Source: Kordiimonadaceae bacterium | GTDB lineage: Bacteria; Pseudomonadota; Alphaproteobacteria; Sphingomonadales; Kordiimonadaceae | Assembly: GCA_017640725.1 (NCBI GenBank) | Contig: JAEPQB010000001.1 | Span: 1,116,001-1,180,000 of the forward strand | Direction of reading: 5' to 3' | DNA: 64,000 bases | Part shown: positions 1 through 64,000 of the stretch, one piece after another | Numbering within the stretch: the first letter of the stretch is position 1 | How the letters are laid out: each line of letters begins with the position of its first letter | Notes under the pieces: generated by a model | What the model was told of the DNA's origin: nothing | The model's database searches: none | Seen by the model: only the letters and a program-made list of their open reading frames with translations | Translations under genes and position numbers: made by a program

Positions 1-177
1 AATAATGTTGCCCAACAAAACAATCAGGAACAGCGTAGCGGCAGCCACGGCGGAAAGACCGAGACCCCTGAACAACCGGTCCATCCAATAACGCCTGTTC
101 AGTCGCGCCTTCATCTGAGGCGACGCCCAGTCCACTTGCTGCATCGCTGGCGGCATATGTTCGTCGTTGTCATTCAT
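1..177 (-). CDS. pstA: Phosphate ABC transporter permease PstA, 5' end only
   Basis: Only the first 59 codons are present; the gene runs off the left edge of the window. The visible part has a hydrophilic N-terminus of about 35 residues ending in a basic stretch (RLNRRYWMDR), then the start of a membrane helix rich in Ala, Leu and Val. PstA is one of the two inner-membrane permease subunits of the high-affinity phosphate importer. Its ATG overlaps the end of pstC by 8 bases, so the two are translationally coupled. The call rests mainly on position after pstS and pstC and on the permease-like N-terminus; the transport domain itself is outside the window. Confidence 0.8.
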   Translation of the reverse strand, partial: MNDNDEHMPPAMQQVDWASPQMKARLNRRYWMDRLFRGLGLSAVAAATLFLIVLLGNII

Positions 178-1549
178 AAACTTGCCTGTAGCGTCGCACC
201 AAACGCAGCGCAAAAATGTTGAATACCAGCGTGGTGAGGAACAGCGCCAAACCAAGTGCAAAGGCAGACAGTGTTTTTGCGCTGTTGAACTCTTGGTCGC
301 CCGTCAACAACGCCACGATTTGCACCGTTACAGTGGTAACAGCTTCCAATGGATTGGCGGTCAGGTTCGGCCGCATACCAGCCGCCATGACGACGATCAT
401 GGTTTCCCCGACAGCCCGACTAATAGCGAGCAAAAACGAACTGATAATGCCTGGCAGGGCGGCCGGTATGATAACCCGGGCAATGGTTTCTGCAGGCGTG
501 GCACCAAGGGCCAAGGATCCCTGTTTCATTGAATCTGGCACAGCTGTTATCGCATCGTCTGACAAAGAAGACACAAAAGGAATTATCATTATGCCCATCA
601 CCAGGCCTGCAGCCAGTGCACTTTCACTCGCCACATCAAGACCAAAAACTGCGCCATGGTTCCGCAGCATGGGGGCAACCGTAAGGGCTGCAAAAAATCC
701 ATAAACAACGGTTGGGATACCGGCGAGAATTTCCAGTAGCGGCTTGGCAAAACCACGAAGCGCAGGGCCCGCGTATTGGGTAAGATAAATCGCAGACAGA
801 AGACCGATGGGCCCTGCCACACACATAGCGACAAAGCTGATCAAAAATGTACCCGCAAAAAGCGGCACCGCCCCAAATGAGCCTTCAGCGGCGATCTGGT
901 CCACACGCAGTGCGGTTTGCGGACTCCATTTCAAACCGAAAACAAATTCAGCAATCGGCACCTGTTGGAAAAACCTCAGGCTTTCAAAAATGAGCGAGGC
1001 AACAATGCCAATAGTAATTCCAATCGCCACAAACGAACTGACCGCAAGCAACACCAGCAGCACCTGTTCATATCTCGCTCTGGCCCTGAACTTGCGCCCT
1101 ACTTTATTGGTGGCGTAAAAATACCCAGCCGCGGCAATGCCTACAGCCAGTGCCAGCGTGGCTGCGACACCCTGCTGATACAGCGAATTGAACCGGGTGG
1201 CCGCGGACAGTATTGTTTCGTCCGTTTCGATAGCAGAGCCGTTTTCTGCCACAAGCCGAATACGATTGATGAGGAGGTCAATCCGCTCGGCATTGGCGGC
1301 AACAGTCTCCTGAGGCAATCCTGAAAGAATCAGGTTTTCGACAATCAATTTACCTGTTGTTACCCAAAGCAACAGAACCAGCAAACTGGGCAAACTCACG
1401 ACAACTGCCGCATAATAGCCGTGGTATCTTGGCAAGGAGTGCAGCTGATCGGTGGCACCTGAAACCAGCGCAACCGACCTTTGCCGCACAGCGACAAAAG
1501 CGAACAGGCCTAACAAGGCAATCACGACAAAAATTGTTGCATTGGTCAC
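170..1549 (-). CDS. pstC: Phosphate ABC transporter permease PstC
   Basis: Inner-membrane permease subunit of the PstSCAB phosphate importer, 459 residues. It starts with GTG. One N-terminal helix (residues 3-22) and a second near 45-66 precede a periplasmic loop of about 60 residues, then more helices and the conserved binding-protein-dependent permease domain in the C-terminal half, including the EAA-like stretch around AVGETMIVVMAAG. At about 460 residues it is longer than the roughly 320-residue E. coli protein; the extra N-terminal helices and loop are typical of many alphaproteobacterial PstC. It lies 106 bases after pstS and overlaps pstA, so it belongs to one operon with both. Confidence 0.95.
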   Translation of the reverse strand: MTNATIFVVIALLGLFAFVAVRQRSVALVSGATDQLHSLPRYHGYYAAVVVSLPSLLVLLLWVTTGKLIVENLILSGLPQETVAANAERIDLLINRIRLVAENGSAIETDETILSAATRFNSLYQQGVAATLALAVGIAAAGYFYATNKVGRKFRARARYEQVLLVLLAVSSFVAIGITIGIVASLIFESLRFFQQVPIAEFVFGLKWSPQTALRVDQIAAEGSFGAVPLFAGTFLISFVAMCVAGPIGLLSAIYLTQYAGPALRGFAKPLLEILAGIPTVVYGFFAALTVAPMLRNHGAVFGLDVASESALAAGLVMGIMIIPFVSSLSDDAITAVPDSMKQGSLALGATPAETIARVIIPAALPGIISSFLLAISRAVGETMIVVMAAGMRPNLTANPLEAVTTVTVQIVALLTGDQEFNSAKTLSAFALGLALFLTTLVFNIFALRLVRRYRQVYE

Positions 1550-1655
1550 GGGAGCACACTCCGCGCATCTAATGGGCCTGCAGCCGCTTCTCGCTCAATC
1601 AAGACAATCAGGGTGCGGTTGCAGTCAATCATCATCGGTTCTCGATCGTTGCACC

Positions 1656-2729
1656 TTAGTTGAGCTCAAGGCTCACGAGGCCATTTACAGACGCCAACGA
1701 AGCCGAGCGCTCATCTTCGGACAAGGGTATGAGGCCACGGTCAAGCAAATAGCCAAAGTCTCCTGATGCACGTTCACTGATGAATTCACGGATGAATTCC
1801 TGAATGCCTGGCACAACGCCAATGTGCGCTTTTTTGGCATATAGAAAAAGTGAACGGGAAATTGGATAAGAACCTTCTGCAATGGCATCAAAGGTAGGTG
1901 CGAGATAAGGCCCGCCTTGCGCCGATATCGGGTAGGCCTGCAAAATATCAGTATTTTGGCTCAAGAAACTGTATCCGAAAATTCCAATTGCCCTTTCATT
2001 GCCAATGATTTTTTGCACGATCAGGTTATCGTTCTCGCCAGCCGCCACATACGCGCCGTCTTCCCGCACAGACCGACAAAGAGACAGAAATCGAAAAGGA
2101 TCTTCTTTTTCAAGCGCCAACATTCCTTCAAAACTGCGGCAGCCGCCTTCTATGGCGATTGCATTAAATGCATCTCGGGTCCCCGACGTTGGAGGTGGCC
2201 CCAGAACGGCGATTTCAATACGCGGCAGACTAGGGTCGATATCACTCCAAAACTTATAGGGGTTTTCAATCATATTGTTGGCACCGCCGTCGGTGCCTGG
2301 TGCGGGCACCTGGGCCGCAAGTGCCAAATATAAATCCCGCAAGCGCAGGCGCATGGCGGGTGCGCCTTTAGCGGCCGCAAGGACAATACCGTCAAACCCA
2401 ATTTTGACTTCCACAACGTCTTCAACGCCGTTGTTGCTGCATACGTCGAGCTCAATGCGCTTGATGCGACGCGAGGCATTCACCACATCTGGAAAATTGG
2501 TCCCAATACCAGCGCAAAACAGTTTCAGTCCGCCGCCCGTGCCCGTGGCTTCCACTATTGGCGTTTTAAAGGGACTGCTGTTGCCGAACTCCTCGGCTGC
2601 GGCGGTTGAAAACGGGAAAACCGTCGAGGACCCAACCACGCGGATATTGTCCTGGGCGCGCACAGACAGGGATCCAAGCAACAAAATTGCAGCTGTTCCC
2701 ATCAAGGCTTTTTGGACAAAGTTTCGCAC
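1656..2729 (-). CDS. pstS: Periplasmic phosphate-binding protein PstS
   Basis: Phosphate-binding component of the Pst importer, 357 residues. A signal peptide (residues 1-25, ending SVRAQ) precedes the mature start DNIRVVGSSTVFPF, where the VVGSSTV segment is the classic first phosphate-binding loop. Later the stretch PPPTSGTRDAF supplies the second loop (SGTRD). It starts with GTG, preceded by AGGGA at 7 bases. It is the first gene of the pstSCA operon and carries a Pho box about 117 bases upstream, so induction by phosphate starvation through PhoB is expected. The 106-base gap to pstC shows no convincing terminator. Confidence 0.95.
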   Translation of the reverse strand: MRNFVQKALMGTAAILLLGSLSVRAQDNIRVVGSSTVFPFSTAAAEEFGNSSPFKTPIVEATGTGGGLKLFCAGIGTNFPDVVNASRRIKRIELDVCSNNGVEDVVEVKIGFDGIVLAAAKGAPAMRLRLRDLYLALAAQVPAPGTDGGANNMIENPYKFWSDIDPSLPRIEIAVLGPPPTSGTRDAFNAIAIEGGCRSFEGMLALEKEDPFRFLSLCRSVREDGAYVAAGENDNLIVQKIIGNERAIGIFGYSFLSQNTDILQAYPISAQGGPYLAPTFDAIAEGSYPISRSLFLYAKKAHIGVVPGIQEFIREFISERASGDFGYLLDRGLIPLSEDERSASLASVNGLVSLELN

Positions 2730-2845
2730 AGTCGTTCCCTAGAGCTAGAGCAGCACAAATGGCTGCTGAACACCCAACCGATAGAAACTTGTGAACTCAC
2801 ACAGATGTACCGATCTTGAGCATTGGGCTCTGGTACTGACCCGCT

Positions 2846-2863
2846 GTTACATTTTGATGACAT
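2846..2863 (-). promoter_or_regulatory. Pho box (PhoB-binding direct repeat) for pstS
   Basis: On the minus strand the sequence is ATGTCAT CAAA ATGTAAC, two heptamers separated by 4 bases. Against the PhoB consensus CTGTCAT-N4-CTGTCAY the first heptamer matches 6 of 7 and the second 5 of 7. It lies 117 bases upstream of the pstS start, in the correct orientation. Confidence 0.7.
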
Positions 2864-2915
2864 ACTTCCCATAATATGGTCGTGGTGCTGCCGTCACCGA
2901 AGAATGTGATCAAAA

Positions 2916-2932
2916 CTGGCCTATTGGGCCAG
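2916..2932. repeat. Short perfect inverted repeat upstream of the PQQ dehydrogenase
   Basis: CTGGCC and GGCCAG separated by TATTG, 44 bases upstream of the dehydrogenase ATG. It could be an operator or a leader hairpin; no bound factor can be named. Confidence 0.4.
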
Positions 2933-2976
2933 AAACGCTAGATTAGAAGAAGGGATATTTGTCTGGGGAGAGGTTC

Positions 2977-5133
2977 ATGTCACTCAAGGTAGGTCTATCG
3001 ACAGTTGCGGGCATATGCTTGCTTGGATTGGCAGCCTGTTCGGCGCCGCAAGAAGCCACCAACGATTCGGCAAGTGACAAGTTTGCGGATGTCGACACGC
3101 AGCGCATTATTGATGCCTCACCTGCAGCAGAGTGGCTGTCCTATGGTGGCGGATATGACGAGAAGCGCCACTCCAGCCTCACGCAAATCAATCGTGAAAC
3201 GGTTTCCACCCTGGGCGTTGCCTGGACATACGACCTTGCGACCAATCGCGGCGTTGAAGCAACGCCAATCGTAGTCGACAGAACTATGTATGTGACATCG
3301 GCCTGGTCACACGTATACGCGCTGGATGCGGCAACTGGCGCTGAGCTCTGGACTTATGACCCTGCCGTTGACAAAAGCGTCGGCGTCAAGGCTTGCTGTG
3401 ACGTGGTAAACCGCGGTGTGGCCGTATATGAAGGCAAAGTATTTGTTGGGGTGATCGACGGCAGGCTTGAAGCACTCGACGCGAAAACAGGGGCCGTTGT
3501 TTGGAGCAAGGTCACTGTTGACCAGAGCAAACCCTATACAATCACAGGTGCGCCGCGCGTTGTCGACGGCCTTGTGTTGATCGGTAATGGTGGCGCTGAA
3601 CTTGGCGTGCGCGGCTATCTCTCCGCATATAACGCAGAAACGGGTGATTTGGTTTGGCGCTTTTACACAGTGCCAAACCCCGAAAAGCAACCAGACGGTG
3701 CTGCGTCCGACGCAGCATTCCAGTCCGTTGGCAACATCACTTGGGGCGATGAGGGTGCCTGGGTCACCGACGGTGGCGGCGGCACGGTTTGGGACAGCAT
3801 TGTCTATGACGCACCAAACCAGCAGATCATTTTCGGTGTGGGCAATGGCTCGCCGTGGAACCAAAAGGTGCGCGACCCTGCGGGCGGAGACAATCTGTTC
3901 CTGTCGTCGATTGTGGCCGTTGACGTCAAAACGGGTACGTACAAATGGCACTTCCAAACCACGCCCGGTGATAATTGGGATTATACCGCTACACAATCCA
4001 TCATTCTGGCTGAGCTTCCTTTGGGCGAAAACGGCGCCAATCGCCGCGTTGTGATGCAGGCGCCAAAAAACGGCTTCTTCTATGTTTTGGACGCTGAAAC
4101 CGGCGAGTTTCTCTCAGGAACACCCTTCGTACCCATGAACTGGGCACAGGGCCTCGATGAAAACGGGCGGCCTATTGAAATTGCAGATGCACGGTACGGT
4201 GAGGTTCCTTATTTGCAGCTGCCTGGACCAGTAGGAGCACACAATTGGCAACCTATGGCTTTTAATCCAGAGGAGAAACTGGCTTACATCCCCGCGCATG
4301 AAATTCCACAAGCCTACAGCTTTGATCCGCGGTGGGCGATTAAACCCACAAAATGGAATACTGGTACTGACTTTTCGGCAGAAATTCCGCTAGACATACC
4401 GCCGGGGGTCATGAAGTTTATTCGAGCCAGTCATAAGGGCCGTTTGATCGCCTGGGACCCAATTAGCCAGGCACCGCGCTGGATCGTTGAGCATAAAAAC
4501 GCATGGAATGGTGGCGTGCTATCCACCGCTGGCGGCCTAGTTTTTCAAGGAACTATGGAAGGGGACTTTACTGCGTACAACGCTGCCAATGGAGACAAAA
4601 TATGGTCACATGCACTTAAGTCCGGCGCAGCATCAGGTCCCGGCACCTATGAGATAGATGGTGAGCAATATGTGACGATCACGACTGGTTGGGGTTCATT
4701 GTATTCATTGGTTGCGGGCTATGACTATGATGTAAAGGTGTCGCCTACAGTGGGCAAAGTAGTAACTTTCAAGTTGGGTGCAAATGGTACTATTCCGGCA
4801 GCTGACTTCATTCCAATTGACCGGTCCGTCAAAGCCGAACGTTTTGGAACGGATCAACAAATACAAGATGGCCTAGTTCACTTTTCTAGAAACTGTATGG
4901 TTTGCCACGGACCTTTTGCCATCAGTTCTGGCGTATTGCCCGACCTTCGGTGGTCAGATTACTCCGGCAACGCGGACGCCTGGCAGGCTGTGGTGCATGA
5001 AGGGGTGCTTTCTGACGCAGGCATGATTGGTTTTGGTGATTTATTGTCGGTTGAGGAAGTCGAAGCCATCCGCGCCTATGTGGTTGCGCAAGCTCACAAT
5101 ACACTGGACCAGGAAGCCGCCGCCTCTCGCTAA
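2977..5133 (+). CDS. PQQ-dependent alcohol dehydrogenase with C-terminal cytochrome c (quinohaemoprotein lipoprotein)
   Basis: Oxidises alcohols in the periplasm and passes electrons to a fused haem c. The ATG at 2977 is chosen over an upstream TTG because GGGGAGAGG lies just before it. The 718-residue protein has a lipoprotein signal with lipobox LAAC (Cys21). It then has an eight-bladed PQQ propeller with the vicinal disulfide Cys140-Cys141 (KACCDVV), the active-site segment GDNWDYT (Asp332, Asp335) and Trp-docking repeats. A C-terminal cytochrome c domain has CMVCH at 640-644. This layout is that of type II quinohaemoprotein ADHs in the methanol/ethanol family. No PQQ biosynthesis genes are in the window. 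The stop overlaps the convergent gene by 4 bases. Confidence 0.93.
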   Translation: MSLKVGLSTVAGICLLGLAACSAPQEATNDSASDKFADVDTQRIIDASPAAEWLSYGGGYDEKRHSSLTQINRETVSTLGVAWTYDLATNRGVEATPIVVDRTMYVTSAWSHVYALDAATGAELWTYDPAVDKSVGVKACCDVVNRGVAVYEGKVFVGVIDGRLEALDAKTGAVVWSKVTVDQSKPYTITGAPRVVDGLVLIGNGGAELGVRGYLSAYNAETGDLVWRFYTVPNPEKQPDGAASDAAFQSVGNITWGDEGAWVTDGGGGTVWDSIVYDAPNQQIIFGVGNGSPWNQKVRDPAGGDNLFLSSIVAVDVKTGTYKWHFQTTPGDNWDYTATQSIILAELPLGENGANRRVVMQAPKNGFFYVLDAETGEFLSGTPFVPMNWAQGLDENGRPIEIADARYGEVPYLQLPGPVGAHNWQPMAFNPEEKLAYIPAHEIPQAYSFDPRWAIKPTKWNTGTDFSAEIPLDIPPGVMKFIRASHKGRLIAWDPISQAPRWIVEHKNAWNGGVLSTAGGLVFQGTMEGDFTAYNAANGDKIWSHALKSGAASGPGTYEIDGEQYVTITTGWGSLYSLVAGYDYDVKVSPTVGKVVTFKLGANGTIPAADFIPIDRSVKAERFGTDQQIQDGLVHFSRNCMVCHGPFAISSGVLPDLRWSDYSGNADAWQAVVHEGVLSDAGMIGFGDLLSVEEVEAIRAYVVAQAHNTLDQEAAASR

Positions 5134-6470
5134 AGTATCAAGAGCGCGGCTGCCCACAAAAGCGGAAACAGGATCAGTGTGCGTAGCAGAAATATTTTGA
5201 CGAGCCCTCCAAAACCCAACGGGAGGCTGGAGCGCAATATGATCACGCCCACCTCAGACATATAAATCAGCTGCGAAACTGACAGGCCCGCGAGCACAAA
5301 GCGGGCCACTTCGCTTTCCAACGGCGCGGCGATCAGGGCGGGCAACAACAGTTCCAGAAAGCCCGCCACAAATCCCGGCGCGGTTGCTGCAGCCATCGGG
5401 AAATCCATGAGAGTCAACACTTGCGCGAAAGGCCATGATAACCAAGTCATTGTGGGCGTGTGAAAAACAAGCACGCTACCGAGCGTCGCAATCGCGATTG
5501 ATGGGCCAATAACGCGCGACAAGGTGACGAGTGCGGTTCGCGCTCCGCCTACCAACAGGTTCGGCACCGGCGGTGCACCCACTGCTGTCGCAGTTGCCTG
5601 GTCAACGGCCCAGCCAACGGTGCTGGCACCGGTTGGAACCACTTCTTCTATGTCGCCGGGCGAATCTTCAAAATATGTTTCCGGCATTCTGCGCAGCGGT
5701 CTAAGCCGCACAGTAATGGTCGCGCATATCAAGCAGCAGGCGACCATGCTCAGATACCAGGGGAAAAAGATATGATCGACTTTGGCAACACTCGCCACAA
5801 CCAGGCTAAAAGGCAGGGACACAATAGAAAAATTGGTCGCAATTGAAACCGCTTCACGTGCGCTGTAGCGCCCTTCTTCATACTGTCGGATTGTCAGCAA
5901 CAGTCCAACGGAAGAGGCAGCCACGAGCGATGAGGTTGCATCAATCGCCGATCGCCCGGGCAACGTGAAGAGCGTCGCAAAAGACTTGCGCAGCAACGTA
6001 CCGGTAAACTCTAGCAGGCCAAAGTCCGTCAGAAACGGCAGAAGAACACAGGCTGTGCCAACCGTAAAAAACAGCTCCGGTCCGATAATCGAGACGACAG
6101 TACCGCCAGTATCCTGGCCCCAAATCACACTTGGCCCGATCTGAAAATAAACCGCGATCGCGACAAAAGAGCCCAGCACTCTCAGCGCGAGCCATATCGG
6201 GGGCGTATCGAACATAGCAGCGAGAAGCGGCGTGTCAGTTATCCAACGGGGCCGAACAGCAAGATACACGGCGCCACCAACAGCTGTCATGACAATAAAG
6301 CCTGCGATAAATTCAAGCATCCAGGCGTTAAACGGAATTTGCACCACATCCATGATAAGGCCGAGGACTATGGTGCTTTTGCCTTCAACCGTGACAGGCA
6401 CCAGAAAAATCAAAATACCCAGGAGCGAAAACCCCAAGAATTTTAAGAGTGCGCCACCGTCATGCTTCAT
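5130..6470 (-). CDS. YjiH family / nucleoside-recognition (GATE) domain membrane protein
   Basis: A 446-residue polytopic inner-membrane protein with about 10 hydrophobic segments and a hydrophilic loop near residues 255-300. The N-terminus (LKFLGFSLLGILIFLVPV) and the segment SVGLLLTIRQYEEGRYSAREA, with its charged turn inside the GATE fold, resemble the YjiH family, whose substrate is not established. It is convergent with the PQQ dehydrogenase and 8 bases downstream of the PAS_5 gene on the same strand, so the two may be cotranscribed. No transport specificity can be read from the sequence. Confidence 0.75.
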   Translation of the reverse strand: MKHDGGALLKFLGFSLLGILIFLVPVTVEGKSTIVLGLIMDVVQIPFNAWMLEFIAGFIVMTAVGGAVYLAVRPRWITDTPLLAAMFDTPPIWLALRVLGSFVAIAVYFQIGPSVIWGQDTGGTVVSIIGPELFFTVGTACVLLPFLTDFGLLEFTGTLLRKSFATLFTLPGRSAIDATSSLVAASSVGLLLTIRQYEEGRYSAREAVSIATNFSIVSLPFSLVVASVAKVDHIFFPWYLSMVACCLICATITVRLRPLRRMPETYFEDSPGDIEEVVPTGASTVGWAVDQATATAVGAPPVPNLLVGGARTALVTLSRVIGPSIAIATLGSVLVFHTPTMTWLSWPFAQVLTLMDFPMAAATAPGFVAGFLELLLPALIAAPLESEVARFVLAGLSVSQLIYMSEVGVIILRSSLPLGFGGLVKIFLLRTLILFPLLWAAALLIL

Positions 6471-6478
6471 ACATTTGG

Positions 6479-7027
6479 CTACTCTTTGAGGTTGACGAGC
6501 AACAGTTCATCCTGCGCCCGAGACACAATACCGTCTGTCGATGCCTCTTCGACGCTGAAACCATCTAACGTGGTGTCATAGGTTCCGATGAATATTTTTG
6601 GTTCGCCTGCTTTGTTCAGCAGTGGCAGAAAGAAAGCCCGACAACGCACTCGCTGGCCATTTGGCGCTATGGCAATGTCATCCGAATAGCAGCCACAAGG
6701 CCTCGATATCACTTCCTGATATATCAGTTTCCGCGCTTTTGCCGTTTCGGGGTCTATAAGGTCAAACAGGTTGGCCCCGACATCTTCGTTTGGCCAAACT
6801 TTGTCGTGATCGCCGCCGACCACCCTGACACGCTGTGTGTTTTCATCCACATATTCACTCATGGCCAAGGTTGGCAATATGGAGGTAAGGCGCGATGGTC
6901 GGAAGTCTGCATGGGCAGGAACCAACTTGCCTGTGCTTTGCGCCAATTCGCGCCAATAATCCCAAAGTATTTTGTGAATTCCGGTTGGCGCATACTGCGC
7001 CGCACTGACTTCCTGTACAGAAACCAT
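6479..7027 (-). CDS. PAS_5 (PF07310-type) domain protein
   Basis: A single-domain protein of 182 residues. The segment HKILWDYWRELAQSTGKLVPAHADFRPSR, cited here only as a region, and the later stretch containing MSEY are typical openings of the PAS_5 family, which is abundant in Rhodospirillales and Kordiimonas-like alphaproteobacteria. The C-terminal half completes the PAS fold (RCRAFFLPLLNKAG). It carries no kinase, cyclase or HTH domain. The ATG at 7027 is preferred over a TTG six codons upstream because AAGGGGGTG precedes it by 6 bases. It lies just upstream of the YjiH-type gene and is divergent from the ABC transporter genes. Confidence 0.75.
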   Translation of the reverse strand: MVSVQEVSAAQYAPTGIHKILWDYWRELAQSTGKLVPAHADFRPSRLTSILPTLAMSEYVDENTQRVRVVGGDHDKVWPNEDVGANLFDLIDPETAKARKLIYQEVISRPCGCYSDDIAIAPNGQRVRCRAFFLPLLNKAGEPKIFIGTYDTTLDGFSVEEASTDGIVSRAQDELLLVNLKE

Positions 7028-7121
7028 GAACACCCCCTTGATCAAGTCACGGTATCAGGCTGCACCAACCTTCACAAGACACTGAGACGAAAGAGCCCAT
7101 GCTACAATTCGTTCATGACCA

Positions 7122-7150
7122 TTGACTTTCTGTTTTACGATAATTATTTG
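7122..7150 (+). promoter_or_regulatory. Candidate sigma-70 promoter for the ABC/peptidase operon
   Basis: TTGACT and TATTTG separated by 17 bases, 66 bases upstream of the ABC ATPase start and on its strand. The -35 box is good and the -10 box is weak. Confidence 0.35.
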
Positions 7151-7164
7151 ATGAAAAATAACAA

Positions 7165-7187
7165 CGCCCGAACAAAGAAGTCGGGCG
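7165..7187 (+). repeat. Leader hairpin in front of the ABC ATPase gene
   Basis: A perfect 7-bp inverted repeat, CGCCCGA and TCGGGCG around a 9-base loop, downstream of the candidate promoter and 28 bases before the ATG. There is no T-run, so it is not an obvious terminator; it may be a mRNA-stabilising or regulatory stem. Confidence 0.5.
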
Positions 7188-7215
7188 AGGAAACGACACA
7201 CGCAAGGGGATCAAC

Positions 7216-8115
7216 ATGTTATCTATCCAAAACCTGACCCACACCTATCCAAATGGTGTGCAAGCACTCAAGAATGTTACGCTCGATATTCCAAAAGGCA
7301 TGTTTGGCCTGCTGGGACCAAACGGCGCGGGCAAATCATCGCTGATGCGCACCATTGCAACGCTTCAGCAACCTACATCTGGCAGTATCACTTTTGGCGA
7401 CATTGATGTGCTGAGTGAGCCAGACAGTATTCGCCGTACCCTTGGCTATTTGCCGCAGGACTTTGGTGTTTATCCGCGCGGCTCTGCTTATGAGCTTCTG
7501 GATCATCTGGCGATCCTGAAGGGCATTACCAACCACAAGGAACGCAAGGAAGTGGTTGAAGGCTTGCTGGTGCAAACAAATCTGTTTGACGCCCGCAAGA
7601 AAAAGCTTTCCACCTATTCTGGCGGCATGCGCCAGCGCTTTGGTATTGCACAGGCCCTTATTGGCGGCCCGCGGCTGATTATTGTGGATGAACCCACGGC
7701 TGGCCTTGACCCGGAGGAGCGCAACCGCTTCCACAACCTGCTTGCCGAAATTGGTGAAGAAGTCGTGGTGATCCTGTCGACCCATATCGTGGATGATGTG
7801 GCGGACCTTTGCCCCAATATGGCGATTTTAGCCGCGGGTCAGATCATCAAAAAAGGCACCCCAACCGAGCTTGTGCAAGCTATCAAAGGCCAGGTTTGGA
7901 AAAAGGTGATCGAACGGGATCAGCTCGATGCTTACAAAGACAATCACAATGTGATTTCTTCGCACCTGACCATGGGCCAGACAGTCATTTTTGTGAATGC
8001 CGACGCAAACCCGGGCGACGGGTTTGAAGCGTCTGAGCCCACCCTTGAAGACGTATATTTCTCTGCAATTGCCGAAAGCCGCAATGGCCACGGCGCTGCA
8101 GACGCAGCCGCGTAA
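7216..8115 (+). CDS. ABC transporter ATP-binding protein
   Basis: Nucleotide-binding subunit, 299 residues. Walker A is GPNGAGKS (34-41), the signature SGGMRQR (135-141), and Walker B LIIVDEPTAGLD (from 154). The C-terminal tail of about 80 residues is typical of ABC-2 (drug/lipid/Na+ type) ATPases. It is followed 11 bases later by a permease fused to an M1 peptidase, with AAGGAGA at the junction, so the pair forms one transporter. The cargo is unknown. Confidence 0.93.
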   Translation: MLSIQNLTHTYPNGVQALKNVTLDIPKGMFGLLGPNGAGKSSLMRTIATLQQPTSGSITFGDIDVLSEPDSIRRTLGYLPQDFGVYPRGSAYELLDHLAILKGITNHKERKEVVEGLLVQTNLFDARKKKLSTYSGGMRQRFGIAQALIGGPRLIIVDEPTAGLDPEERNRFHNLLAEIGEEVVVILSTHIVDDVADLCPNMAILAAGQIIKKGTPTELVQAIKGQVWKKVIERDQLDAYKDNHNVISSHLTMGQTVIFVNADANPGDGFEASEPTLEDVYFSAIAESRNGHGAADAAA

Positions 8116-8126
8116 GGAGACCTGCC

Positions 8127-11100
8127 ATGATGCTCCCAATCGCGGCGCAAGAACTGCGCTATTTTCTGAAATCACCACAAGCCTTGGTGTCTTTCGTCAT
8201 CTTTTTCCTGCTGACTTTCTTTGCGATGATCAGCCCCAATATCACCATCGGTGGCGGCGGCAATGTGGACGTAAACTCTCCGTATGCCATCACGATGACT
8301 CTGCTGACACTCAATGTATTTGCCGTGTTTGTCATTCCAGCCTTCATGGCAAACGCCGTTCTCAAGGATTTTGACAGCAAGTTTGATGGAATTCTGTTTT
8401 CAACGCCGATGACCAAGCCAGACTATCTGTTTGGTCGCTTCATCGGTGCATTTGCCGCGATGAGCCTTGCGCTTGCCGGTGCCCCGCTTGGAATGCTGAT
8501 TGGCACACTTTGGCCAACGGTTGACCCTGAGACACTCTCGCCAACTAACATTTCGCACTATTTTTATGTCTACGGTGCGCTTGTGATGCCGGCGTCATTG
8601 ATCCTGAGCGCCATTATGTATGCCATTGCGATTAAAACACGATCGCTGATGTATACCTACATTGCGGCCAAGGGCCTTTTGATCCTTTACATCGTGACCC
8701 TCAATTTGTTGCAGGGACCGGAGTACCGCGAGATCAATGCGCTCCTGGACCCGTTTGCTTTCAGCACCTTTACTGAAATGACCCGATACTGGACGGCTGT
8801 TGAACGCAACACGACGCTCTTGTCCTATGAGGGCTATTTGCTCACCAACCGGCTGATCTGGCTTGGCGTCACAGTTGCGCTGGGTGCGCTTTCTTATGTG
8901 ATGTTCAGTTTCCGCACAGCGGCTAAAATGCCTAAGGAAAAGAAAGATCCGATGAAAGCTGTGCACGACTTGCTCGCTTCACAAGTTTCAGTTGGGAGTA
9001 AAGGAACACCTGTTTGGGGTAATCGCACAACCTTTGCGCAATTCTGGCTTCGAACAAGGTTTGAGGTCAAATCTGTGTTCACCAGTTTGCCATTTCTAAT
9101 CATTGTCAAGTTCAGCCTGTTCCTGACCATCACCGCGCTAATCCAGCGCAACGTGGGCTACGGGCTGGATGCGTACCCGGTGACGCGTTTGATGATTGAT
9201 GCGATCCGTGGCGGCTTTGGCCTTGCGCTTGTGGTCCTGCTGATTTTCTACAGCGCAGACATTATCTGGCGCGAGCGCGTCGCCAAATTCAATGAAATCA
9301 TTGATGCACTGCCGACACCCAACTGGGTTTATGTGGTCAGTAAACTGACGGCACTTGGCTTGGTGCTATTGTCGGTGCTGGTGCTAGGTATCTTTACCTC
9401 CATCACCATTCAGCTGTTGAGTGGCTATGACGCGCTTGAAGTCAGCCTGTATTTACACCGCGGTTTGGCGCACACGCTGCTGCCGTTCCTATTGGTGGCG
9501 GTTTTGTCTGCCTTCGTACAGGTGCTCTCAAACAACCGGTTTGTCGGCATGATGATCATGGTTCTGTACCTGATCTCTACCATTGTTCTGCAGGCCCTTG
9601 GGTTCGAGCATCCGCTTTATCGTTTTGCGAGCGATATCGACACCCCCATGTCGGACATGAATGGTTCTGGTCGTTTCATCGTGGGTGATTATTGGTTGAT
9701 TGCCTACTGGACCTTTGTTTCAGGCCTCTTGCTGATGCTCACATACATGCTGTGGAGCCGCGGCACCCTGCAGCCCCTCAAGCTGCGAATGCGGAACTTG
9801 CGGGCGTTTGCCCGGCCTCTCTCTGGTGCTGCTGCAGCCATCCTTCTGATGGGTGCTGTCGGCACGGGCGGCTTCATCTACTACAACACCAATATTCTGA
9901 ATGAATATATCACCGTGGATGACCTTGAAGAGCTGCAGGTGGAGTATGAGCAGACGTACCGCCAGTATGCGGACTTGCCCATGCCACGCACCACGGCGAT
10001 CAAAGTGGATGTGGACATCTTCCCATACCGTCGCCGTATTGAAGTGCGCTCCAACCAGGTTCTCCAGAACAAAACCGATGAGGCAATTTCAACGGTGCAT
10101 ATGGTGTTCCCACCACAGGCCGATGTTGTGGATGTGGCGCTGGAAGGCGCCACCCGCGAAACGTTCGACGAGCGTTTTAATTATCATATCTTTGAACTTG
10201 ATCGGCCAATGCTGCCGGGCGAAACCCGCACGCTGGGCTATGAAACACTTATCCAGCAACAGGGCTTTTCCCACGAACGCAACAGTGTGACGTTGGTTCG
10301 AAACGGCACATTCGTGAACAACAGCGAGTTTGCACCTTATATCGGTTTCTGGCCGGGCGGCATGATGGCGGACCGTAACACCCGCCGCGAGTATGGCCTT
10401 GAGCCATTGCCGCGCACGCCCAAGCTTGAGGACGCAAGCCAGTATGGCAACAACTATATCCGTCAGGACAGCGACTTCGTCACCTTCGAAACCACGGTTT
10501 CAACAGTTGAGGGTCAAACAGTTGTGGCTCCCGGTTACCTTGAGCGTGACTGGGTAGAAGACGGTCGGCACTATTTCGAATATTCAATGGATGCGCCGAT
10601 CCTGAACTTCTACAGCTACTTGTCTGCCGAGTATCAGGTGATCCGGGAAGAGTGGAATGATCTTCTGATTGAAGTGTTCCATCACGCCCCGCACACCTAC
10701 AATACGGGCCGTATGATCCAGGCGGTGAAGGATAGCATCAGCTATTTCAACACGGCCTTCAGCCCCTATCAGCATAAGCAGCTGAGGATTTTGGAGTTCC
10801 CGGCTTACCGCAACTTTGCGCAGGCTTTCCCGAACACTGTGCCCTATTCAGAAGGGATCGGCTTCATTGCTGATATTTCTGGCGAAGGCGTCATCGACAT
10901 GCCTTATTATGTCACCGCACATGAAGTGGCACACCAGTGGTGGGCGCACCAGGTAATGGCCGCCAATACGCAGGGCGGCACGATGCTGGTGGAAACGCTG
11001 GCGCAGTATGGCGCTCTGCTTGTAATGGAAAAGCAGTATGGCAAGGACCAGATCAGGAAATTCCTGAAGTTTGAGCTGGACCGCTATCTTGTGGGCCGCG

Positions 11101-11744
11101 CCACTGATCCGGAAGGGGAACTGCCGCTGTACCGCGTGGAAAACCAGCAATATATCCACTACCGCAAAGGCGCGGTCATCATGTATGCGCTCAAAGACTA
11201 TCTGGGTGAAGACGTGGTGAACCGCGCGCTCAGGCGGCTGATTGATCTGCGCGCTTTCCAGGGCAAGCCTTATGCAATTTCCACGGACTTCATCGCGTTC
11301 CTTAAGGAAGAAGCACCCGAGCATGTGGGCCTGATTGAGGACTTCTTTGAAAAGATCACGCTTTTCAACGTTTCAGCTGGTGGATCCAAAGTCGAACAAT
11401 TGGCTGATGGCACCTACAAAGTGACCATAGACGCTGAAGTTGCCAAGATTTACGCAGACGCGGAAGGCAATGAAACCACAGCAGACTTTGATATTCCGGT
11501 CGACATAGGCGTGTTTTCAAAAAACCCCGCTGACGACGACTTTAGCGCAGAGCATGTGCTGTATCTTGAGAAGCACACAGTGACAGAAGATGGCGCGATT
11601 GAGTTGATTGTTGACTATGAGCCTACCCATGTGGGCGTTGACCCCTACAACAAGCTCATTGATCGCAATTCAAATGATAATTTGCGCGCTGTGGATACGG
11701 TTGAATTGATCGCGTCAGCGGCCACTTCAGCCGGTTCCCGATAG
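8127..11744 (+). CDS. ABC-2 permease fused to M1-family aminopeptidase
   Basis: A 1205-residue fusion. The N-terminal ~600 residues hold two sets of ABC-2 type membrane helices separated by a cytoplasmic linker (about 265-310). The C-terminal half is an extracytoplasmic M1 metallopeptidase with the zinc motif HEVAHQWW (His932, His936) and the downstream Glu in LVETLAQY (Glu956). The upstream segment PNTVPYSEGIGF replaces the GAMEN exopeptidase motif, as I recall for other members of this fusion family. The pairing with the ATPase suggests export, or membrane extraction, coupled to peptide trimming. RBS AAGGAGA sits 6 bases before the ATG. A strong hairpin follows the stop. The architecture is known, but its substrate is not established as far as I know. 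Confidence 0.93.
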   Translation: MMLPIAAQELRYFLKSPQALVSFVIFFLLTFFAMISPNITIGGGGNVDVNSPYAITMTLLTLNVFAVFVIPAFMANAVLKDFDSKFDGILFSTPMTKPDYLFGRFIGAFAAMSLALAGAPLGMLIGTLWPTVDPETLSPTNISHYFYVYGALVMPASLILSAIMYAIAIKTRSLMYTYIAAKGLLILYIVTLNLLQGPEYREINALLDPFAFSTFTEMTRYWTAVERNTTLLSYEGYLLTNRLIWLGVTVALGALSYVMFSFRTAAKMPKEKKDPMKAVHDLLASQVSVGSKGTPVWGNRTTFAQFWLRTRFEVKSVFTSLPFLIIVKFSLFLTITALIQRNVGYGLDAYPVTRLMIDAIRGGFGLALVVLLIFYSADIIWRERVAKFNEIIDALPTPNWVYVVSKLTALGLVLLSVLVLGIFTSITIQLLSGYDALEVSLYLHRGLAHTLLPFLLVAVLSAFVQVLSNNRFVGMMIMVLYLISTIVLQALGFEHPLYRFASDIDTPMSDMNGSGRFIVGDYWLIAYWTFVSGLLLMLTYMLWSRGTLQPLKLRMRNLRAFARPLSGAAAAILLMGAVGTGGFIYYNTNILNEYITVDDLEELQVEYEQTYRQYADLPMPRTTAIKVDVDIFPYRRRIEVRSNQVLQNKTDEAISTVHMVFPPQADVVDVALEGATRETFDERFNYHIFELDRPMLPGETRTLGYETLIQQQGFSHERNSVTLVRNGTFVNNSEFAPYIGFWPGGMMADRNTRREYGLEPLPRTPKLEDASQYGNNYIRQDSDFVTFETTVSTVEGQTVVAPGYLERDWVEDGRHYFEYSMDAPILNFYSYLSAEYQVIREEWNDLLIEVFHHAPHTYNTGRMIQAVKDSISYFNTAFSPYQHKQLRILEFPAYRNFAQAFPNTVPYSEGIGFIADISGEGVIDMPYYVTAHEVAHQWWAHQVMAANTQGGTMLVETLAQYGALLVMEKQYGKDQIRKFLKFELDRYLVGRATDPEGELPLYRVENQQYIHYRKGAVIMYALKDYLGEDVVNRALRRLIDLRAFQGKPYAISTDFIAFLKEEAPEHVGLIEDFFEKITLFNVSAGGSKVEQLADGTYKVTIDAEVAKIYADAEGNETTADFDIPVDIGVFSKNPADDDFSAEHVLYLEKHTVTEDGAIELIVDYEPTHVGVDPYNKLIDRNSNDNLRAVDTVELIASAATSAGSR

Positions 11745-11759
11745 GGTTCCATCTCACAT

Positions 11760-11777
11760 TGGGGGGTTCGCCCCCCA
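11760..11777 (+). terminator. Hairpin terminator-like element after the ABC/peptidase operon
   Basis: TGGGGGG and CCCCCCA around a TTCG tetraloop, 15 bases after the stop codon. The stem is very stable, but the following GTTCTTCCC is only a weak U-tract. Confidence 0.55.
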
Positions 11778-11854
11778 GTTCTTCCCATTGATCACATTCA
11801 CTCGCATTGAAAGAACACCTGCGTTAGGGTGCGTGTTCAACATGAAACTAGTGA

Positions 11855-12778
11855 ATGATGATGTCAGGCCTTGTTCGACATTCAATAATTGCTTGCTTGC
11901 TACTGTGCGCAAGTACTACCGCAACTGCCGACACTGTGCCCTTCACTTTGGATGCCAGTGGCCGGCCGGTTATTCAGCTGACGTTTGACAATGAAACCAA
12001 ACAGTCTGCCGTGATTGACACTGCGGCCCGCCGGACCGCCATGAAGGAAACCGTGGCGTTTGCAGCAGGCGTAGAACGGCGAGGTCTCAACAATATTCGC
12101 CATGCCAGCGCCTACGGCACACTCAGGTTGCCACTTGGTTCGCTCGACAAACTAACTGTGTTCAACCGACGGTTTAAAGACAATGTTGTTGCATTGTATC
12201 CTGATCGTTCACCGCTTTATATCGGCGGTGAGACTACAGGCCTGGTCGGTTTTGATGTTATGCGTGGCCACGTATTCCGGTTTAACCCCACTTCAGGTGA
12301 AGTCGATGTATGGTCTCATAGCGCACAACTTGCCAATGACGGTTGGATGATTGTTCAAGGCCGCGCCAATCGCTCATGGGACCTGGTTCTTGAAACTGAG
12401 TTTCAAGGTGTTGATTTGACAATTCTGGTCGCCACAGGCAGCAGCCACACATTAGTTGACCTTGAAACTGCCAAGAAGATGTTCCCTGAAAAGACATTCA
12501 AAATGAATTTTGGGACATGGGATGTGCATCGGGGCCTTAGCACCAAACCTACCAATTTGGACACGCTTGAAATAGAGGGTTTCACCATCGGGCCGTGGGA
12601 CATCGGAAAAATTGAGGTGGGGGTAACGCGGCTCAGATTCGAGCCTGAAACACGGCTGAAGGGCAAAAACGTGATGGTTTTAGGATCCGATGTCTTGATG
12701 CGAGGTCCCATCGCATTCGATTACAGAAACCAAGCGGTTTGGGTGCCGAAGAACCACACAAACCAAACCAGCCGCTAG
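11855..12778 (+). CDS. Secreted retropepsin-like aspartic protease homologue, probably inactive
   Basis: A 307-residue protein with a signal peptide (residues 1-26, ending TATA). The layout is that of a two-lobed bacterial pepsin/retropepsin-like protein. The first lobe has AVIDTAARRT where active members have DTGA. The second has ILVATGSSHTLV where active members have DTGSS, so the second catalytic Asp appears replaced by Ala and the first Gly by Ala. It may be a binding or scaffold protein rather than a protease. Three ATG codons in tandem (11855, 11858, 11861) leave the exact start open, and no good Shine-Dalgarno is visible. The stop overlaps convergent hslO by 4 bases. Confidence 0.65.
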   Translation: MMMSGLVRHSIIACLLLCASTTATADTVPFTLDASGRPVIQLTFDNETKQSAVIDTAARRTAMKETVAFAAGVERRGLNNIRHASAYGTLRLPLGSLDKLTVFNRRFKDNVVALYPDRSPLYIGGETTGLVGFDVMRGHVFRFNPTSGEVDVWSHSAQLANDGWMIVQGRANRSWDLVLETEFQGVDLTILVATGSSHTLVDLETAKKMFPEKTFKMNFGTWDVHRGLSTKPTNLDTLEIEGFTIGPWDIGKIEVGVTRLRFEPETRLKGKNVMVLGSDVLMRGPIAFDYRNQAVWVPKNHTNQTSR

Positions 12779-13740
12779 GCTTTTGCGCTCGCCACATCAT
12801 CCGGCGTGAAATAATAGGTGGTGTTGCAGAATTGACAGTTCACATCAATTTTGCCGTCCCGAACCATGTCCTGCAGCTCATCATCCTCAAATTGGATGAG
12901 AACCGTTTGCAGCCGCTCCCGTGAACAACGGCACGCATGCACCAGGCGGTCAGCGTCAAAGGCCCGCACACCATCCTCATTGTAAAGGCGGTAGAGGAGC
13001 TGATCCAAATCCAGCTGCGGGTCCAAAAGTTCCTCTTCCTTGACGCTGTGCATCAGCACACTTGCGCGGTTCCACTGTTCTTCGGTTTCTCGGGTCAATA
13101 TGCGTTCCTGACCCTCTTCCCCGCGTGCGAGATGTTGCACCATAATGCCGCCGGCGCGCCAATGACCGGACACGCTGTCGCGGTCACACAGCAAGCGGAT
13201 CTCGGTGGGTGTCTGCTCGGAATTCATAAAATAGTTGCGCGCAACTTCCGCAACACTGGCGCCCTTCAGCTCCACGATACCCTGGTAGCGGTCCATGTCT
13301 TCACCCTGATCGATGGTGAGTGCCAGATAACCGCTTTTCGAACCGATCATTCCCTCAAAGCTGGGGTTTTTGCCGTAAGCGGACAGCTTGGTTTCGTCAA
13401 TATCCGCGTAGCCGCGCAAACGACCAACGCCGTCTTCGCGCCGCTCATAATCAGCCACCATCATCGGCACCGGGCCACTTGATTTTGTCTGGATGGTTAC
13501 AATGCCATCAAATTTCATGATCGAACCAAGCAGGCCGGTGAGCGTCAGCACCTCGCCTAATACGCGGGCGACCGGGTCCGGGTAATTGTGTGCTTTTAAA
13601 ATCTGGTCAACAACAGTGCCCAAACGAATGGCGCGCCCGCGCACGTCCATGCCTTCAATTTGGAACGGCCGCACTTCATTGTCGCGGCTACCGTCCGGGT
13701 CAGCCACCACAATGGGGGTTGTGTGATCTACGTCGTTCAT
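12775..13740 (-). CDS. hslO: Hsp33 redox-activated chaperone HslO
   Basis: Holdase activated by oxidative unfolding, cytosolic, 321 residues. The C-terminal redox switch is visible as CRCSR followed about 30 residues later by CQFC, the four zinc-binding cysteines. The N-terminal Hsp33 fold includes DVRGRAIRLG. It is 40 bases downstream of argF on the same strand, in the argD-argF-hslO order common in alphaproteobacteria. Confidence 0.95.
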   Translation of the reverse strand: MNDVDHTTPIVVADPDGSRDNEVRPFQIEGMDVRGRAIRLGTVVDQILKAHNYPDPVARVLGEVLTLTGLLGSIMKFDGIVTIQTKSSGPVPMMVADYERREDGVGRLRGYADIDETKLSAYGKNPSFEGMIGSKSGYLALTIDQGEDMDRYQGIVELKGASVAEVARNYFMNSEQTPTEIRLLCDRDSVSGHWRAGGIMVQHLARGEEGQERILTRETEEQWNRASVLMHSVKEEELLDPQLDLDQLLYRLYNEDGVRAFDADRLVHACRCSRERLQTVLIQFEDDELQDMVRDGKIDVNCQFCNTTYYFTPDDVASAKA

Positions 13741-13781
13741 TTCAAATCCGTGTCTTCACTCAATACTAATTCTTGCGCACT

Positions 13782-14723
13782 TTAGATTTTACCCAGGCAC
13801 CAGGCGAGTACGGCCTTTTGGGCGTGGAGCCTGTTTTCTGCTTCCTGCCACACCAATGACTGCGGGCCATCAATAACACCAGCCGTCACTTCTTCGCCCC
13901 GGTGCGCGGGCAGACAGTGCATAAACACAGCCGTGGCTTTAGCTTTTGCCATCAGATCTTCATTAACCTGATAGGGCGCGAGAGCCGACATGCGCTCGTC
14001 CACATCTTCGTCACCCATCGACACCCAAGCGTCGGCCACAACCACGTCTGCATCGGCAACCGCCGCCGCAGGGTCGCCGGTCACATTGCAGTTGCCGCCT
14101 TCAGCATTGGCCCACTGCAGCGCACCAGCGCTCGGCAGATAGGCATCCGGGCATGCGAGTTCAAGGGAAAAACCAAAACGGGTCGCTGCCTCGATGAAAG
14201 AGGTCGCGACATTGTTGCCGTCACCGACCCAGGCCACCTTCAACCCTTCAAGCCTGCCAAAATGTTCCATGAGGGTTAGCATATCCGCCATCAACTGGCA
14301 GGGGTGCGAGCGATCGGTCAGTGCATTAATCACCGGAATGCTGCCATGGGTTGCAAGCGCCTCTAGCGTTTCATGACTGTTGGCACGCACCATCACTGCG
14401 TCCACATACCGGCTGATGACACGGGCCGTGTCTTCAATGCTTTCGCCGCGCCCCAGTTGCATGGTGCCGCCCTGCATCACAAGGCTTGAACCACCCAGCT
14501 GTTGCATGGCCATTTCAAAGCTCATGCGTGTGCGCGTGGATGATTTTTCAAAAATCATCGCCAGCGCATGGCCCGCCAGCGGCGCACCAGCATCAACGGC
14601 GCCTTTTGGCAAGCCGATCCGCGCCTGTTTCCAGGCTTTTGCTGTCTCCAGAATGTGCATCAGCACATCTGCTGGCAAATCCTTCAGGTCAATAAAATGA
14701 CTGTTTGGCCCGGCTGCAGGCAT
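13782..14723 (-). CDS. argF: Ornithine carbamoyltransferase
   Basis: Converts ornithine plus carbamoyl phosphate to citrulline in arginine biosynthesis; 313 residues, the normal size. The carbamoyl-phosphate loop STRTR is at 62-66. The ornithine loop appears as DAWVSMGDE, and the catalytic HCLPAHRG lies near residue 270. It follows argD by 18 bases and precedes hslO, which indicates one transcript. GGGTGA precedes the ATG. Confidence 0.96.
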
Positions 14724-14741
14724 ATCGGTTCACCCAACTGT

Positions 14742-15932
14742 TTAGGCTGACTTAGCCTTGTCCCGGAAACTGTTCAGGCTCTCGTCCAGTTTGGTGATTG
14801 CCTCGTCAATGTGGCTCTCGTCCAAAATGAGTGGCGGCAGCATGCGCACCACCATATCACCTGCAACAGCGGGGCACATGCCGCGCCCGATCAGGTCAAC
14901 AACGATGTCGCGTGTCGGCACATCTGGCACACGAATACCGGCCATCAGGCCTTTTCCGCGCACTTCGCTCACCAGATCGCCGTGGCGCTGCTGAAGGGCC
15001 GCCAAACGGCCATGCAGCATGTCGCCCATTTCAATCACGTGATCGAAAAAGCCTGGGGCCAGCACCTCATCCAGAACCGCATTGCCCACTGCCATCGCAA
15101 GCGGGTTGCCACCATATGTGGACCCGTGTGTGCCCACAACCATGCCGGATGCGGCTTCTTCGGTCGCGAGGCATGCGCCCAGCGGGAAACCACCACCGAT
15201 GCCTTTAGCGGCCGTGATGATGTCTGGTTCAATGCCAGCCCACTCGTAGGCAAACAGTTTGCCGGTACGGCCCATGCCACACTGAATTTCATCCACCACC
15301 AGCAAAAGGCCGTTTTCGTCACAGATTTGCCTGAGCGCCTGCATAGTTTCAACGGGTATTGGGCGGATGCCGCCCTCGCCCTGCACAGGCTCAACCATGA
15401 TGCCGCCGGTTTCCGGGCCAATGGCAGCTTTCACCGCATCAAGGTCATTAAAGGGCACCACATCAAACCCATCCGGTAAAGGCTCAAAACCCTTGGTTAG
15501 TTTTTCCTGACCAGCAGCGGCGATGCCGGCAAGCGTGCGACCATGAAAAGCGGACGCCATGGTTACAATGCGGTATTTGCCCGCATTGCCTTTGTCGTGA
15601 TGGTATTTGCGGACCATCTTGATCGCGCACTCGATCGCTTCTGCACCCGAGTTGCCAAAAAAGATGGTATCCGCTGCGCAAACATCAGTCAGCCGTTTTG
15701 CGAGACGTTCACCCTCAGGGATTTGGTAAGTATTCGCGGTATGCCACAGCTTGGCGCCCTGCTCCTGCAACGCTTTGACAAGTGTTGGATGGCTATGGCC
15801 CAGACACATCACGCCAATACCGGAATAGAAATCCAGATATTTCTTGCCGTTGGTGTCATAAAGATACATGCCTTCGCCGCGTTCAAAAGCAACGGGCTGG
15901 CGGGCATAAGTTGGCATCAATGGTGTGATCAA
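14742..15932 (-). CDS. argD: Acetylornithine aminotransferase
   Basis: PLP enzyme of arginine biosynthesis, possibly also acting on succinyldiaminopimelate in lysine synthesis; 396 residues. It shows the class III aminotransferase pattern: GNSGAEAIECAIK near 93-105, DEIQCGMGRTGK near 214-225 and the PLP lysine Lys243 in TAAKGIGGG. The TTG at 15932 is preferred because GAGGGAGAAGG precedes it and because family members begin with a similar MITPLMPTY; an ATG five codons in is the alternative. It heads the argD-argF-hslO cluster. A 226-base gap with no clear gene separates it from the upstream permease stop. Confidence 0.94.
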   Translation of the reverse strand: MITPLMPTYARQPVAFERGEGMYLYDTNGKKYLDFYSGIGVMCLGHSHPTLVKALQEQGAKLWHTANTYQIPEGERLAKRLTDVCAADTIFFGNSGAEAIECAIKMVRKYHHDKGNAGKYRIVTMASAFHGRTLAGIAAAGQEKLTKGFEPLPDGFDVVPFNDLDAVKAAIGPETGGIMVEPVQGEGGIRPIPVETMQALRQICDENGLLLVVDEIQCGMGRTGKLFAYEWAGIEPDIITAAKGIGGGFPLGACLATEEAASGMVVGTHGSTYGGNPLAMAVGNAVLDEVLAPGFFDHVIEMGDMLHGRLAALQQRHGDLVSEVRGKGLMAGIRVPDVPTRDIVVDLIGRGMCPAVAGDMVVRMLPPLILDESHIDEAITKLDESLNSFRDKAKSA

Positions 15933-16158
15933 GGTCCTTCTCCCTCAAAAAAAGGTCCCGGGCAAGGTGCCGCGCAGGATACAAAAAGTGCGTCAGTTAA
16001 AATGCGTGAGCCGGCACGCATCCGTACCGGCCAGTTGGCGGCCACCATGCGCCTCTAAAAATGGGATGTCAATGCCGTGAAGCCAAGAATTTCCGGGCGG
16101 TTGAGCAAAGAAAACTTGCCTGCAACAAAAGCCGGCTTCTGGCCCACAACCAGCGCGG

Positions 16159-16983
16159 CTATGCCTTCAACCGGTAGCCCTTTTTGAAGACCTGATAAAC
16201 GGCAATAGTCAGCATTAAGTTGATCAAAAAAGTGAATCCAACACCGACCATCAAATCGCTGTCTGCGCGGTCAATGAAGCCATAGCGGAAACCGTCAATC
16301 AGGTAAAAGAATGGGTTGATGCTGGAAAATATCTGCCAGCCTTCGCTGAGGCGTTCAACGGAATAGAAGGTGCCTGAAAGAAGGCTTAGGGGTGCAATGA
16401 CAAAGTTTGTGATTGCCGCCGAATGATCAAACTTTTCTGCCCATACACCGGTAAGCACTCCCATCAGTGAGAGCATCATGCTGGCGGCGAGCGCAAAATA
16501 GATGATTGGCCAAACATGGCTGACACTCATATCGACACCGGGCATCAGCGTGAACGCCGTGCCAACCGACAAACCAACCAGAACACCGCGGGTGACACCG
16601 CCTGCGACAAATCCGAGTGTGAGTTCAAGCGCCGACAAGGGCGGCATCAACGTATCAACGATGTTGCCCTGCACCTTCGCGATGAGAATCGAAGAGCTGG
16701 TGTTGGCAAACGCGTTCTGGAGAATCGACATAACGATCAAACCTGGGGCCAGAAACTGCGCATACGGCATGTCTGCCACCATGCGACCGCGTCCACCAAG
16801 CGCGAGCGAGAAGATCACCATAAACAGGATTGTTGTGACGGCGGGGGCTGCAAGTGTTTGCGCCCAAACCTTCATGAAACGCCTGGTTTCCTTAAGGTAC
16901 AAAGTCTGCAGGCCAATCCAGTTCACATGCCCGATTGTTCTGGCACCAAGGTCTGGATAGTTGGGTTTGCTGGTCTCAGCCAC
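16159..16983 (-). CDS. ABC-2 type transporter permease (no adjacent ATPase)
   Basis: An integral membrane protein of 274 residues with six hydrophobic segments and the ABC-2 permease pattern: NWIGLQTLYLKETRRFMKVW before the first helix, then LAPGLIVMSILQNAFANTSS and PLSLLSGTFYSVERLS. The frame stays open upstream to 17481 but would run antisense through gcrA. The GTG at 16983, preceded by GGAGCGGA, gives the usual family length and clears the gcrA promoter. NodJ/YadH-like members normally sit beside their ATPase gene; none is here, so the partner must be encoded elsewhere. It is divergent from gcrA. Confidence 0.85.
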   Translation of the reverse strand: MAETSKPNYPDLGARTIGHVNWIGLQTLYLKETRRFMKVWAQTLAAPAVTTILFMVIFSLALGGRGRMVADMPYAQFLAPGLIVMSILQNAFANTSSSILIAKVQGNIVDTLMPPLSALELTLGFVAGGVTRGVLVGLSVGTAFTLMPGVDMSVSHVWPIIYFALAASMMLSLMGVLTGVWAEKFDHSAAITNFVIAPLSLLSGTFYSVERLSEGWQIFSSINPFFYLIDGFRYGFIDRADSDLMVGVGFTFLINLMLTIAVYQVFKKGYRLKA

Positions 16984-17045
16984 GGCTGTCCGCTCCGGAA
17001 TCGCATAAAAAGTGAAGGCACCTTCATATGGTGAGACATGAGGTC

Positions 17046-17105
17046 TTGGCAAGGGGGGGCGCGAGAAGATATAAGAATAGCGAATCTCGACTCGTTTCCC
17101 GATTC
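17046..17105 (+). promoter_or_regulatory. gcrA promoter with three GANTC methylation sites
   Basis: TTGGCA (17046-17051) and TATAAG (17070-17075) with an 18-base spacer predict a start near 17082. GAATC at 17082-17086, GACTC at 17089-17093 and GATTC at 17101-17105 are three CcrM-type sites within 24 bases at and just after that start. Clustered GANTC sites suggest control by methylation state and by GcrA itself. Confidence 0.65.
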
Positions 17106-17120
17106 GATAAGAAATAAGAC

Positions 17121-17136
17121 CAGCACAAAAGTGCTG
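17121..17136 (+). repeat. Perfect inverted repeat in the gcrA leader
   Basis: CAGCAC and GTGCTG around AAAA, 19 bases upstream of the gcrA ATG and just before its AAGAAGGA ribosome-binding site. It may be an operator or a leader hairpin. Confidence 0.5.
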
Positions 17137-17155
17137 ACACAAGAAGGATACCTTC

Positions 17156-17572
17156 ATGGCCTGGACGGAAGACCGCATTGATAAGCTCAAAAAACTCTGG
17201 GACGACGGCCTGAGCGCCAGCCAGATTGCAAAAGAGCTTGGTGAGGGTGTCACGCGCAATGCTGTCATCGGCAAGGCCCACCGTCTTGGTCTGAAATCGC
17301 GTCCATCCCCGGTGAAAACTGATTCTGAGAAAAAGAAAGCGGCCCCGAAACCGGCGGCCAAGAAAACGGACAAAAAGCTTGTCACCTTGCTGGACCTCAA
17401 TGACCGCATGTGCAAATGGCCAATTGGCCACCCGGGTGATCCGGATTTCCATTTCTGCGGCAAACCATCTGAGCCAGGCATGCCATATTGTGCCCGTCAC
17501 TGCGCTGAAGCCTATCAGGCTCAGCCGCCACGCCGGGACCGCAGGCCAGCGCAGCGCCCACCAATCCTGTAA
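17156..17572 (+). CDS. gcrA: Cell cycle regulator GcrA
   Basis: An alphaproteobacterial sigma-70 cofactor that activates promoters carrying methylated GANTC; 138 residues. The N-terminal HTH is nearly canonical (MAWTEDRIDKLKKLW, then SASQIAKELG and VTRNAVIGKAHRLGL). A basic Lys/Pro/Ala linker (about 50-72) joins it to the C-terminal sigma-interacting domain (CKWPIGHPGDPDFHFCG, then PYCARHC). RBS AAGAAGGA is in place. Three GANTC sites in its own promoter suggest autoregulation. The neighbours argD-argF-hslO match the arrangement seen in relatives. Confidence 0.97.
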   Translation: MAWTEDRIDKLKKLWDDGLSASQIAKELGEGVTRNAVIGKAHRLGLKSRPSPVKTDSEKKKAAPKPAAKKTDKKLVTLLDLNDRMCKWPIGHPGDPDFHFCGKPSEPGMPYCARHCAEAYQAQPPRRDRRPAQRPPIL

Positions 17573-17638
17573 TCTCTAACCCTTTGGTTTAGAATTACCC
17601 TGCCATCGCACATTGTGATGATGGTTTTGGGCCTTCGT

Positions 17639-17662
17639 GCTTGCACTCAAAGCTGTGCAAGC
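17639..17662. repeat. Perfect 8-bp inverted repeat upstream of cytochrome c'
   Basis: GCTTGCAC and GTGCAAGC separated by 8 bases, 42 bases before the cytochrome c' ATG and 8 bases upstream of a second inverted repeat. The symmetry suits a dimeric regulator; none can be named. Confidence 0.55.
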
Positions 17663-17670
17663 TAACATCA

Positions 17671-17696
17671 CCCTTATGCGGGGACAGTCATAAGGG
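17671..17696 (+). promoter_or_regulatory. Hairpin covering the cytochrome c' ribosome-binding site
   Basis: CCCTTATG and CATAAGGG, perfect 8-bp arms around a 10-base loop. The right arm contains the AAGGG of the Shine-Dalgarno AAGGGAG, 5 bases before the ATG at 17705. In the transcript, folding would hide the ribosome-binding site. Confidence 0.6.
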
Positions 17697-17704
17697 AGAG
17701 TGGT

Positions 17705-18172
17705 ATGACACGGGCTTTCAGAAAAAAACTATTGGCGACCACAGTCGCAGCAGCCGTTTTTGCACCATCAGTGGCCTTGGCGCAGGACGAGCAAACCTTT
17801 GCGGAAGCGCAGTATCGCAAGGATGTGATGCAGCACTTTAATCTGTCGATCAAAAAGATCCTGCAAAATTTCCAGGGCAATGTTCAGCACCCTGAGCATT
17901 ATGCTGCCATCGCAGACATAATGGCGAATGCTGCAACGCTCAGCAAAGCGGCGTTTGAAAAAGACACCCGCAGCATGGAAGGCCCGACCAAGGCAAAGGG
18001 CGAGATCTGGGACAATTGGGAGGACTTTTCCGGCCGTATGGACAAGCTTGTGGAAGACACAGCCGCGTTTGCAGAAGCCGCAAAGTCCGGCGACATGGGA
18101 CAGATACAACCCGGGTTCCGCCGCGCCGTTAGCCAGTGCAAGGCATGCCATGACCTTTATAAGGCTGACTGA
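17705..18172 (+). CDS. Cytochrome c' family protein
   Basis: A periplasmic haem protein of 155 residues. The signal peptide ends SVALA at about 26. The mature part is a four-helix bundle with the haem site CKACH at 145-149, close to the C-terminus, the hallmark of class II cytochromes c. Relatives bind NO or CO, or act in electron transfer. A cytochrome b561 gene lies convergent to it across a shared terminator region, a neighbourhood reported for cytochrome c' genes elsewhere. Its leader holds two perfect inverted repeats, one covering the ribosome-binding site. Confidence 0.93.
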   Translation: MTRAFRKKLLATTVAAAVFAPSVALAQDEQTFAEAQYRKDVMQHFNLSIKKILQNFQGNVQHPEHYAAIADIMANAATLSKAAFEKDTRSMEGPTKAKGEIWDNWEDFSGRMDKLVEDTAAFAEAAKSGDMGQIQPGFRRAVSQCKACHDLYKAD

Positions 18173-18193
18173 TCGGCACTAGACACCATTTGG

Positions 18194-18230
18194 AAGGGCG
18201 TCATGGATAAAATCCAGCGGCGCCTTTTTT
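18194..18230 (+). terminator. Intrinsic terminator after cytochrome c'
   Basis: A stem with an inner TGGAT/ATCCA pair around AAA and an outer GGCG/CGCC pair, followed by TTTTTT. It starts 22 bases after the stop codon. Confidence 0.8.
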
Positions 18231-18239
18231 ATGCTCGGG

Positions 18240-18914
18240 TCACAACAGGAATACAAGGCTGCAGACCACACCGCCCGCTACCATGAACAGCAGAAGCCCT
18301 AGCCAGTTGGACCTCAGTGTGGGTGCAGATTGACCCGCACCAATGCGGGTGCTGCCTACGATCATTGGCCAAACCAAGTTGGCTTTTTTGACAAAGCCAT
18401 ACAGGCAAATCACGAAAATATGCAGCCCGATCAAATAGATAAGTATTAGGCCCAGAAGTTTGTGCCACTTGGTCAGGTCGCTGCTCAATTCGCCACTGAC
18501 GTCGCGCGACAAAGGGCCAGAGAAGATCATGCCATCGGTCGCGAACAGCCCCATCATCGCTTGCGCGAGCAGCAGCAATAGCATCAGTAAAACCGAATAA
18601 CCGGCGAGCGGGCTGTGCCCAACCTCGCGGTATGGTGCGCCAGTTATCATGGAACGCAGATGTTTTATCGCGGCGGTTGGACTACCGACAAAATGGCGGA
18701 AGCGCGCGGTCTCGCTGCCCCAAAAACCCCAGATAAATCGCCAAACGATTAGGATTAAAATGGTATAGCCCGCATAAAAATGCATGTCGGCATAGATGCC
18801 AAACTTGTCCTGGAATGCCGAATAGGCCGACAGGGCAAACAGGACGGCGAGCGACCAATGAAACAGGCGCAAGCACATGTCCCAGACTTTGACTTTCTGC
18901 TGTGTGTCGCTCAC
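18240..18914 (-). CDS. Cytochrome b561-type (cytochrome b/b6 domain) membrane protein
   Basis: A dihaem b membrane electron carrier of 224 residues with about five helices. Candidate haem ligands are the His in LRLFHWSLAVLF, MHFYAGY, TKWHKLLGL and LIGLHIFV, the usual helix positions in this family. A GTG start immediately follows the E1 beta stop codon, with GGAGG inside the E1 beta 3' end five bases before it, so translation is coupled to E1 beta. It likely exchanges electrons between quinol and a soluble partner such as the nearby cytochrome c'. Its role beside the dehydrogenase genes is unexplained. Confidence 0.88.
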   Translation of the reverse strand: MSDTQQKVKVWDMCLRLFHWSLAVLFALSAYSAFQDKFGIYADMHFYAGYTILILIVWRFIWGFWGSETARFRHFVGSPTAAIKHLRSMITGAPYREVGHSPLAGYSVLLMLLLLLAQAMMGLFATDGMIFSGPLSRDVSGELSSDLTKWHKLLGLILIYLIGLHIFVICLYGFVKKANLVWPMIVGSTRIGAGQSAPTLRSNWLGLLLFMVAGGVVCSLVFLL

Positions 18915-19904
18915 TTATGCCTCCATCAACTGGGTAGCTACATTTACAATATCGCTCGCGCCGGGCATCCAAGTCCCCTCAGCACCAACAGCATAGGGCA
19001 CAGGTGTATCTGGCGGCGTGAGTTTTTTCGGGGCTGCCTTCAAAGCGCTGAACACGCGATCGGTCATGCCTGCGATCACGGTATCTGCAAACCCACCAAA
19101 AGCGGCGCCTTCATCAATGACGAGCAACCGTCCGGTTTGCTGGACACTGGATTGGATGGTGTTCCAGTCGACTGGCTTAATTGTTCGAGGGTCGATCACT
19201 GACGCGGAAACCCCTTTGTGTTCAAGGGTTTCTGCTGCGGCCAGGGCAGCTTGCGTCATGGCACTGGCGGCAACGATGGTGATGTCGTTGCCGGACTTAA
19301 GGGTTCGTGCTTCACCAATCGGTACAGGCGGCAGACTAGCCTCAACTGGACCTGTGTGGCCATAGAGGGTCTTATTTTCCATGAAGATAACCGGGTCATC
19401 TGACATAACCGCAGACTTCAGCAGGCCTGCCGCGTCGGCGGGTGATGAGGGGGCAACCACAACCAGGCCCGGAATGCTGGCGAGAAGCCCATGCAGGCTT
19501 TGGCTATGCATGGCACCAGACCCATCGCCAGCACCCATAGTGGTGCGGATGACAAGCGGCATTTTTAAGTTGCCATTTGACAGGAAGCGGGCCTTGGCAG
19601 CCTGGTTCAAAATCTGGTCAAAACACACACCGGCAAAATCGCAAAACATCAATTCGACGATGGGCTTAAGGCCCGTAATCGCGGCACCAACCGCCATGCC
19701 GATAAAAGCCGTTTCGGAAATAGGCGTGTCAAAAACGCGGGCCGGACCAAAGGCTTCCAGCAGACCATTGCTGACGCCAAATACACCGCCGTTTTGGGCA
19801 AAGTCTTCGCCAAAACATATGACCGATTCGTCATCGGCCATCAGCTGGTGGTGGGCGGCGTTTAAGGCTTCCGCAATGGTTGGCTCGGGCATATGATTAG
19901 GCAT
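18915..19904 (-). CDS. 2-oxoacid dehydrogenase E1 beta subunit
   Basis: Beta subunit of a thiamine-diphosphate E1 heterotetramer (pyruvate, acetoin or branched-chain type), 329 residues. It shows the transketolase pyrimidine-binding domain (EDFAQNGGVFGVSNGL, TPISETAFIGMAVGAA) and the C-terminal domain (SASVIDPRTIKPVDW). The ATG at 19904 overlaps the E1 alpha stop and has GGAGG six bases upstream; a later ATG at 19892 lacks one. No E2 or E3 gene follows; instead a cytochrome b561 gene is coupled to its stop. The substrate cannot be read from the sequence. Confidence 0.9.
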   Translation of the reverse strand: MPNHMPEPTIAEALNAAHHQLMADDESVICFGEDFAQNGGVFGVSNGLLEAFGPARVFDTPISETAFIGMAVGAAITGLKPIVELMFCDFAGVCFDQILNQAAKARFLSNGNLKMPLVIRTTMGAGDGSGAMHSQSLHGLLASIPGLVVVAPSSPADAAGLLKSAVMSDDPVIFMENKTLYGHTGPVEASLPPVPIGEARTLKSGNDITIVAASAMTQAALAAAETLEHKGVSASVIDPRTIKPVDWNTIQSSVQQTGRLLVIDEGAAFGGFADTVIAGMTDRVFSALKAAPKKLTPPDTPVPYAVGAEGTWMPGASDIVNVATQLMEA

Positions 19905-20787
19905 CAGCCGCCTCCATCGCTTCAGCGACAATGGCAGCGGCTTTCTGAACGCCAGACTTCTTCGCTACCCGAAGCAATTTTGAATTAAACCCTTGCGTCA
20001 AAAGATATTTTTCAAAATTTTCTATCGCTGGCGAGGCATCAAAGTCTTCGCCGTCGGCATAATAATGCCCATGGTCACGGGTAACCTTAACCTCAACAAA
20101 ACCGGGTTCCGACCGGCGGGCTGAGGCAGCACCCTGATGCAGGGTTCTGGCACAATCCGGATAGTCGTTGCTGTCTGTTTTCCAGGTGTTCAAACCAAAA
20201 CTTCTGGCGCGGTCAGAAAAGTCACTTTCCGTCGCCTGTGCAACAGACGTCGATTGTGCCATGCCATTGTTATACATAACAAAAAGCATGGGCAGCTTAA
20301 GCACAACCGCCAAATTCATGGTTTCAAAAACCGCCCCCTGGTTGGCGGCACCATCGCCAAAAACAGCGACACCAATACCGTCCGAACCCCGGGATTTCGC
20401 GCTTAGAGCTGCGCCCGCTGCGAGGGGCACCTGTGCGCCCACAATGCCGTTTGACATCAGGAAACTGGTCTCGCCTGACGTGGCAATAAGATGCTGGGTA
20501 CCGCCCAATCCGTCTGACAAACCACCCTTCTTTCCCAGAATTTCTTTTGCAACATCAAGGGGTTCTGTCCCGCATGCCAAAGCGATGCCGTGCGAGCGGT
20601 GGGAGCCCGTCACTTTGTCGCGCCGCCAATCGAGATGGTGGGCGAGCAACACATCCGCCACTTCAGACCCTGTGCTCAGGTGCACGAGGCCAGGCACCTT
20701 GCCTGCCGCCGCCGCTCTCGCAATCGCAGCTTCGAAGCTTCGGATAAACCAGCATTTTTCATAGTGCTTGAGGGCTTTTTGGTCCAT
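19897..20787 (-). CDS. 2-oxoacid dehydrogenase E1 alpha subunit
   Basis: Alpha subunit of a TPP-dependent E1, 296 residues. The TPP/Mg motif GDGAANQG is at 144-151, followed by FETMNLAVV. Substrate-side features include GSHRSHG (61-67) and GGTQHLI (95-101). Length and pattern fit the PdhA/AcoA group rather than the longer branched-chain alpha subunits. It overlaps E1 beta by 8 bases and starts a three-gene unit ending in cytochrome b561. The 283-base upstream gap, shared with the divergent suf regulator, carries repeated GAAAAATG motifs. Confidence 0.9.
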   Translation of the reverse strand: MDQKALKHYEKCWFIRSFEAAIARAAAAGKVPGLVHLSTGSEVADVLLAHHLDWRRDKVTGSHRSHGIALACGTEPLDVAKEILGKKGGLSDGLGGTQHLIATSGETSFLMSNGIVGAQVPLAAGAALSAKSRGSDGIGVAVFGDGAANQGAVFETMNLAVVLKLPMLFVMYNNGMAQSTSVAQATESDFSDRARSFGLNTWKTDSNDYPDCARTLHQGAASARRSEPGFVEVKVTRDHGHYYADGEDFDASPAIENFEKYLLTQGFNSKLLRVAKKSGVQKAAAIVAEAMEAADA

Positions 20788-20826
20788 GCCATACCCCTAC
20801 ACGAAGGCCTTAAATGAAACCAGCGC

Positions 20827-20951
20827 GAAAAATGACATTTTTGGCGCAAAAAAGTACGAAAAATGCACAGAAAAGGCGTGCAATTGCCCAAAAAGAGCGG
20901 CATAAGCGCGCTCAGTCAATCGGGTCCCCATTTTCAAACTGAAAAATGACA
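20827..20951. repeat. Repeated GAAAAATG motifs between the E1 operon and the suf regulator
   Basis: GAAAAATGACA occurs at 20827-20837 and again at 20941-20951, with GAAAAATGCACA at 20858. The first lies in a 15-base palindrome (AAAAATG-A-CATTTTT, 20828-20842). They may be binding sites for a regulator of the divergent operons. Confidence 0.35.
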
Positions 20952-20972
20952 CCATGTCGCATGCGAAGTTGG

Positions 20973-21002
20973 TTGACTCTGCCCCCACTGATCCCATATG
21001 TA
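20973..21002 (+). promoter_or_regulatory. Candidate promoter of the suf operon
   Basis: TTGACT and TATGTA separated by 18 bases, about 70 bases before the regulator's ATG. A 20-bp palindrome lies just downstream, where a repressor would block initiation. Confidence 0.4.
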
Positions 21003-21015
21003 ATCCTGACTTAAT

Positions 21016-21035
21016 TGGTCATATATTAATGACCA
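21016..21035. promoter_or_regulatory. 20-bp palindromic operator ahead of the suf regulator
   Basis: TGGTCAT and ATGACCA, perfect 7-bp arms around ATATTA, 35 bases before the regulator ATG. Rrf2-family dimers commonly bind such sites, so autoregulation by the downstream gene is the simplest reading. Confidence 0.6.
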
Positions 21036-21070
21036 GACCTCGGATCGATCATTCGGAAAGGGCCAAACCG

Positions 21071-21538
21071 ATGATACGGCTGACCAACCTAGCCGACTAT
21101 GCTGTCGTACTGATGTGCGAAATCGCGAACGCGCCAGAGCGTGTCAGCGCGCAGGGCTTGTCTGCGAGCACCAACATTCCTGTGCCGACCGTTTCAAAGA
21201 TATTGAACGCACTTGGTCGGGGCGAACTCCTGACATCTCATCGCGGACTGAAAGGCGGCTTTGCTTTGGCACGTGGTGTTGGGGACATAACAGTCGCCGA
21301 CATCATTGAAGCGATTGATGGCCCGATCGCCCTGACCCACTGCGCGGAACCTGAAGACACCAGCTGCGGTTACACTGAAATTTGTTTCATGCGCCCCAAG
21401 TGGCAGGTGATCAACGGCGCGGTCCGCGGCGCGCTCGAGCAGGTGACACTGGCGGCGCTTATCACCCCAATGAGCGGTGAAGAGCTTGCGGCCCAGTTCG
21501 AAGCGCATGCTAGCGGTCTGGCAGCGGCGAAAAATTAA
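21071..21538 (+). CDS. Rrf2-family SUF system Fe-S assembly regulator
   Basis: A 155-residue Rrf2/IscR-like transcription factor. The winged HTH covers about residues 1-65 (LADYAVVLMCEIAN, then VPTVSKILNALGR). Three cysteines, Cys91, Cys99 and Cys105, sit in the [2Fe-2S]-binding loop as in IscR. The ATG at 21071 gives the canonical Rrf2 N-terminus MIRLTNLADYA; an upstream ATG at 20954 would add 39 unrelated residues across the operator. It leads the suf operon, 47 bases before sufB, and likely represses it according to Fe-S status. A small inverted repeat (CTGGTT/AACCAG, 21540-21557) lies between the two genes. Confidence 0.93.
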   Translation: MIRLTNLADYAVVLMCEIANAPERVSAQGLSASTNIPVPTVSKILNALGRGELLTSHRGLKGGFALARGVGDITVADIIEAIDGPIALTHCAEPEDTSCGYTEICFMRPKWQVINGAVRGALEQVTLAALITPMSGEELAAQFEAHASGLAAAKN

Positions 21539-21585
21539 CCTGGTTCAGTTAAACCAGAGGAACTTTAAACAAGGAGCCACTCCCC

Positions 21586-23055
21586 ATGGCGGGTACCCAG
21601 GAAACCCATGATCAAGTCGCGGAAATCACCGGAGACTATAAATATGGCTTCGTCACAGATGTTGACATGGAAATGGCACCCAAGGGCCTTTCCGAAGACA
21701 TCGTGCGCTTCATTTCAGCCAAAAAGGAAGAGCCTGAATGGCTGCTGGATTGGCGGCTGAAGGCCTACCGTGCCTGGCTGAAGATGGAAGAGCCAGACTG
21801 GGCCAAGGTGAACTATCCAAAAATCGACTATGACGACATCTATTATTATGCGGCGCCCAAAAGTCAGGACAAACCAAAGAGCCTGGATGAGGTAGACCCT
21901 GAGCTTCTGCGCACATACGAAAAGCTAGGCATTCCGCTTGCGGAGCAGGAAGTGCTCGCAGGCGTTGAAGGCGCGCGCAAAGTGGCTGTTGATGCGGTTT
22001 TCGATAGCGTGTCTGTCGCCACCACTTTCCGGGAAGAGCTTAAGAAAGCTGGTGTGATTTTCATGTCCATCTCTGAGGCCGTGCATGAGTACCCCGAGCT
22101 TGTACAAAAATACCTGGGCACTGTGGTACCGCAGCGGGATAATTATTTCGCGGCGCTCAACTGCGCGGTCTTCTCGGACGGCACTTTTGTCTACATCCCC
22201 AAGGGTGTGCGCTGCCCAATGGAGCTTTCCACCTACTTCCGCATTAACGCCGAAAACACCGGCCAGTTTGAACGCACACTGATTGTGGCCGACGAAGGTT
22301 CTTACGTCTCATACCTTGAGGGCTGCACAGCCCCGATGCGCGATGAGAACCAACTGCATGCGGCGGTTGTAGAGCTCGTGGCGCTTGACGACGCCGAGAT
22401 CAAATACTCCACCGTGCAGAACTGGTACCCAGGCGACAAGGACGGCAAGGGCGGCATCTATAACTTCGTGACCAAGCGCGCGCTGTGCAAAGGCAAAAAC
22501 TCCAAAGTAAGCTGGACCCAGGTTGAAACCGGCTCTGCTGTCACCTGGAAATATCCATCCTGCGTGCTCGCAGGTGAAAACAGCGTCGGCGAGTTTTATT
22601 CGGTTGCTGTCACCAATAACCTGCAGCAGGCCGACACAGGCACCAAGATGATCCATATGGCGCCCGGAACGCGCTCAACGATCATCTCCAAGGGCATCTC
22701 AGCGGGCCGCAGCCAAAACAGCTACCGCGGCCTTGTGAAAGTGCTGTCGGGTGCTGAGAACGTGCGCAACTACACCCAGTGCGATTCGCTCCTGGTGTCC
22801 TCTGAAAGCGGCGCACACACCGTGCCCTACATTGAGGTCAAGAACCCCACGGCACAGATTGAGCACGAAGCCACCACCTCAAAAATTTCTGAGGATCAAC
22901 TGTTTTACTGCCGGGCCCGCGGGCTCGATGAAGAAGAGGCGGTCGCCATGATCGTCAATGGATTTTGTAAAGAAGTGATGCAACACCTCCCCATGGAATT
23001 TGCTGTTGAAGCACAAAAGCTTCTCGGCATCTCCCTTGAAGGTAGCGTCGGATAA
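21586..23055 (+). CDS. sufB: Fe-S cluster assembly scaffold protein SufB
   Basis: Core scaffold of the SufBC2D complex, 489 residues, where the nascent cluster is built. The beta-helical SUF core is recognisable from [18 protein letters not shown] through [13 protein letters not shown], and the conserved C-terminal region includes [27 protein letters not shown] lies 10 bases before the ATG. It is followed 13 bases later by sufC. Length and pattern are normal for the family. Confidence 0.97.
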
Positions 23056-23068
23056 ACGGGCCAAAAAC

Positions 23069-23806
23069 ATGTTAACTGTCAAAGATCTACACGTCGCTGT
23101 CGACGACAAGGAAATTATCAAGGGCCTTAGCCTTGAGATCAAACCCGGCGAAGTACACGCCATCATGGGCCTGAACGGCGCCGGCAAATCAACACTCGCC
23201 AACACAATCGCGGGTCGCGACGACTATGAGCTGACAAGCGGCTCCATCGAGTTTGAAGGCAAGGATCTGATGGAGCTCGAGCCCCACGAACGTGTGGGCG
23301 AAGGCCTGTTCCTCGGCTTCCAGTATCCGGTGGAAATTCCGGGCGTATCCAACTTGAATTTCATGCGCACAGCGCTGAACGGCGTTCGCAAATACCGCGG
23401 CGAAGATGAAGTGTCTGCGGCAGAGTTCATGAAGCTGGTGCGCGCCAAAGCATCCGAGCTCAAGATGGACCCGGATATGCTGAAGCGTTTTGTTAACGTC
23501 GGTTTCTCCGGCGGCGAGAAAAAGCGCAACGAAATGGTGCAAATGGCTGTGCTTGATCCGAAGCTGGCGGTGCTTGATGAGACCGACTCAGGCCTTGATA
23601 TCGACGCGCTGAAAGTGGTGGCAGACGGTATCAATGCCCAGCGCCGCGACGATACCGCGATCTTGCTTATCACCCACTACCAGCGGCTGTTGAACTATGT
23701 TCAGCCAGACGTGGTGCATGTGATGATCGACGGCAAAATCGTAAAAACCGGCGGCCCGGAGCTGGCGGCTGAGCTTGAAGAAAAAGGTTACGCCGAGGTT
23801 GCGTAA
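23069..23806 (+). CDS. sufC: Fe-S cluster assembly ATPase SufC
   Basis: ABC-type ATPase of the SufBC2D scaffold, cytosolic, 245 residues. Walker A is GLNGAGKS (34-41), the signature FSGGEKKRNE, and Walker B LAVLDETDSGLD, the SufC-specific form. The ATG at 23069 gives the canonical MLTVKDLHV start; an in-frame ATG at 23000 lies inside sufB and is not used. It is 13 bases after sufB and about 24 before sufD. Confidence 0.97.
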   Translation: MLTVKDLHVAVDDKEIIKGLSLEIKPGEVHAIMGLNGAGKSTLANTIAGRDDYELTSGSIEFEGKDLMELEPHERVGEGLFLGFQYPVEIPGVSNLNFMRTALNGVRKYRGEDEVSAAEFMKLVRAKASELKMDPDMLKRFVNVGFSGGEKKRNEMVQMAVLDPKLAVLDETDSGLDIDALKVVADGINAQRRDDTAILLITHYQRLLNYVQPDVVHVMIDGKIVKTGGPELAAELEEKGYAEVA

Positions 23807-23830
23807 ACGTGTTTTGAGGAGGTGCGGCAC

Positions 23831-25114
23831 ATGCCGGACACAGTGATCGACACATACCAAGAGCAGATGCAAGAGCTTCAGGGCTCCCTGCCCGGTTGGG
23901 ACGGCGCACGCAGCAACGCGCTGGACCGCCTGCGCACCATCGGCCTGCCAACCACGCGCGGCGAGGACTGGCGCTACAGCGACATCAAAGCCATCCGCAA
24001 CACGGCTTTTGGTCTGATGAAAACACCAGCCCGCAACCCACAGGTGCCAGAGGCCCTTTGTGATGTTGCAGCGCGTCTGGTGTTCATCAATGGCCGCTAT
24101 CATGAGGGCCTGAGTGACCTTGGCGACTTGTGGCAGGCCGCGAGTGTGCGCCCACTTGCCAATCATCTGATGGCGAACGCCGAGCGTGTTTCTGAAATGC
24201 GCCAAGGCGGGGACGGTATTAACCTGCTGAACACTGCGCTGATGCGCGACGGCTTTGTGATTTCCATCCCGGCAGGCATTGAAATTGATGACCCGATCGA
24301 GATTGTGCATCTGACATCTGACGCAGACAGCACGTCTGCCCACATCCGCCATCTGGTGGAAATGGGCGAAGGCGCCAGCGCAACTGTTCTGGAACGCTTT
24401 GTTGGCGACGATACGGCCTACTGGTCGAACAGCATGCTTCAGGCGCGCATCACAGAAGGTGCAACGCTCAATCATGTACGGCTGCAGGAAGAAGGCGCGA
24501 ATGCCACACATACTGCCACTGCAATGGTGAGTGTAGGCGCCGGCGGCAACTATCACGCCACAAATATTTCGCTCGGCGGATCGCTCGCGCGGTTTGAAGC
24601 CCGTGTGCGCCTGCTTGTTGATGAAGCCAATGCAACCGTTGACGGTGTTGCCCTTGCCGGTACAGGCGAAAGCCATGACATGCTGGTACATATCGACCAC
24701 CGCATGCCCAACACCACAAGCGATCAGATTTTCCGCACAGTGGCGGACGCACGCGGCAAATCTTCGTTCCAGGGCAAAGTCACTGTCGCGACCGACGCGC
24801 AGCATGTGAATGCGGACCAGTCTTTCAAGGCGCTCTTGCTAGACCGCACGGCAGAAGCGAACGCCAAACCAGAGCTTGAAATATTCGCGGACGACGTGAA
24901 ATGCAGCCACGGGGCGACCGTTGGTGAGCTGGACGAGAAAGCCATGTTTTACCTGACGTCGCGCGGCATTGACCCGACAACAGCGCGCCAGATGCTGGTG
25001 GAGGCTTTCACTGATGATGCTTTTGACCGCACCGGTAATGACACGCTTGCGGACGGCATTCGCGCACGGGTTGCTGATTGGATGCTCAACCACACAGGTG
25101 GCAGCAATGACTAA
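23831..25114 (+). CDS. sufD: Fe-S cluster assembly protein SufD
   Basis: Partner of SufB in the SufBC2D complex, 427 residues. The N-terminal helical region ends with the conserved TTRGEDWRYSDIK. A long beta-helix follows, then the SUF C-terminus with GKSSFQGKVTVA and CSHGATVGELDE (the His of this motif is conserved in SufD). The ATG at 23831 is chosen because AGGAGG precedes it by 8 bases; an in-frame GTG at 23822 lies inside that RBS. The stop overlaps the sufS start by 8 bases. Confidence 0.96.
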   Translation: MPDTVIDTYQEQMQELQGSLPGWDGARSNALDRLRTIGLPTTRGEDWRYSDIKAIRNTAFGLMKTPARNPQVPEALCDVAARLVFINGRYHEGLSDLGDLWQAASVRPLANHLMANAERVSEMRQGGDGINLLNTALMRDGFVISIPAGIEIDDPIEIVHLTSDADSTSAHIRHLVEMGEGASATVLERFVGDDTAYWSNSMLQARITEGATLNHVRLQEEGANATHTATAMVSVGAGGNYHATNISLGGSLARFEARVRLLVDEANATVDGVALAGTGESHDMLVHIDHRMPNTTSDQIFRTVADARGKSSFQGKVTVATDAQHVNADQSFKALLLDRTAEANAKPELEIFADDVKCSHGATVGELDEKAMFYLTSRGIDPTTARQMLVEAFTDDAFDRTGNDTLADGIRARVADWMLNHTGGSND

Positions 25115-26360
25115 TGCCGCCAAGCATATCAGCACGCCAGCACCGCTGGATGTGGCCGCGATCAAAGCGGACTTTCCCATTCTCTCGGAAACCGTGTACG
25201 GCAAGCCGCTGACGTTTCTGGATTCGGCGGCGAGCGCACAAAAGCCGCTGTCTGTTATCAATGCGGAAAAGGAACTGTTTGAGCATTATTATGCCAACAT
25301 CCACCGCGGTGTTTACAAATTCAGCCAGGACGCCACGGAAGCATATGAAGAAACCCGCAACACAGTGCAGACTTTCATCAATGCGCACCGGTCACGCGAG
25401 TGCATTTTTGTGCGCGGCGCAACTGAAGGCATCAATTTGGTTGCGCAGACCTGGGGCCGCTCGAATGTGAGCGAAGGTGACGAGATTATCCTTTCTGAGC
25501 TTGAGCATCATTCGAACATCGTTCCATGGCAGATGCTGGCGGAAGAAAAAGGCGCAAAGATCAAAGTCATTCCGCTCTTGGATGATGGCTCGGTGGATAT
25601 GGAGGTCTATGCCTCCCTGCTGACAGAGCGCACCAAATTGGTTGCAGTGGCACACATTTCAAACTCGATCGGCACCCATTTGCCGGTTGGTGAGATTATT
25701 CGCATGGCGCACGCGGCGGGCGCGAAAGTCCTATTGGATGGCTGCCAGGCTGCGCCGCATGAAGCGATTGATGTGCAGGCCCTCGACGTGGATTTCTACG
25801 CCTTCTCTGCCCACAAGGTATATGGCCCCACCGGCATTGGCGTGATTTACGGCAAGGAAGAACTGTTGGACGCAATGCCACCTTGGCAGGGCGGCGGTGA
25901 CATGATCTCGACCGTCACGTTTGAGAAAACTACCTATAATGACCTGCCGCACAAGTTTGAGGCGGGCACGCCAAACATCTCTGGTGGCATTGCAATGAAG
26001 CATGCGCTTGACTATGTAAGCGCGATTGGTTTTGACCGCATTGCGGCGCATGAAGCGGATCTGCGCGATTATGCGTCAGAGCAACTCGTGGGCTCCAATA
26101 GCGTACGGCTGATTGGAACGGCTGAGGGCAAGGGCGCGATCATCAGTTTTGTGATGGAAAGCGCGCACCCGCATGATATCGGCACGATCCTCGATCGTCA
26201 GGGTATCGCAGTTCGGGCCGGCCACCACTGTGCCCAACCCGTGATGGACCGATTTGGTATTCCCGGGACTGTGCGCGCCAGCTTTGGTATATATAATGAC
26301 CGCAGCGATGTGGACCGGTTGATTGAAGGCCTGAAAAAGGTAGTGGATATTTTTGGATGA
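25107..26360 (+). CDS. sufS: Cysteine desulfurase SufS
   Basis: PLP enzyme that takes sulfur from cysteine for cluster assembly; 417 residues. PLP features include GATEGIN (104-110), HHSNIVPW (from 134) and the Schiff-base Lys237 in SAHKVYGPTG. The persulfide cysteine is Cys375 in RAGHHCAQP, the group II type. The ATG at 25107 overlaps sufD by 8 bases. Upstream in-frame starts would run inside sufD. No sufE or sufU partner is in the window, so the sulfur shuttle must lie elsewhere or be bypassed. Confidence 0.97.
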   Translation: MTNAAKHISTPAPLDVAAIKADFPILSETVYGKPLTFLDSAASAQKPLSVINAEKELFEHYYANIHRGVYKFSQDATEAYEETRNTVQTFINAHRSRECIFVRGATEGINLVAQTWGRSNVSEGDEIILSELEHHSNIVPWQMLAEEKGAKIKVIPLLDDGSVDMEVYASLLTERTKLVAVAHISNSIGTHLPVGEIIRMAHAAGAKVLLDGCQAAPHEAIDVQALDVDFYAFSAHKVYGPTGIGVIYGKEELLDAMPPWQGGGDMISTVTFEKTTYNDLPHKFEAGTPNISGGIAMKHALDYVSAIGFDRIAAHEADLRDYASEQLVGSNSVRLIGTAEGKGAIISFVMESAHPHDIGTILDRQGIAVRAGHHCAQPVMDRFGIPGTVRASFGIYNDRSDVDRLIEGLKKVVDIFG

Positions 26361-26869
26361 CGAGCGAAGCAAAAAGAGATGTGCTGGACGTGAGCACTCC
26401 CCAAACGCCCAACGATGTTCCGGATGAAAACAAGCCGGTGACAGCAGAGCGCCCTGTGGTAAGCCCGCAGGAAGGGGCCTATTTCCTGGACAAATTCCTG
26501 GCTGAGAAGGACGAGCCAGCCGAAGACGCTGCGCCCGCTGAAGCGCAAGCTGCGCCCGCGACCAAAGAAGAGCTGCAGGCCAACATCGTTGCCGCCCTTC
26601 AGGAAATTTATGACCCGGAAATTCCGGTAAACATCTATGAGCTGGGCCTGATTTACGGTGTGGATGTGGCGGAAGATTTTTCGGCCTATGTCACCATGAC
26701 TTTAACCACGCCGCACTGTCCGGTGGCCGAAAGCATGCCGGGTGAAGTGGAGCTTAAGGTCGCGTCTGTGGCCGGCGTGAACGGTGTGACAGTTGACCTT
26801 GTTTGGGACCCACCGTGGGACATGTCCAAAATGTCGGACGAAGCCCGGTTGGAACTCGGTCTTTTATAA
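26357..26869 (+). CDS. sufT: SUF-associated DUF59/MIP18 protein (SufT-like)
   Basis: A 170-residue protein with an acidic, Ala/Pro/Glu-rich N-terminal tail of about 70 residues and a C-terminal MIP18/DUF59 domain: EIYDPEIPVNIYELGLIYG, TTPHCPVAESMP and VDLVWDPPWDMSKMS. Such proteins help mature Fe-S proteins and are common in alphaproteobacterial suf operons. The start overlaps sufS by 4 bases (ATGA). The long tail is unusual for bacterial SufT and may be a flexible linker. Confidence 0.92.
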   Translation: MTSEAKRDVLDVSTPQTPNDVPDENKPVTAERPVVSPQEGAYFLDKFLAEKDEPAEDAAPAEAQAAPATKEELQANIVAALQEIYDPEIPVNIYELGLIYGVDVAEDFSAYVTMTLTTPHCPVAESMPGEVELKVASVAGVNGVTVDLVWDPPWDMSKMSDEARLELGLL

Positions 26870-26878
26870 TTAACGGCA

Positions 26879-26947
26879 CCGGCCCTCACCCCCACCCGAC
26901 CACCCAAGTATAATTCCGTGCGGTGGTCGGGTGGGGGTGAGGGCTGG
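26879..26947. repeat. Dispersed palindromic (REP-like) element, copy 1, inside the suf operon
   Basis: Perfect 22-bp inverted arms (26883-26904 and 26922-26943) around a 17-base loop, with the outer bases 26879-26882 also mostly paired. A second, degenerate copy lies at 55410-55475 in the opposite orientation and matches about 60 of 66 positions. Here it sits between sufT and sufA. There is no T-run, but the stem could slow polymerase or protect upstream mRNA. Confidence 0.85.
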
Positions 26948-26975
26948 AGCAGAACTCCAGACTTGGAGAAAGAAA

Positions 26976-27302
26976 ATGACAGCTATTCAGATTACTGACA
27001 CAGCGGCTGAGCATATCAAGGCGCTCTTGTCCAAAAACGTTGACGCGATCGGCATCAAGCTGGGCACCGAAACCCATGGCTGTTCTGGCATGGGCTATAC
27101 GGTTGATTATGTCACCGAAGAAGACGCCGAGTGCGAACTTGTGGAAGACAAGGGCGTGAAAGTGTTTGTGGACCGCAAGTCTTTGCTGTTTCTGTTGGGC
27201 ACCCAGATGGACTGGGAAGACAGCATGTTTTCAACGGGGTTTAAATTCACCAACCCCAATGAAAAAGGCCGCTGCGGTTGCGGTGAAAGCTTCCACGTTT
27301 AG
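26976..27302 (+). CDS. sufA: A-type Fe-S carrier SufA/IscA
   Basis: Fe-S cluster carrier, 108 residues, HesB/IscA family. The three ligating cysteines are Cys36 (THGCSGMGY), Cys100 and Cys102 (GRCGCGESF). The ATG at 26976 is preceded by GGAGAAAG; an in-frame GTG at 26931 would start inside the palindromic repeat. It is the last gene of the suf operon, separated from sufT by 106 bases holding the palindrome, which may set it apart transcriptionally. Confidence 0.95.
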   Translation: MTAIQITDTAAEHIKALLSKNVDAIGIKLGTETHGCSGMGYTVDYVTEEDAECELVEDKGVKVFVDRKSLLFLLGTQMDWEDSMFSTGFKFTNPNEKGRCGCGESFHV

Positions 27303-27314
27303 GGGCTTTCCCAC

Positions 27315-27629
27315 CTATTGCACCGCCCACAAGGTAGCCAGCACGCCCACCAGCATTCCCGCCAACATGGCAGCAGCCAGCATGAGTTTTTGACGCAGCG
27401 GATTGGCCGGCTCAAATTGTCCTGCGGTCAGGTCGGGTACCTGCGAGAGGCTTTTGGGTGTGGTCTCCAGGACGGCGCACAAGGCCTGCAGTGTGTCCGG
27501 CGCGACCCTGCCATCTTTTTCGGCGCGCTGGATTGTGCGCAAGCTGACCTCACAAGCGTCTGCAAGGTGTTGCTGAGACCAGCCCCGTTGTTGGCGAAGG
27601 GCTTTGGCTGCTTTGGCGTTGATGTCCAT
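27315..27629 (-). CDS. XRE-type HTH protein with C-terminal membrane helix
   Basis: A 104-residue protein: HTH_3 domain (about 5-60; QQRGWSQQHLADACEVS, then LRTIQRAEKDGR) and a C-terminal helix of about 20 hydrophobic residues (LAAAMLAGMLVGVLATLWAV). That makes it a candidate membrane-anchored DNA-binding regulator. The ATG at 27629 is preferred over a TTG two codons upstream. It lies 27 bases after a 129-aa membrane protein on the same strand, likely as one operon. Its stop is 12 bases from that of convergent sufA. Confidence 0.8.
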   Translation of the reverse strand: MDINAKAAKALRQQRGWSQQHLADACEVSLRTIQRAEKDGRVAPDTLQALCAVLETTPKSLSQVPDLTAGQFEPANPLRQKLMLAAAMLAGMLVGVLATLWAVQ

Positions 27630-27656
27630 GAACAAACCCTATTGAAACATTGCAGC

Positions 27657-28046
27657 TCAAGCGAAGAACAGCTTGCCGACAACCATCAGGACACCAATTA
27701 GAGCGCCAGTGGCAAAAAAACCAACCATTACCTGGTGCATTTTGGACTTGTTGCCATAAAAGGCCTGGCTCGATCGAGCAACGACTTGCTCGTTCTTGAA
27801 GACCCAACATTCGATCTCTGCCTTCAACACGCTGGTGAGCAAATACCGCACTTCATAGTGGTCATCGCCGATGTCGAACATGAGCTTGCTGTTGAAACTG
27901 GTCAGATTCCGTCCTTCCGCGACAATTGTGTCGTCAAAATAGACCTTCTGCTTGCCGGACCAAGCTGAACTGAATACAGCGATCTGGTGCGGACCATCTT
28001 CACAGATGAACCAATAGCCATTGGCGAATGTAGCGCTACTTTGCAT
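27657..28046 (-). CDS. Hypothetical protein with C-terminal membrane helix
   Basis: A 129-residue protein of unknown family. The first 100 residues are predicted beta-rich and cytoplasmic (ANGYWFICEDGPHQIAVF; FDDTIVAEGRNLTSF). The last 25 form a membrane helix (QVMVGFFATGALIGVLMVVG), giving tail-anchored topology. AGGAGG lies 8 bases before the ATG. It precedes the XRE/membrane gene, which also ends in a C-terminal helix, so the two may interact in the membrane. I recognise no function. Confidence 0.7.
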   Translation of the reverse strand: MQSSATFANGYWFICEDGPHQIAVFSSAWSGKQKVYFDDTIVAEGRNLTSFNSKLMFDIGDDHYEVRYLLTSVLKAEIECWVFKNEQVVARSSQAFYGNKSKMHQVMVGFFATGALIGVLMVVGKLFFA

Positions 28047-28105
28047 GGTGCTGTCCTCCTGACGGGGACGCTCCCACAGTCTCGCGCAGCTCGCTACGTC
28101 ATTAA

Positions 28106-28129
28106 TGTGACAGTCCAGTTTTTGTCACA
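28106..28129. promoter_or_regulatory. Inverted repeat over the HTH/membrane operon promoter
   Basis: TGTGACA and TGTCACA separated by 10 bases. On the minus strand TTGTGA and CATTAA with a 17-base spacer form a candidate promoter overlapping the repeat. It could be the operator for the HTH protein of the operon. Confidence 0.45.
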
Positions 28130-28276
28130 AACCGGGTGCGGGCGGGGCTAAATCCAGAATGGCAATATGACGCCAACCGCCGCGCCACCAGAAGTGTTGG
28201 ATGAAGCCTATGTTGTAGGCAGCTATCAGGCTTTATGCGTCAGCAATGCGACGGGCGTCAGTCTTTCAGGACCCTA

Positions 28277-28915
28277 TTAGCAGTCGCAGTCCGGGTCGCA
28301 CGAAGGGGTGTCGATTACCAGCAACAACCGGGTTTCACCGGTCCCTTCAATCTGCGGGGACAGGTGATATACCGACGAGCGTTCGTAAGCCGGCCACAGC
28401 CGCCCCTTAAAGAGGCCGACAGCGCCTGTTGGCATGTCCCTAATATCTTCAGGCTCGGGTGCAGCATCGCAAATGCCGTACTGGGTGCCACGCCCGCGGT
28501 AGGCGCACAACAGACGCGCCGAGACATTGTCCTGATGGAACTTACGACATGCGTTGTTGGTCACCACGTCAAACCGCATTTCGAAGCTTTTGATGTCCAT
28601 TATGCGCGTGAAGGCCTCGGCTTGAGCCTTCACGTCTTTTGCCAATTGCCTGACATGGGGTTCTTGTGCTGTCAGAGGGTCATCAAATAAGGCAACAACC
28701 GCGTTTTCCACGTCGCCCAGGGTGAGAGACAGGCGCCCTTTTGGCAGTTTTTCTGGCGGCAAAGTCGCCAGCCAATGATGCAGGTCGGCGTCCAGGGTTC
28801 GATTGCAAATCGCCACCGCCACTTCTGGCGACCAAATGGCGCGCAAGCCATCCAGCTGGTCAAACTCTGCCACCACATCAGCACTCTGCGTGGCTGCCAT
28901 TGCTGCCCGGGTCAT
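28277..28915 (-). CDS. DUF1826 family protein (zinc-limitation module)
   Basis: A 212-residue protein of the DUF1826 family, which repeatedly occurs next to COG0523 GTPases in Zur-regulated loci. Visible features are [20 protein letters not shown], which looks like a metal-binding or dioxygenase-like His/Asp core, and a Cys-rich C-terminal tail (SCDPDCDC). The start overlaps the GTPase stop by 4 bases (ATGA). Its biochemical role is unknown. The C-terminal Cys cluster could hold zinc. Confidence 0.85.
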
Positions 28916-30150
28916 TGCATTGCCTCATCTGCACGGCGCCACCTGGGGAACGGGTCAGGCAGGCCTTCCCAATCGGCAGGGTCAAACTTTTGCTCGCCTT
29001 GAATGAGGGCTGCGTCCAGCTCGGCGGTTAAAGCTTCTTTGTCCATGTCAGCGCCGATAAACACCAGCTCCTGGCGACGGTCGCCGTAGGGTTCCTCCCA
29101 GAACTGTTTAACATGAGCAAGGGCACGCGGGTCGTCCGGCCACCGCTCCCGCGGTACCGCCGCCCACCAAGTGCCAAGTGGCTTCACGCTGGTAGCTGCA
29201 CCCGCAAGTGAATATTCAGCAACCCAATCAGGCTTGGTCGCTACCCAAAAATGTCCCTTGGCGCGAATAACGCCCGGCATCGCACCCGTCAGAATGTCGT
29301 GGACTTTTTGCGGGTGAAACGGCCGCTTGGCCCGATAAACAAACGACGATACGCCGTACTCTTCCGTCTCTGGCGTGTGATCAGCAAAGCCATACAGTTC
29401 CTTTACCCACAGCGGATGGTCATGGGCCGTTTCAAAATCAAAAAGGCCTGTGTTGAAAATGCGCTCAGGCGCGACAGTGCTATAGTCCGTTTCTATGATC
29501 TGGGCGTCAGGGTTTAGCGAAGTGACAATCTTGCGCGCGGCATCCTGGTTGTCGGCGCCGGCTTCTTTGAATTTGTTCAACACGACGACATCAGCAAACT
29601 CGATTTGATCTACAAGCAAATCGATGATGGAACGATTGTCCTCGTCGCCGAGGCTTTCGCCGCGGTCGCGCAGGAAGTCGTGGCTCGAATAATCTTTCAG
29701 GAGCGCTTGCGTATCAACAACTGTCACCAGCGTATCAAGCCGTGCCACATCGGAAAGACTTTCACCATCTTCGTCGCGAAACTCAAATGTCGTGGCAACC
29801 GGCAATGGCTCGGAAATACCGGTTGATTCGATCAGCAGATAGTCAAAGCGATCTTCTTCCGCGAGCCGTCGCACTTCTTTCAAAAGGTCATCGCGAAGCG
29901 TGCAGCAGATGCAGCCATTGGTCATCTCAACCAGCTTTTCATCGGTACGCGACAGGTCAGAACCATCGCTTATGAGATCAGCGTCAATGTTCACTTCACT
30001 CATATCGTTCACAATAACGGCAACGCGGTGTCCGTCCCGGTTATTGAGAACATGGTTCATGAGGGTGGTTTTGCCGGCACCCAAAAAGCCGGAAAGAACG
30101 GTAACCGGCAGGCGGCTATCCTGGGATTGCTGAGGTTGCATGGAATGCAT
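28912..30150 (-). CDS. zigA: COG0523 GTPase, zinc metallochaperone (ZigA/ZagA-like)
   Basis: A G3E-family GTPase of 412 residues thought to deliver zinc to client proteins under zinc limitation. Walker A is GFLGAGKT (21-28) and the metal-binding CxCC motif is Cys80-Ile-Cys82-Cys83. A CobW C-terminal domain follows ([18 protein letters not shown]). Two ATG starts are possible (30150 and 30141); AAGGA lies one base before the first and 10 before the second, favouring 30141 slightly. The Zur-like site upstream of the preceding gene and the DUF1826 neighbour support the zinc reading over nitrile hydratase or cobalt roles. Confidence 0.9.
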
Positions 30151-30225
30151 GTCCTTACAGAATTAAGAAATCAAACGGGCGAACAGCCAAACTGGGCCGA
30201 CGCAATAAAAATCGGTGTGAAGAAC

Positions 30226-30558
30226 TTAAGTCTGCGAAAAGGGAGGCGCTCTGGACGCCTGGTATTTGGTCGCGGAAGGGAACCAACGATCCAATAGTTT
30301 GGTGTCTGGACAGCAATCCGGAGAGTGATTTGAAGCAATAATTGTTGGCTGTGGAACATACCCGCTCGTTTGCGCAGCAACAAAGCAAAGCTCGCATTCT
30401 GCTGGGGGATGACCCGCGTCGTCCCATTGGTCGAACGATTCATTATGGACGTGAGCCGAAGACAGGACCTGAACGGCCAGCAAAAAGGCAGCTGCAAGCA
30501 TCGCAACAAATGGTGTTGCTCTGTATTGCCGCAATTTGATCTGGCCCGAATCCATCAT
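30226..30558 (-). CDS. Small membrane-anchored Cys/His protein of a zinc-regulated operon
   Basis: A 110-residue protein. An N-terminal signal anchor (TPFVAMLAAAFLLAVQVLSS) is followed by a periplasmic part rich in His, Cys and acidic residues: SAHVHNESFDQ, PAECELCFVA and SPDCCPD. The HxH plus CxxC pattern resembles DUF2946/CopL-like small metal-binding proteins. It is the first gene before zigA (75-base gap). The ATG has no Shine-Dalgarno, and the predicted -10 box ends 8 bases upstream, so the message may be leaderless. A periplasmic zinc-binding role is inferred from context. Confidence 0.65.
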   Translation of the reverse strand: MMDSGQIKLRQYRATPFVAMLAAAFLLAVQVLSSAHVHNESFDQWDDAGHPPAECELCFVAAQTSGYVPQPTIIASNHSPDCCPDTKLLDRWFPSATKYQASRAPPFSQT

Positions 30559-30565
30559 GGAAAGG

Positions 30566-30594
30566 GTTATACATTAACATTTTTGCCGTCTCAA
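30566..30594 (-). promoter_or_regulatory. Promoter with Zur-like palindrome
   Basis: Minus-strand TTGAGA (30589-30594) and TATAAC (30566-30571) with a 17-base spacer. The near-palindrome GTTATACATTAAC (30566-30578) covers the -10 box and resembles Zur operators of the GTTAT-N3-ATAAC kind. The transcription start would fall at about 30559, one base before the ATG. Confidence 0.6.
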
Positions 30595-30644
30595 GACAGT
30601 CGACGGACTATTACCGGCGGTAAAGTTGTTTCTCCGTGGGGGCT

Positions 30645-31415
30645 CTAGAACGGCCACTTGTTGACGATAAAGCTCTCGTCAACGCACCAGGGGTTGCGCG
30701 GGAGCGTATTGCCCACCCGCTCCAGCCAAGGGGCAAGGGTTGGATGCTGCAATAAAATGAGGTCGTTAATCAGCCCGACCTGATAGTTAAACATGATCTG
30801 CGGGTAAATCGCGAAGTCCGCAAGCGAGGGGGCCGAGAGCCCGCCAAGGAACGGCCCATCACCCAAATGCGCAGTCAGTTCCATAATCAGGCGCTGCTGC
30901 ATAGCGAGCAAGGGTTCGGTGCGGTCCAGCTCGTTCACCATATGCTGGATGAAAGGGGCTGTCGCAATCACATCAGGCCAGGCTTTTTGGATATGGTCTG
31001 GCAACGTCGCACCACTGGAAACAATTTCAGCCAGGCGCCAGGCGCGTTTTTTAAACGCTTCATTCTTCTCACCGTCCACAGCGCTTCTGAAAATCATGCC
31101 CGGAATAAATTGTGCGCTCGCCCAGTCATCAATGTTTGTGATGATATCCCGTTCCGCTTCACCCTTACCCAGAAGCGGTTTTTCCGGGTAAAGCGCGTCG
31201 AGCCAGTGGCCGATCGGGGAGCTGTCTGTGCGCCATTCGTCGTCAATTTTCAAAACCGGAACCTGTGTGCCTCCGGAAAAGCCGATGGTTTTGTCCGGCT
31301 CCACCGGGCTCACGCCAACAAAGTTGAACGGCAGGCCCTTGTAATAAAGGTAGCAGGAGACTTTCCGCACAAAGGGGCTGGTCGTGTATCCGTATAGCGT
31401 GATGTCAGCTGTCAT
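30645..31415 (-). CDS. Glutathione S-transferase family protein
   Basis: A 256-residue GST-fold protein. The N-terminal thioredoxin-like domain starts ITLYGYTTSPFVRKV, has the cis-Pro motif in TQVPVLKI and the Ser/Asp of RTDSSPIG that contacts glutathione. The C-terminal helical domain includes LADFAIYPQIMF. The catalytic residue would be a Tyr or Ser near 8-11. GAGGA lies six bases before the ATG. It is monocistronic or shares a transcript with the upstream arfB (about 97 bases). The substrate is unknown. Confidence 0.88.
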   Translation of the reverse strand: MTADITLYGYTTSPFVRKVSCYLYYKGLPFNFVGVSPVEPDKTIGFSGGTQVPVLKIDDEWRTDSSPIGHWLDALYPEKPLLGKGEAERDIITNIDDWASAQFIPGMIFRSAVDGEKNEAFKKRAWRLAEIVSSGATLPDHIQKAWPDVIATAPFIQHMVNELDRTEPLLAMQQRLIMELTAHLGDGPFLGGLSAPSLADFAIYPQIMFNYQVGLINDLILLQHPTLAPWLERVGNTLPRNPWCVDESFIVNKWPF

Positions 31416-31512
31416 AATATTCCTCGGTTAGTTTGGCGTCACAGTTTGCTTCGCCTTCAACTAGGGGAATTGTCGAGAAAGGGAAGGGGCCACACAAAAG
31501 TGTGACCGCAGG

Positions 31513-31935
31513 TCAATCGTCTGACCGCACTTTGCCGCGCAGCTGTTTTTTGCCACTGGTTTGTTTTTTACTTGTCAGCCGACGTTCTTTCGAAGCTCGA
31601 CTTGGTTTTGTTTTCACGCGTTTCGTTGGGGGCTTCTCGGCCTGCCTCAACAAGTCAGTGAGGCGAGACAAGGCCGCTTCTTTATTGGCGCGCTGGGTCC
31701 GGTGCGTGTGCGCCGTGATAACGATGACACCGTCAGCAGTCATACGGCTGCCCGCCAGTTTTTTGACGCGCGCAAACATCGCGTCAGAGATCGCACGGGA
31801 ATTACGCGCATCAAACCTGAGCTGCGCCGCAGTTGCCACCTTGTTCACATTCTGACCGCCCGGGCCCGGCGAACGCACGAAAGTGAAAGCCACTTCCTGC
31901 TCATCAATTGAAATGGTTTCGGAAATATTCAACAT
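31513..31935 (-). CDS. arfB: Alternative ribosome-rescue factor ArfB (YaeJ-like)
   Basis: A peptidyl-tRNA hydrolase that rescues ribosomes stalled without a stop codon; 140 residues. The catalytic GGQ is at 26-28 in RSPGPGGQNVNK. The long basic tail (many Lys, Arg and Ser) reads empty mRNA channels in relatives. The ATG at 31935 with GGAG five bases upstream is chosen over an in-frame start ten codons earlier. The basic C-terminal tail distinguishes it from true release factors. Confidence 0.92.
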   Translation of the reverse strand: MLNISETISIDEQEVAFTFVRSPGPGGQNVNKVATAAQLRFDARNSRAISDAMFARVKKLAGSRMTADGVIVITAHTHRTQRANKEAALSRLTDLLRQAEKPPTKRVKTKPSRASKERRLTSKKQTSGKKQLRGKVRSDD

Positions 31936-32041
31936 GGGCTCCAGCCTAATAAGCCCTGCCGGCATAGGCCAGCAATAGCTTGACTTGTATCATTAGTGCA
32001 GCCGCTTGCTCGTGATTGAATGCGTTCGAGGAGAAGTGAAC

Positions 32042-33067
32042 ATGCGGTTTCTGGTTCTGACTTTTTTTGTTTTGTTCGCGAACGCATCCAATGCTCAAAG
32101 CCCCATCACCACCGAACCTTGGCAAGAGGTGGTTGTCAGTGTCCATGATATTGACGAGGCAGCGCAGTTTTTCACAGAAATTGCCGGCTATGAAACTCTG
32201 TGGCGGGGGCAGGAGCAGAGAAGCCATCTAAGCTTCATGGGGTTGCCGCCAGAAGCATCAGCCATGTCACTAGTGCTCGGGGCACCGGGAACGAATTTTG
32301 GCCGCGTGCGCTTCATTCAATTTCTAAATGCCGGCGATCAGCAGCCTACCCGCCCAGGCGCACGTGCCTGGGACAGTGGCTGCTTTTTCAGCATCATGGT
32401 GCGGGCAAAAAACCTGCAAGCGATTTATGCGGAGGCGCTCAAAATAGGCTGGTGGACAGAGACGCCCATCAGCAATCTCACTTTTGGCGCATCAAACCTG
32501 AACATTGTAATTTTCCGGGGGCCACAGGGCATGCAATTGCAAGCTTATGAGCGGGTGAAACCCGACTTGCCAGCAGCGTTCCCCGCATTTGAACGCCTGT
32601 CAGTTCCCTTCAATATCATGCAGACCGTTCGCGACCGCGATACAGCTCAGCATTTTTTTGTAAAAGGCTTGGGCTTTGAAACATTTTATGTTGGCAAGCC
32701 CTATACCAGTGCCACACCCACTCCCACGCCGCTCGGAATTCCCTTAAACCTTACAACCACAGCCAAATACCGCGCCGGAATATTTACGCCAAACAAGGGG
32801 GAAGTAGGCCGGGTAGAAATCATAGAAATGATGGACCTTCGCGGGTTCGATTATGCAGACCAATGCAAGGCGCCGAATTATGGCATCCTGTCAGTGAAGT
32901 TTCCGGTGAATGACGCCGAAGCGGCTAGAGCGGAGCTAGAGCGGCGAGGACTTAAGCTTTCAAAACCGGTGATGTCGGCTACAATTGAACCTTATGGCGC
33001 GGTCAATGTCTTTTCAATAAAATCACCAGACGGCGCCAACTTCGATTTTTTCTCACACGAAAACTAG
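32042..33067 (+). CDS. Secreted VOC (glyoxalase/dioxygenase fold) protein
   Basis: A 341-residue protein with a signal peptide (RFLVLTFFVLFANASNAQS). Two VOC modules follow, about 25-160 and 190-340: EVVVSVHDIDEAAQFFTEI starts the first and TVRDRDTAQHFFVKGLGFE the second. A periplasmic VOC protein is uncommon, since most are cytoplasmic dioxygenases or lyases. GAGGAG precedes the ATG, which is preferred over an in-frame GTG 12 codons upstream. It is convergent with a LysR gene. No catalytic assignment is possible. Confidence 0.8.
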   Translation: MRFLVLTFFVLFANASNAQSPITTEPWQEVVVSVHDIDEAAQFFTEIAGYETLWRGQEQRSHLSFMGLPPEASAMSLVLGAPGTNFGRVRFIQFLNAGDQQPTRPGARAWDSGCFFSIMVRAKNLQAIYAEALKIGWWTETPISNLTFGASNLNIVIFRGPQGMQLQAYERVKPDLPAAFPAFERLSVPFNIMQTVRDRDTAQHFFVKGLGFETFYVGKPYTSATPTPTPLGIPLNLTTTAKYRAGIFTPNKGEVGRVEIIEMMDLRGFDYADQCKAPNYGILSVKFPVNDAEAARAELERRGLKLSKPVMSATIEPYGAVNVFSIKSPDGANFDFFSHEN

Positions 33068-33068
33068 G

Positions 33069-33935
33069 TCAGCCAAGCGCGTTCCGGACGGTGCTGACTA
33101 CCCAGTTCCGCACCACTTGCATTTCCCGGTTGTGGCGCAGGTCGCGGTGCAATACCAGCCAAACCTGACGGGACGGAATAGCTGGTGCCGGTACCTCGAC
33201 GAGCTTAGCAGATCGCGCCATGAACCTGGGCACAATCGCGATGCCGGTCCCTGCAACAGCAGCATTCATAAGCGCGCGCGAACTAAGTGATTTTAGAACG
33301 GTTTGCGCTTCAAGATCATTTTCACGCAACCAGCGCACTTCAGCAATCTCGCCAAAACTGTCGTCAAAAACCAGCATTGGCTCTTCTGCAATATCGATCG
33401 TGCTCACCTTCCTTTTACCAAGAAAAGAGCGGCTGCAGAAACACCCCAGCTGAATATCCGGCAAACGGCGGGCGATCAAACTGTCCCCTGTCGGGCGCAC
33501 CAGACGCAGTGCCATATCAGCGTCCCGCCGGGCCAGGCTTGCGGGTTCATTTGACGACGACAGTTGCAAAACTGTAGACGGGCTAGCGGCGTTTAGGGCA
33601 GGCAATGCTGGCGCCAAAACATCGCTGATCATCGGTTCAGTTGCCGATAATCGAACGGGTTCCCGACCGACGCCTTCGCGGGCTGCCGCAGCTGCTCGCC
33701 AGAAGGCGTCACCTGCTTCCACACTCGATAACGCCCGTGGCAGAAGTTGCTCACCGTCATCGGTCAGGTAGGTGCCATCTACCGTGCGAACCACCAGCTG
33801 CAGCCCCACGTCTGCTTCCAAGGCGTCCAGCCGCCGACTAACTGTAGAAACCGATGTTGCCAGCTCCCTCGCCGCGGCCGATAGCGTGCCGTTTTCAGCG
33901 ATTGCCACAAAAGTTCTTAGGTTTAATTCGCTCAT
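33069..33935 (-). CDS. LysR-family transcriptional regulator
   Basis: A 288-residue LTTR. The N-terminal winged HTH (LRTFVAIAENGTLSAAAREL, then TSVSTVSRRLDALE) and the C-terminal periplasmic-binding-like effector domain are complete. It is divergent from a three-gene operon (lipoprotein, thioesterase, alcohol dehydrogenase), with tandem T-N11-A sites in the 108-base gap, so it probably controls that operon. Effector unknown. Confidence 0.93.
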   Translation of the reverse strand: MSELNLRTFVAIAENGTLSAAARELATSVSTVSRRLDALEADVGLQLVVRTVDGTYLTDDGEQLLPRALSSVEAGDAFWRAAAAAREGVGREPVRLSATEPMISDVLAPALPALNAASPSTVLQLSSSNEPASLARRDADMALRLVRPTGDSLIARRLPDIQLGCFCSRSFLGKRKVSTIDIAEEPMLVFDDSFGEIAEVRWLRENDLEAQTVLKSLSSRALMNAAVAGTGIAIVPRFMARSAKLVEVPAPAIPSRQVWLVLHRDLRHNREMQVVRNWVVSTVRNALG

Positions 33936-33940
33936 GCGTT

Positions 33941-33997
33941 TTCCTTATGCGGAAAATTAATTCCTAAATACGGAAAGTGCAATTGAATTTAATCAAT
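33941..33997. promoter_or_regulatory. LysR-type operator region
   Basis: Two imperfect TTCC-N6/7-GGAA sites start at 33941 and 33961, spaced 20 bases (two helical turns); each fits T-N11-A. A third inverted repeat, ATTGA-N6-TCAAT, is at 33982-33997. They lie between the LysR gene and the divergent operon. Confidence 0.55.
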
Positions 33998-34043
33998 ATA
34001 ATTAATGTTTTGTGACCATACGTTTATTTGAGTGGACCAAATA

Positions 34044-34691
34044 ATGAAAAAACGATTGATTTATGTGATTGGCGCTCTTGCTGTTCTGGCTGGCTGTAGC
34101 GACGCCGAAACCACCGGCACCGCAACCCATTTCAGCGCTGACATCCTCTCGTGCACACAACAGTCTGATGTGGGTAGATGCTTCAGGGAACAGCTTGAAC
34201 CCGGCCAGCTACCACAACGTGTTTACGCTGTGGAACGCGACGGCAACAAGAGCGTAATCGCTTTCTGGCCAAACAATATCACGGCCTTGTCGGCCCTAAG
34301 GTCGCTTGGGCTTTCGGACCAAATTGACGTGTATAATGTTCCCGTCGTGACCGCTGCACAAGCCGCCGGGCTGGCCAATGTTGAAGATGGTGTTGTCAGC
34401 ATCGTCAATGTCCCCTCTCCCTGGTATGCACCAAAGGTTGTCATCAACGGGCGCATGCGAGATGCTGTGCCCGACTATGCCGCTATTCCTGGTTTGGACT
34501 TCAAGTATTTCACCACATCTGAGAGCGGCACGCTTGGCGGTATTTATTTATGGAACTCCCGGGCAAGCGCAGACGCGTTTTATGATGCCGATTGGCATGC
34601 CCGCATTCAAAACACCTATGGCCAATCGGCTGACCTTCAGTTTTACGAGCTGGCCCAAATTAATCGCGGTACAGCGGAGGTGGAACAATGA
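34044..34691 (+). CDS. Lipoprotein with YdhR-like monooxygenase (ferredoxin-like) fold
   Basis: A 215-residue lipoprotein with lipobox LAGC near residue 18. The C-terminal 70 residues (DFKYFTTSESGTLGGIYLW, then SRASADAFYDADWHARI) resemble the YdhR/ABM-type dimeric alpha-beta barrel. The N-terminal half looks like a second such module (YAVERDGNKSVIAFW). Start at ATG 34044; the frame reads on to a GTG four codons earlier. It is first in an operon whose genes overlap by a few bases: the next ATG lies inside its TGA. The fold call is by pattern only. Confidence 0.6.
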   Translation: MKKRLIYVIGALAVLAGCSDAETTGTATHFSADILSCTQQSDVGRCFREQLEPGQLPQRVYAVERDGNKSVIAFWPNNITALSALRSLGLSDQIDVYNVPVVTAAQAAGLANVEDGVVSIVNVPSPWYAPKVVINGRMRDAVPDYAAIPGLDFKYFTTSESGTLGGIYLWNSRASADAFYDADWHARIQNTYGQSADLQFYELAQINRGTAEVEQ

Positions 34692-35131
34692 AGCACCCCG
34701 CCAATGAGAGGCCTGTCGCAACGCTTGAGATCATGAAGCAAGTGGTTAAGCAATCCCCATTTTGCGGCCATATTGGCGCCGACGTCACAGCATGCGCAGA
34801 TGGGTTTGCAGAGGTTAAGCTTCCTTTTGACGCCACCCTCGCTCAGCACCATGGCTTTTTGCATGGTGGCCTGATCGGTTTCCTCGCTGACACTGCCATG
34901 AGTTGGGCGGCAGCCTCCGTCGCGGGAGATGTTTTGACGTCAGAGTTCCGAGTGCATCTTTTGGCACCAGGTCGCGGCGAAACATTCTTTGGTCGGGGGC
35001 ATGTTATCAAAGCAGGCCGTCGCCAGATCGTCACACGTGCAGACGTGATTGCCGTTCGGGATGGCGCGGAAAAACTCATCGCAACCGGCACGGGCACCAT
35101 CATGCCGGTGAATATCGAAGGACAGAGCTAA
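34688..35131 (+). CDS. PaaI-family hotdog thioesterase
   Basis: A 147-residue hotdog-fold acyl-CoA thioesterase of the PaaI kind. The active-site motif HGG is at 59-61 (FLHGGLIGF), followed by Asp68 (ADTAMSW). The rest (RVHLLAPGRGETF, GRGHVIKAGRRQIVTRADV) is typical. It overlaps the upstream lipoprotein gene by 4 bases and the downstream dehydrogenase by 1 (TAATG), so the three are translated together. Confidence 0.88.
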   Translation: MKHPANERPVATLEIMKQVVKQSPFCGHIGADVTACADGFAEVKLPFDATLAQHHGFLHGGLIGFLADTAMSWAAASVAGDVLTSEFRVHLLAPGRGETFFGRGHVIKAGRRQIVTRADVIAVRDGAEKLIATGTGTIMPVNIEGQS

Positions 35132-36150
35132 TGCGATCTCTTGTTTTCACCGGTCCAGACCAAGTTGAATGGCAGGAGCGACCCGACCCAAAGGTACAAA
35201 ACAGCAAACATGCCGTCGTTAGACCCGTCGTAATTGGACGCTGCGATCTGGATGTGGGGTTTGTGCGCGGTCTGGCACCCATGGCACCCGGCACACCATT
35301 GGGCCATGAAGTTGTGGGCATTGTAACTGATATCGGGGACGATGTTCATGACTTTGTGCCCGGCGACCTGGTTGCGGTTAGTGCGCAAATCTGCTGCGGC
35401 GAATGCAAAATGTGCAGGCGTGGGTTCACGGGACGATGCGAGGCTGTGCCTTTTGCCGCGTCATATGGCATGGGTCGGGACGGCGACTTTGGCGGCGCAG
35501 CTGCTGACCTGGTTTTGGTGCCGTTTGCCGACGCTATGTTGTTCCCGCTGCCAGTGGGGGCAAACCCGGCGGACTGGATTGGCTTCGCCGATATGGCTCA
35601 AGATGGGTACAGGGCGGTTGCGCCCCAACTGGCCGAACGCCCCGGGGCGCGGGTGCTGGTGATCGGTGGTGCTGCGTCTGTGATTGGGCTTTATGCGGCC
35701 GGCATCGCTGTCGCGCTTGGGGGCATCGTTGATTATTATGACAGTGATACCGCCCGGCTCACGGAGGCCAAAAAATACGGCGCCAAACCCATTCTGAGGG
35801 GAAACGACGAACCAGAAGGCATGTATGAGATTGTCGTCGACGCCTCGATCCACGCGGAGAGCATTTTGGAAGCGTTCCGATACGCGGCACCGGAAGCAGT
35901 TGTTACCAGCGTCTGCATTCATTTTGGTGATGTGACGGCTGTGCCCCTTATGGAGGCCTACCATAAAGGCATAACCTACAAAACAGGGCGGCCCAACTGC
36001 CGCGCGACAATGGAGCCACTCAGCAAACTTTGCTGTGCCGGGCATTTTCAGCCTCAGCTGATTTCCACAAAGGCTTTTGACTTCAATAACGCCCCTGAAG
36101 CTTGGCTCGATCCGGCCATTCGCACTATCGCTACCAAAGCGGCATTTTGA
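35131..36150 (+). CDS. Zinc-dependent medium-chain alcohol dehydrogenase
   Basis: A 339-residue MDR-family dehydrogenase. Catalytic-zinc residues are Cys38 and His59-Glu60. The structural zinc cluster is Cys89, Cys92, Cys95 and Cys103 (CGECKMCRRGFTGRC). The nucleotide-binding region contains VLVIGGAASVIGLYAAGIAVA, and DYYDSD ends beta-2, suggesting NAD use. The ATG at 35131 overlaps the thioesterase stop by one base; an upstream in-frame start would read through the thioesterase in another frame. Substrate unknown; its operon partners suggest a small oxygenated compound. Confidence 0.9.
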   Translation: MRSLVFTGPDQVEWQERPDPKVQNSKHAVVRPVVIGRCDLDVGFVRGLAPMAPGTPLGHEVVGIVTDIGDDVHDFVPGDLVAVSAQICCGECKMCRRGFTGRCEAVPFAASYGMGRDGDFGGAAADLVLVPFADAMLFPLPVGANPADWIGFADMAQDGYRAVAPQLAERPGARVLVIGGAASVIGLYAAGIAVALGGIVDYYDSDTARLTEAKKYGAKPILRGNDEPEGMYEIVVDASIHAESILEAFRYAAPEAVVTSVCIHFGDVTAVPLMEAYHKGITYKTGRPNCRATMEPLSKLCCAGHFQPQLISTKAFDFNNAPEAWLDPAIRTIATKAAF

Positions 36151-36222
36151 TCGCCGCACCTCGTATGTTAGGCTTCCCGTGTAGCTGTCACGCATTTGTG
36201 CCAATGAACTGGGAGACCTTTA

Positions 36223-36630
36223 ATGCACCGCATCCTCATACTTGTTGTTTCCTGCCTGCTGCTGGGTTCTTTTTCGGCTGCCGCGCAAGATGCAAAAGAC
36301 GGCAAAATATCTGCTCTTGAAAAAGAGGTTGCTTTTCTGCACGCGGAATTAGAGCGCCTAAAGGCAGAGAATCAGGTTATGAGCGAGCGTATTAACGGTA
36401 TAAAAGCGCTCCTGGGGGTGGCCGATGTTGCGGCCGTCACCAGCCTCAACAGCGCTGCCTCACTTGAAAAAGACCTATGCTATGAACGCTTGATCGGGCT
36501 GCGCAGGAAGCTGGACAAGCTATCAAACCAGGGCTTCACCAAAGAGCACCCCGATATGCGCAACGTTGCCACCAATGAAAAAACGGTGGCGGAAGAATGC
36601 GCCGCTTTGTCGGAAGCTGTCAGTCGCTAA
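36223..36630 (+). CDS. Secreted coiled-coil protein of unknown function
   Basis: A 135-residue protein with a signal peptide ending SAAAQ (about residue 22). A heptad-rich coiled coil (about 29-65, KISALEKEVAFLHAELERLK) is followed by a soluble helical tail with two cysteines. The ATG is preceded by GGGAGACC. No family is recognised; it looks periplasmic and oligomeric. A terminator hairpin lies 150 bases downstream. Confidence 0.7.
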   Translation: MHRILILVVSCLLLGSFSAAAQDAKDGKISALEKEVAFLHAELERLKAENQVMSERINGIKALLGVADVAAVTSLNSAASLEKDLCYERLIGLRRKLDKLSNQGFTKEHPDMRNVATNEKTVAEECAALSEAVSR

Positions 36631-36656
36631 GCCGGACCACATCATCGCTTCGCTCT

Positions 36657-36684
36657 GCAGCAAGCCGATTGCAGCAAGCCGATA
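36657..36684. repeat. 14-bp tandem duplication
   Basis: GCAGCAAGCCGATT is followed directly by GCAGCAAGCCGATA, 27 bases after the coiled-coil gene's stop. It is a small tandem repeat in intergenic DNA with no visible function. Confidence 0.6.
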
Positions 36685-36777
36685 CTTTGCCATCTTTCCA
36701 TCGACCGACAAAGCTGTATGGTCCGCATCCAGTAACAAGAAAAACTGTCTGTCACTAGTAATAGTACAAACATGTTT

Positions 36778-36813
36778 AAGCCCGCTGCCCACCTTCCCGG
36801 CGGCGGGCTTTTT
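36778..36813 (+). terminator. Intrinsic terminator after the coiled-coil gene
   Basis: AAGCCCGC and GCGGGCTT arms around a 17-base loop, followed by TTT, about 150 bases downstream of the stop codon. The plus-strand T-run points to the coiled-coil gene; it also sits between that gene and the convergent one. Confidence 0.65.
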
Positions 36814-36825
36814 CTCTGTGCGACT

Positions 36826-37215
36826 TTATTCTGGAGTGACCCAGCGCCTGGCTTGTTCCAGGCTAGCGTGAACACGAAACTCCATGCCTGGGTCTTTGAT
36901 AGAATTTTTGTAATCCTGCGACAGTGCCAGAATCTTCGGGTGCTTTGCGACAATTGCCATTTTGTTGCGGCGCGACATTTTACCGGCAACCGAGTCGCGC
37001 ACGGCGAGCTCGACCACTTCATAGTCGCTGAAATCGACACTGGTTACACCCAGATAGTCAAAGATTTCATATTGCATGTTGCTGAAGTTCGGGTGCTCCC
37101 ACACTTCTTTCGTGGCGCGCAGCACATCCTCGTACCTGCACGCGCCCACAAGCCGCACGTAAGCGCCTTGCGGCTCTATCGTAATTTCATATGACACAGA
37201 ACTATATGACCCCAA
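36826..37215 (-). CDS. SpoIIAA/STAS-like small protein, hypothetical
   Basis: A 129-residue cytoplasmic protein. The pattern YEITIEPQGAYVRLVGACRYED, then YEIFDYLGVTSVDFSDYEVV and KMAIVAKHPKI, looks like an SpoIIAA/STAS-like alternating alpha-beta domain. The start is uncertain: TTG at 37215 or GTG at 37197. It is convergent with the coiled-coil gene and upstream of hemY on the same strand (gap 66 bases after its own stop to the left). No function is assigned. Confidence 0.5.
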   Translation of the reverse strand: MGSYSSVSYEITIEPQGAYVRLVGACRYEDVLRATKEVWEHPNFSNMQYEIFDYLGVTSVDFSDYEVVELAVRDSVAGKMSRRNKMAIVAKHPKILALSQDYKNSIKDPGMEFRVHASLEQARRWVTPE

Positions 37216-37281
37216 TTCGTTAACAGGGGCATGTTAGACACAAGAAATTAAAAAAGCTCTGAGAAAATTGCGATCGAGAGG

Positions 37282-38628
37282 CTAGGCGCCAGAATCCGCT
37301 AACAAGGCGATGGTACTGTCGGCCTCAAATGCCTGTTGTGGTGTCACGATGCTCTCATTGCTGGACCACAAAAGCGTATCAAAAGACTGGCAGGAAGGAC
37401 AAAGCGGTGACCAGCCTTTAGGTTCGTGGCCACAATTTGTACAGCGCCATTTGGCGCCGTCACTGGCATGCTTGAGTGCTGTCTCGATAGGGTCCGGGTC
37501 TTCCTTGAGCACATGCGCCAATGCAAGCTTATATTGCCAGGCTGCGCGCGAGGGCGACTCCTTCAGTAAACCATCGAGCACCGGCCGCGCGGCCTCATAT
37601 TCGTTTGCGTCCATCAAGGCATCCACCAGTATCAACTTGGACTGCGGATGCGTATCTGTGGTTTTAATCAGGGTGCGCACCCGCTTCAGCCAATCAGCTG
37701 TCGACTCCGCAGTGTCAATTTCTTTGAATGCTGTGGCGAGCGAGGGATGCGGCTCCTTGGACCAGGCGTCCGTGATCACTTTGCTGGCAGCAGATTTCTT
37801 ACCTTCAGAAAGCTCAAGCCGCGACAGCGAAACCACAGCTGGCATAAAATCAGGGCGGGCGGAAATCGCTTTCTTGAGCGCCTTGCGCGCTGCGGGTTTT
37901 TCACCCTTGAGCTTCAATTCTGTTGCTTCTGCATAGGCGAGCGCGCCTTTGTGGCGGGATACTGTCTGTGCTTCCAGCAGTTTTTCGCGAGCGACTTTTT
38001 CCAGGGCTGTTTCCGCCTCGCGCCAATTGCCCGCAGCCACCTCAAGCGCAAACAGAGTTTTCAAAACCCAGGGACTTTTGCGGTTTTCTTCAAACGCCAC
38101 GCGGGCGAGGCGCAGGGCTTCACTTTCATGGCCGGTGCGGCGCGCCTCCACAAGAAGGCCGCGCAGGCCAAGAAGCCTGCCATCATCGGTATCCTCAAGC
38201 GCCGCATAGCGCTTGGATGCGGCAGTATGGTCACCGGAGCGTGTCGCCGCTTCTGCCGCAATCAGATGTACCATCGGCTGCGGGGGCAGCAGAACTTCCG
38301 CCTGTTCAATGAGGGCCTTGGCACGACCGGCGTCGCCGGACGACAGTGCCACAAGCGACTGGTTCAAGAGCTTAAAGCCGCGACTTTGGCGCTTGATCAC
38401 CTGATTGCTGCCAAAAATCGGCATGTCGCGCCTAAGCCAGCCGTAGAGCCAGACACCGCCGCCAGCCATCAACCCGGCAAGTGCGATCATCAGCGCAAGG
38501 GCTGCGAAACTGGTGTCAATCGCATAGGACTGAAACTCAATACTGACAGCGCCAGGATTGTCTGCGAGCCAAGCCGCAACCGCAGCGACAACCAATACTA
38601 GCGAAAACCAAAGAACAAGGCGGATCAA
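37282..38628 (-). CDS. hemY: HemY-type TPR membrane protein
   Basis: A 448-residue protein with two N-terminal membrane helices (about 1-25 and 40-62), the HemY N-terminal domain and a series of TPR helices. A C-terminal zinc ribbon (CTNCGHEPKGW, then PLCPSC) resembles that of LapB. In proteobacteria HemY follows hemC-hemD and is linked to late porphyrin synthesis; its exact biochemistry is uncertain. The TTG at 38628 overlaps the upstream gene's stop and has GGAGG seven bases before it. An open frame continuing 34 codons upstream lies in the Mic60 gene and is not used. Confidence 0.85.
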   Translation of the reverse strand: MIRLVLWFSLVLVVAAVAAWLADNPGAVSIEFQSYAIDTSFAALALMIALAGLMAGGGVWLYGWLRRDMPIFGSNQVIKRQSRGFKLLNQSLVALSSGDAGRAKALIEQAEVLLPPQPMVHLIAAEAATRSGDHTAASKRYAALEDTDDGRLLGLRGLLVEARRTGHESEALRLARVAFEENRKSPWVLKTLFALEVAAGNWREAETALEKVAREKLLEAQTVSRHKGALAYAEATELKLKGEKPAARKALKKAISARPDFMPAVVSLSRLELSEGKKSAASKVITDAWSKEPHPSLATAFKEIDTAESTADWLKRVRTLIKTTDTHPQSKLILVDALMDANEYEAARPVLDGLLKESPSRAAWQYKLALAHVLKEDPDPIETALKHASDGAKWRCTNCGHEPKGWSPLCPSCQSFDTLLWSSNESIVTPQQAFEADSTIALLADSGA

Positions 38629-39851
38629 CGACGGCCTCCGCCTGTTTGCGGCGATGACTGCGCAATTGCGCGCTGCAGTCGGTCGAGTGCAGTGGTCACA
38701 GCAACATAGGATGTTGCGGCCTCGCGCCACACGCTGGTCGCTTCCAGCGCATCGCCAGTTAAAACGCTCAGAGCCTCAAGGGCGCCTGAAACATCCCGCG
38801 CAAGTAACCGCCGCTCAGCGTCCAGCAGCATAGCGTCTATGCCGTCAGCACCATCGTCCGTGCGGCGCACAGTGAACAGACTGGCGAGCACGCTACCGTC
38901 CGATTTTTCCTGGGCCCGCTTGGCAGCACTGGCTGCCCCCCCAAAATCGCGGACCAGCGCTTCAAAGGTGCGCACGCCGTCAGGGTGGTTAGTGAGCACC
39001 GCCACGTCTGCGCCAATAAGCTGCTGGTCAAGTGCCGGAAGCGTTGCCATGTCAGCGCGCAGAACATCCAGGTCCGCCGCAATCGATAGCCCGCTCGAGG
39101 CCTGATCCTTAAGGCGTGAGAGCGCCAGCAACATGCGGCCCCGAGGGGATACTTCAAGTGAGCCCGCCTGCAGTTCGCTCACAATGCTCTCAAGCGCTTG
39201 CAGTTTTTCTCTGAGTTGCGCTGCTTCGGCGCGCGCAAGGGCAACGGCACCGTTTAAGCCTGCAACCTGTGGGTTTTCTTCCGCGGACAAGGTGGCCAGC
39301 CTGGCGACTTCATCGGTAAGCGCTGTAATGCGCGCTTCCACTGCATTCAGGTTAGCCGAAGCCGAGCCGTCCGCAGCTTGCACATTGCTGCCCGCGGCCA
39401 GCGCAATATCGGTCTGCAACTGTGTTCGTGCTGTGGTTGCGTCAGCAAGGGCGGTTTCATGCTGTGAAAGTATTTCCTGCTGGCGCTCAAGGGTAACCGC
39501 AATGTCTGCTGAACGCGCCTGCATGGCTTCGATCGCAGCAGAAAAGTCCGCGCCCGCTTGGGGTTGCTCAGTTGGAGCGAGAGGAGGCAGCAAGCCCAGG
39601 TCGCGCAAGCTTTCCGATGCATAGGGCGCTGCAAACAGTCCGCCCACAAATGTGGCCAAAAAACCAAAGGCAACCCATCCTGCGCGACCGCCTTTTTCAG
39701 CAACCGGCGGAACTGACTTCACCGTTTTAGGTTCCGCGCTTGCCCTTTTGGGTGCTTCGGTTTCTTCTACAATTTCAGCATCAACAACTTGAACTTCAGG
39801 TTCTGGTTGAACGTCAGAGTCCTGCACCTGATCCGTTTTTGTGTCTGCCAC
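38625..39851 (-). CDS. Alphaproteobacterial Mic60/mitofilin homologue (COG4223)
   Basis: A 408-residue membrane-anchored protein: acidic Glu/Val-rich cytoplasmic N-terminus (about 1-50), one membrane helix (about 58-78, GWVAFGFLATFVGGLFAAPY), a long coiled-coil (about 100-250, AAIEAMQARSADIAVTLERQ and beyond) and a conserved C-terminal region. In alphaproteobacteria Mic60 genes lie between hemD and hemY and are linked to intracytoplasmic membrane shaping; mitochondrial Mic60 forms crista junctions. It is 20 bases after hemD and overlaps hemY. The call rests on architecture and gene order. Confidence 0.82.
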   Translation of the reverse strand: MADTKTDQVQDSDVQPEPEVQVVDAEIVEETEAPKRASAEPKTVKSVPPVAEKGGRAGWVAFGFLATFVGGLFAAPYASESLRDLGLLPPLAPTEQPQAGADFSAAIEAMQARSADIAVTLERQQEILSQHETALADATTARTQLQTDIALAAGSNVQAADGSASANLNAVEARITALTDEVARLATLSAEENPQVAGLNGAVALARAEAAQLREKLQALESIVSELQAGSLEVSPRGRMLLALSRLKDQASSGLSIAADLDVLRADMATLPALDQQLIGADVAVLTNHPDGVRTFEALVRDFGGAASAAKRAQEKSDGSVLASLFTVRRTDDGADGIDAMLLDAERRLLARDVSGALEALSVLTGDALEATSVWREAATSYVAVTTALDRLQRAIAQSSPQTGGGRR

Positions 39852-39871
39852 GGGCTGATCTCCAGCAGGCT

Positions 39872-40588
39872 TTAAAATGTCTCACCGGGGTTGTCGATCA
39901 GGCTGAACATAGCCTTTTCCGTCGGAATCACGGCGTAGGATTTACTGCGCCAAGGGCCGAGCAGGTTTTCAGCTACCCGCGTCGAGAGGCACAGCGCATC
40001 CATTTTTCCAAGCCAGTCCGACCGACCATAATCGGCAACCACTTCTTCGAAGATGGTGGCCGTACGCGGTGAATAAAAGAGTGCAACATCAATTTCGGCG
40101 TCATTTAGCGCTTCCTGCACCCCAACCCCAAGGCTGCGCTGGCCCCGTGTCTGGTAGGTCACGGTGTTTTCTGCATCCAGGCCTTCCCCTTTTAGGACGT
40201 CACAAATATTGTAGGAAAGCGCACTTCCGCACAGGTGCGTGTATTTGCGGGTTTCGCTAATACCACTGCACTCCAGCAGCATCGGCACCATCTTTCGCGC
40301 AGTGCCTGGGCCCACTGTTACATTTGTAAATCCCAGCAAGCGCGCCTCTTCGGCAGTTTTCTCCCCAACAGCAAAAATCGGGCGATTTTTGTTGCCAATA
40401 TTCGACAAGCCCATGCGTGCACCATTTTTGCTGGTGATAATGATGCTGCGATTTTCGTCCGGAATTTCGAACGATACGGGCTCAACCTTTAACATAGGCG
40501 CCTGGATCACCCTGTGACCGACCGCCTCCAGCTTTTCAGCTGTTGTATTCGCTTCTTCCATCGGGCGTGTGACAAGAATAGTGCTCAT
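39872..40588 (-). CDS. hemD: Uroporphyrinogen-III synthase
   Basis: Cyclises hydroxymethylbilane to uroporphyrinogen III; 238 residues. This family is poorly conserved; recognisable parts are ILVTRPMEEANTTAEKL at the N-terminus, SIIITSKNGARM, AVGEKTAEEARLLGF, and ALFYSPRTATIFEEVV near the C-terminus. It overlaps hemC by 4 bases (ATGA) and precedes the Mic60 gene, the standard alphaproteobacterial order. Confidence 0.92.
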   Translation of the reverse strand: MSTILVTRPMEEANTTAEKLEAVGHRVIQAPMLKVEPVSFEIPDENRSIIITSKNGARMGLSNIGNKNRPIFAVGEKTAEEARLLGFTNVTVGPGTARKMVPMLLECSGISETRKYTHLCGSALSYNICDVLKGEGLDAENTVTYQTRGQRSLGVGVQEALNDAEIDVALFYSPRTATIFEEVVADYGRSDWLGKMDALCLSTRVAENLLGPWRSKSYAVIPTEKAMFSLIDNPGETF

Positions 40589-41544
40589 TGAAACTCCGCT
40601 TCCACCGCTGCCGTCAGATCTGCAAAGAACTGTGGTCCTGCGGCCTCCCTGATTGTCGCCCCCAAATTCGTACCCAAATTTTGCGCATCTTCAAGTGTTG
40701 CAGGGCAGGATCCGCCCGCTTCATGAATGGTGGCGCCGTCGACAGACAATAACATCGCCTGCATCATAACCAAATTTCCCTGCACTGTCGCGTGCGCTGC
40801 AATTGGTGTGCGACAGGAGCCGTCCAGACGCGCCAGCAACGCGCGCTCGGCGGCAACCGCAAGTGCGGTCTCATGATCATGCAGCGGCGCAAGCAGGTTT
40901 TTCATGCGCACATCATCGGCTCGGACTTCAACGGTCACTGCCCCTTGTGCTGGTGCTGGCAAAAAATCTTCGAGTGACAGCTTCTCTGCGGCAGCCTCCG
41001 CCATGCCCAATCGGTTCAATCCGGCCTGTGCCAGAAACGTGGCGTCGGCTTCGCCTTCTTTCAGCTTTTTGATTCTGGTTTGAACATTGCCGCGGAATGT
41101 AACGACCTTAAGGTCAGGCCTCAGACGCAAAGCTTGCGCCCGGCGGCGCAGGGAAGCTGTGCCCAGCGTCGCACCGTGGGGCAGGTCCAGAAAGTGTGAG
41201 AACTTGTCACTGATGAAGGCATCACGCGGGTCTTCACGTTTCAGGAAAATAGAAAGCTCAAGGCCATCAGGCAGGGCTGTCGGCATATCCTTGCTGGAAT
41301 GCACGGCGCAGTCTATTGAGCCATCGATCAGCGCTTCTTCGATTTCCTTGGTGAACAGCCCTTTGCCGCCGGCATTCATCAAATGCCGATCCAAAATCCT
41401 GTCACCGCTGGTTTTGATGACCACGATCTCGATGTCATCCGCACCCAGTTCTTCATGAGCGGCAACAATCTGGTCCCGAACCATGTGCGCCTGCGCCAGC
41501 GCCAGTGGGCTTCCGCGCGTTCCGATTTTCAATTGAGCTGTCAC
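40585..41544 (-). CDS. hemC: Porphobilinogen deaminase (hydroxymethylbilane synthase)
   Basis: Polymerises four porphobilinogen units; 319 residues. The dipyrromethane cofactor cysteine is Cys244 (LARLDGSCRTPIAAHA). Other conserved parts are GTRGSPLALAQ (9-19) and VHSSKDMPTALP (81-92). GTG start with AGGGGAT six bases before. It is divergent from tsaD over a 163-base gap whose minus strand carries competing inverted repeats close to the ribosome-binding site, a possible leader regulator. Confidence 0.95.
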   Translation of the reverse strand: MTAQLKIGTRGSPLALAQAHMVRDQIVAAHEELGADDIEIVVIKTSGDRILDRHLMNAGGKGLFTKEIEEALIDGSIDCAVHSSKDMPTALPDGLELSIFLKREDPRDAFISDKFSHFLDLPHGATLGTASLRRRAQALRLRPDLKVVTFRGNVQTRIKKLKEGEADATFLAQAGLNRLGMAEAAAEKLSLEDFLPAPAQGAVTVEVRADDVRMKNLLAPLHDHETALAVAAERALLARLDGSCRTPIAAHATVQGNLVMMQAMLLSVDGATIHEAGGSCPATLEDAQNLGTNLGATIREAAGPQFFADLTAAVEAEFQ

Positions 41545-41555
41545 AACATCCCCTG

Positions 41556-41645
41556 AAGCCCCACAGACTTGGGCTTATCAAACAGATTATCTGCTTCTCT
41601 TTTCGTTACTTGGCGTATAGAAGCGAGGCTGTAAAGCCCCAAGTC
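41556..41645 (-). promoter_or_regulatory. hemC leader with competing base-pairing segments
   Basis: On the hemC strand, GACTTGGGGCTT (41645-41634) can pair with AAGCCCAAGTC (41576-41566) with one bulge, while that same segment can instead pair its AAGCCC with GGGCTT (41561-41556), 5 bases before the ribosome-binding site. The two pairings exclude each other. If the transcript begins inside the region, only the second applies. Confidence 0.35.
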
Positions 41646-41707
41646 GACAAGAGGGGCAAAGCGCGGCAATATTGCGCTTCCGATTGACCATTGCAGGCCG
41701 TGGAACC

Positions 41708-42808
41708 ATGCACCCTTCACAAGACAATTTGTTGGTACTGGGCATTGAAACAAGCTGTGACGAAACCGCCGTGGCTATTGTTGACCAGAAGCGCACTATC
41801 CTTGCCCACAATGTTTTGTCACAGGTGGATGATCATGCGGAATACGGCGGTGTTGTGCCTGAAATTGCAGCGCGCCAACACATCTCAAGCCTCGATCACC
41901 TGATCAGAAAAACGCTATCGGACGCAGACACAACAATTGATGAGTTGGGCGCAATTGCCGCTACAACAGGGCCCGGCCTTGTGGGCGGGCTGATGGTCGG
42001 CGTGATGACGGCCAAAGCCATAGCGGCAGCAAGTCGAAAACCGTTTGTTGCGGTCAACCACCTGGAGGGGCACGCGCTAACCGCGCGCCTCGTGGAAGAA
42101 ATCGCGTTCCCGTACCTGTTGCTATTGATGTCAGGCGGCCACTGTCAGCTACTGGCAACATACGGTGTTGGTCAATACGAACGCCTTGGCAGCACTATTG
42201 ATGACGCAGCTGGCGAAGCCTTTGACAAAACCGCAAAATTGTTGGGCCTGCCGTATCCCGGTGGCCCTGCGGTTGAGCGCGCGGCGGCAGAAGGCAACCC
42301 GGACCGGTTTGATTTGCCAACACCCATGTTGGGGCGCCCGGATTGTGATTTTTCCTTCTCGGGCCTCAAAACTGCTGTTCGCCGAACAGCCGAAGCCTGT
42401 GTGGAGGCAAAAGGTGCGCTTTACCCGGATGACCGGGCAGACATTTGCGCCGGGTTTCAGCAAGCCATGGGCCGCTGCATCACCGACCGACTGGCGAATG
42501 CCATTCAAATGTTTCGGGAACAAGTCGGCACCCAGGAAGTGCCGCTTGTGGTGGCAGGCGGCGTGGCCGCGAACAAGTATCTGCGGTCAGAAATTGAAGC
42601 TGTTGCGACCGCAAACAACATGACATTTCACGCCCCGCCTTTGTCCCTATGCACCGACAATGGCGCCATGATTGCCTGGGCTGGGTTGGAACGGTTTGCA
42701 CTGGACCCAACAATCAATGACAAAGACATATCGCCCCGGCCGCGCTGGCCACTCGACCAGAAGGCCGCACCAAAAGTTGGCTCAGGGCGCAAGGGGGCAA
42801 AAGCATAA
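41708..42808 (+). CDS. tsaD: tRNA threonylcarbamoyladenosine biosynthesis protein TsaD
   Basis: Transfers threonylcarbamoyl to A37 of ANN-decoding tRNAs, with TsaB/TsaE; 366 residues. The ASKHA core opens [14 protein letters not shown]; metal ligands are His118 and His122 (NHLEGHAL). [16 protein letters not shown] and [13 protein letters not shown] are typical. The ATG at 41708 follows an in-frame start 12 codons upstream that would give an unrelated tail. A basic Lys/Gly-rich C-terminus extends beyond the usual end. It is divergent from hemC and 61 bases before gpsA. Confidence 0.96.
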
Positions 42809-42869
42809 AAGCTTGCTTGGGCCTTCTCAGGGCGTCAGGGTAGCAAAAAAAGCATAAGGGGACATCGGT

Positions 42870-43862
42870 TTGGAGAAGATTGGCGTTTTGGGAGGTGGTG
42901 CCTGGGGAACTGCGCTGGCAGCCGCCGCTAATCAGGCAGGACGAGACACAGTATTGTGGGCCCGTGAACCCGAGGTAGTTTCGGCTGTCAATGAAACCCA
43001 TGAAAATTCGCATTTCCTGCCGGGTGTCGCTTTGGACAGCGGCCTTACAGCAACTGGCGACCTTGCCGACTTTGCCGATCGGGATGCCATTTTAATGGTG
43101 GCTCCAGCCCAGTACACACGTGTGATGGCTGCAGAGCTGATTAAACACATTGGGCCAAAAGTACCGCTTGTGATTTGCTCAAAAGGGATCGAGGTTCTCA
43201 CAGGTAAACTGCTGAGTGATGCCATTGGGGAAGTCGCACCCGGGCATCCGGTGTGTGTGCTGTCAGGGCCAACGTTTGCTTCCGAAGTCGCACGCGGGCT
43301 GCCGTGTGCGGTCACATTAGCCGCGGAAGACGAAGACTTAGGTTCGGCGCTGATGCAGGCGCTGGGGTTGCCGACATTCCGGCCGTATTTTTCCACAGAC
43401 ATCATTGGGGCCCAGATCGGCGGTGCGGTTAAAAATGTTCTGGCTATTGCAACCGGCGTTGCGGCGGGCTTGGGCACTGGCGAAAACGCGCGGGCTGCTG
43501 TGATTACGCGCGGCCTCGCTGAAATCGTCCGGTTTGGTGCCCTGTACGGCGCGCGCCGTGAGACCTTGATGGGTCTGTCAGGGCTTGGAGACTTGATCCT
43601 GACCTGCTCCAGCACACAGTCGCGCAACATGTCACTTGGCAAGGCCATCGGCGAAGGCATGAGCTTTGAAGAAATTATGGCGGAACGCACGTCTGTCGCC
43701 GAGGGCGCGCACACCGTTGATATCGTGCATAAAATCGCGCAGGACAAAGGCCTTGATATGCCTATTACTTCAGCGGTTTACCGGATTCTGAAAAAAGGCG
43801 AAGATGCCCGTGACGTGATGGACGATTTGTTGAACCGACCCTTTACGGACGAAACCCAATAG
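42870..43862 (+). CDS. gpsA: Glycerol-3-phosphate dehydrogenase (NAD(P)+)
   Basis: Makes sn-glycerol-3-phosphate for phospholipid synthesis; 330 residues. The Rossmann motif is GVLGGGAWGTALA (near 5-17). The catalytic Lys is in GGAVKNVLAIA and the second domain contains GLSGLGDLILTCSS. TTG start with AAGGGGA nine bases before. It lies between tsaD and the YciI gene, the usual alphaproteobacterial order. Confidence 0.96.
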   Translation: MEKIGVLGGGAWGTALAAAANQAGRDTVLWAREPEVVSAVNETHENSHFLPGVALDSGLTATGDLADFADRDAILMVAPAQYTRVMAAELIKHIGPKVPLVICSKGIEVLTGKLLSDAIGEVAPGHPVCVLSGPTFASEVARGLPCAVTLAAEDEDLGSALMQALGLPTFRPYFSTDIIGAQIGGAVKNVLAIATGVAAGLGTGENARAAVITRGLAEIVRFGALYGARRETLMGLSGLGDLILTCSSTQSRNMSLGKAIGEGMSFEEIMAERTSVAEGAHTVDIVHKIAQDKGLDMPITSAVYRILKKGEDARDVMDDLLNRPFTDETQ

Positions 43863-43873
43863 GAGACAAACCC

Positions 43874-44173
43874 ATGCTGTATGCCATTTTTTGTTACGAC
43901 AAACCCGACAGCCTCGGCATACGGAAAGCCACACGCCCTGCCCACCTGGAATATCTGGCGGACGCGGGCGACCGGGTGAAATTGGGCGGGCCGCTGTTGA
44001 GTGCTGGCGAGGATGGCATGCCCGTAGGCAGCATGCTGATTATTGATGCCGCCAGCGAAGCCGCCGTGCAGCTGTTCGCTGACAATGACCCTTACAACAC
44101 GGCTGGCTTGTTTGAGCGTGTGGAAATTCGCCCCTGGAAACGGGTAACGGGCGCGTGGGGCAGCGAAGGGTAG
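43874..44173 (+). CDS. YciI-family protein
   Basis: A 99-residue YciI-like (dimeric alpha-beta barrel) protein: MLYAIFCYDKPDS at the start, ATRPAHLEYLAD with the conserved His, and GGPLLSAGEDG. Its active site is a His/Asp pair in studied members but function is unclear. AGGAGA lies before the ATG, 11 bases after gpsA. It is next to the EVE gene (6 bases). Confidence 0.9.
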   Translation: MLYAIFCYDKPDSLGIRKATRPAHLEYLADAGDRVKLGGPLLSAGEDGMPVGSMLIIDAASEAAVQLFADNDPYNTAGLFERVEIRPWKRVTGAWGSEG

Positions 44174-44179
44174 CGCATC

Positions 44180-44587
44180 ATGGCCTATTGGCTTGTCAAA
44201 TCGGAACCAGGTGATTGGTCATGGCAGGATCAATTGTCTGTCGACAAAGAGCCCTGGGACGGCGTGCGCAATTTTCAGGCGCAGAAAAACATGCGCGCCA
44301 TGCAGGTGGGCGACAGCGTCTTATTTTATCACTCTGGCAAAGAACGCGCTGTCGTTGGTTTGTGCAGTGTGGTGGTGGGCCGCTACCCGGACCCGGATGA
44401 CGAAAGCGGGCGCTTTTGCCTTGTGGACCTTAAGGCTGAGAAGACGGCGCAGACACCAACCACTCTTGCAGATATTAAAGCCGAACCCTCGCTTGCTGAC
44501 ATTGCACTGGTTCGCCAGTCCCGGCTGTCCGTTATGCCGCTCGATGAGGACGCCTTCAAAAAAATCTGCGAGATGGCAGGCCTTTAG
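44180..44587 (+). CDS. EVE-domain protein
   Basis: A 135-residue EVE-domain (PUA-like) protein, starting AYWLVKSEPGDWSW and containing WDGVRNFQAQKNMRAMQVGD, the hallmark of the THY28-type EVE proteins that bind modified bases or act with small RNAs. The role in bacteria is uncertain. It is 6 bases after the YciI gene and 2 bases before the Rieske gene. Confidence 0.92.
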   Translation: MAYWLVKSEPGDWSWQDQLSVDKEPWDGVRNFQAQKNMRAMQVGDSVLFYHSGKERAVVGLCSVVVGRYPDPDDESGRFCLVDLKAEKTAQTPTTLADIKAEPSLADIALVRQSRLSVMPLDEDAFKKICEMAGL

Positions 44588-44589
44588 CT

Positions 44590-44970
44590 GTGGGCGCACC
44601 TGATCCGATCGATTTGTCTGACCTTGAGGCAACACCGCCGACCGGCACGTTGCTTGCGATACTGGGTGAGCTGCCAGAGCACGGCGGCAAAGAAATCATT
44701 TTCACTGAAGGCAGATTCCGGACCAGCATCTTCATTCAAAAAACAGAGGGTGGGGTCGGAGTTTTCCTGAACTTCTGCCCGCACGCCGGCACCCCGCTTA
44801 ATATGTTCAACGAAAAGTTCATGGATCTGCGCGGCAAGTATCTGTTGTGTCGCACTCACGGCGCCATGTTTGACCCAAAAGACGGCAAATGTGTACGCGG
44901 GCCTTGCAAGGGAAAGTACCTGCGGGCCATTGCCCACACCATCAAAGACGGTGCAATTTACAGCGCGTAA
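44590..44970 (+). CDS. Rieske [2Fe-2S] protein
   Basis: A 126-residue soluble Rieske-type ferredoxin. The cluster ligands are Cys63-His65 (NFCPHAGTP) and Cys87-His90 (CRTHGAMFD). The protein is a single domain with no membrane anchor, so it likely donates electrons to an oxygenase or acts in the neighbouring redox network. GTG start, two bases after the EVE stop. It is convergent with a lipoprotein gene (4-base gap). Confidence 0.93.
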   Translation: MGAPDPIDLSDLEATPPTGTLLAILGELPEHGGKEIIFTEGRFRTSIFIQKTEGGVGVFLNFCPHAGTPLNMFNEKFMDLRGKYLLCRTHGAMFDPKDGKCVRGPCKGKYLRAIAHTIKDGAIYSA

Positions 44971-44973
44971 AGG

Positions 44974-45630
44974 CTAGATCATCACCGTGCCGGACCGGCG
45001 ATTGAGTGGTTCGCGTCGGCGGTCTGGTGCTTCGGGTTTGTCAACCGAGACCACAACCCAATAATTCTGGAAATTTTCACCACGGATGACGGATTTGAGC
45101 ACCATCGAAGTTTCGGGATCGAAGTAAATAGTGTCAGTTTTCCGCCGTGTGAGGCCGTTCCAGGTAAACTCCCACTCCAGCTGAACCACAAAAGTACGGC
45201 GCGGGCCGCTTTTGAGATCGACGGTTTTTTCGCCTACTACCTCAACATGCGTATAAAAGTCTGCTGCTTCCCCGCCGTCCACATAATACATCGTGCCGGA
45301 CACGCCGATGCTTTTTCCGGTTTTCAGCGGAAAGAGCCCTTCGAGGGCCGACTCGTCAAAATTCGATTCGTACCTGAGTCCCTGATCGGTTCCGCTGACA
45401 GGAAACAAGCCGCGATACAGGTTAACCTCACGAATAACCCCGCCGCGCCAGTCGCGAAATTCCATGGTGACCAGCTTGTCGATCACTTGGGTGACCTCTG
45501 CCACCACATCCTGACCATGCATTTTTATGTTGGCGCGTGTGCCCACAAGCGCGCCTGGCGTCGTAGGCACAGGTTCAACCGCGTCGCACCCGGCAACAAA
45601 AAGCAGCATAGCTACTGAGAGATATTTCAA
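44974..45630 (-). CDS. Lipoprotein of unknown function
   Basis: A 218-residue lipoprotein: TTG start, signal MKYLSVAMLLFVAGC with lipobox VAGC (Cys15), then a beta-rich domain (NIKMHGQDVVAEVTQVIDK, RTFVVQLEWEFTWNGLTRRK) reminiscent of a lipocalin-like or LolA/B-like fold, but no family is recognised. The C-terminus is rich in Arg and Pro. The Shine-Dalgarno is weak. It stands alone, convergent with the Rieske gene. Confidence 0.7.
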   Translation of the reverse strand: MKYLSVAMLLFVAGCDAVEPVPTTPGALVGTRANIKMHGQDVVAEVTQVIDKLVTMEFRDWRGGVIREVNLYRGLFPVSGTDQGLRYESNFDESALEGLFPLKTGKSIGVSGTMYYVDGGEAADFYTHVEVVGEKTVDLKSGPRRTFVVQLEWEFTWNGLTRRKTDTIYFDPETSMVLKSVIRGENFQNYWVVVSVDKPEAPDRRREPLNRRSGTVMI

Positions 45631-45729
45631 GGTCTTGTTTATGGGTTCCCCACGGTCGCTGTCGGTTAACGATTTTTGTTTTTGTAGCTTTTTTCAATAG
45701 TTAAGCGCCCAAGCGAGCAAGATCAATGG

Positions 45730-46212
45730 TCAGGCTGGGTCAATTGAATATAATCTTATGCCACGACGCCGCGTAAAATCGTGAAGCATCTTGATGTTTT
45801 CAGCGATAGTTATGGATTTAGGTGCGATCGACCGACCTTTTTCATAACTGCTCAGCGCTTCATCATAGTTGCCCAAGCCAAAAAAAATGTTGCCGCGATT
45901 ATTGTGGAAACGCCAGTTGCTTGGCAGTTTTTTGATAGCCGTATCGCAGTGGTCCATTGCACTCAACCAATCTTCTTCTTTGATATGAGCAACACACAGG
46001 CTGTTGTGAACATTGGCACGCTGGGAATTCGTCAGGTTGGATTCGAGCGCCCGACCAAGCACAAGCTTGGCTTTTTCAAGATCACCCTCACTTAAATAGC
46101 TATTGCCCTGGCGCAATAATTCAGACGGCGCCAAAACAATCTCAAACGTGTTTGCGGTAGCGCCCATCGAAACGCCGAACATGACCGTCAAACTAATGAG
46201 TGCTTTTTTCAT
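45730..46212 (-). CDS. Secreted TPR-repeat protein
   Basis: A 160-residue protein with a signal peptide (KKALISLTVMFGVSMGATA) and at least three TPR motifs (ELLRQGNSYLSEGDLEKAK, then AMDHCDTAIKKLPSN and WRFHNNRGNIFFGLGNY). The ATG at 46212 is chosen because it gives a clean signal peptide; in-frame starts exist up to 46278. It is probably periplasmic and a scaffold. Function unknown. Confidence 0.75.
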   Translation of the reverse strand: MKKALISLTVMFGVSMGATANTFEIVLAPSELLRQGNSYLSEGDLEKAKLVLGRALESNLTNSQRANVHNSLCVAHIKEEDWLSAMDHCDTAIKKLPSNWRFHNNRGNIFFGLGNYDEALSSYEKGRSIAPKSITIAENIKMLHDFTRRRGIRLYSIDPA

Positions 46213-46340
46213 ACCTGCGCATTCCCATCTCATTCCAACAACAGCAGACAGTATACCGGAAAGGAGGCCCCGAGGCAAAACCGCCCCCTAAACCATGTCA
46301 AAATCCCCACTATGATATAATGAGAGTGGTAAGTTTGATA

Positions 46341-46865
46341 CTAAACCATGGTTTTGTCTTTTGGCTTTATGAAGCGGGTTAGCGTGCCATCGCCCAAGCC
46401 TATTTCCCGAAATGTTGGCACATCAAACGTAATTTCGGCGAAGGCACCTGTTGGCAATTTGCGCATCACCCGGTCCAGCATGCCAGCGTCCGACTCGCCG
46501 CCAGACAGGCCAATGACCAGGTCCTGAAAGCCCGGATTATGGCCGACAAGCATAAGACTGTTGAGACTGTCCGGCTGCTGGCGGACAAGGCTGAGAATTC
46601 GACCTGCACCAGCACCGTAAAGACCATTTTCCGGGGTCACTTGCCAATCCAGTCCCCCCGCTTCCATGACGCGATCCAGGGTTTCTTCGGCACGCACTGC
46701 TGTCGAACACAGCACCATTTGCGGTTCAATCGACAAGCGGCTCATAGCGCGGCCAATTTTCAGGCAAGCCCGACGACCTCGATCATTCAGCGGGCGCTGA
46801 TAATCAGGCGCTGAAAAGTCGCTCCAGTCAGATTTAGCGTGACGCAAGAAATAAAGCGTTTTCAT
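46341..46865 (-). CDS. sixA: Histidine phosphatase SixA-like
   Basis: A 174-residue histidine-phosphatase: the RHG-type motif LRHAKSDW has catalytic His9, and the second His is in LVGHNPGF. SixA removes phosphate from phosphohistidine of Hpt domains in phosphorelays, and relatives act on small metabolites. It lies downstream of acs on the same strand. RBS GAGAAGGG is present. Confidence 0.9.
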   Translation of the reverse strand: MKTLYFLRHAKSDWSDFSAPDYQRPLNDRGRRACLKIGRAMSRLSIEPQMVLCSTAVRAEETLDRVMEAGGLDWQVTPENGLYGAGAGRILSLVRQQPDSLNSLMLVGHNPGFQDLVIGLSGGESDAGMLDRVMRKLPTGAFAEITFDVPTFREIGLGDGTLTRFIKPKDKTMV

Positions 46866-46973
46866 GCAAACCCTTCTCGCAGGCTATGGTCCCGTTCAGC
46901 ACAATGACAAGCAGTGATGACACAAAAATGACGACGGCTTCCACTGGCCACCACGGGCAATCATGGCCATTTG

Positions 46974-48911
46974 TTAGCGGTTCAGTCGGTTGTCTATCAA
47001 ATCATCAACCACTGCTGGTTCCGCCAGAGTGGACGTATCACCCAGATTACCAAATTCATTTTCAGCGATCTTGCGCAAAATACGCCGCATAATTTTGCCA
47101 GACCGTGTTTTGGGCAGCCCTGGCGCAAACTGGATCAAATCCGGTGTTGCAACCGGCCCAATTTCCTTGCGCACCCATTTCACGAGCTCTGCGCGCAGGT
47201 CTTCGGTTGGCTCCACGCCAGCTGGCGGCGTGACATAGGCATAAATGCCCTGACCCTTGATGTCGTGCGGGTAGCCAACAACAGCGGCTTCTGAAACCCC
47301 TTCATGCGCAACCAGAGCCGACTCGATTTCGGCGGTTCCAATGCGGTGGCCTGATACATTGATCACGTCATCGACCCGGCCGGTGATCCAATAATAGTCA
47401 TCTTCGTCGCGCCGGCAGCCATCACCCGTGAAATAAAGGCCTTTATAGGCACTGAAATAAGTTTCAATGAAACGCTTGTGATCCCCGTAAACCGTGCGCA
47501 TTTGACCGGGCCAGCTGTCTTTGATGACCAGATTGCCCGATGTTGCGCCCTCAAGAAAATTGCCGTCGCCATCAACGAGCGCGGGCTGGACACCAAAGAA
47601 TGGGCGTGTCGCTGAGCCAGGTTTGAGGGCCGTGGCACCCGGTAACGGCGCAATCATGACACCGCCGGTTTCGGTTTGCCACCAGGTGTCGACAATTGGG
47701 CATCGTTCTTCACCTACGACACGGTGGTACCAAAGCCAGGCTTCAGGATTGATTGGCTCACCGACGGACCCAAGGAGACGAATGGACGAGCGGTCGTATT
47801 TTTTCACAGGTTCATCGCCCAGGCGCATCAGTGCACGGATCGCCGTGGGGGCCGTGTAGAAGATATTGACCTTATGTTTTTCACAGACCTGCCAAAACCG
47901 GCTGGCATCCGGGTAAGTGGGCACGCCTTCAAACACCAGACTTGTGGCCCCGTTGGCGAGCGGTCCATAAACGATGTAGCTGTGGCCGGTTACCCAGCCC
48001 ACGTCAGCTGTGCACCAGTAAATCTCGCCAGGTTTATAGTCGAACACATACTCGTGGGTCATGGACGCCCAAACCATATAGCCGCCTGTGGTGTGAAGCA
48101 CGCCCTTGGGTTTACCGGTGGAGCCAGAGGTATAAAGAATGAAAAGCGGGTCTTCCGCCGCCATTTCTTCTGGTTCGCAGTCCGTTGACTGGCTTTCTGT
48201 TAGCTCGCGGTAGCAAATATCTCTGTCTTCGTGCCAGCCGGTGTCAGCGCCGGTATGCTTCAGCACCACAACGGTGTTGACGTCCGGGCACTGCTCAAGC
48301 GCTTTGTCGACATTAGCCTTGAGCGGAATGGCTTTTGCGCCGCGAACCCCCTCATCAGCGGTGATAACCGTTGTCGATTCGCAGTCCAGAATGCGTCCGG
48401 CCAGAGCATCTGGTGAAAATCCGCCAAAGACAACGCTGTGCACAGCGCCAATGCGGGCACAAGCGAGCATGGCGTATACTGCCTCAGGCACCATCGGCAT
48501 ATAAATGGTTACGCGGTCGCCCTTTTTGACACCCCGGTCCCGGAGGCCATTAGCAAGTCGGCCCACATTGTCATAAAGGTTCTGATAGGTGATGTTGGCC
48601 GATACGTCCGGATCATCCCCTTCCCAAATGAGGGCGACGTCTTTGGCTTTGGCAGGCAAATGGCGGTCAATGCAGTTGACGCTTGCATTCAGGGTGCCGT
48701 CCTCGAACCACTTGATTGAAACATCGCCTTCGAACGAAGTGTTTTTAACGGTGGAAAACGGCGTCATCCAGTCAATGCGCTTGCCATGTTCCCCCCAAAA
48801 AGTTTCAGGATCAGTCACCGACTGCTCATACATGGCCTGATATTTCTCATTGTCACAAAGCGTGTTTTTGGCGGCACTCTCTGGCACCGGAAACGTCAGA
48901 CTGTCAGTCAT
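46974..48911 (-). CDS. acs: Acetyl-CoA synthetase
   Basis: Activates acetate to acetyl-CoA via acetyl-AMP; 645 residues. Motif A3 is [12 protein letters not shown]5 [10 protein letters not shown]8 region [10 protein letters not shown] and the acetylation-controlled C-terminal Lys is in [10 protein letters not shown], which GNAT acetyltransferases modify in relatives. The ATG at 48911 is preferred over 48920 because of GGGATGGG placed before it. It is divergent from the EamA exporter gene. Confidence 0.97.
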
Positions 48912-49057
48912 CAGACCCATCCCTATTTTTTGTTATCCTGGCGGAATATTGAATTGCTTCTTGCGTCAGTTCCTCTGCCTGCGCATTGTGCCCGAGTATC
49001 CGCCAACCAGTCACTGTTCGTCAACCACTCAGACTGCAACACAAACAAAGAAAACTA

Positions 49058-49933
49058 ATGGAAAAGACCACCTCCAGATTGGGTATTTCGGCCATCTTGC
49101 TTGGCGGTGTTGCGATTGGTTCCGCTGCCATATTTATGCGCCTTTCGCCTGTGGCACCCTCTGCTGCCGCATTCTGGCGCATGGCACTGTCGGTTCCAGT
49201 GTTTGCCCTGTTCGTAGCCTTCAGCCCAACCGTGCGCCTGCAGCTGAAAACCCTGACGGTGCATGACCTGAAGCTGATTGCCTGGGTGGGGTTTTGGTTC
49301 GCAGTCGATTTGTTTTTTTGGCATTGGGCAGTGCAGGAAACAACGGTTGCCAATGCGACGCTTCTGGCCAATTTGGCCTCTGTGTTTACAGTTGTTGCCG
49401 GATACTTTCTGTTCAAAGAGCGCTTTTCAAAACTGTTTGTAGCCGGGCTGACGATGGCGCTATTGGGCGCCGCCACACTGGTCGGTCAAAACGCGGCGAT
49501 CAGCCCTGACTATTTGTTTGGGGACTTCTTGGGACTGATGACATCGTTTGCGCTGACAGGATATGTGATTTGTGCCGCCAAGGCGCGCAAGTCCGTGCCG
49601 ACGAACACGCTTATGGTCGGGTCGGCCATCGTTACATCTGTGCTTTTACTGCCTATTGCGCTGGCCGCTGAAGGCAATTTCATGCCGCCCACAGCCGAGG
49701 GCTGGTTTCCCCTTCTTGGGTTGGCGCTGGTCACCCATGTGATGGGGCAAGGGCTGATCATCTATGGGCTTGCCCATATATCAGCGGCGCTCGGCGCCAT
49801 TGGGCTACTCATACAGCCAGTAGTGGCTGCCATACTGGCCTGGGCCATTTTCGGCGAGGCACTGGGTCCCCTGCACCTTGTTGGTGGCGGGCTTATTTTG
49901 GTTGGGATTTGGCTGTCCCAGAGAAAAAACTGA
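49058..49933 (+). CDS. EamA/DMT-family transporter
   Basis: A 291-residue membrane protein with ten predicted helices in two EamA halves (about 1-140 and 150-291): ILLGGVAIGSAAIFMRLSPV, GATLVGQNAA and ALGAIGLLIQPVVAAILAWA. Family members are drug/metabolite exporters; substrate unknown. The ATG at 49058 gives the canonical start; in-frame codons upstream would add 24 polar residues. Its stop lies inside a 21-bp tandem duplication that also contains the next gene's stop. Confidence 0.9.
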   Translation: MEKTTSRLGISAILLGGVAIGSAAIFMRLSPVAPSAAAFWRMALSVPVFALFVAFSPTVRLQLKTLTVHDLKLIAWVGFWFAVDLFFWHWAVQETTVANATLLANLASVFTVVAGYFLFKERFSKLFVAGLTMALLGAATLVGQNAAISPDYLFGDFLGLMTSFALTGYVICAAKARKSVPTNTLMVGSAIVTSVLLLPIALAAEGNFMPPTAEGWFPLLGLALVTHVMGQGLIIYGLAHISAALGAIGLLIQPVVAAILAWAIFGEALGPLHLVGGGLILVGIWLSQRKN

Positions 49934-49961
49934 TTGTCGCAGAGAAAAAGCTGATTACCAG
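49920..49961. repeat. 21-bp tandem duplication across two convergent stops
   Basis: AGAGAAAAAACTGATT and AGAGAAAAAGCTGATT begin 21 bases apart (49920 and 49941) and match at 15 of 16 positions. The EamA stop lies in the first unit and the methyltransferase stop at the end of the second. It looks like replication slippage at the convergent boundary. Confidence 0.5.
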
Positions 49962-50944
49962 TCTGACATCATGGATGGGCCAGACGATTTCTTGTTGGCC
50001 ACAATGCGCCACAGTTTCAAATCTCCCGATTCCAGGAGCTTCTTGCGGCGAGTCCAAAACTCGGCTTCTGCCATCAATGTCTGGATCTTCTGTGTGCCGT
50101 CTTCTTGCTTCGCAAGCTTGGCCGCCACTTCATCAGCACCTGACCATGCCTGATTGATCATTTCCACATATTGCATGGAAATATCTTCAGACACACGCAC
50201 CTGTAATCTGTTGCCCTTGACCATAGACATTAGTTCGTCGGCCAGAATAGGATAGGGATGCATACGCTCGCCGACGACCCATTCCTTATAGCGGTCTTTG
50301 CCAATAACAGCGTCGGAACCAATGACATATTCGGTCATCAGAAACAGACCGCCTGGTTTCAGTTTTTCCTCAACATTGGCGATAATGCTGTTTTTGTCCT
50401 GGATGGCGAAAAGCGCCTCTTTCGACAGCGCCCGGTCAAACTTGCGGTCAAAGCTATCTACGTTTTCCGGGTCGTAAAACTGCAGCGCCGCCTTCTTTTC
50501 CATGCCAGACATCTTGGAAAGCTTGTTGCCCTTTTCTACGAGGGTTTCAGATGCCTCATAGCCAGTGATCCACACACCAAAACGGTCAGCTAGCACGCGT
50601 GCAGGGCCGCCGATGCCTGCACCCAACTGCAACATTGACATCTCCGGGCTCAGCGCCAGGAGTTTAGAAAGCGCAACAATATACTCAGGCCCCCCAGGAC
50701 CACAGAAACCCTTGCCCCAAATATATTGGGCAATGTCGATTGTTTCTTCATTCCAGGGGTCAATCGTGTCCGCGGAAATTTCGACCTTTGCAGGTTTTTT
50801 CTCTTCAGCTGGCGGGGCCGCGAGTTCCTCACGGTCCTTTATGCGCTTTTTGATCTCGTCAGGGTCATACCCTTCCCACCACGCTTTCAGGCGCAGACCA
50901 AGTGGCATTTTTCCAGGCGCTTTTTTTGTCGACTTTGCTGCCAA
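49955..50944 (-). CDS. Class I SAM-dependent methyltransferase
   Basis: A 329-residue protein: a basic N-terminus (about 1-30, LAAKSTKKAPGKMP), then a Lys/Glu/Ala-rich linker and a Rossmann methyltransferase domain starting at about 95 (MSMLQLGAGIGGPARVLADR, with the acidic residue at TGYEASE ending beta-2). The region IANVEEKLKPGGLFLMTE is motif post-I. It resembles ubiquinone/phosphoethanolamine-type methyltransferases; the substrate is unknown. The start is uncertain: TTG at 50944 has a GGGGT upstream, while the frame is open to 50974 and an ATG lies at 50908. Confidence 0.8.
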   Translation of the reverse strand: MAAKSTKKAPGKMPLGLRLKAWWEGYDPDEIKKRIKDREELAAPPAEEKKPAKVEISADTIDPWNEETIDIAQYIWGKGFCGPGGPEYIVALSKLLALSPEMSMLQLGAGIGGPARVLADRFGVWITGYEASETLVEKGNKLSKMSGMEKKAALQFYDPENVDSFDRKFDRALSKEALFAIQDKNSIIANVEEKLKPGGLFLMTEYVIGSDAVIGKDRYKEWVVGERMHPYPILADELMSMVKGNRLQVRVSEDISMQYVEMINQAWSGADEVAAKLAKQEDGTQKIQTLMAEAEFWTRRKKLLESGDLKLWRIVANKKSSGPSMMSDW

Positions 50945-51072
50945 ATTTCGACCCCAAACTCTATACCGGCGCAAACTGTAGCGCCGTTACTCTCACATCC
51001 CGGTTAATTTCAACCGATTTTAGAACAAAATTTCAAGACACAATTGACCTAAAAATGGCTGAAACCTTAGTG

Positions 51073-53472
51073 TCATGATCGCAATATCGCACCAACAGCC
51101 TTCTCAGCCGCCGCACAAATCTTGGTCGAAATTTCCTCGATCTGTTTGTCGGAAAAGGTCTCGGCTTTGGGCTCCAGCATAGCAGAAATCGCGATTGAGC
51201 GCTGGCCTTCGGGCACACCCTGGCCTTCGTAAACGTCAAACACCTGCACATCAACGATATGGGCTTTGTCCGCCCCTTTCGCGGCGCGCACCAAATTGGC
51301 AACCGGTACATTGCGGTCAATCAGGAAAGCAAAATCACGCTCAACCGATTGCAGATTCGACATTTCAAGCGCGCCCTTGGTTGCAGATTTTTTGGCGCGC
51401 GATGGGATAGCATCCAAATTCACCTCAAAGCCGACCATGGGGCCATCCACATCCATGCCCTTGAGCACCGCAGGGTGAAGCTCGCCAAAACTTGCAAGAA
51501 TATTCTTGGGGCCCAAGCGAAGCGTGCCTGAGCGGCCCGGGTGGAACCAATCTGGTGCTTCGGCAAAAACCTGAAGGTTAGCAACGGGTGCACCAGCAGC
51601 AGCCAGCGCTGCGATCGCATCCCGTTTGGCGTCAAACACATCAACCGCCGCCTGCTTTGCTGCCCAGTGGCGCGCACCGTTCATACCGGCGCGCAGGCCA
51701 GCCGCCACAAGGGACTGACCTTTTTCACTGTCGTCAGCGTACACAGGGCCCACTTCAAAGAGCGCGATGCCGTCAAGGCCGCGGTCTTTGTTGCGCTGAG
51801 CCGCCTGCATCAGGTTCGGCAGGATGCTTGGGCGCATGCAATCCAGTTCGCTGGAAATAGGGTTGTCGACAACAAGCGCGTCATCACCGCCACCAAACAG
51901 GGCAGCATGATCACGGCGCATGAAGGACCATGTCATCACCTCATAAAGACCCGCAGACGCAAGCTGGCGCTTCACTGCGCGCGAGCGTTTTTGACGAGGG
52001 CTGAGCGTCAGGCCAGCTTTGTGGTCAATCACGGGCAACTGGACTGATGGAATATCATCATAGCCATGAATGCGCAGAACCTCTTCAACCAGGTCTGCTT
52101 CACCGTCGATATCAACGCGCCAGCTCGGCACATTCACAACAAATGGCGCATCGCCAGACACTTCGAATCCAAGAGACTCGAGGATTCGCACGCACTCATC
52201 AGCCGGCAGATCCAGACCACCCAGCGTGCGCACACGCTCCGGCCGGAAAGACACAGTTTTGTCCCATGCAGGCACGGCGCCCGCTTTGAAGCCATGACTT
52301 GGCGTGCCACCGCACAGGTCCAAAATCATCTGACTTGCGATTTCAAAGCCTTGCTGAGCGAACAGGCTGTCAACACCGCGCTCGAACCGGTAGCGCGCGT
52401 CGGAGTTGATGCCATGCTTGCGGCCCGATTCGGCGGTTTTGATGCGGTCAAACAAGGCGCACTCAAGCACCACTTCGGTGGTATCCAGCTGACAACCAGA
52501 GGCGTCGCCGCCAATGATGCCACCAAACCCCAGCACACCGGCATCGTCAGCGATCATGGTTTCGCCGCCTGCGGTTGTGTATTCCTTGTCATCAAGCGCC
52601 AGGAAGGTTTCCCCTGCCTCTGCCACGCGGACCCGTATGTTGCCGCTTAGTTTCTTGGCGTCATAAACATGCAGCGGGCGGCCGAGGTCATGGGTGATGA
52701 AGTTTGTGATATCGACAAGCGTTGAGATGGGTCGAAGACCAATAGATGTCAGACGGTCCTGCAGCCATTTGGGGCTCTCACCGTTCTCAACGCCGGTGAA
52801 CTTGCGACCGAAGAAGACAGAACACGCGCCGTTTTCGACCAAGGCATCATCAATAGAAACGCTCACGTCACTATCGAAGCTGCCTTCTACTCTTGCTTCA
52901 GCAACAGGCTTTAGCGTGCCAAGGCCCGCCGTCGCCAAATCACGTGCGATGCCATAAACACCCAAACAATCCTGACGATTGGGTGTGATTTCGATATCGA
53001 CAACCGGGTCATCAAGTTTGGCATGCTCCACAAACGAGCTGCCAACAACAGCGTCATCTTCAAGCTCGATGATGCCATCATGATCATCACCCAGTTCAAG
53101 CTCGCGGTAGGAGCACATCATACCATTCGATTCGACGCCGCGGATCGTCGCTTTCTTGAGCGTTACGTCGATACCCGGCACATAATCGCCGGGTTGGCCA
53201 AGCACCACCTTAATGCCAGTGCGCGCGTTTGGCGCGCCGCACACAATCTGCATCTCGTTTGTGCCATCCGATACGCGGCAAACCTTTAGCTTATCTGCGT
53301 CAGGATGTTTTTCTGCTGCCAGAACTTCCGCCACTGTGAAGGGGGCGAGCCTGTCGGCAGGGTTTTCAACCGTGTCCACCTCAAGGCCAATGGCATTGAG
53401 TTTCGCCACGATCTCATCAATCGTCGCGTCGGTATCCAGATAGGTTTTGAGCCAGCTTAGGGAGAATTTCAT
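51073..53472 (-). CDS. pheT: Phenylalanine-tRNA ligase beta subunit
   Basis: Large subunit of the (alpha-beta)2 synthetase, 799 residues. The order is the tRNA-binding OB-domain (about 39-150), B3/B4 editing domain, B5, catalytic-like core and C-terminal FDX-ACB anticodon-binding domain ([19 protein letters not shown] to the end). The start [17 protein letters not shown] is canonical. It overlaps pheS by 4 bases. Confidence 0.97.
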
Positions 53473-54548
53473 CGGCTGAGCCCTCCTGCCAGTGTTGGAA
53501 GATCAAGCGCGCGGAACCCATAGTGCCGCAGCCAGCGAAGGTCGCCGTCAAAGAAGGCGCGCAGGTCGTTCATGCCGTATTTCAGCATTGCCAAACGGTC
53601 GATTCCGCAGCCAAAGGCAAAACCTTGGTAGATTGTTGGGTCGAGGTTGCAGTTCTCAAGAACGCGCGGGTTCACCATGCCGGAGCCCAAGATCTCGAGC
53701 CAGTCATTACCGTCGCCGATTTTCACGCTGCCGCCTTCGAAGCTGCACTGCACGTCCACTTCCATGGATGGCTCGGTGAAAGGGAAATAGCTTGGGCGCA
53801 GGCGCAGTGTCACGGCGTCCACCTCAAAGAAAGCCTTCAGGAACGCCTCAAGCGTGCCCTTGAGGTGACCAAGGTGCGTGTCCTTGTCGATCACCAGACC
53901 CTCCACCTGATGGAACATTGGCGTGTGTGTCGCGTCCGAGTCGGACCTATACGTCCGCCCCGGCGCAATAATGCGGATGGGCGGTTCTTTGCTCATCATC
54001 GTGCGGATTTGCACCGGGCTGGTGTGCGTGCGAAGCACCTTGCGGTTCCCGTCAGCGTCTGGCTTCAGGTAGAATGTGTCATGGTCCTGGCGCGCAGGAT
54101 GCTCTTCCGGAATGTTAAGCGCGGTGAAATTATTGAAGTCGCTTTCAATGTCAGGACCTTCGGCAACATCAAAGCCGAGGCTCGCGAAAATTTCAGCAAT
54201 TTCGTCCATCACCTGACTGTTCGGGTGAATGCTGCCTGCAGGATGTTCCACTACCGGCAGAGTCACATCGACACGCTCTTCAGCGAGGCGTTTTTCGAGC
54301 TCCGCGGCCTCGAGCACAGTTTTGCGCGCTGCTATTGCGTCCGCCACGTCGGTTTTGAGGCCATTGAGCGCCGGGCCCATCACCTTGCGTTCATCGGGGC
54401 TCATGCCGCCAAGGCCTTTCATCAGGCCGGAAACGCTGCCTTTTTTACCCAAGGCGCCAACGCGCACATCTTCAAGCGCATTCATGCTGTCAGCCGCTTC
54501 AATTTGAGCGCTGATATCAGCTTTCAGGGAATCGATTTGATCCTGCAT
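53469..54548 (-). CDS. pheS: Phenylalanine-tRNA ligase alpha subunit
   Basis: Catalytic subunit of the (alpha-beta)2 synthetase, 359 residues. The N-terminal coiled-coil (about 1-100) is followed by class II motif 2 ([19 protein letters not shown] region) and motif 3 ([17 protein letters not shown]). Its stop overlaps pheT. It lies 113 bases after rplT across a hairpin, so it may be partly co-transcribed with the ribosomal genes, as in other bacteria. Confidence 0.97.
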
Positions 54549-54591
54549 ATTCCTCGATGACCTTCTTTTTCATCGTTTCAGTCATGGACAA

Positions 54592-54629
54592 TAAAATAAG
54601 GGAGCCCAGCCAACAGGCCAGACTCCCTT
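54592..54629 (-). terminator. Intrinsic terminator between rplT and pheS
   Basis: On the minus strand AAGGGAG and CTCCCTT form a stem around an 18-base loop, followed by ATTTTATT. It ends the rpmI-rplT message or partly attenuates pheST; it sits 44 bases upstream of pheS. Confidence 0.75.
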
Positions 54630-54661
54630 TAATTCAGTTGGTCGCTTTCGCAAGACCAGCT

Positions 54662-55021
54662 TTAGTTCGCAAGGGCAGCCTTAGCCTGATCCACAAGCGC
54701 TTCAAAAGCAGCTGGTTCGCGTACAGCGAGGTCGCTCAGTACTTTGCGGTCCAGCTCAACGCCTGCGAGCTTGAGGCCGTGCATAAACTGACCGTATGGC
54801 AGACCGAACTGGCGGCTACCTGCGTTAATGCGCTGGATCCACAGAGCGCGGAAGTTGCGCTTGCGGGCCTTGCGGTCGCGGTATGCGTACTGGCCGGCTT
54901 TTTCAACAGCCTGGCGAGCAACCTTGATTGTATTCTTACGACGGCCCCGGTAGCCTTTGGCTTCCTCAAGGACCTTCTTGTGACGAGCGTGGGATGTTAC
55001 ACCGCGTTTTACACGTGCCAT
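54662..55021 (-). CDS. rplT: 50S ribosomal protein L20
   Basis: A 119-residue L20, canonical from [20 protein letters not shown] to the basic tail. It binds 23S rRNA early in large-subunit assembly. It follows rpmI by 33 bases, and the pair precedes pheST. Confidence 0.98.
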
Positions 55022-55054
55022 GGTATTTCTCCTAAACCTGAAGGGCCTGCGGCA

Positions 55055-55252
55055 TTAGCCGTAGGGCATGAACTTCTTGATGATGGTAGCATCAGCATCA
55101 CAAAGGATGGTTGTGCCACGCTGGTTACGGATTTGCTTGTTGGTGCGCTTGATCATGCCGTGCTGTTTGCCAGCCTGAGCAGAACGGACCTTACCAGAAG
55201 CAGTGAGCTTGAAGCGTTTTTTAACGCTCGACTTAGTCTTCATCTTGGGCAT
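55055..55252 (-). CDS. rpmI: 50S ribosomal protein L35
   Basis: A 65-residue L35: [20 protein letters not shown] is the canonical start and KKFMPYG the usual end. It precedes rplT. In many bacteria infC lies upstream; here the upstream neighbour is a 5'-nucleotidase, so infC is elsewhere. The promoter lies about 86 bases upstream. Confidence 0.98.
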
Positions 55253-55337
55253 TTTTCTTCCTCACATTGCGTAAAGAGTGATCAGTTTGAGCAACCTCGG
55301 CAGCCCTTTTTCGGCCGGATCGCTCGATGAACGGGGG

Positions 55338-55366
55338 TGTATAGGCTGGTTTTCTGCGCTTTGCAA
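55338..55366 (-). promoter_or_regulatory. Promoter of rpmI-rplT
   Basis: Minus-strand TTGCAA and TATACA separated by 17 bases, about 86 bases before rpmI. It is a near-consensus sigma-70 promoter. Confidence 0.65.
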
Positions 55367-55409
55367 GCAGATTCAGCAGGAAAATTTGGGTCGGTTTTTA
55401 GGGCTGTTC

Positions 55410-55475
55410 CAGCCCACACCCCCACCCGGCCACCGCACGGAATTATACTTGGGTAGTCGGGTGGGGTTGCGGGCT
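55410..55475. repeat. Dispersed palindromic (REP-like) element, copy 2
   Basis: Matches the reverse complement of 26881-26946 at about 60 of 66 positions, including the loop (GCACGGAATTATACTTG) unchanged. The stem has degenerated: several of the differences break pairs. It lies 22 bases downstream of the 5'-nucleotidase stop, between that gene and the rpmI promoter. Confidence 0.85.
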
Positions 55476-55496
55476 GGTGCCGCTAGCTAAAAATTA

Positions 55497-57056
55497 CTAC
55501 TCCGGCGTTAAATCCCGCTGCCTGCCAACGGCCGGTGCGCGGACCATTTCGCGGCTTGAGAAATACTCTAGAAGGATTTCTGAAATCAGGCCCGCGTTGC
55601 CGGTTTTTTCAACTTCCGTGAAGGTGGTGAACAGGTCGGCGCCGTTGGCGATGATCGTTGGCGCGCCCACGGTGAACTCGTCCTCGGGCTCAATGGGTTT
55701 ACCATCTTTGGTGAGCGTCAGCACCCGGCTGTACTCCGGCTTTGAGAGATCATAAGTGACCTCAAGACCCGAGACTTCCAGAAGCCCGCGCTCAAAAGTC
55801 AGCGACTGTTCTATGAGGTCGCGCAGTTGCCGGCCGTTCAAAGTCATCGTCAGCACATGGTCGATGAAGGGATACACATCGAGCACATCCACGCGCCGGA
55901 TCGGACCTGCAGGCAGGTCTTTCCTAAGGCTGCCCGGATGAATGAAAGCGATGTCCGTGCCGCCTGCTTCACGGAAGATGTCGGCAAACAGGTTCCCAAG
56001 GGTCGATTCGCGCACATATTTACGGTTCATATAACTGTCTGACGCACCAATCACTTCAAACAGGTCAGGGGCAGCCGCCCGCGCCGCCTCAATACGTGCC
56101 CTGACAACAGGGTCCGGGGCATAGCGGTCAGCATCTACCGGGATAAGCTTGCCGTCATAGCCCATGATGCGGCCGGTTTCATCGTCCAGGATCAGCTCCA
56201 GGAAACCCAGGTGCGTCGCCTGCCCGTAAGTTTGCATAATCAGCGTGCCGGTTTCCGGGTGGACAACCGGCTCTGGCGTGCCCGCATCCGCATGACCGCC
56301 AAACAGCACATCCACGCCCGTTACCGCGCCTGCAAGGGCGATGTCGGCGTCAATGTCGCGCTGGGTCATTGGGTCGGTTTCGGCGTCCGTCTGCATCGGA
56401 GCTGTTTTCCCCATGTGGGTGAGAAGCACCACCAAATCAACTTCATCGCGGATCGCATCAACGGATTTCTGGACTGCAGCAGCCTCTTCGGTCACATCCA
56501 GGGGCGCGATGAACGCCGGGATGATCGCGGATACGGCGTCCCGGCCCATGATGCCAACAACGCCGATGCGCACGCCGTCGCGCTCAATGATCGTATGCGC
56601 CTGCGCAAACGGATGGTCAGTATCCTTGTAAAAGAAATTGGCGCCCAGGACCGGGAAAGGCGCACGGTTTTTCTGCCAGCCGAAAATTTCGACGCCATAT
56701 TCGAATTCATGATTGCCGATCGCGAGCGCGTCATAACCCATCAGCGCCATCAGGTCGAACGCCAGCGCGCCCTGCGTTTCCTTGGCGAGCGCACCGGTGA
56801 AAATATCCCCCGAGTCGAACAAAAACGTGCGGGAGTTTTTGGCGCGCAGCTCGTTAATGAGCGTGGTCATCTCCGCTATGCCGCCGATTCGCTCCAGATC
56901 ATCAAGCCAAAAGGCCGGGATGGGGTCATAGGCGCTTTCCACATCATTGGTGAACAGGAGCGTGACCTTCTTGTCACCTGCCCCCGCAGAATAGGCCAGT
57001 GCGATAATTGCAATCGCGAAAACGCCTGCGCGACCCAGTATTTTGCTGATGCCCAT
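55497..57056 (-). CDS. Periplasmic bifunctional metallophosphatase/5'-nucleotidase
   Basis: A 519-residue UshA-like enzyme that hydrolyses nucleotides or other phosphomonoesters. It has a signal peptide (about 1-27), the metallophosphatase domain with TND, FDSGDIFTG, GNHEFEYG and HADAGTPE metal-binding motifs, and the C-terminal 5'-nucleotidase domain (SYMNRKYVRESTLGNLFADI). The palindromic repeat lies downstream of its stop. It may serve phosphate scavenging, though no Pho box was seen in its leader. Confidence 0.92.
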   Translation of the reverse strand: MGISKILGRAGVFAIAIIALAYSAGAGDKKVTLLFTNDVESAYDPIPAFWLDDLERIGGIAEMTTLINELRAKNSRTFLFDSGDIFTGALAKETQGALAFDLMALMGYDALAIGNHEFEYGVEIFGWQKNRAPFPVLGANFFYKDTDHPFAQAHTIIERDGVRIGVVGIMGRDAVSAIIPAFIAPLDVTEEAAAVQKSVDAIRDEVDLVVLLTHMGKTAPMQTDAETDPMTQRDIDADIALAGAVTGVDVLFGGHADAGTPEPVVHPETGTLIMQTYGQATHLGFLELILDDETGRIMGYDGKLIPVDADRYAPDPVVRARIEAARAAAPDLFEVIGASDSYMNRKYVRESTLGNLFADIFREAGGTDIAFIHPGSLRKDLPAGPIRRVDVLDVYPFIDHVLTMTLNGRQLRDLIEQSLTFERGLLEVSGLEVTYDLSKPEYSRVLTLTKDGKPIEPEDEFTVGAPTIIANGADLFTTFTEVEKTGNAGLISEILLEYFSSREMVRAPAVGRQRDLTPE

Positions 57057-57147
57057 AATCCATCTCCCTTGAAATGGATTGTGGGCAAAATTGGGTCTCG
57101 CACAAGCTTTCTTTAATGGCTTGTGCAGTTGACTGCGGGCATCACCC

Positions 57148-57858
57148 TTACGGCGCCGCCACCGGGAACTGGTTCACATGGGCAACTCCATGGGCATTTA
57201 GTTCTTTACTGGCGTCCGTGAACCGGGCGGCATCCAGCACATTGTCCCATTCGCTGATAACCATAAGATCAGGCGTAAAGGCATACCCAAATGGTGAACG
57301 TCCTGCTGTGAGCAACATTTTACTGGTGCCTGATGTGGCACTGAGTGTTTCCATAAAGCGCTTCTGAAAGGCACTCAGGTCACTGGCATCCTCAAGCCAA
57401 TAGGCCGTCAACACATAGTGCTTGGCCTTATCCATACTCAGGGTGATGTCTTTACTAACTTCATATTGGGTCATGTTAAAGCTGGACCAAATGTCCATGC
57501 GGCGGCTTTGCAGATCTGGGTGCTCAGCCAGCAGTTGCTGGTAAACACGGTCGCGGTCCTCAAAGTCGCCGGGCCAGGTGCCAAAGACAACCACATCCGG
57601 TGCGAAGTTTCCTTGCGGTGGCTTGCCCGCCACGCGAACAGCACCGTGCGGCGTGTAGTTGAGCTTTTGCGCAACCGGGCCCACGGTTTTGAAGTATTCC
57701 TGAAGTGCAGCCCCCGTGTCTGGTCGACGGATCAGATACAGCACATCCAGCACCTGGCCCTTATTGAACGTGAATGTTTTTGTATCCTGGGCCGCCACAT
57801 GTGTGCCTGGGGTCAGAAGCCACAGGCAAGTGGCGGCAAGGGTGAACAGTTTTTTCAT
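57148..57858 (-). CDS. Secreted protein, likely dimeric alpha-beta barrel
   Basis: A 236-residue protein with signal peptide MKKLFTLAATCLWLLTPG. Two related halves (VLYLIRRPDTGAALQEYFK; VLTAYWLEDASDLSAFQKRF) suggest a duplicated dimeric alpha-beta barrel. The ATG at 57858 follows GAGGA at 8 bases; a frame open to 57933 would add 25 residues. It is divergent from a LysR gene with a shared palindrome, so that regulator likely controls it. Confidence 0.65.
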   Translation of the reverse strand: MKKLFTLAATCLWLLTPGTHVAAQDTKTFTFNKGQVLDVLYLIRRPDTGAALQEYFKTVGPVAQKLNYTPHGAVRVAGKPPQGNFAPDVVVFGTWPGDFEDRDRVYQQLLAEHPDLQSRRMDIWSSFNMTQYEVSKDITLSMDKAKHYVLTAYWLEDASDLSAFQKRFMETLSATSGTSKMLLTAGRSPFGYAFTPDLMVISEWDNVLDAARFTDASKELNAHGVAHVNQFPVAAP

Positions 57859-57943
57859 GGCATGAGTCCTCGTTTGTCTGTCGTTGGTGCCGCAGATTAG
57901 GGGCGTTTGGACGTACAAATGAAGGGCTGACACCGCACATCAG

Positions 57944-57961
57944 CTGTGCAAAAATGCACAG
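57944..57961. promoter_or_regulatory. LysR operator palindrome between divergent genes
   Basis: CTGTGCA and TGCACAG with a 4-base centre, perfect over 18 bases and fitting T-N11-A. It overlaps an alternative ATG of the LysR gene at 57954, so the true start is more likely 57963. It may control the LysR gene and the divergent secreted protein gene. Confidence 0.6.
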
Positions 57962-57962
57962 T

Positions 57963-58865
57963 ATGAACTGGGATGACTTGCGAATATTGGAATGCTGTGC
58001 TCGCACCGGCTCTTTTGCCAAGGCATCTGCGGAGCTTGGGCTGAGCCATAGCTCGATCTCCCGCCGCATGACCCAGCTGGAGAATGATCTGGAGACCACC
58101 TTGCTGCACCGGACAGCAACCGGCGTTTCCCTGACGGATGCAGGGGCCACGATCAACGCAGAAGCCCGCGACATGGCGGCGGCAGCGCTTTCTATCCGCA
58201 ACACCTCGGAAGACGCAGGCACGCTCAAGGGCCGCATTCGGTTTGAAACCATTGATGCAACGGGCATTGGCATGCTCCATCACATCAAGGCATTTACAGA
58301 ACGATACCCCGATGTTGAGATCGACCTGCGCCTCAACCAATATATGGTGGACTTGGACCGGGGTGAAGCGGATGTGGTGCTGCGCGCCACCAATGCGCCG
58401 CCCGAGAACTATGTTGGCTATCAGGTGGCCCATCATGCCTTTGGTATTTTTGGCACCAGTGATCTGATCAACCGCTACCCACCGGGCACACCACTTAATG
58501 ATTTGCCCTGGGTCTTGTGGAGCGATGGCTGGTCTGATGCTTGGATGAAAGAGCTTGGACTGGCGCCGCGACGGGTCACCCGAGTGAACACAGCCAACGG
58601 TGTATTGCAGGCCATGCGGGCGGGCATTGGCATTGGTCATATGTCTTGCAAAAGCGCTGCGCCGGACGAGAAGTTCCTGTGCTTGCGAAAACTGGTACCG
58701 GGGCACCGCATGCAGCTATGGCTTTTGATGCATGAAAGCATGCGCCGGAACCAGCGCGTGCGCACCTTCACACGGTTCCTGCGTGAAAAGCTGGTCGCTG
58801 ATCGACCTTACTTTGAAGGTGAGCGCGGCAATGTGACCCGCGCGCTCAACCTGCCGCTGGTTTAA
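57963..58865 (+). CDS. LysR-family transcriptional regulator
   Basis: A 300-residue LTTR: winged HTH (NWDDLRILECCARTGSFAKA, SHSSISRRMTQLENDLE) and effector domain (FGIFGTSDLINRYPPG and GIGIGHMSC). The start at 57963 is chosen because the first ATG (57954) lies inside the operator palindrome. It likely regulates the divergent secreted protein. Effector unknown. Confidence 0.92.
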   Translation: MNWDDLRILECCARTGSFAKASAELGLSHSSISRRMTQLENDLETTLLHRTATGVSLTDAGATINAEARDMAAAALSIRNTSEDAGTLKGRIRFETIDATGIGMLHHIKAFTERYPDVEIDLRLNQYMVDLDRGEADVVLRATNAPPENYVGYQVAHHAFGIFGTSDLINRYPPGTPLNDLPWVLWSDGWSDAWMKELGLAPRRVTRVNTANGVLQAMRAGIGIGHMSCKSAAPDEKFLCLRKLVPGHRMQLWLLMHESMRRNQRVRTFTRFLREKLVADRPYFEGERGNVTRALNLPLV

Positions 58866-58877
58866 CGACGGATCGCA

Positions 58878-59600
58878 TCACTGTGGCCGCATCAAATGAC
58901 CCGGCATGGGGGTCGTGTGCAAGGTGGCTTCCAGATAATTGAAACGCCAAAACCCGTCAGTTTGCGCGCCCCATGCCGGCAGGTTGATGGCGCCGAAAGA
59001 CTTCAAGGGTCCATAGACATAAGTGACATCAAATTCTGTGTCGCCTGAGCTCCAGACAAGTACACCACCTTCGGCACTGACACTGAAGGACCCGAGTGGT
59101 TCACCCGTTTGCGTCTGTTCAATACGAAACGCATTCGCGTCTGTGGAAATTAGTCGAAGCATTGGGTCACCCACCGCGAAACGGTGGTACATGGTGTAAA
59201 TCTCCCGGTGCCAAAAGCCTGTCTCTTCGCTGTGACGCTCGGCATCAAACCGCTGAAATTCGCCGTTGCGAACACGCCACCCGCCCGCAAGATCCCAGGC
59301 TTGCACATAGGAAATATCCGCATTTTCCGATGAGTAGCGGGCTTGTTGCACCTGCAATCCCCGCCAAGCTTCGTGCGCGATCGGGTTTGGCTGGTTCGCC
59401 GCTGCAGAGCGCTCTTTCACGTGCATCCATACCGCGCCTGCCCAAACTTCATGGCCACCCATGGCGGTAATCATTTTGTCGGCAAGTGCAATAGCTGCCT
59501 CATCGCCTTGCAGGTCGGCGAACGCTATTTGAGGCAAAAGCGCCGTCACCAGCACTGTGCTTGTCGTGCCTGTCAGGAGCCGTTTGGATATGAGTTGCAT
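58878..59600 (-). CDS. Secreted protein of unknown function
   Basis: A 240-residue protein with a signal peptide (about 1-28, LLPQIAFA). The N-terminal mature segment (ADKMITAMGGHEVWAGAVW) resembles LolA-like or outer-membrane lipoprotein-sorting folds, followed by a beta-rich part (EYTYVYGP-like strands). No conserved family is recognised. The Shine-Dalgarno GGTGGAG is inside a perfect hairpin. It is convergent with the LysR gene and downstream of the AraC gene. Confidence 0.65.
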   Translation of the reverse strand: MQLISKRLLTGTTSTVLVTALLPQIAFADLQGDEAAIALADKMITAMGGHEVWAGAVWMHVKERSAAANQPNPIAHEAWRGLQVQQARYSSENADISYVQAWDLAGGWRVRNGEFQRFDAERHSEETGFWHREIYTMYHRFAVGDPMLRLISTDANAFRIEQTQTGEPLGSFSVSAEGGVLVWSSGDTEFDVTYVYGPLKSFGAINLPAWGAQTDGFWRFNYLEATLHTTPMPGHLMRPQ

Positions 59601-59608
59601 AGGGAAAT

Positions 59609-59634
59609 CTCCACCGCTGTTGTTATTGGTGGAG
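59609..59634 (-). promoter_or_regulatory. Hairpin covering the ribosome-binding site of the 58.9 kb secreted-protein gene
   Basis: On the minus strand CTCCACC and GGTGGAG form perfect 7-bp arms around a 12-base loop. GGTGGAG is the Shine-Dalgarno, 8 bases before the ATG at 59600, so folding would block initiation. Confidence 0.6.
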
Positions 59635-59662
59635 CCTAGCGATATGCGGAGGACAAAAATTG

Positions 59663-60577
59663 CTAATTTGGCATGAGCCTGTCGTGAGCCGTTGCGGTTT
59701 GGTGTTTTTTAAGGGCGTCTTTAAAACGTCTGACGCTCTGGTACCCGGCCTTGCGAGCGACAGAATGAAATTCCTCACCAGCCTCGATTGCTGTCATCGC
59801 GCTCTCAAGCCTCTGCTTGCGTGCATAAGACCCCGGTGTTTCACCGATCACGTCCGAGAATGTGCGCAGCAAATGGTAGGGCGACAAGCAGGCGAGGGTC
59901 GCAAGACCATCAAGGTCATATCCATTGCCACGAGTGTCATTCAGATAATCGCGCGCACGCAAAACTCGCACGATCAGCTCTTCGCGCACGCTGGCTTTGG
60001 TAACCGATTGCAAAGCCCAAGGGGGTGCTTGCTTCAAAATATCCCGCAGCGCGTGTTCCGTTAGCCGCCAGGACAAAAGCTGCAAAGCGTCGTTGTCGCC
60101 CAAAAAACTATGACCGGGGCATCGCGCCACAAAAGAGTTCAATGCTTGCTGGGTACGGCGCGAAAGTGTGAAGGCAACCTGCGGAATGTCGTGTTCGGCT
60201 CCCGCGTTGCTATGCTGGTCTAGCGCTGACATTGCGCCCGCAATAGCTTGACCCGTCAGATTATTCGCAACGTCCTTTGGCAAGTAAATGGATAGCGAGT
60301 GCACCTCGTTTTGCACACTACTGTCATGGTCACTCCCGTCGTTCGAGAAGAGAGCCATACCTGGCAGCAGTTTTGTGCGGCGGCGACCGAAGCAATAGTC
60401 CTCTTGTCCATCCAGTGTGAATTTGAGCGAAAAGTGGCTGCGATGACTGGGCAGAGAGAGTTTTGACGTTTGATATTGATAGATGGTGGTGCAAGGGAGC
60501 GGCTGATCATAGAAGTCAGACTGATCCTCTTCCGGAATTTCGCGGGCGGCTCGTTTCCATTCAATATACTCGATCAA
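59663..60577 (-). CDS. AraC-family transcriptional regulator
   Basis: A 304-residue protein. An N-terminal cupin-like sensor (FSLKFTLDGQEDYCFGRRRT) precedes a C-terminal double HTH (LDGLATLACLSPYHLLRTFS; SVARKAGYQSVRRFKDAL). It lies between the secreted-protein gene and the bicupin gene, all on the minus strand. Effector unknown. Confidence 0.9.
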   Translation of the reverse strand: MIEYIEWKRAAREIPEEDQSDFYDQPLPCTTIYQYQTSKLSLPSHRSHFSLKFTLDGQEDYCFGRRRTKLLPGMALFSNDGSDHDSSVQNEVHSLSIYLPKDVANNLTGQAIAGAMSALDQHSNAGAEHDIPQVAFTLSRRTQQALNSFVARCPGHSFLGDNDALQLLSWRLTEHALRDILKQAPPWALQSVTKASVREELIVRVLRARDYLNDTRGNGYDLDGLATLACLSPYHLLRTFSDVIGETPGSYARKQRLESAMTAIEAGEEFHSVARKAGYQSVRRFKDALKKHQTATAHDRLMPN

Positions 60578-60644
60578 TGCGATCGCTCCGTAAGCAATAG
60601 CTGGCGAAGGAGAGAATTCAAATTGGTTCGCAGAACTTCAAGAG

Positions 60645-60677
60645 TGACCGCGACCGGCTGTGCCGTGGTCGCGGTCA
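60645..60677. repeat. Perfect 11-bp inverted repeat between cupin and AraC genes
   Basis: TGACCGCGACC and GGTCGCGGTCA separated by 11 bases, downstream of the cupin stop (minus strand). There is no T-run, so it may be a strong 3'-end hairpin rather than a classical terminator, or an operator. Confidence 0.6.
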
Positions 60678-60723
60678 ATCGTGTGTTCGCGTCTGCATTC
60701 TGCTGTCCAGTCTTGATGCGTGC

Positions 60724-61407
60724 TTATGCAACTTGGTCCGGCGTGATGACATAGTCCAAGTGGCCGGTTTTCACCCAAACGCGGGCACCGTTTTCACCGG
60801 CTACGATGGAAAGGTCGTACCCTTTGGGCACGCGCAGCCAACTGTGCTTTTCAAATGTTTCGCCTGATTCTTCAAACGAACCATCCAAGACCAGAAACTC
60901 TGCGCCGCCTTCTGTATCAACCGTAACAGTTGCGCCTGCAGCCCAGCGTTCCATGCGCACATCTTCCCGATCGTCACGGTGCAGCGGCAGGATCTCTACG
61001 CCGTCCCGGCACTCAGCAGGCGCTGCTTTGGCTTCATTCATGTTGATATTCACATGCGTGCGATCCGCCATATCGAACTGCCACAGCTTCACAAATATCA
61101 CTGTACCTGGGTCCGACCGGGGAGTGTGACTCGACGTTGGTGGGTTACGCACATAGCTACCTACTGGGAAGTCACCATGCTCGTCCTGGAACACACCATC
61201 AAGCACGATGTATTCTTCGCCGCCCGTATGCGTGTGGGCCGAAAAATGACTGCCAGGGTCATACCGCACAATCGTGGTTGCCCGCGCGACCTCATCACCA
61301 ATGCGGTCAAGCATGCGACGGCTAACGCCTTTCATTGGCGATGCGCGCCATTCGAGCTGTTCGCTATGCACGGCTGCACGGGCATCAAAGTCTGCATTGA
61401 GTTCCAT
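60724..61407 (-). CDS. ChrR-like bicupin protein
   Basis: A 227-residue protein with two cupin domains: first (about 40-115) with HFSAHTHTGGEEYIVLDG, carrying the metal-binding HxHxxxE; second (about 140-220) lacking the His motif. It resembles the ChrR cupin region, without the anti-sigma zinc domain. It lies between the GST/TetR pair and the AraC gene. Role unknown. Confidence 0.8.
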   Translation of the reverse strand: MELNADFDARAAVHSEQLEWRASPMKGVSRRMLDRIGDEVARATTIVRYDPGSHFSAHTHTGGEEYIVLDGVFQDEHGDFPVGSYVRNPPTSSHTPRSDPGTVIFVKLWQFDMADRTHVNINMNEAKAAPAECRDGVEILPLHRDDREDVRMERWAAGATVTVDTEGGAEFLVLDGSFEESGETFEKHSWLRVPKGYDLSIVAGENGARVWVKTGHLDYVITPDQVA

Positions 61408-61475
61408 TTTACTTTTCCTTGTCAGGGGTGGGCAATGTTGCCCACCAATATCCTACTTCAACCATTTCATTTACT

Positions 61476-62102
61476 CTAGTTTAGCGCCGAAATACTGGGG
61501 CGGGCATTGATGCGCGCTTTCCAACTGGCGACGTTTGTGAGCTCAGTGGGTGTCTCGATGCCGGCAAAGTCAGCAAAGGCAAAACCGGCAAATGCCGTAA
61601 TATCCGCAACGGTGAGTTCGTTACCGGCCACATAGTCCTGACCTTCAAGCAGGTCATTAATGTAGGCCATGGTTTTCAGCGCGGTTTCGCGGCGACGTTC
61701 ACCGAAGTCTTTGTTCTGATATTGCTCGATGTCCGGTCCGAGGCCGTCCGTTGCAAAATGGAAATAGTTGCCAACCGCGTCCAAGAGACCGTCTTCGATC
61801 TTGCGCTGGACCATGTGAATGTAACCGCGTGACTTGGCATCAGCGCCGGTGAGTTCCGCATTGCCGTCCAAATGATCCAGATATTCCGTGATAGCAGAAC
61901 ATTCAGAGAGGATTGTCCCATCCTCTAGTTCCAGCGCCGGCACAAGACCAGATGGGTTTTTCGCCAGAAACTCTGGGGTGCGATGCTCGCCTGCCATCAC
62001 GTCCACCGGCACAAATTCAACCTGATCAAGCAGGCCTTTTTCCGCAAGCGCTAGGCGAACACGTGCCGGGTTGGGGAAGCCCTTTTGTTCGTAAACTTTC
62101 AT
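61476..62102 (-). CDS. Glutathione S-transferase family protein
   Basis: A 208-residue GST: thioredoxin-like N-terminus (MKVYEQKGFPNPARVRLAL) and the cis-Pro motif GLVPALELEDG; helical C-terminal domain (LTVADITAFAGFAFADF). The ATG at 62102 has AAGGA seven bases before it. The divergent TetR gene and two shared operators suggest control by TetR. Substrate unknown. Confidence 0.88.
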   Translation of the reverse strand: MKVYEQKGFPNPARVRLALAEKGLLDQVEFVPVDVMAGEHRTPEFLAKNPSGLVPALELEDGTILSECSAITEYLDHLDGNAELTGADAKSRGYIHMVQRKIEDGLLDAVGNYFHFATDGLGPDIEQYQNKDFGERRRETALKTMAYINDLLEGQDYVAGNELTVADITAFAGFAFADFAGIETPTELTNVASWKARINARPSISALN

Positions 62103-62139
62103 TTTCATATCCTTCATATTGAAATATTGGATCAGCTAT

Positions 62140-62204
62140 CTATCTACTGATAGGTAGACATATGATTGATAATATAACTGTTGTCAACCCCTATCATCCG
62201 ATAG
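62140..62204. promoter_or_regulatory. Two TetR-type operators in the GST/TetR divergent promoter
   Basis: CTATC-N4-GATAG occurs at 62140-62153 and 62191-62204, centres 51 bases apart. Minus-strand TTGACA (62182-62187) and CATATG (62159-62164) with a 17-base spacer form the GST promoter between them. This is a typical TetR self-controlled pair. Confidence 0.65.
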
Positions 62205-62235
62205 ATAGTTGATACCGAGAAACGAAGGACGCCCA

Positions 62236-62802
62236 ATGGCACAAAAAAACTATTCACCCAAAGCCTCTGAGATACTGGATGTGGCGGAAACGCACATGCG
62301 CAAGGGCGGCTTTGACGCCATCAGTTTCCGCGACCTTGCGACAGCTGTCGGCGTGAAAAGTGCAAGCGTGCATTATCACTTCCCGGCAAAAACTGACTTG
62401 GGGCAGGCGGTGGTTGCGCGCTACCGAGAGCGCATCTTGGCAGCGCTTGGCGACCCAACAGACAAACGCACGCTAGCGAGCAAACTGAAGCTTTTGTTTT
62501 CCGTGTACACGGCAGCCCTTGAGCAAGGCGATAGTGTTTGCCTGTGCGCGCAGTTGGGCGCAGAAGCGCGCTACCTGCCGGAGGATGTTGCTGCGGAAGT
62601 GGAACTGTTTTTCAGCGCAATGGTGGGTTGGACTTCGGATGCTTTTCTTCAGCAAACTGCACCAACCAAAGCAAACAAGTTAGCGGCGCATATTATTAGT
62701 TCGCTTCAGGGCGCCATGGTGCTTTCTGTGGCAACGGGTAGCAACTTGCATTTAAAGAACACGCAAAACTTGCTGGCAGAGTTTGTGGAGGCAAAACTTT
62801 AG
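62236..62802 (+). CDS. TetR-family transcriptional regulator
   Basis: A 188-residue TetR: HTH (ASEILDVAETHMRKGGFDAI, FRDLATAVGVKSASVHYHF) at 10-55 and a helical ligand domain. The ATG at 62236 is preferred over an in-frame start nine codons earlier. It is divergent from the GST gene with two CTATC-N4-GATAG operators between them, so it probably represses that gene. Confidence 0.92.
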   Translation: MAQKNYSPKASEILDVAETHMRKGGFDAISFRDLATAVGVKSASVHYHFPAKTDLGQAVVARYRERILAALGDPTDKRTLASKLKLLFSVYTAALEQGDSVCLCAQLGAEARYLPEDVAAEVELFFSAMVGWTSDAFLQQTAPTKANKLAAHIISSLQGAMVLSVATGSNLHLKNTQNLLAEFVEAKL

Positions 62803-62807
62803 TTGCC

Positions 62808-64000
62808 TCAACCTTTTGAGGCTCGGGCGCGAGCATCAACAAATGCTTTGGTGGACAGTGCGATATCTTCGCTGGTAGTCGCCCAATTGCACACACTCAC
62901 CCGGATCACCGTTTCTCCGAACCAGTTGGTGGTGCCTGCCCAGCAGACACCTGAAGCCTGCACATCCGCAATTGTTGCTTTTGTCGCCTCCTCGGTTTCG
63001 CACGCCACCAGCACCTGATTGAACACGACATCGTTAAGGATTCGAAAACCCTCAACTTCTAGCGCGCTGGCCATCTCACGGGCCCGGCTGCACAAAAGAT
63101 CAATCAGCTGGTCTACGCCGTCTTTGCCCAGATAGGCGAGCGCCGCCCATAGGTCGATAGATCGCGCGCGGCGCGACATATCAGGCGTGTAATTCATGCC
63201 GTCTCTGTCCTTGCCGCGAACAATATAAGACCCTGAAGCCTGAAGTGCTTTTTCAAGCGCCTCAGCGTCTGCACACAAAGCCAAGCCACAGTCATAGGGC
63301 GTATTCAGGGTTTTGTGCCCGTCGACGGACCACGAGTGGGCGAGCTCCATTCCTTTGGTCAGCCCGCGGTAATTTTCCGAGGCGGCGGCCCAAAGTCCAA
63401 ACGCTCCGTCCACATGAACCCAGGCACCAACGTCTCTCGCTTGCTGGCAAATGCTTTCAAATGGATCGAAAGAGCCTGAAGCGACATTTCCTGCCTGCAA
63501 ACAGACAATGGACTTATCATCAAGGACTGGCATCTTCTCGGCAATCAAACGACCCTGACTGTCCACATCAACAAACTCAATATTGGCGGTGCCAAACCCC
63601 AGTAGTGCAACAGCCTTCACCACAGTGGCATGCGTTTGCCGACCTGTGATAATTCGAAGCTGTGGCGCCCCCGCTAATCCATCTGTATTCACGTCCCAGC
63701 CAAGCTGCTTAAGCAGTCGCCAACGTGCAGCCGCAAGGCCACAAAATATCGCCGACGAAGACCCGGTTACAAACCCGGCGACCGTATTGCTCGGAAGCCC
63801 AAGGAGCTCGGTCACCCATTTTTCTGAGACAGATTCCAGTTTCGAAGCGATCGGCGACGTGTTGAACACGGCACTGTTCTGGTCCCAAACATCAGCGAGC
63901 CAACGAGCCGCGAGCGCAGTGGGCAAGGCCCCGCCGTTTACAAAGCCGAAATAGCGACCACCCTGCTGTGCCGCAGTTGCAGGCCCACCATAGTGCGCAA
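62808..64000 (-). CDS. PLP-dependent group II decarboxylase family protein, partial
   Basis: The 5' end runs off the right edge, so the N-terminus is missing; at least 397 residues are present. The PLP Lys is in WSVDGHKTLNTPYDCG, and the upstream segment HVDGAFGLWA is the usual Asp contact. Family members are aromatic-amino-acid, glutamate or related decarboxylases. The last bases (64000 downward) continue in frame (AHYGGPATAAQQGGRYFGF). The stop is 5 bases from that of the convergent TetR gene. Substrate unknown. Confidence 0.85.
   Translation of the reverse strand, partial: AHYGGPATAAQQGGRYFGFVNGGALPTALAARWLADVWDQNSAVFNTSPIASKLESVSEKWVTELLGLPSNTVAGFVTGSSSAIFCGLAAARWRLLKQLGWDVNTDGLAGAPQLRIITGRQTHATVVKAVALLGFGTANIEFVDVDSQGRLIAEKMPVLDDKSIVCLQAGNVASGSFDPFESICQQARDVGAWVHVDGAFGLWAAASENYRGLTKGMELAHSWSVDGHKTLNTPYDCGLALCADAEALEKALQASGSYIVRGKDRDGMNYTPDMSRRARSIDLWAALAYLGKDGVDQLIDLLCSRAREMASALEVEGFRILNDVVFNQVLVACETEEATKATIADVQASGVCWAGTTNWFGETVIRVSVCNWATTSEDIALSTKAFVDARARASKG

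What the first reader, a model, noticed from the sequence alone, without database searches (positions are those of the whole stretch)
26879..26947. Dispersed palindromic element with two copies in the window
The 66-bp element at 26881-26946 and the one at 55410-55475 are reverse complements with about 60 of 66 positions matching, including an identical 17-base loop. Copy 1 has a perfect 22-bp stem; copy 2 has lost several pairs. Two copies in 64 kb implies a genome-wide family, like REP/BIME or MITE elements, possibly mobilised by a transposase (for example a RAYT) encoded elsewhere. I do not recognise this sequence as a described family.
Basis: seen in the sequence. Interest (0 to 1): 0.7.

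Follow-up and report, generated by a model that had tools for sequence, protein, structure and literature searches.

The report
Stop-codon-hugging mobile DNA hairpin family
The two hairpins in this stretch belong to a family of tiny jumping DNA palindromes found in a number of alphaproteobacteria; they carry no gene of their own, tend to sit just behind the stop codons of genes, and in one relative their ends match those of a known class of transposon.

Summary
In detail: 60 of 66 positions match, the 17-nt loop is identical, the copy-1 stem is 23 bp. The genome holds 11 copies and a fragment. Copy 1 is absent from 16 of 16 readable loci of other species of the genus; eight other sites are empty at 22 of 22 readable loci in three relatives. 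One older insertion is shared by 3 of 18 readable species, with paired stem changes. The hairpin model matches 24 of 289 sampled alphaproteobacterial genomes. In one relative, G061, elements have 17-bp inverted ends and TNA duplications, equal in 11 of 17, or 10 of 16 without a duplicate locus; in 7 of 17 the neighbouring stop codon is the target triplet. A 903-bp IS5-family element on a Roseomonas plasmid has such ends and a TCA/TCA duplication. No RAYT-type gene was found in the window's genome. Best reading: MITE-like mobile DNA palindromes, undescribed in the searches made. The Kordiimonas mobiliser is unknown; clean ends were not seen there.

The parts
26870..26964 (+). Copy 1, approximate extent of the insertion: segment between the sufT-like stop codon (TAA 26867-26869) and the GGAG before the next gene; exact ends not resolved
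   Evidence: No hairpin at 16 of 16 readable orthologous loci of other genomes of the genus, where stop codon and next gene lie close together
26876..26904 (+). Copy 1, 5' (C-rich) arm
   Evidence: the repeat finder I2; innermost 23 pairs perfect
26905..26921 (+). Copy 1, 17-nt loop
   Evidence: identical in copy 2; similar loops in relatives
26922..26950 (+). Copy 1, 3' (G-rich) arm
55404..55493 (-). Copy 2, inverted relative to copy 1, 88% over 90 nt
   Evidence: (93% over the matched part)
55435..55451 (-). Copy 2 loop, identical to copy 1
55398..55400 (.). Left TTA, candidate half of a 3-bp TNA-type target duplication of copy 2
   Evidence: G005, G013 and G018 each have one TTTTTTA stretch at this place; suggestive only
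55494..55496 (.). Right TTA, candidate second half of the duplication; reads TAA on the - strand, directly behind the present TAG stop (55497-55499)
   Evidence: suggestive only
26357..26869 (+). Host gene before copy 1: Fe-S assembly protein, SufT-like (PF01883; the name SufT is recalled)
26976..27302 (+). Host gene after copy 1: Fe-S biosynthesis protein, IscA/SufA-like (PF01521; the name is recalled)
55497..57056 (-). Host gene before copy 2: 5'-nucleotidase-like protein (PF02872, PF00149)
55055..55252 (-). Host gene after copy 2: 65-aa protein read as ribosomal protein L35 (rpmI) from recall
   Evidence: ORF only

Best explanation
The feature is a copy of a non-autonomous, MITE-like mobile palindrome family of Alphaproteobacteria. 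SHOWN: it is dispersed, is present or absent at orthologous sites, lies between genes and preferentially close behind stop codons, and its stem is kept by paired changes. SHOWN IN ONE RELATIVE (G061): whole elements have 17-bp terminal inverted repeats and mostly a 3-bp TNA duplication, in 7 of 17 cases at a stop codon; there the duplication leaves the gene with its stop codon, so the insertion should do little harm. An IS5-family element with matching ends and a TNA-type duplication lies on a Roseomonas plasmid. INFERRED: the elements are moved in trans by a DDE transposase of the IS5 family (IS1031-like, TNA target), and the Kordiimonas copies, whose ends are shorter and diverged, were moved in the same way by a transposase since lost or not recognised. 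INFERRED: the central hairpin works at the DNA level (folded single strand or cruciform during transposition or replication); where it lies within about 15 nt of a stop codon it may also act on the mRNA, for instance by stalling ribosomes.
For: Copies: 11 plus a fragment. Presence/absence: copy 1 absent at 16 of 16 readable loci; eight further sites, copy 2 among them, empty at 22 of 22 readable loci in G005, G013, G018; one site occupied in 3 of 18 readable genomes. Paired changes: A1 score 0.195 against 0.097 shuffled and at most 0.049 slid; A2 0.208 against 0.085 and at most 0.065. Position: stop nearer than start in 50 of the 68 codirectional cases used (of 71), medians 26.5 and 91 nt; 8 of 11 G000 copies within 15 nt of a stop. 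G061: 34 end matches form 17 inverted pairs; triplets equal in 11 of 17, shuffle mean 4.7, 0 of 5000 as high; stop codon at the edge in 7 of 17; L287 and L297 are the same sequence, so 10 of 16 and 6 of 16 counted once. All 15 longer elements carry both hairpin arms. IS: 903 bp, ends alike at 18 of 20 positions, TCA/TCA; transposase NF033580, 238 bits. DNA level: 34 G-U against 39 A-C, orientation 17 against 12. IS1031 group and TNA: passage of PMC12016507. Ribosome stalling by REPs within 15 nt of a stop: passages of PMC12306157.
Against: No relative of the Roseomonas transposase at E 1e-5 in G000, G005, G013 or G035, no PF13340 in G000, G005 or G035. Its nearest full-length relatives (47%, three copies) are in G027, which has no element match. 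No IS-sized pair of the G061 ends exists in G061, and its DUF4096 transposase loci show no end match with fewer than 4 mismatches in 15; other transposase families were not searched there. The plasmid hit that led to the Roseomonas IS was weak as a hit (E 3). The Kordiimonas copies show no clean terminal repeats; only copy 2 shows a possible TNA duplication, copy 1 none. Outer ends differ between genomes while the hairpin is conserved (by eye), the reverse of a simple MITE. 6 of 17 G061 elements have unequal triplets. Paired changes can also come from templated correction of quasi-palindromes (recalled).
Confidence: 0.66

Rival explanations
1. A REP/BIME-type family spread by a RAYT (Y1 transposase).
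For: Dispersed, extragenic, palindromic, close behind stop codons.
Against: No PF01797 match in G000; no association among relatives (4 of 14 bearing, 7 of 26 not bearing). No GTAG, GTGG or CGTC within 10 nt of the foot in 22 G000 flanks. Core far longer than the 20-40 bp given for REPs (abstract of PMC3733652). G061 copies have inverted ends and 3-bp duplications.
Confidence: 0.07
2. A host-level functional site (transcript-end hairpin, translation brake or protein-binding site) that selection keeps in place, with mobility secondary.
For: Stem kept by paired changes, also in place at one site shared by three species; position close behind stop codons; hairpins within 15 nt of a stop can lower translation in E. 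coli (PMC12306157 passages).
Against: 9 of 10 testable G000 sites are empty in the relatives read. No G-U bias and no orientation bias. Patchy: 24 of 289 genomes. No T run behind the hairpin on the strand of the gene before it at copies 1 and 2.
Confidence: 0.15
3. The central hairpin is its own mobile or hitchhiking module that joins different small transposon ends, rather than the interior of one MITE lineage.
For: Hairpin conserved in several alphaproteobacterial groups while ends differ by genome (by eye); in G061 two 46-bp elements have the same ends without the hairpin, and GAGAATG flanks the hairpin-bearing block in many of the longer ones (read).
Against: The 46-bp forms can equally be deletions between the two GAGAATG copies (recalled as a known fate of palindromes). 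No enzyme for such a module was found.
Confidence: 0.12

Closest known systems
MITEs mobilised by IS5-family (IS1031-type) transposases
   Same: Short, no gene, inverted ends and mostly 3-bp TNA duplications in G061; an IS5-family element with matching ends in Roseomonas; TNA preference as described for the IS1031 group (PMC12016507 passage)
   Different: Interior is a long conserved hairpin with a conserved loop; ends vary between genomes; in Kordiimonas ends are unclear and no partner transposase was found
REP/BIME elements with RAYT
   Same: Dispersed, extragenic, palindromic, near stop codons
   Different: 66-90 bp core, 17-nt loop, no GTAG/CGTC tag, no PF01797 match in this genome
QMITE2 of Coxiella and its alphaproteobacterial relatives (PMC5896051, passages only)
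   Same: Palindromic MITE mainly in 3' untranslated and intergenic regions, stem partly conserved in distant taxa
   Different: 7-11 nt duplications and a GTAG REP inside, relatives named in Bradyrhizobium, Rhodobacter and Rhodopseudomonas; its sequence was not compared here
RIME/ABC elements of rhizobia, Correia/NEMIS, ERIC (recalled, from no call)
   Same: Short intergenic palindromic elements
   Different: Sequences not compared here

Membership tests
REP with RAYT | Y1 (RAYT) transposase in the genome | tested here: not met
   PF01797: 0 matches in G000
REP with RAYT | GTAG or CGTC tag at the hairpin foot | tested here: not met
   0 of 22 G000 flanks, 10 nt each, both strands, GTGG also tried; definition from PMC3733652 passages
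REP with RAYT | 20-40 bp unit | tested here: not met
   Core 66-90 bp
MITE | Short element without coding capacity | tested here: met
   G061: 15 of 140-178 bp and two of 46 bp; copies 1 and 2 about 90-95 bp
MITE | Terminal inverted repeats | tested here: inconclusive
   Met in G061 (34 matches, 17 inverted pairs); not clear for the Kordiimonas copies
MITE | Target-site duplication | tested here: inconclusive
   G061: triplets equal in 11 of 17; copy 2 TTA/TTA suggestive, copy 1 none seen
MITE | Presence/absence at orthologous sites | tested here: met
MITE | Autonomous partner with the same ends | tested here: inconclusive
   Roseomonas plasmid IS has G061-like ends; none found in G061 or in the Kordiimonas genomes searched
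Known Rfam RNA family | Match at the gathering score | tested here: not met
   0 matches in the window; 49 sub-threshold matches at the element, most to microRNA models, best E 8.1e-7 at 39.6 of 77 bits required
Intrinsic terminator | Run of T directly behind the hairpin on the strand of the gene before it | tested here: not met
   Copies 1 and 2 read by eye

The most novel reading that the evidence does not exclude
A DNA hairpin module conserved in several orders of Alphaproteobacteria that rides on different transposon ends, is kept by recognition of its folded form, and inserts at stop codons so that the target duplication restores the host gene's stop codon.
Probability: 0.22. Interest if true: 0.72.

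Novelty: new variant of a known kind. Interest (0 to 1): 0.5.

Why it matters
If right, it names a widespread mobile palindrome family that the searches made here did not find described, gives it a probable class of transposase, and shows how TNA targeting lets insertions use stop codons with little damage. It also offers a natural test of whether hairpins a few bases behind a stop codon change expression of the gene before them.

Tried and rejected
RAYT link: not supported. RNA-family reading: no Rfam match at gathering scores (sub-threshold matches), no G-U bias. Terminator reading: no T run behind copies 1 and 2. Phages: no match in 50,697 records. Plasmids: 4 of 72,556 records, one a partial Streptomyces match. 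Viral contigs: 0 stretches with one exact pattern. DUF4096 transposases of G061 as partners: no such ends at their loci. A first gene calling by longest ORFs was too noisy in GC-rich loci and was replaced by a codon-scored caller of my own; 3 of 158 copies were then called inside genes, perhaps wrongly. Rows dropped: L149 and L212 as duplicates of L078 and L046; L192, with an 11-nt loop, as likely chance (from A2 and from then on); L176 from A2. Of 110 prepared references 75 went into A2, with 15 others. One G000 site (L011) could not be found in relatives. Of seven plasmid records hit by the ends alone I looked at four: three lie beside annotated transposase genes, the Methylocystis one does not. 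Papers: searches found no description; the search for six arm strings gave 0 papers; the library is open-access only. Seen as found passages: PMC3733652, PMC12306157, PMC12016507, PMC7031236 (nothing used), PMC5896051; others as search listings.

Full report
OBSERVATION. The pair is real: 60 of 66 positions match between 26881-26946 and the reverse complement of 55410-55475, with an identical 17-nt loop; the copy-1 stem has 23 perfect pairs, copy 2 keeps 23 of 30 in its best register. Similarity runs over 90 nt at 88%. Both fold far better than shuffles (z -9.5 to -5.6, 0 of 200 in each fold).

GENOME AND RELATIVES. The window's genome (G000, 4.04 Mb, 14 contigs) has 11 copies and one fragment. 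Of 40 genomes searched (own included) 14 match, 11 of them among the 19 of the same genus; the G037 match is only 24 nt. The genus is taken as Kordiimonas because contig 5 of G005 (same genus) and record CANMRM010000005.1, titled uncultured Kordiimonas, have the same length, 387,728 bases. Titles were shown for 80; 79 name Alphaproteobacteria (Sphingomonadales, Kordiimonadales, Acetobacteraceae, Rhodospirillales, Minwuia and others), one names Bacillus, possibly a labelling or contamination problem, not tested. Of 123 matches in these loci 121 have loops of 16-23 nt, one 30 and one 11. A covariance model matches 24 of 289 sampled genomes of the class, G000 included, at E 0.001 or better; only 16 candidates per genome were scored, so this gives no copy numbers.

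STEM AND LOOP. In 37 relatives picked by whole-element similarity 91.3% of stem cells pair, 15 of 30 pairs show changes on both sides (shuffle mean 8.2), and the covariation score is 0.195 against 0.097 shuffled and at most 0.049 slid. In 90 wider sequences the figures are 93.5%, 17 of 32 (10.4), and 0.208 against 0.085 and 0.065; 75 of these 90 were found with a pattern demanding perfect inner arms, so those positions are biased. In 70 codirectional copies imperfect sense-strand pairs are 34 G-U, 39 A-C and 74 other, and loop orientation relative to the nearest stop is 17 against 12. Selection on a sense RNA should favour G-U; this fits a DNA-level constraint, or templated correction of quasi-palindromes, which can also give paired changes (recalled).

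MOBILITY. For sufT, 18 of 19 genus genomes gave the gene; G000 has the insertion, 16 readable others do not, one locus is cut off. At eight other sites, copy 2 among them, 22 of 22 readable loci in G005, G013 and G018 show no hairpin beside the gene; for two sites one relative was missing, and a ninth site was not found at all. At one site, between an acyl-CoA dehydrogenase-like and a CaiB-like gene (names recalled), G000, G005 and G013 share the element 10 nt behind the stop codon; 15 readable genomes lack it, one is cut off. The three shared copies differ by paired changes: T-A to A-T at two stem positions, C-G to G-C at one (rows L003, L042, L072). So 9 of 10 testable G000 insertions are absent from the relatives read, and an older one keeps its stem.

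POSITION. With a codon-scored gene caller of my own, 155 of 158 copies lie outside called genes. After dropping two duplicate loci, of 126 with both neighbours 71 are codirectional, 35 convergent and 20 divergent; element-free gaps of 30 nt or more in the same loci are 280, 46 and 106. In 50 of the 68 codirectional cases used (of 71) the stop is nearer than the start (medians 26.5 and 91 nt; Wilcoxon p 2.6e-5). In G000 8 of 11 copies lie within 15 nt of a stop codon. The caller is approximate and the cases were chosen by sequence.

WHOLE ELEMENT IN A RELATIVE. In G061 (4.62 Mb, one contig) 34 matches to a 17-nt end form 17 inverted pairs: 15 of 140-178 bp and two of 46 bp. The 15 longer ones carry both hairpin arms, the two short ones do not. 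Flanking triplets are mostly of the form TNA and equal in 11 of 17 (shuffle mean 4.7; 0 of 5000 as high). In 7 of 17 the triplet at the edge is the neighbouring gene's stop codon (one of these gene calls is weak). L287 and L297 are identical over all shared sequence and lie near the two contig ends; counted once, the figures are 10 of 16 and 6 of 16. A query of the ends alone hit 7 plasmid records with weak E-values (0.02 to 3); of four looked at, three lie beside annotated transposase genes. In Roseomonas marmotae p1318-7 a 903-bp IS has such ends and a TCA/TCA duplication; its transposase matches NF033580. The Acidisoma record has such ends on both sides of an IS5-family transposase, with unequal triplets; in the Polymorphobacter record the nearest inverted second end (2 mismatches in 15) is about 1.65 kb away, in the Methylocystis record only one with 4 mismatches was seen. 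IS1031-group elements prefer TNA and make 3-bp repeats (PMC12016507, passage). In 289 flanks that do not include G061, TCAAAC lies within 55 nt of the core in 24 and at 200-255 nt in 1, so the inner part of these ends is shared beyond G061, though by a minority of flanks.

LIMITS. The Kordiimonas copies lack clean terminal repeats, and no relative of the Roseomonas transposase was found in G000, G005, G013 or G035; in that search 12 of 40 genomes matched, and the best matches are in G027, which has no element match. Copy 2 has TTA on both sides where three relatives have one TTTTTTA stretch: this fits a TNA duplication at the old stop codon but proves nothing; copy 1 shows none. Ends differ between G061, G202, G193 and G319 while the hairpin is conserved (by eye); this is the main unexplained point.

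VERDICT. Ordinary in kind (MITE-like palindrome), new in detail: a conserved hairpin core, use of stop codons as target, and an IS5-type candidate partner for one lineage. The searches for a description found none, in an open-access library only.

Noticed in passing
L021:1501-1540, L048:1501-1553, L055:1499-1530, L073:2055-2105: A variant of the hairpin in which one arm carries TTGGCCAAAGC-type sequence instead of the usual arm, in four genomes of the genus; L048 and L055 share a neighbouring gene (68% identical proteins), no link was found for the others.
   Followed up: partly
L303, L304 (G061:C1:2764965-2765010 and 4498999-4499044): Two 46-bp palindromes made only of the element ends, one with a TCA/TCA duplication: minimal mobile units or deletions of the hairpin.
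   Followed up: partly
G000:C7:707039 (L021) and 709062 (L007): A gene that I read as typA/bipA (recalled) seems to be flanked by the fragment and a full copy about 2 kb apart.
   Followed up: no
L226, L307 (G319): A half-hairpin followed by a GGTTTG-type stretch lies directly beside a full copy.
   Followed up: no
L102, L110, L183: Another short palindrome (CCCCACAAAGTA / CCCCGCAAAGTA type) lies inside or at an arm of the hairpin.
   Followed up: no
L143 (RPSH01000012.1): A contig titled Bacillus sp. 2B10 carries this element, otherwise seen in Alphaproteobacteria; possibly mislabelled or contaminated.
   Followed up: no
G061:C1 about 10900-12500 and 4604200-4605700 (L287, L297): Identical sequence near both ends of the contig, perhaps an unmerged overlap of a circular chromosome.
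   Followed up: partly
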